Source: Planctomycetota bacterium (lineage in GTDB: Bacteria; Planctomycetota; Planctomycetia; Pirellulales; Pirellulaceae). Taken from it: a stretch of 14,861 bases of DNA. The notes beneath the pieces are model-generated. The model had not been told where the DNA came from and did no database searches. It saw nothing but the letters and a program-made list of their open reading frames with translations. The translations under genes were made by a program, and so were the position numbers. Within the stretch, counting starts at the first letter, position 1, and every line of letters begins with the position of its first letter. The DNA is taken from NCBI GenBank assembly GCA_026692885.1, contig JAPLNJ010000167.1, positions 1-14,861 on the forward strand, written 5' to 3'. Below are positions 1 to 14,861 of this stretch, one piece after another.

Positions 1-591
1 GTGTTTGATCATCCACGGCCCTTCCGTGACGTGGCCGTTCCGCGTTTCCCAGGCGGACTCCGGCTGGAGAACGACACGTGGCTCACCGGCCGGCTCCGTG
101 GAGCTGGCCATGGGCTGGACGGTGATGCGAAAGCCCGGCAACTGTACGAAGTACAGGTACAGCCTCCCGTCGTCGTCTCGGAATAAGTGTGCGTCGATGG
201 CGTTGTCAAACAACTTCGTGCGCACCGTGAACGGCCCGAGAGGTTCCTCGGCGTCTGCTACACCGACCGTCATGCTTGCCGTGTAGTACAGAAAGAATCG
301 TCCGGATGCCGGGTCCCGCCACACATCGGGCGCCCAGACGTGCCGCTGGCCAGGCCGAAACACGACCGGCCCGCGTTTCCAGTTCACCAGATCATCCGAG
401 GTGTACACCCGGTAGCCGTTATCGCCATCGACCTCGCCCGTAGCGTACAGGTAGTACGTGCCGTCGTTCCGGATGACGGCGGGATCAGCAAGGTTCTCCT
501 CGATGACTGGGTTTCGGTAAGTTTCGGCTGCACCGGCGACGTGTGTGACCACAGCCAGAGCAACCACGAACAACGAATGGTGAAATGACAT
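1..591 (-). CDS. Secreted glycoside hydrolase family 43 enzyme, N-terminal part (C-terminus beyond left edge)
   Basis: The minus strand is open from ATG 591-589 to the window edge, giving 197 residues without a stop. Residues 1-22 form a Sec signal peptide with likely cleavage after AGA, so the enzyme is exported. The rest matches the five-bladed beta-propeller family GH43 (arabinanases, xylosidases, arabinofuranosidases). NLADPAVI carries the putative catalytic base Asp36, WAPDV is at 86-90, AIDAHLFRDDDG carries the putative pKa-modulating Asp133, and TEGPWMIK carries the putative general acid Glu190. All three catalytic carboxylates are present. An AAAGGA stretch about 9 nt before the ATG can serve as ribosome binding site. 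Family role: hydrolysis of arabinose- or xylose-containing plant or algal polysaccharide. The exact substrate cannot be read from this half. It lies 145 nt downstream of the nucleotidyltransferase gene on the same strand and is functionally unrelated to it, so it probably has its own promoter. GH43 membership is confident, specificity unknown. Confidence 0.88.
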   Translation of the reverse strand, partial: MSFHHSLFVVALAVVTHVAGAAETYRNPVIEENLADPAVIRNDGTYYLYATGEVDGDNGYRVYTSDDLVNWKRGPVVFRPGQRHVWAPDVWRDPASGRFFLYYTASMTVGVADAEEPLGPFTVRTKLFDNAIDAHLFRDDDGRLYLYFVQLPGFRITVQPMASSTEPAGEPRVVLQPESAWETRNGHVTEGPWMIKH

Positions 592-736
592 CTCGCGGGT
601 CCTTTGATTTCGTTCATCGGTCGTAAACCGCACGGGGTTGGCTTTGGCGACCAGTTGCTCTTTCATCGTTCAGCCGCTCACTGCTGCCAAAGAACTACGC
701 GCCCCTCGCGTGGTTTCCACCGCGACCAGACCGCAA

Positions 737-1873
737 TCACGTGCTCGAAGGTACCGGCAGTCCCATTTCGCGAAGAAATGCCGCGACATTCTTTCTCTGT
801 GTGACGCGGCCTTGGCCCAGCATCTCCGTGACAACGTATTCCTTCGCCGACAGTGTTGCCTCTGCCGCCCCCGACTGGTAGTAGGCCAGGTAGCCGAGAG
901 CCTTTTCAAGGATGTCAACTTCCTGATAACAGGCTTTGATCTCCTGCCTCATTCGGTCCGCTTCGGTGATCGCCTTCTGTCGCGATAACTGCCTCGCGTT
1001 CGACGGAGATGCGACCAGGCCCCACTGCTCGTCGTCGTATGCTGCTGCGGCCCTGTCGGCATCGTCGTAGTCCGACTGCGGTTTTCGGAGTGCCTCTTGG
1101 TTCTTCGACCATTCCTCAAGCCACTGCCAATGCGGTTCGGCCGTCTTCTGCTGCCGTGTTGCCTGCAACAGCAGGTCGAGCTTTGCCCGGAGCAACGCCA
1201 CGTGTGCACGGACCAAGGGAAGCTGAACCTCGAAGTAAGCCAACTCCCTCATTACGTTCTCCGTCACGCATTGATCCGAAAGCAAGCGGTCGAGATTGGA
1301 CGCAGTGTCCGGGGCATTAGCGGACCAGATTGAGACCGTGAAACCGCACCGCAGGCCGACCATACGAGGCTGGTTCTCGTTTGGGTTTAGGAACTCGATG
1401 ACGTTCAGGTTCGGCAGCTCCCGCTTGACCATTCGCTTCGCGTATTCCTCCGGTGCCGCCAAGCCCAAGTCCTGCATGATTGTCTGAGGACGTAACATCT
1501 TCCAGGAATAGCCGCCCAGCCACCGGCTGAACCGCCGCACGTCGCGGTCTGTGACGCCAAACACTCGCTGGTCCCGCGCAGAGTGAAGGTGATGCACTGC
1601 ATCTGCCGGGTTGGGGCACAAGTCCTCAAGGTCCCAGTCGTTTCGGATGGAGTAGATTAGGGCCACGAAGCGATCAAACTCCGGGAGGTGATCAGGACGC
1701 TGAACGCGGAGAATCAAGTCCACGTCATGCGGCCGGGGCTTCCCGCGAAAGAAACTGCCAAAGCCAGTGATCTCCAGTACCTTGAGGGGCAGCTCCTCTG
1801 ACGCGGCCCATTCACCGAGGGTGACGAGCCGATCAAATAACACTTGCTGCCGGTCTGTTCTTGGGGATGCCAT
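737..1873 (-). CDS. Polymerase-beta-type nucleotidyltransferase with long helical C-terminal region
   Basis: 378 residues from ATG 1873. The same frame stays open 49 codons further upstream, but that part only mirrors the end of the glycosylase gene in another frame, and the start chosen here begins MASPRTDRQQ. Residues about 33-55 read TGFGSFFRGKPRPHDVDLIL: the GS motif, nine residues, then DVD, the metal-binding signature of the Pol-beta/MNT nucleotidyltransferase fold. A later strand NLNVIEF may give the third carboxylate. Residues about 225-340 are charged, mostly helical and probably coiled. The fold is used by antitoxin/toxin NTases, CD-NTases, oligoadenylate synthases and tRNA-modifying enzymes, and the sequence does not tell me which. 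It follows the DNA glycosylase gene by 50 nt on the same strand, so co-transcription is likely. An intact catalytic motif argues for a live enzyme. Its product or target is unknown. Confidence 0.75.
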   Translation of the reverse strand: MASPRTDRQQVLFDRLVTLGEWAASEELPLKVLEITGFGSFFRGKPRPHDVDLILRVQRPDHLPEFDRFVALIYSIRNDWDLEDLCPNPADAVHHLHSARDQRVFGVTDRDVRRFSRWLGGYSWKMLRPQTIMQDLGLAAPEEYAKRMVKRELPNLNVIEFLNPNENQPRMVGLRCGFTVSIWSANAPDTASNLDRLLSDQCVTENVMRELAYFEVQLPLVRAHVALLRAKLDLLLQATRQQKTAEPHWQWLEEWSKNQEALRKPQSDYDDADRAAAAYDDEQWGLVASPSNARQLSRQKAITEADRMRQEIKACYQEVDILEKALGYLAYYQSGAAEATLSAKEYVVTEMLGQGRVTQRKNVAAFLREMGLPVPSST

Positions 1874-1923
1874 AGATGTGGCTTGCCTCTCGGTCGATGA
1901 ACCTGGATTCAGGGCCCAGCGGA

Positions 1924-2577
1924 TTATGTGGGGTACCCCTTGGCCACGGTTCTTGTGTTTCTGGCCAAGTCCAGCGACCGCCAGCAATACCAACTGGCCA
2001 CCGAGGCCCACGGGCGCCACGGGGCGGCGATGGCGTGGCTCGTCGCCCTGTCCGGGAGTTCGGCCAGGCCGTAGCGCTCACGGATCGCCGTCCGCACGCC
2101 CAAGTCGTCGTGCGGGAACACGTCGGGACGTCCCAGCGAGAAGATCAGGAACATTTGGGCCGTCCAGCGGCCGATCCCCTTGACCTGGGTCAACTGCTCC
2201 ACGACCTGCTCGTCCGGTAGACGGCCGAGTCGCCGCAGGTCCACGGTGCCGTTGTTGACTTTCGCCGCCAAGTCGGCCACGTAGGATGCCTTCTGCGGCG
2301 ACAACCCCACGGACCGAAGTTCGTCCAGACTGAACCGCTCCAGGTTGGCCGCCGTCAGTCCCGTTGAGCCGGCGAGGTCCTGCAATCGCTTGCGGATCGC
2401 CCGGGCCGCGCTCGTCGATATCTGCTGGGACACGATGGACCGCACGAGCATGGCGAACCGATCCCGCTCGAACCGCAGGGTGTACGGCCCCACGGCGTCG
2501 ATGATGGCCTTCATCACCGGGTCGGCGGCTCGGAGATGGCGGCGGGCGGATTGAATGTGGGCGGGCGTCAGCTTCAT
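1924..2577 (-). CDS. DNA-3-methyladenine glycosylase, AlkA/HhH-GPD type
   Basis: 217 residues. This is a base-excision repair enzyme that removes alkylated purines and leaves an abasic site. The family signature is clear: RSIVSQQIST at 46-55, the helix-hairpin-helix QVKGIGRWTAQMFL at 131-144, and FPHDDLGVR, whose second Asp (D158) lines up with the catalytic Asp238 of E. coli AlkA. APWRPWASVASWYCWRSLD near 185-203 is the usual C-terminal helix of the family. Length matches the short AlkA/MPG-II-like bacterial enzymes that lack the AlkA N-terminal domain. No strong Shine-Dalgarno is visible before the ATG. It starts 22 nt after the zinc-ribbon gene and is followed after 50 nt by the nucleotidyltransferase, so the three are likely one transcript. 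The fold call is secure. The exact lesion spectrum is inferred from the family. Confidence 0.92.
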   Translation of the reverse strand: MKLTPAHIQSARRHLRAADPVMKAIIDAVGPYTLRFERDRFAMLVRSIVSQQISTSAARAIRKRLQDLAGSTGLTAANLERFSLDELRSVGLSPQKASYVADLAAKVNNGTVDLRRLGRLPDEQVVEQLTQVKGIGRWTAQMFLIFSLGRPDVFPHDDLGVRTAIRERYGLAELPDRATSHAIAAPWRPWASVASWYCWRSLDLARNTRTVAKGYPT

Positions 2578-2599
2578 GGTGTGGTCGATCTTGGCTTGG

Positions 2600-3031
2600 T
2601 CACACTTCCTTTGACAGGGTGTTGCCGTAACAACCGTTGCACAGCAGCTTCGTCCAATCGCCGTCTTCGACCACGACCAGCTTGGACTTCTTGAGCGTGC
2701 GGCATCGGCTGCACTCGAACTCGTGTAGCTTCTCCAGGCGAAACTGCTGCAAGGTGCCCTTCGGCGGAAATGTCTTCACGATCTTCGACGGGGGCTGCGT
2801 TACCGTTGCCGTCTCTTCGCCCCCGAACTCCCACACACCGTCCTGCCGCACGGTCAGCACGTTGTGGCGGACCTTGTAGCCACATTCGGGACACGTCGAA
2901 GTTGATGCCTGCTCCAGGTACTCGTCATCAAAGTGGTCGAGCCTCAAGTTGATCGAAGGCCGATACCAGTCCGCATAGACCTTGCCGCACTTGGGGCACT
3001 TCACCTCGATTTCTCTGGGTGGGGATGTCAT
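2600..3031 (-). CDS. Double zinc-ribbon protein of unknown function
   Basis: 143 residues from ATG 3031. An upstream in-frame ATG at 3085 is possible but has no ribosome binding site, whereas a GGAAGGGAAG stretch lies about 9 nt before 3031. Two zinc-binding units are visible. The N-terminal one uses CPKCG (C12, C15) and CPECG (C47, C50). The C-terminal one uses CSRC (C107, C110) and CNGC (C131, C134). Between them is a stretch rich in beta-strand-forming residues and a linker. N-terminal ribbons of this type with 30-residue inserts resemble CpXC-like domains, but this is a weak resemblance. Zinc ribbons usually bind nucleic acid or proteins. No catalytic motif is seen. The gene directly precedes the AlkA-type glycosylase (22 nt), which hints at a nucleic-acid-related role, but I do not recognise the family and name no function. 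Confidence 0.75.
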   Translation of the reverse strand: MTSPPREIEVKCPKCGKVYADWYRPSINLRLDHFDDEYLEQASTSTCPECGYKVRHNVLTVRQDGVWEFGGEETATVTQPPSKIVKTFPPKGTLQQFRLEKLHEFECSRCRTLKKSKLVVVEDGDWTKLLCNGCYGNTLSKEV

Positions 3032-3125
3032 GGCCGACGTCTTCCCTTCCGGTGCTCGCAGGTTCGTTTCGATTCCCGGGCGCACTTTCCGCTACCACTC
3101 GCCCCTTCAACGCGCCCCACAGACA

Positions 3126-4307
3126 TTAGTCCTTTTCCCGTCCGGCGATCGTCTCCGCCAGCGACATGCCCGCGTCCAGCAGGACCTGGAGATCGCTGGG
3201 ACCAATCTTGGCGTACCTGATCCACTGCTTGTCGCCGCGGGCGATATTCGCAACCACGGCGGACTGGTCAATCTGATCCAAGTAGGTCTCGTAGACGGTG
3301 GGATCGTTACACCAACGGTCAAACGCCGCTCGGGTCACCAGTTGGACCTGCTTCAGTTCACAACGGATGATCCGGCGTGACTCGCCGTTGAGACTCTTGG
3401 TGAAATGGATCATCCGGTTTGTGAAGAGCAATCCGCCTCCGCTACTTTCCCAACGCTCGATTGCTGCACGGTAAGGCGACACCAAATCCTTGGGAATCTC
3501 GCTCAGGAACAAGTCCAGGTCCATCTTGCCGGGTCGTTCAACTCGATCCTCTTCATCCGTTTCGACCGAAACGTCGGGCTTCTTTTCCTGGGTATAGCGG
3601 ATACGGACGATGCCACGGACCTTTTCAACAGTCCGCCCAACCACGTCTGGCACGACCACGAGGGGCCAGTCTTTTCCGTTCGCCAGGGGGTACATTCGCA
3701 TCTCGACCAGACCGAGTTGAAATCCAAGTCCGGGGCCGCTCTGGATGGCATCGCTGAGCAAGGTGATGTTCGGCGCAATCCGGTCACCGACGATTAGCAG
3801 CAGAAAGTTGCCCTCATCCAGATTCGTCACCACGCTGTCCTGGAAGTCAGCCAAGGGGATGGCGCGGTCGTCGAGTGCGGGCCTGATCTTGTCCTCCAGC
3901 GCGGGGGCCTCAACTTCTCCCCGCCTTCTTGACGAGGCAAGCACTGCCTCGCACAGGTCATCGTAACTCCAAGTGGCAAGTTCCTTCGCGTAGTCGATAA
4001 TCTGAGCCACAACCGTGCGGTGCTTTTCCGGATTCTTCCATAGCTTGGTTTCGACGATGGTCAGGCCGCCGGCCGGGCTGACGTAGAGATTATCCAGCGG
4101 CCCGCGACGGGTTTGCACCTCGCGGCCAATGGCAATCGGTGGGGCGAACGAGTCGTCGAACTCGTCGATCGGGAGTAGTTCGGGATGGCCGAACAGCAGT
4201 TCCTGAAGCCACCCTTCGTTCTTCGCGTCACCGGGGGACGATGTGATCCTGGTCAATGTGCGGCCGCGATCGGTGATCGAATCCAGGAAAACCGGGGAAC
4301 TGTTCAC
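3126..4307 (-). CDS. PD-(D/E)XK nuclease-like protein, two-domain
   Basis: 393 residues starting with GTG at 4307, which overlaps the stop of the small upstream ORF (GTGA). An AAAGGAAG ribosome binding site sits about 6 nt upstream inside that ORF, so translation is probably coupled. The N-terminal 120 residues carry a restriction-endonuclease-like core: Glu32/Glu36 in EGWLQELLFGHPELL, Asp72 in GPLDNLYV, and VETKLW with Glu86 and Lys88, followed by the helix HRTVVAQIIDYAKELATW with Gln102. This arrangement resembles NucS/DUF91-like and type IV restriction-like nucleases. Residues about 150-230 form a second alpha/beta segment, and the C-terminus (about 270-393) has a basic helical stretch and no recognised domain. 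Expected activity is metal-dependent DNA cleavage. Target and trigger are not visible. It could serve DNA repair or phage defence. Confidence 0.72.
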   Translation of the reverse strand: MNSSPVFLDSITDRGRTLTRITSSPGDAKNEGWLQELLFGHPELLPIDEFDDSFAPPIAIGREVQTRRGPLDNLYVSPAGGLTIVETKLWKNPEKHRTVVAQIIDYAKELATWSYDDLCEAVLASSRRRGEVEAPALEDKIRPALDDRAIPLADFQDSVVTNLDEGNFLLLIVGDRIAPNITLLSDAIQSGPGLGFQLGLVEMRMYPLANGKDWPLVVVPDVVGRTVEKVRGIVRIRYTQEKKPDVSVETDEEDRVERPGKMDLDLFLSEIPKDLVSPYRAAIERWESSGGGLLFTNRMIHFTKSLNGESRRIIRCELKQVQLVTRAAFDRWCNDPTVYETYLDQIDQSAVVANIARGDKQWIRYAKIGPSDLQVLLDAGMSLAETIAGREKD

Positions 4308-4444
4308 GGATGACTTCCTTTCATGTTCTCGTCACTAAGTTCCTTCCCAAGCCCCAGCACCAGCAACCGCTCAGCCAATCGCAGGGCATCCACCGGCCAG
4401 AACTCTTGATTGCGAGAGCCTTTGTTACGTCCCGTCTTTGCCAT
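4304..4444 (-). CDS. Small 46-residue protein translationally coupled to the nuclease
   Basis: ATG at 4444 with GAGAGGTGG about 4 nt upstream, a good ribosome binding site. The product begins MAKTGRNKGSRNQEFW, with a basic N-terminus, and continues as one amphipathic helix (VDALRLAERLLVLGLG). Its stop codon overlaps the GTG start of the nuclease gene by the four bases GTGA, and the nuclease ribosome binding site lies inside it. It may be a genuine small protein partner or a leader peptide whose translation opens the nuclease start. The frame is open further upstream, but that would read through the strong terminator hairpin, so the short form is preferred. I do not recognise a family and infer no function beyond coupling. 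Confidence 0.5.
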   Translation of the reverse strand: MAKTGRNKGSRNQEFWPVDALRLAERLLVLGLGKELSDENMKGSHP

Positions 4445-4486
4445 GATCCACCTCTCAAGATCGCGAAAATCGTGAGGCGGACCTGA

Positions 4487-4804
4487 TTTTATGCCAAAAA
4501 TACTGCCAAGAACAGCTCGGGCAACAAAAAAGCCCTGTTTTCTCGGGGAAAACAGGGCCACATTAGAGTACCCCCTAGGGGAAACGAACACGACGTCATT
4601 TCCCGGCAAATAGCAGAGTTTCTGGAGAAGGGTGGTGCAACAGGTGGTGCAGCGGAAGCGACCACCTGGCATTTGTGCGACGAGCAACTGGCGGTGATCG
4701 TCGACAACTGGCCACTCCTTTCCGAGCCTGCAAAGGACCGGATGGCCCTATTGGCTCAGTCCGCGCAAGGCACAGCATCACGTAATACCGTGCTCGCGCG
4801 GTAA
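4487..4804 (+). pseudogene. Start-less ORF relic, C-terminal fragment of an unknown protein
   Basis: The plus frame is open from 4487 to TAA 4802-4804 (105 codons) but contains no ATG or GTG before the conserved-looking part. Its second half looks like protein: RQIAEFLEKGG, then WHLCDEQLAVIVDNWPLLSE and PAKDRMALLAQSAQ. It recalls the 'aWPxLpxxIrxailaLi' tails that I associate with planctomycete ORFs next to integrases (from memory). The first half overlaps the minus-strand terminator and is unlikely to be translated. Best read as the decayed 3' end of a gene whose beginning has been lost. Confidence 0.35.
4526..4558 (-). terminator. Intrinsic terminator or attenuator on the minus strand
   Basis: Perfect 10-bp stem GCCCTGTTTT (4532-4541) / AAAACAGGGC (4549-4558) with a 7-nt loop. 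On the minus strand it is followed by six T (4526-4531), and no T run follows on the plus strand. It lies 82 nt upstream of the 46-residue ORF and no supported minus-strand gene lies between it and the wHTH region. It may terminate an unseen RNA or attenuate the nuclease operon. Confidence 0.8.
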
Positions 4805-5212
4805 GCGATCTGGCGGGGCGTCGTACAAGAAGAGAAGGAGCCAGAATAGAAAAAGGGAACTCTTGCAAGAAAACTGGTCCAACTGGTCCAACTGGGGCGG
4901 AGGTGGCGTAACAGTAAAGCCCCACGATACCTATGTCACGGCCCAGTTGCCGAAACGCCGGCAACCCCACTGGACCATCTGCGCCACTGGCTTCGGGCAA
5001 ATTGACTTGTGCGTTTTCCCCCGCGACCCACGTATGTGCAAAGCAGCCACTCCGCTCGCGATGCTGCGGGCTCGGTGGCACACTTGTATAGGACCGGCAG
5101 GACCGCTGCCAAACGCGGCGGGTGACCCGGACGGCCATTCCGTTCGACGATACCAATCCCGACAGTTCCATCCCTTTTTTCGTCGACGGTATGGGCTTCT
5201 TCTTTCCTGGGT
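4805..5212. other. 408-bp stretch without a supported gene, with a 9-bp tandem repeat
   Basis: Several frames are open here, but their translations are rich in Arg, Pro and Ser and mirror each other, so none is accepted. At 4872-4889 the 9-mer AACTGGTCC occurs twice in tandem, followed by AACTGGGG, a diverged third copy. No clear promoter or terminator is seen. The region looks like eroded sequence between the relic ORF and the winged-helix gene. Confidence 0.5.
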
Positions 5213-5755
5213 ATGGCTGTTGCCCTTGATCGCGCTCCGGCGCAGGCACCAGGCACCATGCCCATCGTCAACCGCACCGGCGACAGCGCCAAGCTGCTGG
5301 CCCAGGCTGTAGCACTTCTCAACCAAGCGGTCAAACTGATCGGCGAAGCCGCTCCAGGAATCCTGGATGATCTCCGCCCCGTCCTTGCCGGCACGCCGAT
5401 CGACAGCCCGGTCGGGGCCGGTCACCCTGTTCCGACATCCAGAAACGGCTCGGCTTGCCTCCCGATCACCAATCGTGCGAACTTCAGCGTTCGCTGGGGC
5501 AACCGGACCTGTCGCCTCGGCAATACGCTGGGATTCAAGGTCCTGGAACGTCTGGCCCAGCGCCCAGGACTGTACCTGCACTACGACTCGCTGATGGACG
5601 AGTTCTGGGACCGTCACACTTCACCCGAGTCGGTGCGAAGTGCCGTCAAGATCCTGCGTAGGAAGCTCAGGGCGGCTGGCATGGGAGACTTGGCGAAGGC
5701 CATCGACGGCAGCAACTCGCACCACTACGGGCTGAAACTCAATGGGCGAACGTAG
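5213..5755 (+). CDS. PhoB/OmpR-type winged-helix DNA-binding protein without receiver domain
   Basis: 180 residues from ATG 5213. An internal ATG at 5258 (MPIVNRTG, 165 residues) is an equally plausible start, and neither has a clear Shine-Dalgarno. Residues about 90-176 match the C-terminal output domain of OmpR/PhoB regulators: FSVRWGNRTCRLGNTLGFKV, then LERLAQRPGLYLHYDSLMDEFW, then the recognition-helix segment ESVRSAVKILRRKLRAAG and the wing SNSHHYGLKL. There is no phospho-receiver domain. The N-terminus is a helix (AKLLAQAVALLNQAVKLIGE) that could dimerise or bind a partner, followed by a Pro-rich linker. It lies 202 bp upstream of a large serine recombinase on the same strand, and 11-bp-period repeats follow its stop codon at once. 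It is therefore a good candidate regulator of the recombinase-ParB operon or a DNA-bending accessory factor. Domain call firm, role inferred. Confidence 0.8.
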   Translation: MAVALDRAPAQAPGTMPIVNRTGDSAKLLAQAVALLNQAVKLIGEAAPGILDDLRPVLAGTPIDSPVGAGHPVPTSRNGSACLPITNRANFSVRWGNRTCRLGNTLGFKVLERLAQRPGLYLHYDSLMDEFWDRHTSPESVRSAVKILRRKLRAAGMGDLAKAIDGSNSHHYGLKLNGRT

Positions 5756-5758
5756 AAG

Positions 5759-5799
5759 TGCCACAGAAATGCCACAGCCTTGCCCCTGGTTTGACACAG
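5759..5799 (+). repeat. Four iteron-like units at exact 11-bp spacing (candidate operator)
   Basis: TGCCACAG occurs at 5759-5766 and identically at 5770-5777. TGCCCCTG at 5781-5788 matches 6 of 8 and TGACACAG at 5792-5799 matches 7 of 8. Each unit starts exactly 11 bp after the previous one. PhoB/OmpR-type winged helices bind head-to-tail repeats with an 11-bp period, and such a protein is encoded immediately upstream. The last unit contains TTGACA (5791-5796), which could be a -35 element covered by the protein. Confidence 0.55.
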
Positions 5800-5859
5800 G
5801 CCCGAAGCAGAATGCCGTGATCGTAGTTACCTCGACCTTTGTTGCGATCGTGCCAATCC

Positions 5860-5899
5860 GTTCGAGCCGGACGTTCCGCTGCCTGTCCGGCTAACGAAC
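5860..5899. repeat. Long inverted repeat upstream of the recombinase (candidate att or control site)
   Basis: AGCCGGAC (5865-5872) pairs perfectly with GTCCGGCT (5885-5892) across a 12-nt spacer. The pairing extends outward as GTTCG (5860-5864) with CGAAC (5895-5899) after a 2-nt bulge, 13 bp in all. A second, shorter repeat, GACGAC/GTCGTC, follows at 5902-5927. No T run follows, so it is not a terminator. Imperfect inverted repeats of this size beside a serine recombinase can be attachment or control sites. Confidence 0.4.
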
Positions 5900-5957
5900 C
5901 GGACGACGATCCGCGGCGCCGGTCGTCACTTTTACCTCACAACTGAGCGACCACAAC

Positions 5958-7526
5958 ATGGAGCACGACAATCTGAATCCAGAGGCCAGCCAACCTGGCC
6001 AGACGTTGACCCGTGCGGCGCAATACGTCCGCATGTCTACCGAGCACCAGCAGTACTCCACGGAGAACCAAGCCGACGTGATCCGGGAATACGCGGCCAA
6101 ACGCGGCTACGAGATCGTCCACACCTACGCCGACGATGGCAAGAGCGGGCTTAAGATGGAAGGTCGTGCCTCCCTGCGGACCATGATCGACGACGTGCAG
6201 GCGGGCAACCCCGGCTTCGATGCCATCCTGGTCTACGACGTGAGCCGCTGGGGCCGGTTCCAGGACACCGACGAGAGCGCGTACTACGAATACCTGTGCA
6301 AGCGGGCTGGGATCGACGTTCACTACTGCGCCGAACAGTTCGAGAACGACGGTGGCCCGGCCGCCACGATCATCAAGAGCGTCAAGCGGGTGATGGCGGC
6401 CGAGTACAGCCGCGAGCTGTCAACTAAGGTCTTCCAGGGGCAGTGCAAGCTGATTGAGTTGGGCTACCGCCAGGGGGGGCCGGCCGGGTACGGGCTGCGT
6501 CGAATGCTGATCGACCACACCCACAAGGAAAAAGGCGTCCTCGGGCGTGGGGAGAAGAAGAGCCTGCAAACCGACCGGGTTATCCTGGTGCAGGGTCCGG
6601 AAGAAGAAGTCCTGAACGTCCAGTGGATCTACCAGATGTTCATCCGCGAAGGCCGCGGGGAACGGGAGATCGCCGAGATCCTCAACGCCCGCGGCATCCT
6701 TACCGACCTCGGCCGTCCCTGGACTCGGGGCACGGTCCGGCAGGTCCTGATCAACGAGAAGTACATCGGCAATAACGTCTACAACCGCAGGTCGTTCAAG
6801 CTGAAGAAGAAGCGGGTGGTCAATACGCCGGACATGTTGGTCCGGCGCGAGGGCGCGTTCCAGCCGATCATCAGCCAGGAGGATTTCTACACGGCCCACG
6901 GGATCATCCTGGCGCGGGCCAGGCGGCTGACCGATGACGAGATGCTCGACCGGCTACGTACCCTCTTGGCGAGGCACTCCCTGCTGTCCAGCTTTCTAAT
7001 CGACTCAGCTGAGGAGATGCCGGCAAGCTCGGCATACCGGACTCGCTTCGGGAGCCTGCTCCGCGCCTACCAGCTTGCTGGCTACCGACCTGAGCGAGAC
7101 TACAGTTTCCTGGACATCAATCGGACGATCGGGCGGCTCCGACTCCAGTTGATCGACGATGTGCTTCGCCAGCTGAGCTCGGTTGGCGCCCACGTCACCC
7201 GGGACGACGCCACGAACCTGCTGTTGATCAACGGCGAGTATACGGCGTCGATGGTCCTTTCCCGGTGCCGCCAGACCGGGGGCGGGCTGCTGCGCTGGCT
7301 GGTCCAGATGGACCGGACCCTGGTTCCCGACATCACGATCCTGGTCCGCATGGATGCGACCAATCAGCAGCCGGCCGACTACTACCTGCTGCCGATCATG
7401 GACATCGCCGCGTCCAAGTTGCTGCTGTGCGAGAGCAACGGAATCCACTTGGACACATACCAGTTCGATAGCCTGGACTACTTCACCATCATGGCCAAAC
7501 GCAGAAAGATCGAGGTGGCAGCATGA
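5958..7526 (+). CDS. Large serine recombinase (resolvase/invertase superfamily) without zinc ribbon
   Basis: 522 residues. It is expected to cut and rejoin DNA through a 5'-phosphoserine link. The N-terminal resolvase domain (about 18-160) has AAQYVRMST with the nucleophile Ser27, DDGKSG at 59-64, VYDVSRWGRFQD at 92-103 with catalytic arginines, and MAAEYSREL. The DNA-binding 'recombinase' domain runs from about 173 to 285 (GGPAGYGLRR, then EIAEILNARGI, WTRGTVRQVLINEKYIGNNVYNRR). After this, most large serine recombinases have a Cys4 zinc ribbon and coiled coil. Here no CxxC pair is present. Instead there are about 200 residues including TRFGSLLRAYQLAGY and a C-terminal alpha/beta segment (PDITILVRMDAT, DYYLLPIMDI, LLLCESNGIHLDTYQFDSLD). 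No Shine-Dalgarno is visible before ATG 5958. The end overlaps the first ParB gene by ATGA, so the two are co-translated. Family certain. Whether it integrates, excises or resolves is unknown. Confidence 0.93.
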   Translation: MEHDNLNPEASQPGQTLTRAAQYVRMSTEHQQYSTENQADVIREYAAKRGYEIVHTYADDGKSGLKMEGRASLRTMIDDVQAGNPGFDAILVYDVSRWGRFQDTDESAYYEYLCKRAGIDVHYCAEQFENDGGPAATIIKSVKRVMAAEYSRELSTKVFQGQCKLIELGYRQGGPAGYGLRRMLIDHTHKEKGVLGRGEKKSLQTDRVILVQGPEEEVLNVQWIYQMFIREGRGEREIAEILNARGILTDLGRPWTRGTVRQVLINEKYIGNNVYNRRSFKLKKKRVVNTPDMLVRREGAFQPIISQEDFYTAHGIILARARRLTDDEMLDRLRTLLARHSLLSSFLIDSAEEMPASSAYRTRFGSLLRAYQLAGYRPERDYSFLDINRTIGRLRLQLIDDVLRQLSSVGAHVTRDDATNLLLINGEYTASMVLSRCRQTGGGLLRWLVQMDRTLVPDITILVRMDATNQQPADYYLLPIMDIAASKLLLCESNGIHLDTYQFDSLDYFTIMAKRRKIEVAA

Positions 7527-8407
7527 ACCGAGAGCAAGACAACGTGCAGTATATTCCCATCGCCAAAATTACCGTCCCCAATCCCCGGTCGCGTGGCAAG
7601 AAGAAGTTCAAGCAGATCATCGCCAACATTGCCGAGATAGGCCTGAAGAAGCCGATCACCGTGGCGGAATATCGGACCGCAGAAGGGGAAACTAAGTACT
7701 TCCTGGGCTGCGGGCAAGGGCGGCTGGAAGCCTACATCAGCCTGGGCGAGACCGAGATTCCGGCCATCGTCATCGAGGCCACCAAGGTGGAACTGATGCT
7801 GATCAGCTTGGTCGAGAACCTGGCGCGGCGTTCGCCAACGACGATGGAACACGCCAGGAAGATCGCTGACATGAGGGAACGCGGCGCCACGCCTGCTGAA
7901 ATCGCCCAAAAGGCCGGGCTGGATGTATCCTATGTCAATGCGATTCTGAAACTCGTTACCAAAGGCGAAGAGCGGCTGCTGCGGGCGGTCGAGAGGGAGC
8001 AGATGCCGCTCAGCGTTGCCGTCACCATTGCCACCTCCAACGACGCGGCGGTCCAGCGTGCCTTGGCAGATGCCTACGAAAAGAAACAGTTACGCGGCAA
8101 GGCACTCCTCAGGGTGCGCCGACTGGTCGAAGAACGGCGCAGCCGTGGCAAGTCCCTTCATCGCGGAGTGCCCTGCCGTAACCACGGCGAAGTGTCGTCA
8201 GAGCAGTTGCTGAAGGTCTACCGGGAAGAGACCGCCCGGCAGAAGGCGTTCGTCCAGAAGGCCAAGCACTGCGAGACCAGGCTCGTGTTCGCAGTATCGG
8301 CCCTAAAGCAGCTCTTTGGGGACGACCACTTCACGACGCTGCTGCGCGCCGAGTCGCTCGATTCGCTGCCGCAGTACTTGGCTGTCCAGATCCACGGTGA
8401 GGGCTGA
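7523..8407 (+). CDS. ParB-like nuclease/CTPase-fold protein with HTH (first of two)
   Basis: 294 residues. The start overlaps the recombinase stop (ATGA), with GAGGTGG a few nt upstream. The N-terminal ParB/sulfiredoxin-fold domain (about 8-105) shows IPIAKITVPNPRSR, the box GCGQGRLEAY (62-71) in place of the usual GERRxRA, and SLVENLARR (95-103) matching the ENIQR box. These are the segments that bind CTP in chromosomal ParB, and the key arginines are kept. A helix-turn-helix follows (GATPAEIAQKAGLDVSYVNAILKL, about 121-144), then a long basic helical region and a C-terminus with no recognised dimerisation domain. Partition ParBs bind parS and work with a ParA ATPase, but no ParA is encoded here, so a partition role is not supported. 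It more likely serves as specificity or architectural factor for the recombinase. Domain call firm, role inferred. Confidence 0.87.
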   Translation: MNREQDNVQYIPIAKITVPNPRSRGKKKFKQIIANIAEIGLKKPITVAEYRTAEGETKYFLGCGQGRLEAYISLGETEIPAIVIEATKVELMLISLVENLARRSPTTMEHARKIADMRERGATPAEIAQKAGLDVSYVNAILKLVTKGEERLLRAVEREQMPLSVAVTIATSNDAAVQRALADAYEKKQLRGKALLRVRRLVEERRSRGKSLHRGVPCRNHGEVSSEQLLKVYREETARQKAFVQKAKHCETRLVFAVSALKQLFGDDHFTTLLRAESLDSLPQYLAVQIHGEG

Positions 8408-8408
8408 C

Positions 8409-9299
8409 ATGGCCAATCGCGTACGCCTTGCTTGTGAGACCAGCATCATCTCGGTCCCGCTGACGAGCATCTTGCCCGTGCGAAAGCTCAGCGCGGGCAT
8501 CGACAAGACCGAGAAGTACCGCCGCATCGCGGCCTCGATCCGGGAGGTTGGAATCATCGAACCACTGGTCGTGTATCCCCAAGCCAACGGCAGCACCCAG
8601 TACATCCTGCTGGACGGGCACGTGCGGCTGGCGATCCTCAAAGAAATGGGAGCCGAGAAGGTCAACTGCCTTGTGGCGATCGACGACGACGCCTTCACAT
8701 ACAACCACAAGGTCAACCAGCTTTCAGCTATCCAGGAGCACTTCATGATCATGGAGGCGATCCGGCAGGGCGTGTCCGAAGAACGGATCGCCAAGACGCT
8801 GGCGGTGGACTTGGCTGCCATCCGGCGGAAACGCGACCTACTGGACGGGATCTGCCCGGAGGCGGTGCAGCTACTGAAGGAGAAGCGGGCTGCTGCCGGC
8901 GCATTCCGCGAGATACGGAAGGTCAAACCCATGCGGCAGATCGAAATGGCGGAGCTTATGGTCGCGGCCAACAATTTCTCCGCCAGCTACGCCCGCTGCC
9001 TGCTCGCCGCCACGCCCCAGGAGCAACTCTTGGAACCTGACAAGCCCAAGGATGTGGGTGGACTCAGCCCGGAAGACATGTCCCGCATGGAGCGGGAGAT
9101 GGAGAACCTCGGCCAGGACTTGCGGGCCGTCGAAGAATCGCATGGCCGGAACGTTTTGAACCTGGTGCTGGTCGTCGGCTACCTGAAGAAGTTGCTGGAC
9201 AACGCCCGCGTGGTCCGCTACCTGTCCCAACACTGCGCCGAGATTCTGTCGGAATTCCAAGCGATCGTGGAGGTGAAGAGTACGGGAAGCGGCGAGTGA
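8409..9299 (+). CDS. ParB-like protein with RepB C-terminal domain (second of two)
   Basis: 296 residues from ATG 8409, one nt after the stop of the preceding ParB gene and behind GTGAGGG. A longer frame from 8316 only overlaps that gene and is rejected. The N-terminal ParB fold (about 12-110) has the box ILLDGHVRLAI (67-77) and YNHKVNQLSAIQEHFMI (98-114), the second ParB box. A helix-turn-helix follows (GVSEERIAKTLAVDLAAIRR, 121-140). From about 148 to 203 comes a plasmid-partition RepB-type domain (CPEAVQLLKEKRAAAGAF, then KVKPMRQIEMAELM, NNFSASYARCLLAATP). The C-terminal 80 residues are coiled and acidic/basic. The two ParB proteins differ in their boxes and domains, so they are not a recent duplication and may form a heteromeric complex. 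It is the last gene of the operon. A divergent partner role with the recombinase is inferred. Confidence 0.88.
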   Translation: MANRVRLACETSIISVPLTSILPVRKLSAGIDKTEKYRRIAASIREVGIIEPLVVYPQANGSTQYILLDGHVRLAILKEMGAEKVNCLVAIDDDAFTYNHKVNQLSAIQEHFMIMEAIRQGVSEERIAKTLAVDLAAIRRKRDLLDGICPEAVQLLKEKRAAAGAFREIRKVKPMRQIEMAELMVAANNFSASYARCLLAATPQEQLLEPDKPKDVGGLSPEDMSRMEREMENLGQDLRAVEESHGRNVLNLVLVVGYLKKLLDNARVVRYLSQHCAEILSEFQAIVEVKSTGSGE

Positions 9300-9444
9300 C
9301 CTGGGGCGTCGTCCGGGTATCGGAAACTTGCTGCCGACTAACGCTTGCTTTGACGGCCGCACCTGAACACGGCGTGGACGCTGCGTTGAGCCGCGGCACA
9401 GCCACTTCGCTCATCCACAACCGGATGACATAGGGCTTGGCACT

Positions 9445-10116
9445 TCACCGTCGCCTTCGAGTCACGGCCTGATCCTCCCCGCCTGATTTCTCCTGCTGCT
9501 GCTGCGGCTGCTGCGGCGGCGGCGGGCTGATCACATTGAACGCCTTGGTCACCTCCGCCATCGCGTTTTGGATTTTGCCCGGCAGATCCGTGAGCCGGAT
9601 CTTGACGCCTTTGTCCTTCTGGTCAGCAAGTCGATCTGACCATCGACGCCAGCTGACGGCGAAACCCTCCAACTGCAGCAGCACGCCAGGTACGTCTTGA
9701 GCAACATCCGGTTTCCGCCCGCCGGTCCCCGTGGGCCGGCGGGCGCGTTTCAGCTCGGCCACGATCCGCACGTTGGACCAGCGCTCACTGATCAGCCGCT
9801 TCTGAAACTGAACCCGTTTGCCTTTGTCCCTGATCTTGATCAAGTGCCCGACGACCGTTAGCCCGATGGCGCGGTTGTGCTGCTCGCACTGGCGGCACAA
9901 CTGTTCAAGATCTTTCTTGGTGTACGTGGTGGCAAACCTGCGCAGCGCGCGGACCTGGTGGGCGAGCAATCTCTCTTGCTTGCAGACGGCTTGCATGTCG
10001 CCCCAGCGTCTCGAACGTTTCTTATGCGTCCCCAACAGCTGCTTGCCCTTCTGGTGGTACTCTCGTAACTGCGCGATTGCCGCCAACACATCAGCCGGCG
10101 CAGGTTTCTTTGCCAT
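9445..10116 (-). CDS. Basic helical protein with Pro/Gln-rich tail, unknown function
   Basis: 223 residues from ATG 10116 (MAKKPAPADV), with AGGAAACG placed correctly upstream. A 32-codon in-frame extension has no support. Residues 1-130 are strongly basic and helical (HKKRSRRWGDMQ, then YTKKDLEQLCRQCEQHNRA). The segment 85-125 (IGLTVVGHLIKIRDKGKR, then ISERWSNVRIVAELKR) weakly resembles the N-terminal helical domain of DUF1016/YhcG proteins, but the nuclease domain of that family is absent. The C-terminus is SPPPPPQQPQQQQ followed by TRRRR and is encoded by a CTG/CGG trinucleotide run. It is convergent with the ParB operon (145 nt between stops) and so is not part of it. It may still belong to the same mobile module, possibly as a DNA-binding accessory protein. 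I do not recognise the family with confidence. Confidence 0.65.
   Translation of the reverse strand: MAKKPAPADVLAAIAQLREYHQKGKQLLGTHKKRSRRWGDMQAVCKQERLLAHQVRALRRFATTYTKKDLEQLCRQCEQHNRAIGLTVVGHLIKIRDKGKRVQFQKRLISERWSNVRIVAELKRARRPTGTGGRKPDVAQDVPGVLLQLEGFAVSWRRWSDRLADQKDKGVKIRLTDLPGKIQNAMAEVTKAFNVISPPPPQQPQQQQEKSGGEDQAVTRRRR
9493..9525. repeat. CTG/CGG trinucleotide run inside a coding region
   Basis: About eleven consecutive CTG, CGG or near-identical triplets. On the minus strand they encode the Pro-Gln tail of the 223-residue protein. Slippage-prone repeats of this kind may vary in length between related strains. Confidence 0.6.
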
Positions 10117-11058
10117 CGTCGTTTCCTGCGGGTTGTAGGGATCGACCTTGACGGCACTCGCCAAGATCCGGGGCGATCCCAGTGTAGCCGCGGCAGGATC
10201 GAGAATCCACATTCTATACGGACATCCTGGGCTAGATCGTTCGCTTCTTTGCTACCCGTGGGGCCGGGTAGTTTGCTGCGTGTCCTGCAGATCAATCGGA
10301 CCCTCCCGTGTTTCGGTGTTTCACTGTTGAAATCAAATTCAACTCGATTGCAAGGCTTGCGGTGTGAACATCAGACGGCGTCTTGGTGGTGGTCGGACAG
10401 TCGGTTTTCGGCCCGCGCAGCGGGGGTTAATGTATGTGAGAAACCTGTTAAACTAACGGTCGAATTCGACCCGGGTTTGGTGCATTCGGGCGGAATTACG
10501 CACACTACAGGTGCTCAGGTCCGGCCCAAACGACCTTTCCTGGTCCATATCTGGGCCTATTTTGTCGCTGAGTCGCACCTTCGTTCTTGCGTTGTTTCCA
10601 GGTTTTCGTGCGATTTTTCCGGCCTGGGCCCCCCGACTGGCAGGGATTAACGGGCCTTGTCGCAGCCGACAGGGGTCGTGCGCCTTACGTGGACCCCTCT
10701 CACTGATTGAGGAGGCCCCTGTTTAATGAGAGTCCGACATGAAACTGCGGACAGAGATGGTGCGGTTGCAGCGGCCGCCCGCGATGACGACGTGCCGTAG
10801 CCTGATGGGGGAGGTTGGGCGCGGCCTAGTGGTCTGCCACATGCGACCGCATCCGTCTCAGCACTTCAGGCCCTAGCCGGTTGTCGACTGAATCTCGCCG
10901 CAGGTCCATACTGCGGAGGTAAGCACGAGCACCGGCTTGCCAGCCGCGAGACGGCAGCTTCCGGTGGCCGCAGCTTTACGGGCAGGGACGTGATGGGTAG
11001 GCTGGGGCCAGCTTCGTTAATTTGCCATCCTTGATCCCCTTTGCGGCAGTCTCGACTG
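10117..11058. other. About 940-bp gene-free stretch with inverted repeats
   Basis: No frame gives a convincing protein. Frames at 10249-10650 (plus) and a 45-codon ORF at 10739-10876 have no family features. Visible structures: CTACCCG/CGGGTAG (10252-10271, 6-nt loop), GTTGAA/TTCAAC (10326-10343, operator-like), and AGGGGTC/GACCCCT (10671-10698). The last can alternatively pair as ACAGGGG (10669-10675) with CCCCTGT (10716-10722). A TAGAAT near 10215 on the minus strand could be the -10 of the basic-protein gene, without a good -35. The stretch looks like degenerate or regulatory sequence. Confidence 0.4.
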
Positions 11059-11349
11059 ATGAACCCTGCGACCACGTTGCCGTCGTCGATCGGCTCGACC
11101 TCGTCCAGCCTGATTCAACGGATCAAGGCCCAGGATGCCGATGCCTCGACCAAGTTGGTGCGGCTGTACGGCCCGCTCGTGGATTTCTGGCTCGGGCGCG
11201 AGGGACGCGAAGGGGCGGATGTTGAGGACGTGTTTCAGGACGTGTTTGCCACGGTCGCCCGGGGAATCGCGGATTTCCGCAAGGATCGCCCCGGCGATAC
11301 GTTCCGTGACTATGGCACGAGCGCACTCAGGAGGGCCCAGACCAGCTGA
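11059..11349 (+). pseudogene. Truncated ECF-type sigma-70 factor (region 2 only)
   Basis: 96 codons from ATG 11059. Residues about 18-83 match sigma-70 region 2 of planctomycete ECF factors: SLIQRIKAQDADASTKLVRL, then YGPLVDFWL, and the core ADVEDVFQDVFATVARGI with ADFRKDRPGDTFR, the segment that contacts core polymerase and the -10 element. In full-length relatives this continues through a W-rich stretch and region 4 for roughly another 100 residues. Here the similarity stops abruptly after TFRDY, with 11 unrelated residues and a stop. Neither of the other two frames restores region 4 in the following 300 bp. It therefore cannot recognise a -35 element and is best read as a gene fragment, possibly broken by a rearrangement near 11315. 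A stand-alone region-2 product acting as a decoy is possible but unsupported. Confidence 0.65.
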
Positions 11350-11649
11350 CGCCGGCCGTCATCACAGAAGGCAGGCTCCTCCTTGCCCAGTTCCACGTTG
11401 CCATCGGTGTGTCGGACCGAAGCGGGCTGGTCTACAGGGAACGCCTCCCTGGTTCACACGCCGACAAACGTGGCGACGTGGACGGGGAATCGGCGATCAG
11501 GCGGACAACGGCACGGGCATCAGGAATTCACCGGCCGGAGCCAATCGTACAGTGCGGCACCGCTCCGGATAGAACTGCCGGGGGTTTTCGCGGCTGAGGC
11601 ACAGTGTTGTGACGGGTGGCGATTGACGAAGTCGTGGCCGAAGCAGCCT
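11350..11649. other. 300-bp stretch without a supported gene
   Basis: Frames on both strands are open over parts of this stretch, but none has a start, ribosome binding site or recognisable domain. It separates the sigma fragment from the 3' end of the UGSC-family gene. The plus-strand frame next to the sigma fragment shows no sigma region 4. No terminator hairpin with a T run is seen for the UGSC gene. Confidence 0.4.
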
Positions 11650-13698
11650 TCATTGCGCAGGCATCTTGCCTCCATCTCCTGCCCGCTGGTTGAGGAAGAA
11701 CTCCTTAAGCGGGCGGTAGCCGAGGTTTTCCATCAGCGTGTCCCAGTTGGCGGGCAGCTTGATTGCGATCGTGGCGGGGCTGCCGCCGGGTATGGTCTGG
11801 ACTTTGTTTCGATCCTGGTCACCGGTGACGAGGATTGCTGTCACGCCGGCCCGCATGACGGGGACGGTATACATCTTCTCCAAGCCCGGCACTTTGGGGA
11901 ACCATGGCGGCGGGTCCGTGAGCGCGCCGTCTTCGTCTCTGATGATCTTTCTCAGGTGCTGGTCCACCGTGTACCTGGCAGGGTCAAAGGCGCTGCCGGG
12001 GTTGGCCCAGTAGTTGGAATAAGCCCGTTCGTAGGCAGGCCTGCGGGCAGTCGCGATCAAGGCATTCTCCAAATCCCGCTTTGACGTGTAGCCGCGCGCC
12101 AAGTCTCGGGCGACGTACTCCGTGATCAAAATGGTCCGGGGTGTGAGCTTCGGGCCACTGCCCGTCGCAAACTGGCCTTTCTCCACCACATCCCAGGCGA
12201 CAAGCTGCATGATTTTCTCCGGATCATCCGTGGCCGGGGTGAGATTGTTTCCCCACATCAAGGCGGAGGCCGCGGTCAAAACGCTCTGATTTAGGTCATG
12301 ACCGAGCTGGGCGTGATAGGGCTGCCAGCCGATTCGGAGACATGCCTCCTCATCCTCCGTCATGGACCACGGCATGAGATAACCGAAGGTGCCCATCCTG
12401 TTCTGCTTCACGTAATAGCCGCCCAGATTCATCATCGCCAGATTGATAAATCGGCCTAGAACCACGTTCTTGGGTTCGTTGATCTGTCCCTGCTGCGAGT
12501 CGAGACCAAGCTGCCTGGCCACGGGGCCGTTCACCCAGCAGAACGGCGTCCAGGCGTGGGTGCTGGCCAGCGTCCGACGGTAATTGCCATCCGCCAAGGC
12601 TTTGGTGAAGGCGATGAGCAAAGGCATGAACTCCGGCGGGCAACCCGCCATCACCCCATTGACGGCGACGTGCCATACCAGGGTGTCCCGGTAGGCGATT
12701 GGCAGCACGCCCACGCTCTTGTCCCACTCCAGATCGCAAAACTTGAGAAACTGCTCCACCCTTGCCGCGGTGGGCGGGATGACAGGCAGACCGTCTGACC
12801 AGCGGTTCTCCACGAAGAACTGGTTCACCTCGTCAGTCGTGCCGGTGAACACGATGTCTCTGGCTCCGCCGACCGCCTTCTTGCCGAGGTCCACAAGCTC
12901 TTCTTTGGTGATGGGCTTGGTCAGGCCCTCGACTAACTGTGGCCAAACGACTTCCCTGGTGTTGCGGAGCAACTCCTCCCGCGTGTGCGCCGCAAAGGCG
13001 CCGGGATAGGTGGCGGCCCGCGGCGCCGGCACGCCGTTGTTGATGGACGTGGAGTAAACCTGCCGCACAAAAGTCGGGCCGGCAATGGTCACGGCGGGAA
13101 TGCCCAGGTATTCGGCGGCGATGCTGGAACCGGTCTCCTTGGGGGTACAAAGCCCGCAGCCACCGTTCCCGGAGATGACGGCCTGCACGCCCATTTCCTT
13201 GAGTTTGCGCTGAAAATCGTCCTTGGCTCTTCTGACCACGCCGGGGCCGGGAAAGGCGCCGGCAGATCCGATCTCCTCCAGCAGGATCACCTTTGCCGTT
13301 GGGTAGTTCTGCAGGATCAGCCGCTTGATTTCCGGATGGGTCACATGAGCCATGAAGCTTCCACCCACCACCGCGATCGTCTTTCCCTCCAGTGTGTCCA
13401 GGCGGGGCGTCTGGGTGATCATCGAGACCGTCTGCCTGCCCAGGGGAGCCACTACGGCGTATGTGGAGGCGTTCTCAACCCGGCAAGTATCGCCGCATAT
13501 CCCTGGGTTTGCTCTTGCTCCCGGCGCGGCTTGCGCGCAAACGGGGCACCCTTGGGCCGCGTTACCGTTCGCGGGTCCAAGCGGGGGCTGATACATCCCG
13601 GCGCCAGTGGCGGCCTTCGACTGTTCGGCTGCGGAACCGGCTTGCAGACTAAACAGGCAGGTCAGCAACAGTAAGGTCAGTGAACGGGGTTTCAACAT
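11650..13698 (-). CDS. Exported UGSC-family protein with Cys in place of selenocysteine, fused to DGLPVIPPT domain
   Basis: 682 residues from ATG 13698, with AAAGGGAA about 5 nt upstream. Residues 1-23 are a Sec signal peptide (LTLLLLTCLFSLQAGSA-A), so the protein is exported. A Cys-rich segment follows (CPVC at 51-54, CGDTC at 68-72). Residues about 105-260 match the UGSC family: IAVVGGSFMAH, LLEEIGSAGAFPGPG, and VISGNGGCGLCTPKETG. The family motif UGSC is here CGLC (C181, C184), so selenocysteine is replaced by cysteine and the serine is lost. From about 288 on there is the partner domain usually seen next to UGSC proteins: VENRWSDGLPVIPPT, then VNGVMAGCPPEFMPLL, CWVNGPVARQLGLDSQQG, MTEDEEACLRIGW. 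Biochemical activity is not established for either part, and a thiol redox role is inferred from the Cys pairs. It is monocistronic here. Fusion of the two parts plus export is unusual as far as I know. Confidence 0.82.
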   Translation of the reverse strand: MLKPRSLTLLLLTCLFSLQAGSAAEQSKAATGAGMYQPPLGPANGNAAQGCPVCAQAAPGARANPGICGDTCRVENASTYAVVAPLGRQTVSMITQTPRLDTLEGKTIAVVGGSFMAHVTHPEIKRLILQNYPTAKVILLEEIGSAGAFPGPGVVRRAKDDFQRKLKEMGVQAVISGNGGCGLCTPKETGSSIAAEYLGIPAVTIAGPTFVRQVYSTSINNGVPAPRAATYPGAFAAHTREELLRNTREVVWPQLVEGLTKPITKEELVDLGKKAVGGARDIVFTGTTDEVNQFFVENRWSDGLPVIPPTAARVEQFLKFCDLEWDKSVGVLPIAYRDTLVWHVAVNGVMAGCPPEFMPLLIAFTKALADGNYRRTLASTHAWTPFCWVNGPVARQLGLDSQQGQINEPKNVVLGRFINLAMMNLGGYYVKQNRMGTFGYLMPWSMTEDEEACLRIGWQPYHAQLGHDLNQSVLTAASALMWGNNLTPATDDPEKIMQLVAWDVVEKGQFATGSGPKLTPRTILITEYVARDLARGYTSKRDLENALIATARRPAYERAYSNYWANPGSAFDPARYTVDQHLRKIIRDEDGALTDPPPWFPKVPGLEKMYTVPVMRAGVTAILVTGDQDRNKVQTIPGGSPATIAIKLPANWDTLMENLGYRPLKEFFLNQRAGDGGKMPAQ

Positions 13699-13863
13699 GG
13701 GATTCCCTTTCTGGGCAGGGAGTTCTCCTTTGCTTCACCATTCTCCACGCATTGCCGAAGATATCAGGATGACGATGGCTGCGGGAGGCAGTGGCATTGG
13801 TTCCAAGACTCATTAACACGTCATCAGGTTTCCTGGTATCGATTAAAAAATCACATTGACCGA

Positions 13864-13876
13864 AACCACGGTGGTT
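13864..13876. promoter_or_regulatory. 13-bp palindrome, operator-like
   Basis: AACCAC (13864-13869), one central G, GTGGTT (13871-13876). It lies about 165 bp upstream of the UGSC-family start within an AT-rich patch, so it may bind a regulator. No matching regulator is encoded nearby. Confidence 0.3.
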
Positions 13877-13972
13877 ATTTTGGATGTTTGGCTGATTCGC
13901 CCCCAGCACACTCGCGGTTACCTATTCTTGGACATTCGTACCTTCCCGCGGCTGGCGAACGACCGCAACATG

Positions 13973-13993
13973 CGTCGGTCACATCGACCGACG
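13973..13993. repeat. Perfect 8-bp inverted repeat with 5-nt loop
   Basis: CGTCGGTC (13973-13980), loop ACATC, GACCGACG (13986-13993). Weak pairing extends one or two bases outward. No T run follows on either strand, so it is not an intrinsic terminator. It may be a protein-binding site or an RNA hairpin. Confidence 0.35.
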
Positions 13994-14074
13994 TACCATC
14001 CTAGCAGATAAATGGCCTCGCATTGATACGAAGCAGCTCGCCGTCCTGTCAGCGGGCTTCGCGGCGAACGGCTA

Positions 14075-14120
14075 AGAAAAGGGCTGAGCATCCCGGCCGT
14101 CGCCGGGATACCCAGCCCTT
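14075..14120 (-). terminator. Intrinsic terminator of the PD-(D/E)XK nuclease gene
   Basis: Two-part hairpin: outer stem AAGGGCTG (14079-14086) / CAGCCCTT (14113-14120) and inner stem ATCCCGGC / GCCGGGAT. On the minus strand the stem is followed by a T-rich run TTTTCTT. It lies 53 nt after the stop of the nuclease gene. Confidence 0.75.
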
Positions 14121-14173
14121 GTTGTGCCCCCCCGAGCGTTACTCATGCCGAATTCCGAGCGTTGTGAACGAGT

Positions 14174-14861
14174 CTAACCGTGCCACTCTCGGCAGTGACT
14201 CGTGGCGAAGTCGCACATGCCGCAGTGAAAGCCTGGCCGGAAGTTGAACCGGCCGGAGTCCAGGGCATCCAGGTACTCGCGGATGACGGCGAACAGCCGA
14301 CGGAAGTGGGCGTCCGTGCGAGCCGGGTAGCCGTGAAACTCGATCTTCGGCGTCTTGGTCTTCACCAGCGATCGGATCTCCAGGCCGGCTTCCGTCTGGT
14401 CGGACAGTTGCCGGAACAGGTAGGCGTAGCTGGTGAGCTGGATCTCGTGGAAGATCTCCAACGGCTCGCTGCTACGGGCCGCAGTCTTGAAATCCGCGAT
14501 CACGGCGCCGTCCGAACCGCCGACGATCAAGTCGATCACACCGAGCAACGGGATACCAAGGTCTTCGCCGGTCAACGGATCGACCAGCTGAGCTTGGGTG
14601 GCGACTTCCACCGCCAACGGCTTCTCGTCGGCCGGTGCGTGGCCCAAGTATGCCGTCACCAAGCCTACCGCCTGTCGCTGCAACGCCAGCTCAGCCTCGG
14701 CCGAATCGAACGTCATGTTCTCGGCGTCGATCGTCGGCCCCCACAGCTCCAGCATCCGGCGGCACACGTCGGCCGGCTCCAGGGTCACGCCCAGTTGCCG
14801 ATGCCGATAGAACGCCTCCAGGCCGGCATGAACCACCTTGCCCAGGAACAGGCTCGGTGTC
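14174..14861 (-). CDS. RecB/AddB/Cas4-type PD-(D/E)XK nuclease, C-terminal part (5' end beyond right edge)
   Basis: The frame is open to the right window edge, giving 229 visible residues. A GTG at 14836 lies inside the conserved start of the domain (SLFLGKVVHAGLEAFYRH), so the true start is outside. This is the PDDEXK_1 domain of RecB-family exonucleases: the first metal ligand in LLGVIDLIVGGSDG, then VIADFKTAA with Asp-x-Lys as the variant of ExK, then EIQLTSYAYLFRQL with the QxxxY helix. The C-terminus GFHCGMCDFATSHC has three cysteines (C-x2-C-x6-C) as in the Fe-S-binding AddB, Cas4 and Csa1 nucleases. The fourth would be N-terminal, outside the window or in ADVCRRML. Expected role: exonuclease or helicase-nuclease subunit in recombination or defence. 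A terminator follows, so this is the end of its transcript. Domain firm, system unknown because neighbours are missing. Confidence 0.85.
   Translation of the reverse strand, partial: TPSLFLGKVVHAGLEAFYRHRQLGVTLEPADVCRRMLELWGPTIDAENMTFDSAEAELALQRQAVGLVTAYLGHAPADEKPLAVEVATQAQLVDPLTGEDLGIPLLGVIDLIVGGSDGAVIADFKTAARSSEPLEIFHEIQLTSYAYLFRQLSDQTEAGLEIRSLVKTKTPKIEFHGYPARTDAHFRRLFAVIREYLDALDSGRFNFRPGFHCGMCDFATSHCREWHG

What the first reader, a model, noticed from the sequence alone, without database searches (positions are those of the whole stretch)
5213..9299. Recombinase plus two unlike ParB proteins plus PhoB-type winged-helix gene, without ParA
The recombinase, ParB-1 and ParB-2/RepB genes form a tight operon (ATGA overlap, 1-nt gap), preceded by a receiver-less PhoB-type winged-helix protein. 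ParB proteins normally work with a ParA ATPase and parS, and none is seen here. A plausible reading is that the two ParB-like proteins act as target-choosing or synapsis factors for the serine recombinase, making a mobile or DNA-rearranging module. Similar recombinase/ParB/RepB gene trios may already be annotated elsewhere (from memory), but I know of no described mechanism.
Basis: partly seen in the sequence, partly recalled or inferred. Interest (0 to 1): 0.75.

Follow-up and report, generated by a model that had tools for sequence, protein, structure and literature searches.

The report
Mobile recombinase unit with ParB partners
A four-gene, four-kilobase stretch of planctomycete DNA looks like a compact mobile element in which a DNA-cutting recombinase travels with two ParB-like DNA-binding proteins, a kind of protein best known from chromosome segregation, whose job here is unknown but testable.

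Summary
In detail: winged-helix gene (better start 5258), large serine recombinase (REC), PB1 and PB2 form a tight operon; no ParA or parS-like site was found. The trio is near-obligate: 59 of 66 PB2 loci with enough upstream sequence carry REC and PB1; 53 of 67 virus-collection REC loci carry both ParBs, and the nine with none are the more distant RECs, 40-45% identical.

The unit moves. Close copies share only a 3.9-4.5 kb block in planctomycetes, Agrobacterium and Pseudomonas. On two Agrobacterium plasmids it lies between direct copies of a ~22-bp site that recurs up to 19 times per plasmid, nearly always in one orientation per plasmid or arc, and where neighbouring genes often lose homology. 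A trio-less Sphingobium plasmid shows the uninterrupted locus.

The winged-helix protein is probably the unit's own regulator (11-bp-period repeats before REC).

Inferred, not shown: what the ParBs do, and which site the window's own unit uses. Best reading: a new variant of serine-integrase element with two near-obligatory ParB-like accessory factors. Ten searches of the held library listed no paper on the trio.

The parts
5129..9299 (+). Probable extent of the mobile unit; the left limit is approximate, the right limit is the PB2 stop or a little beyond
   Evidence: DNA similarity to L002 starts at 5131 and to L001 ends at 9299; no protein-level match in the remaining flanks of either pair. 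Inferred also from sharper ends in relatives
5258..5755 (+). Winged-helix (PhoB/OmpR-type effector domain, no receiver) protein, probable regulator of the unit
   Evidence: PF00486, 2.3e-7 for this start; start by comparison with L002
5756..5777 (+). Two 11-bp direct repeats (AAGTGCCACAG / AAATGCCACAG), probable operator for the winged-helix protein
   Evidence: 10 of 11 matches, 0 of 300 shuffles as good; period-11 signal in 27 loci taken together
5958..7526 (+). Large serine recombinase REC, 522 aa; catalytic Ser27 codon at 6036-6038
   Evidence: PF00239 and PF07508; Ser and neighbouring motif invariant in 70 aligned loci
7523..8407 (+). PB1, ParB/RepB-like protein, 294 aa
   Evidence: PF07506, ParB_N; sequence match to Spo0J and Noc structures
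8409..9299 (+). PB2, RepB-type ParB-like protein, 296 aa
   Evidence: PF07506 3e-47; weaker profile match to Noc structures

Best explanation
The window holds one copy of a compact integrative mobile unit of about 4.2 kb. SHOWN by comparison: winged-helix/REC/PB1/PB2 is a conserved planctomycete unit and REC/PB1/PB2 a conserved trio in several phyla; close copies of the unit lie in unrelated flanks with sharp ends; in two Agrobacterium plasmids the unit lies between direct copies of a dispersed short site. INFERRED: REC, a large serine recombinase related to phage-type integrases, excises and inserts the unit (or, in some hosts, a larger plasmid segment or prophage) by cutting and rejoining at short sites. 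PB1 and PB2 are near-obligatory DNA-binding accessory factors that sit at or near the ends and set site choice, synapsis or direction; PB1 is the likelier CTP-dependent clamp. The winged-helix protein controls the operon through 11-bp repeats in front of REC.
For: Linkage 59 of 66 and 53 of 67; distance matrices correlate, r 0.74-0.87, n=70. Unit-sized shared blocks with otherwise unmatched or nearly unmatched flanks: C58/1D1460 3904 bp 96.9%, G003/G255 4049 bp 91.5%, L084/L080 4478 bp 92.8%, two copies in Rhodopirellula europaea 6C 4020 bp 82.8%. Direct-repeat site at both ends in Agrobacterium. Uninterrupted locus in Sphingobium. Patchy: 14 of 396 genomes sampled from one order. Catalytic motifs invariant. 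Operator-like repeats in 27 loci taken together.
Against: No recombination, DNA binding or CTP binding was tested. No direct-repeat site was found at planctomycete ends or at the L084, L080 and L034 ends. No empty site was found for a planctomycete unit. REC trees are mostly phylum-wise, and three Phycisphaerales loci keep the same left flank, so much inheritance is vertical or transfer is within phyla. The Agrobacterium site also occurs on plasmids where no trio was matched and once, away from the trio, on pAtCFBP6623a. Seven of 66 PB2 loci have neither partner, five of 67 REC loci have only one ParB and nine none.
Confidence: 0.66

Rival explanations
1. Integron-like capture platform: REC with its ParBs joins other DNA at the unit's end or at dispersed copies of its site, so that neighbouring modules are shuffled in trans and the unit is only one module among many.
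For: Site copies in one orientation per plasmid or arc on Rhizobiaceae plasmids; homology breaks within 20 bases of the site in 24 of 43, 1 of 23 and 3 of 26 records that do not cover the whole query; different right flanks directly after PB2 in L016/L019/L020 and in L034/L035; plasmid lineages joined at the Sphingobium trio.
Against: The trio's action on these sites is not shown; plasmids without a matched trio carry the site; two opposite arcs in pAt1D1460 could mean an inversion or a replication-linked motif; most breaks at two of the three tested sites lie elsewhere; no such site was found in planctomycetes.
Confidence: 0.15
2. Plasmid or element maintenance module: REC resolves multimers and the ParB-like proteins partition or stabilise the replicon.
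For: RepB/ParB family names; 107 of 72,556 plasmid records match PB2.
Against: No ParA family matched among the window proteins scanned and no match to one parS consensus; the unit also sits in long chromosomal contigs such as CA13; REC carries the PF07508 domain of large recombinases; unit-sized blocks move between backgrounds.
Confidence: 0.07
3. Integration module of prophages or larger islands, of which the window copy is a remnant.
For: 119 REC relatives in the virus collection; a set of more distant RECs without ParBs; the REC match ends within 15 bases of the stored contig end in nine of 80 virus loci (L148, L186, L199, L200, L201, L212, L213, L216, and no ParB could be seen there).
Against: The four genes are intact; the five window proteins scanned against PHROGs gave no structural or packaging family; unit-sized blocks of about 4 kb are shared without other genes.
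Confidence: 0.12

Closest known systems
Large serine recombinases / serine integrases (phiC31, TP901-1, TnpX, Ccr type; comparison partly recalled)
   Same: PF00239 plus PF07508; sequence match to TP901-1 integrase and TnpX structures and to the CcrB model (85 bits, far below its cut-off of 900)
   Different: Two ParB/RepB-like partners in a fixed operon; no zinc-ribbon domain matched; unit of about 4 kb
ParABS / RepABC partition systems
   Same: ParB_N and RepB domains; PB1 resembles Spo0J and Noc
   Different: No ParA matched and no match to one parS consensus in the window; coupled to a recombinase
Integrons
   Same: On Rhizobiaceae plasmids, like-oriented short sites between gene modules
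   Different: Serine, not tyrosine, recombinase; the role of the trio at these sites is unproven; not seen in planctomycetes
IS607-type elements (recalled)
   Same: Small mobile unit with a serine recombinase; weak NCBIfam match to IS607 transposase (30 bits, cut-off 110)
   Different: Large recombinase with PF07508, two ParB-like proteins, no TnpB seen

Membership tests
Large serine recombinase | N-terminal resolvase domain followed by Recombinase domain PF07508 | tested here: met
   both above the curated cut-off
Large serine recombinase | Conserved catalytic serine and arginine-rich motifs | tested here: met
   YxRMST, DxGKSGL, YDxSRWGRFQ, KR invariant or nearly so in 70 aligned loci
Large serine recombinase | Recombinase zinc-ribbon domain (present in many members, recalled) | tested here: not met
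   Pfam scan of REC lists only PF00239 and PF07508; the REC structure job did not finish
Serine-integrase element | Unit with defined ends in unrelated flanks | tested here: met
   in relatives; for the window itself only indirect
Serine-integrase element | attB/attP sites and empty target site | tested here: inconclusive
   Agrobacterium direct sites and Sphingobium empty locus; none found in planctomycetes
ParABS partition system | ParA ATPase gene next to ParB | tested here: not met
   no ParA family in nine window proteins scanned; one fetched plasmid trio (L087) has ParA genes about 8-10 kb away
ParABS partition system | parS site | tested here: inconclusive
   0 matches to one recalled consensus; other parS types not tested
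ParB CTPase clamp | CTP-binding motifs and CTP-dependent closing | not testable with these tools
   PB1 keeps GQGR and EN.AR motifs, PB2 only the DGHxR motif (role of the motifs recalled)
Prophage | Structural or packaging genes nearby | tested here: not met
   five window proteins against PHROGs and nine against Pfam gave none; not every ORF was scanned
Integron | Tyrosine integrase IntI | tested here: not met
   REC is a serine recombinase

The most novel reading that the evidence does not exclude
ParB-type clamp proteins have been recruited as obligatory site-choice, synapsis and direction factors of a serine recombinase, giving a widespread class of mobile element that in Rhizobiaceae also shuffles gene modules between like-oriented short sites: an integron-like system built on a serine recombinase.
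Probability: 0.24. Interest if true: 0.87.

Novelty: new variant of a known kind. Interest (0 to 1): 0.63.

Why it matters
Serine integrases are widely used DNA-writing tools, and their direction is known to be set by small, unrelated directionality factors (recalled; abstracts say the same). A branch with two dedicated ParB-like partners, found in planctomycetes, verrucomicrobia, myxobacteria, Hydrogenedentes and proteobacteria, would show a new way to control recombination and give a role outside segregation to proteins that databases name plasmid partitioning factors. If the Rhizobiaceae site family belongs to the trio, it would help to explain the mosaic build of pAt plasmids.

Tried and rejected
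Direct-repeat ends in planctomycetes: local alignment of left and right ends gave nothing convincing (best G255 p 0.042, L012 p 0.12 by mono-nucleotide shuffles; seven loci were entered but the script misplaced the left anchor of L025, so six were really tested). The same test found none for L084, L080 and L034. Dispersed copies of the left-end motif of L001: G001 6 and G002 5 matches at up to 2 mismatches, reversed control 7 and 1, so no clear signal. Empty site for planctomycete G003: no relative among 40 matched both flanks; the repeats at its right end are paralogues of a small gene. Long direct repeats (about 80-255 bp) beside five kinds of trio (L030, L053, L079, Roseomonas, Sphingobium): L030 is, by my reading, a transposase fragment; L053, L079 and Roseomonas are unresolved. 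A suspected integron array beside the G255 trio proved to be 19 tRNA genes. The PB2 model was poor (mean pLDDT 57), so no fold search was run. The REC structure job had not finished at the last look. Papers: ten searches listed none on the trio, judged from titles and abstract starts; I read only passages of one, PMC6536676, which reports Paracoccus prophage serine recombinases without identified integration sites but does not describe the trio in the passages seen.

Full report
OBSERVATION. The four genes exist as described. The winged-helix gene more likely starts at 5258. REC has the two Pfam domains of large serine recombinases and near-invariant catalytic motifs. PB1 and PB2 both carry the RepB C-terminal domain; PB1 is related by sequence to Spo0J and Noc structures, PB2 more weakly. 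No ParA family was matched in the nine window proteins scanned, and one recalled parS consensus has no match.

CONSERVATION. A PB2 profile found 68 loci in genome contigs and 15 in virus contigs. Of these 83, 82 gave a strong PB2 hit; 16 were set aside because less than 2.7 kb lies upstream, leaving 66. Of the 66, 59 have both REC and PB1 upstream and 7 have neither. Of those 7, five match only part of PB2 (L059, L062, L065, L066, L067); L026 and L045 match nearly all of it, and L045 has a PB1 fragment. From the REC side, the virus collection gave 119 relatives, of which the best 80 were kept. Of 67 with at least 1.8 kb downstream, 53 have both ParBs, 5 one, 9 none. Distance matrices of REC, PB1 and PB2 correlate at 0.74-0.87 over 70 loci, the window and eight plasmid loci among the candidates. 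In a tree of 52 RECs the 27 planctomycete rows form one group (98/95), and the window lies with Candidatus Anammoximicrobium L001, so transfer, where it occurs, is mostly within phyla. The trio is patchy: 14 of 396 genomes drawn from one order and 6 of 60 relatives of CA13, CA13 included.

MOBILITY. Pairs of close copies share the unit and little or nothing else. Agrobacterium C58 pAt and pAt1D1460: 3904 bp, 96.9%, plus one stray 191-bp match at 73%; at protein level the masked flanks gave 11 matches, the six shown being 10-31 residues long and scattered. Planctomycetes G003 (CA13) and G255: 4049 bp, 91.5%, nothing else in 20 kb, the left end 275 bases before the winged-helix match and the right end 32 bases after the PB2 stop. 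P. aeruginosa plasmid L084 and virus-collection contig L080: 4478 bp, 92.8%, reaching about 0.63 kb past PB2. Two copies in Rhodopirellula europaea 6C: 4020 bp, 82.8%, no flank match. L034 and L035 are 97.6% identical up to about six bases after the PB2 stop and then differ; L035 continues with DNA that lies 1.4 kb further on in L034, at about 80% identity, inside what I read as an AbiEi-like gene. Three Phycisphaerales loci share left flank and trio but no right flank. For the window itself the evidence is indirect: similarity to L001 covers 6012-9299 and to L002 starts at 5131, with no protein-level match in the flanks.

SITES. Both ends of the Agrobacterium unit carry direct copies of CCTTGA-N7-YGAACC (one copy with one mismatch); in C58 the repeat extends over about 39 bp. 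Homologues of the neighbouring AbiEii and Fic genes on other plasmids stop or start there too. A looser pattern gave 26 and 27 matches on the two plasmids against 4 and 6 for the backward control. The stricter pattern CTTGANNGGANNYGAACC at up to 1 mismatch occurs 17 times in C58 pAt, all on one strand; 9 and 10 times on the two strands of pAt1D1460, in two separate arcs; 32 times in six other Rhizobiaceae plasmids, 31 of them in the majority orientation of their plasmid; once in pAtCFBP6623a, away from its trio; and not in three trio plasmids of other families. The backward control gave 0 in all twelve records. Around three such sites, records that do not cover the whole query end or start within 20 bases of the site in 24 of 43, 1 of 23 and 3 of 26 cases (my count from the listings, which show the best place of each record). 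So at least the first is a recombination hot spot; that the trio acts there is inference. Sphingobium cloacae pSCLO_4 has arsH next to the DUF2493 gene with no trio, where pSF1 has the trio between direct repeats of about 77 bp (81% identity). The left flank of pSF1 is 98% like pSCLO_4, and the right flank is 98% like pCFD-2-2 and 80% like pSCLO_4, so two plasmid lineages meet there.

REGULATION. Between winged-helix gene and REC an 11-bp tandem repeat stands out: the best match averages 8.8 of 11 at period 11 against 6.0-6.6 at periods 8-10 and 12-15 in 27 loci; it is weak or absent in some (L003, L013, L016, L017, L032). Period 11 is what PhoB/OmpR-type binding would give (family knowledge). 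In most annotated proteobacterial plasmids a divergently transcribed gene takes this place; of seven such proteins scanned, two have an HTH domain above or near its cut-off (L088, L125) and five none.

MECHANISM. REC is expected to cut and rejoin at short sites. The near-constant presence of two ParB-like partners suggests that they are needed for the reaction or its control. PB1 keeps GQGR and EN.AR motifs that correspond to CTP-binding motifs of ParB (recalled); PB2 keeps only a DGHxR motif. That PB1 is the switch and PB2 a DNA-bound partner is a guess.

NOVELTY. Database names for the separate genes exist in plasmid records (recombinase family protein; plasmid partitioning protein RepB C-terminal domain-containing protein). 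Ten searches of the held library listed no paper on the trio; most subscription journals and preprints are not held. I rate it a new variant of the serine-integrase kind of element.

Noticed in passing
NC_003064.2 and other Rhizobiaceae plasmids: A dispersed like-oriented site CTTGANNGGANNYGAACC, up to 19 copies per plasmid, also on plasmids where no trio was matched; in pAt1D1460 the orientation flips between two arcs.
   Followed up: partly
L128:1170-6039: A cluster of 19 tRNA genes on one strand just upstream of the G255 trio; related DNA lies near the trios of L025 and G005.
   Followed up: partly
L069, L070, L072, L073, L074, L076, L082, L083, L088, L089 after PB2: A conserved non-coding stretch of about 125 bp (GGGGACCCGGACCC...GCGGGGACC) follows PB2 in ten loci; function unknown; no Rfam match at gathering score in the two loci searched, L073 and L088.
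   Followed up: partly
L079:5151-5404 and 10901-11152: A small gene of unknown function is present as 85% direct repeats on both sides of the trio, the right copy starting directly after the PB2 stop.
   Followed up: no
L125, L126 downstream of PB2: TniQ, TniB and a Mu-type transposase lie directly next to the trio in two Agrobacterium plasmids.
   Followed up: no
window 3126-4307 (-): Protein with a PADLOC match to candidate defence model PDC-S11 (1.7e-7).
   Followed up: no
window 9445-10212 (-): Protein with a weak DUF1016_N match (E 0.0075) next to the right end of the unit.
   Followed up: no
virus-collection loci L218, L219, L221-L227: Nine more distant REC relatives (40-45% identity) without a ParB neighbour: a natural comparison set for what the ParBs add.
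   Followed up: partly
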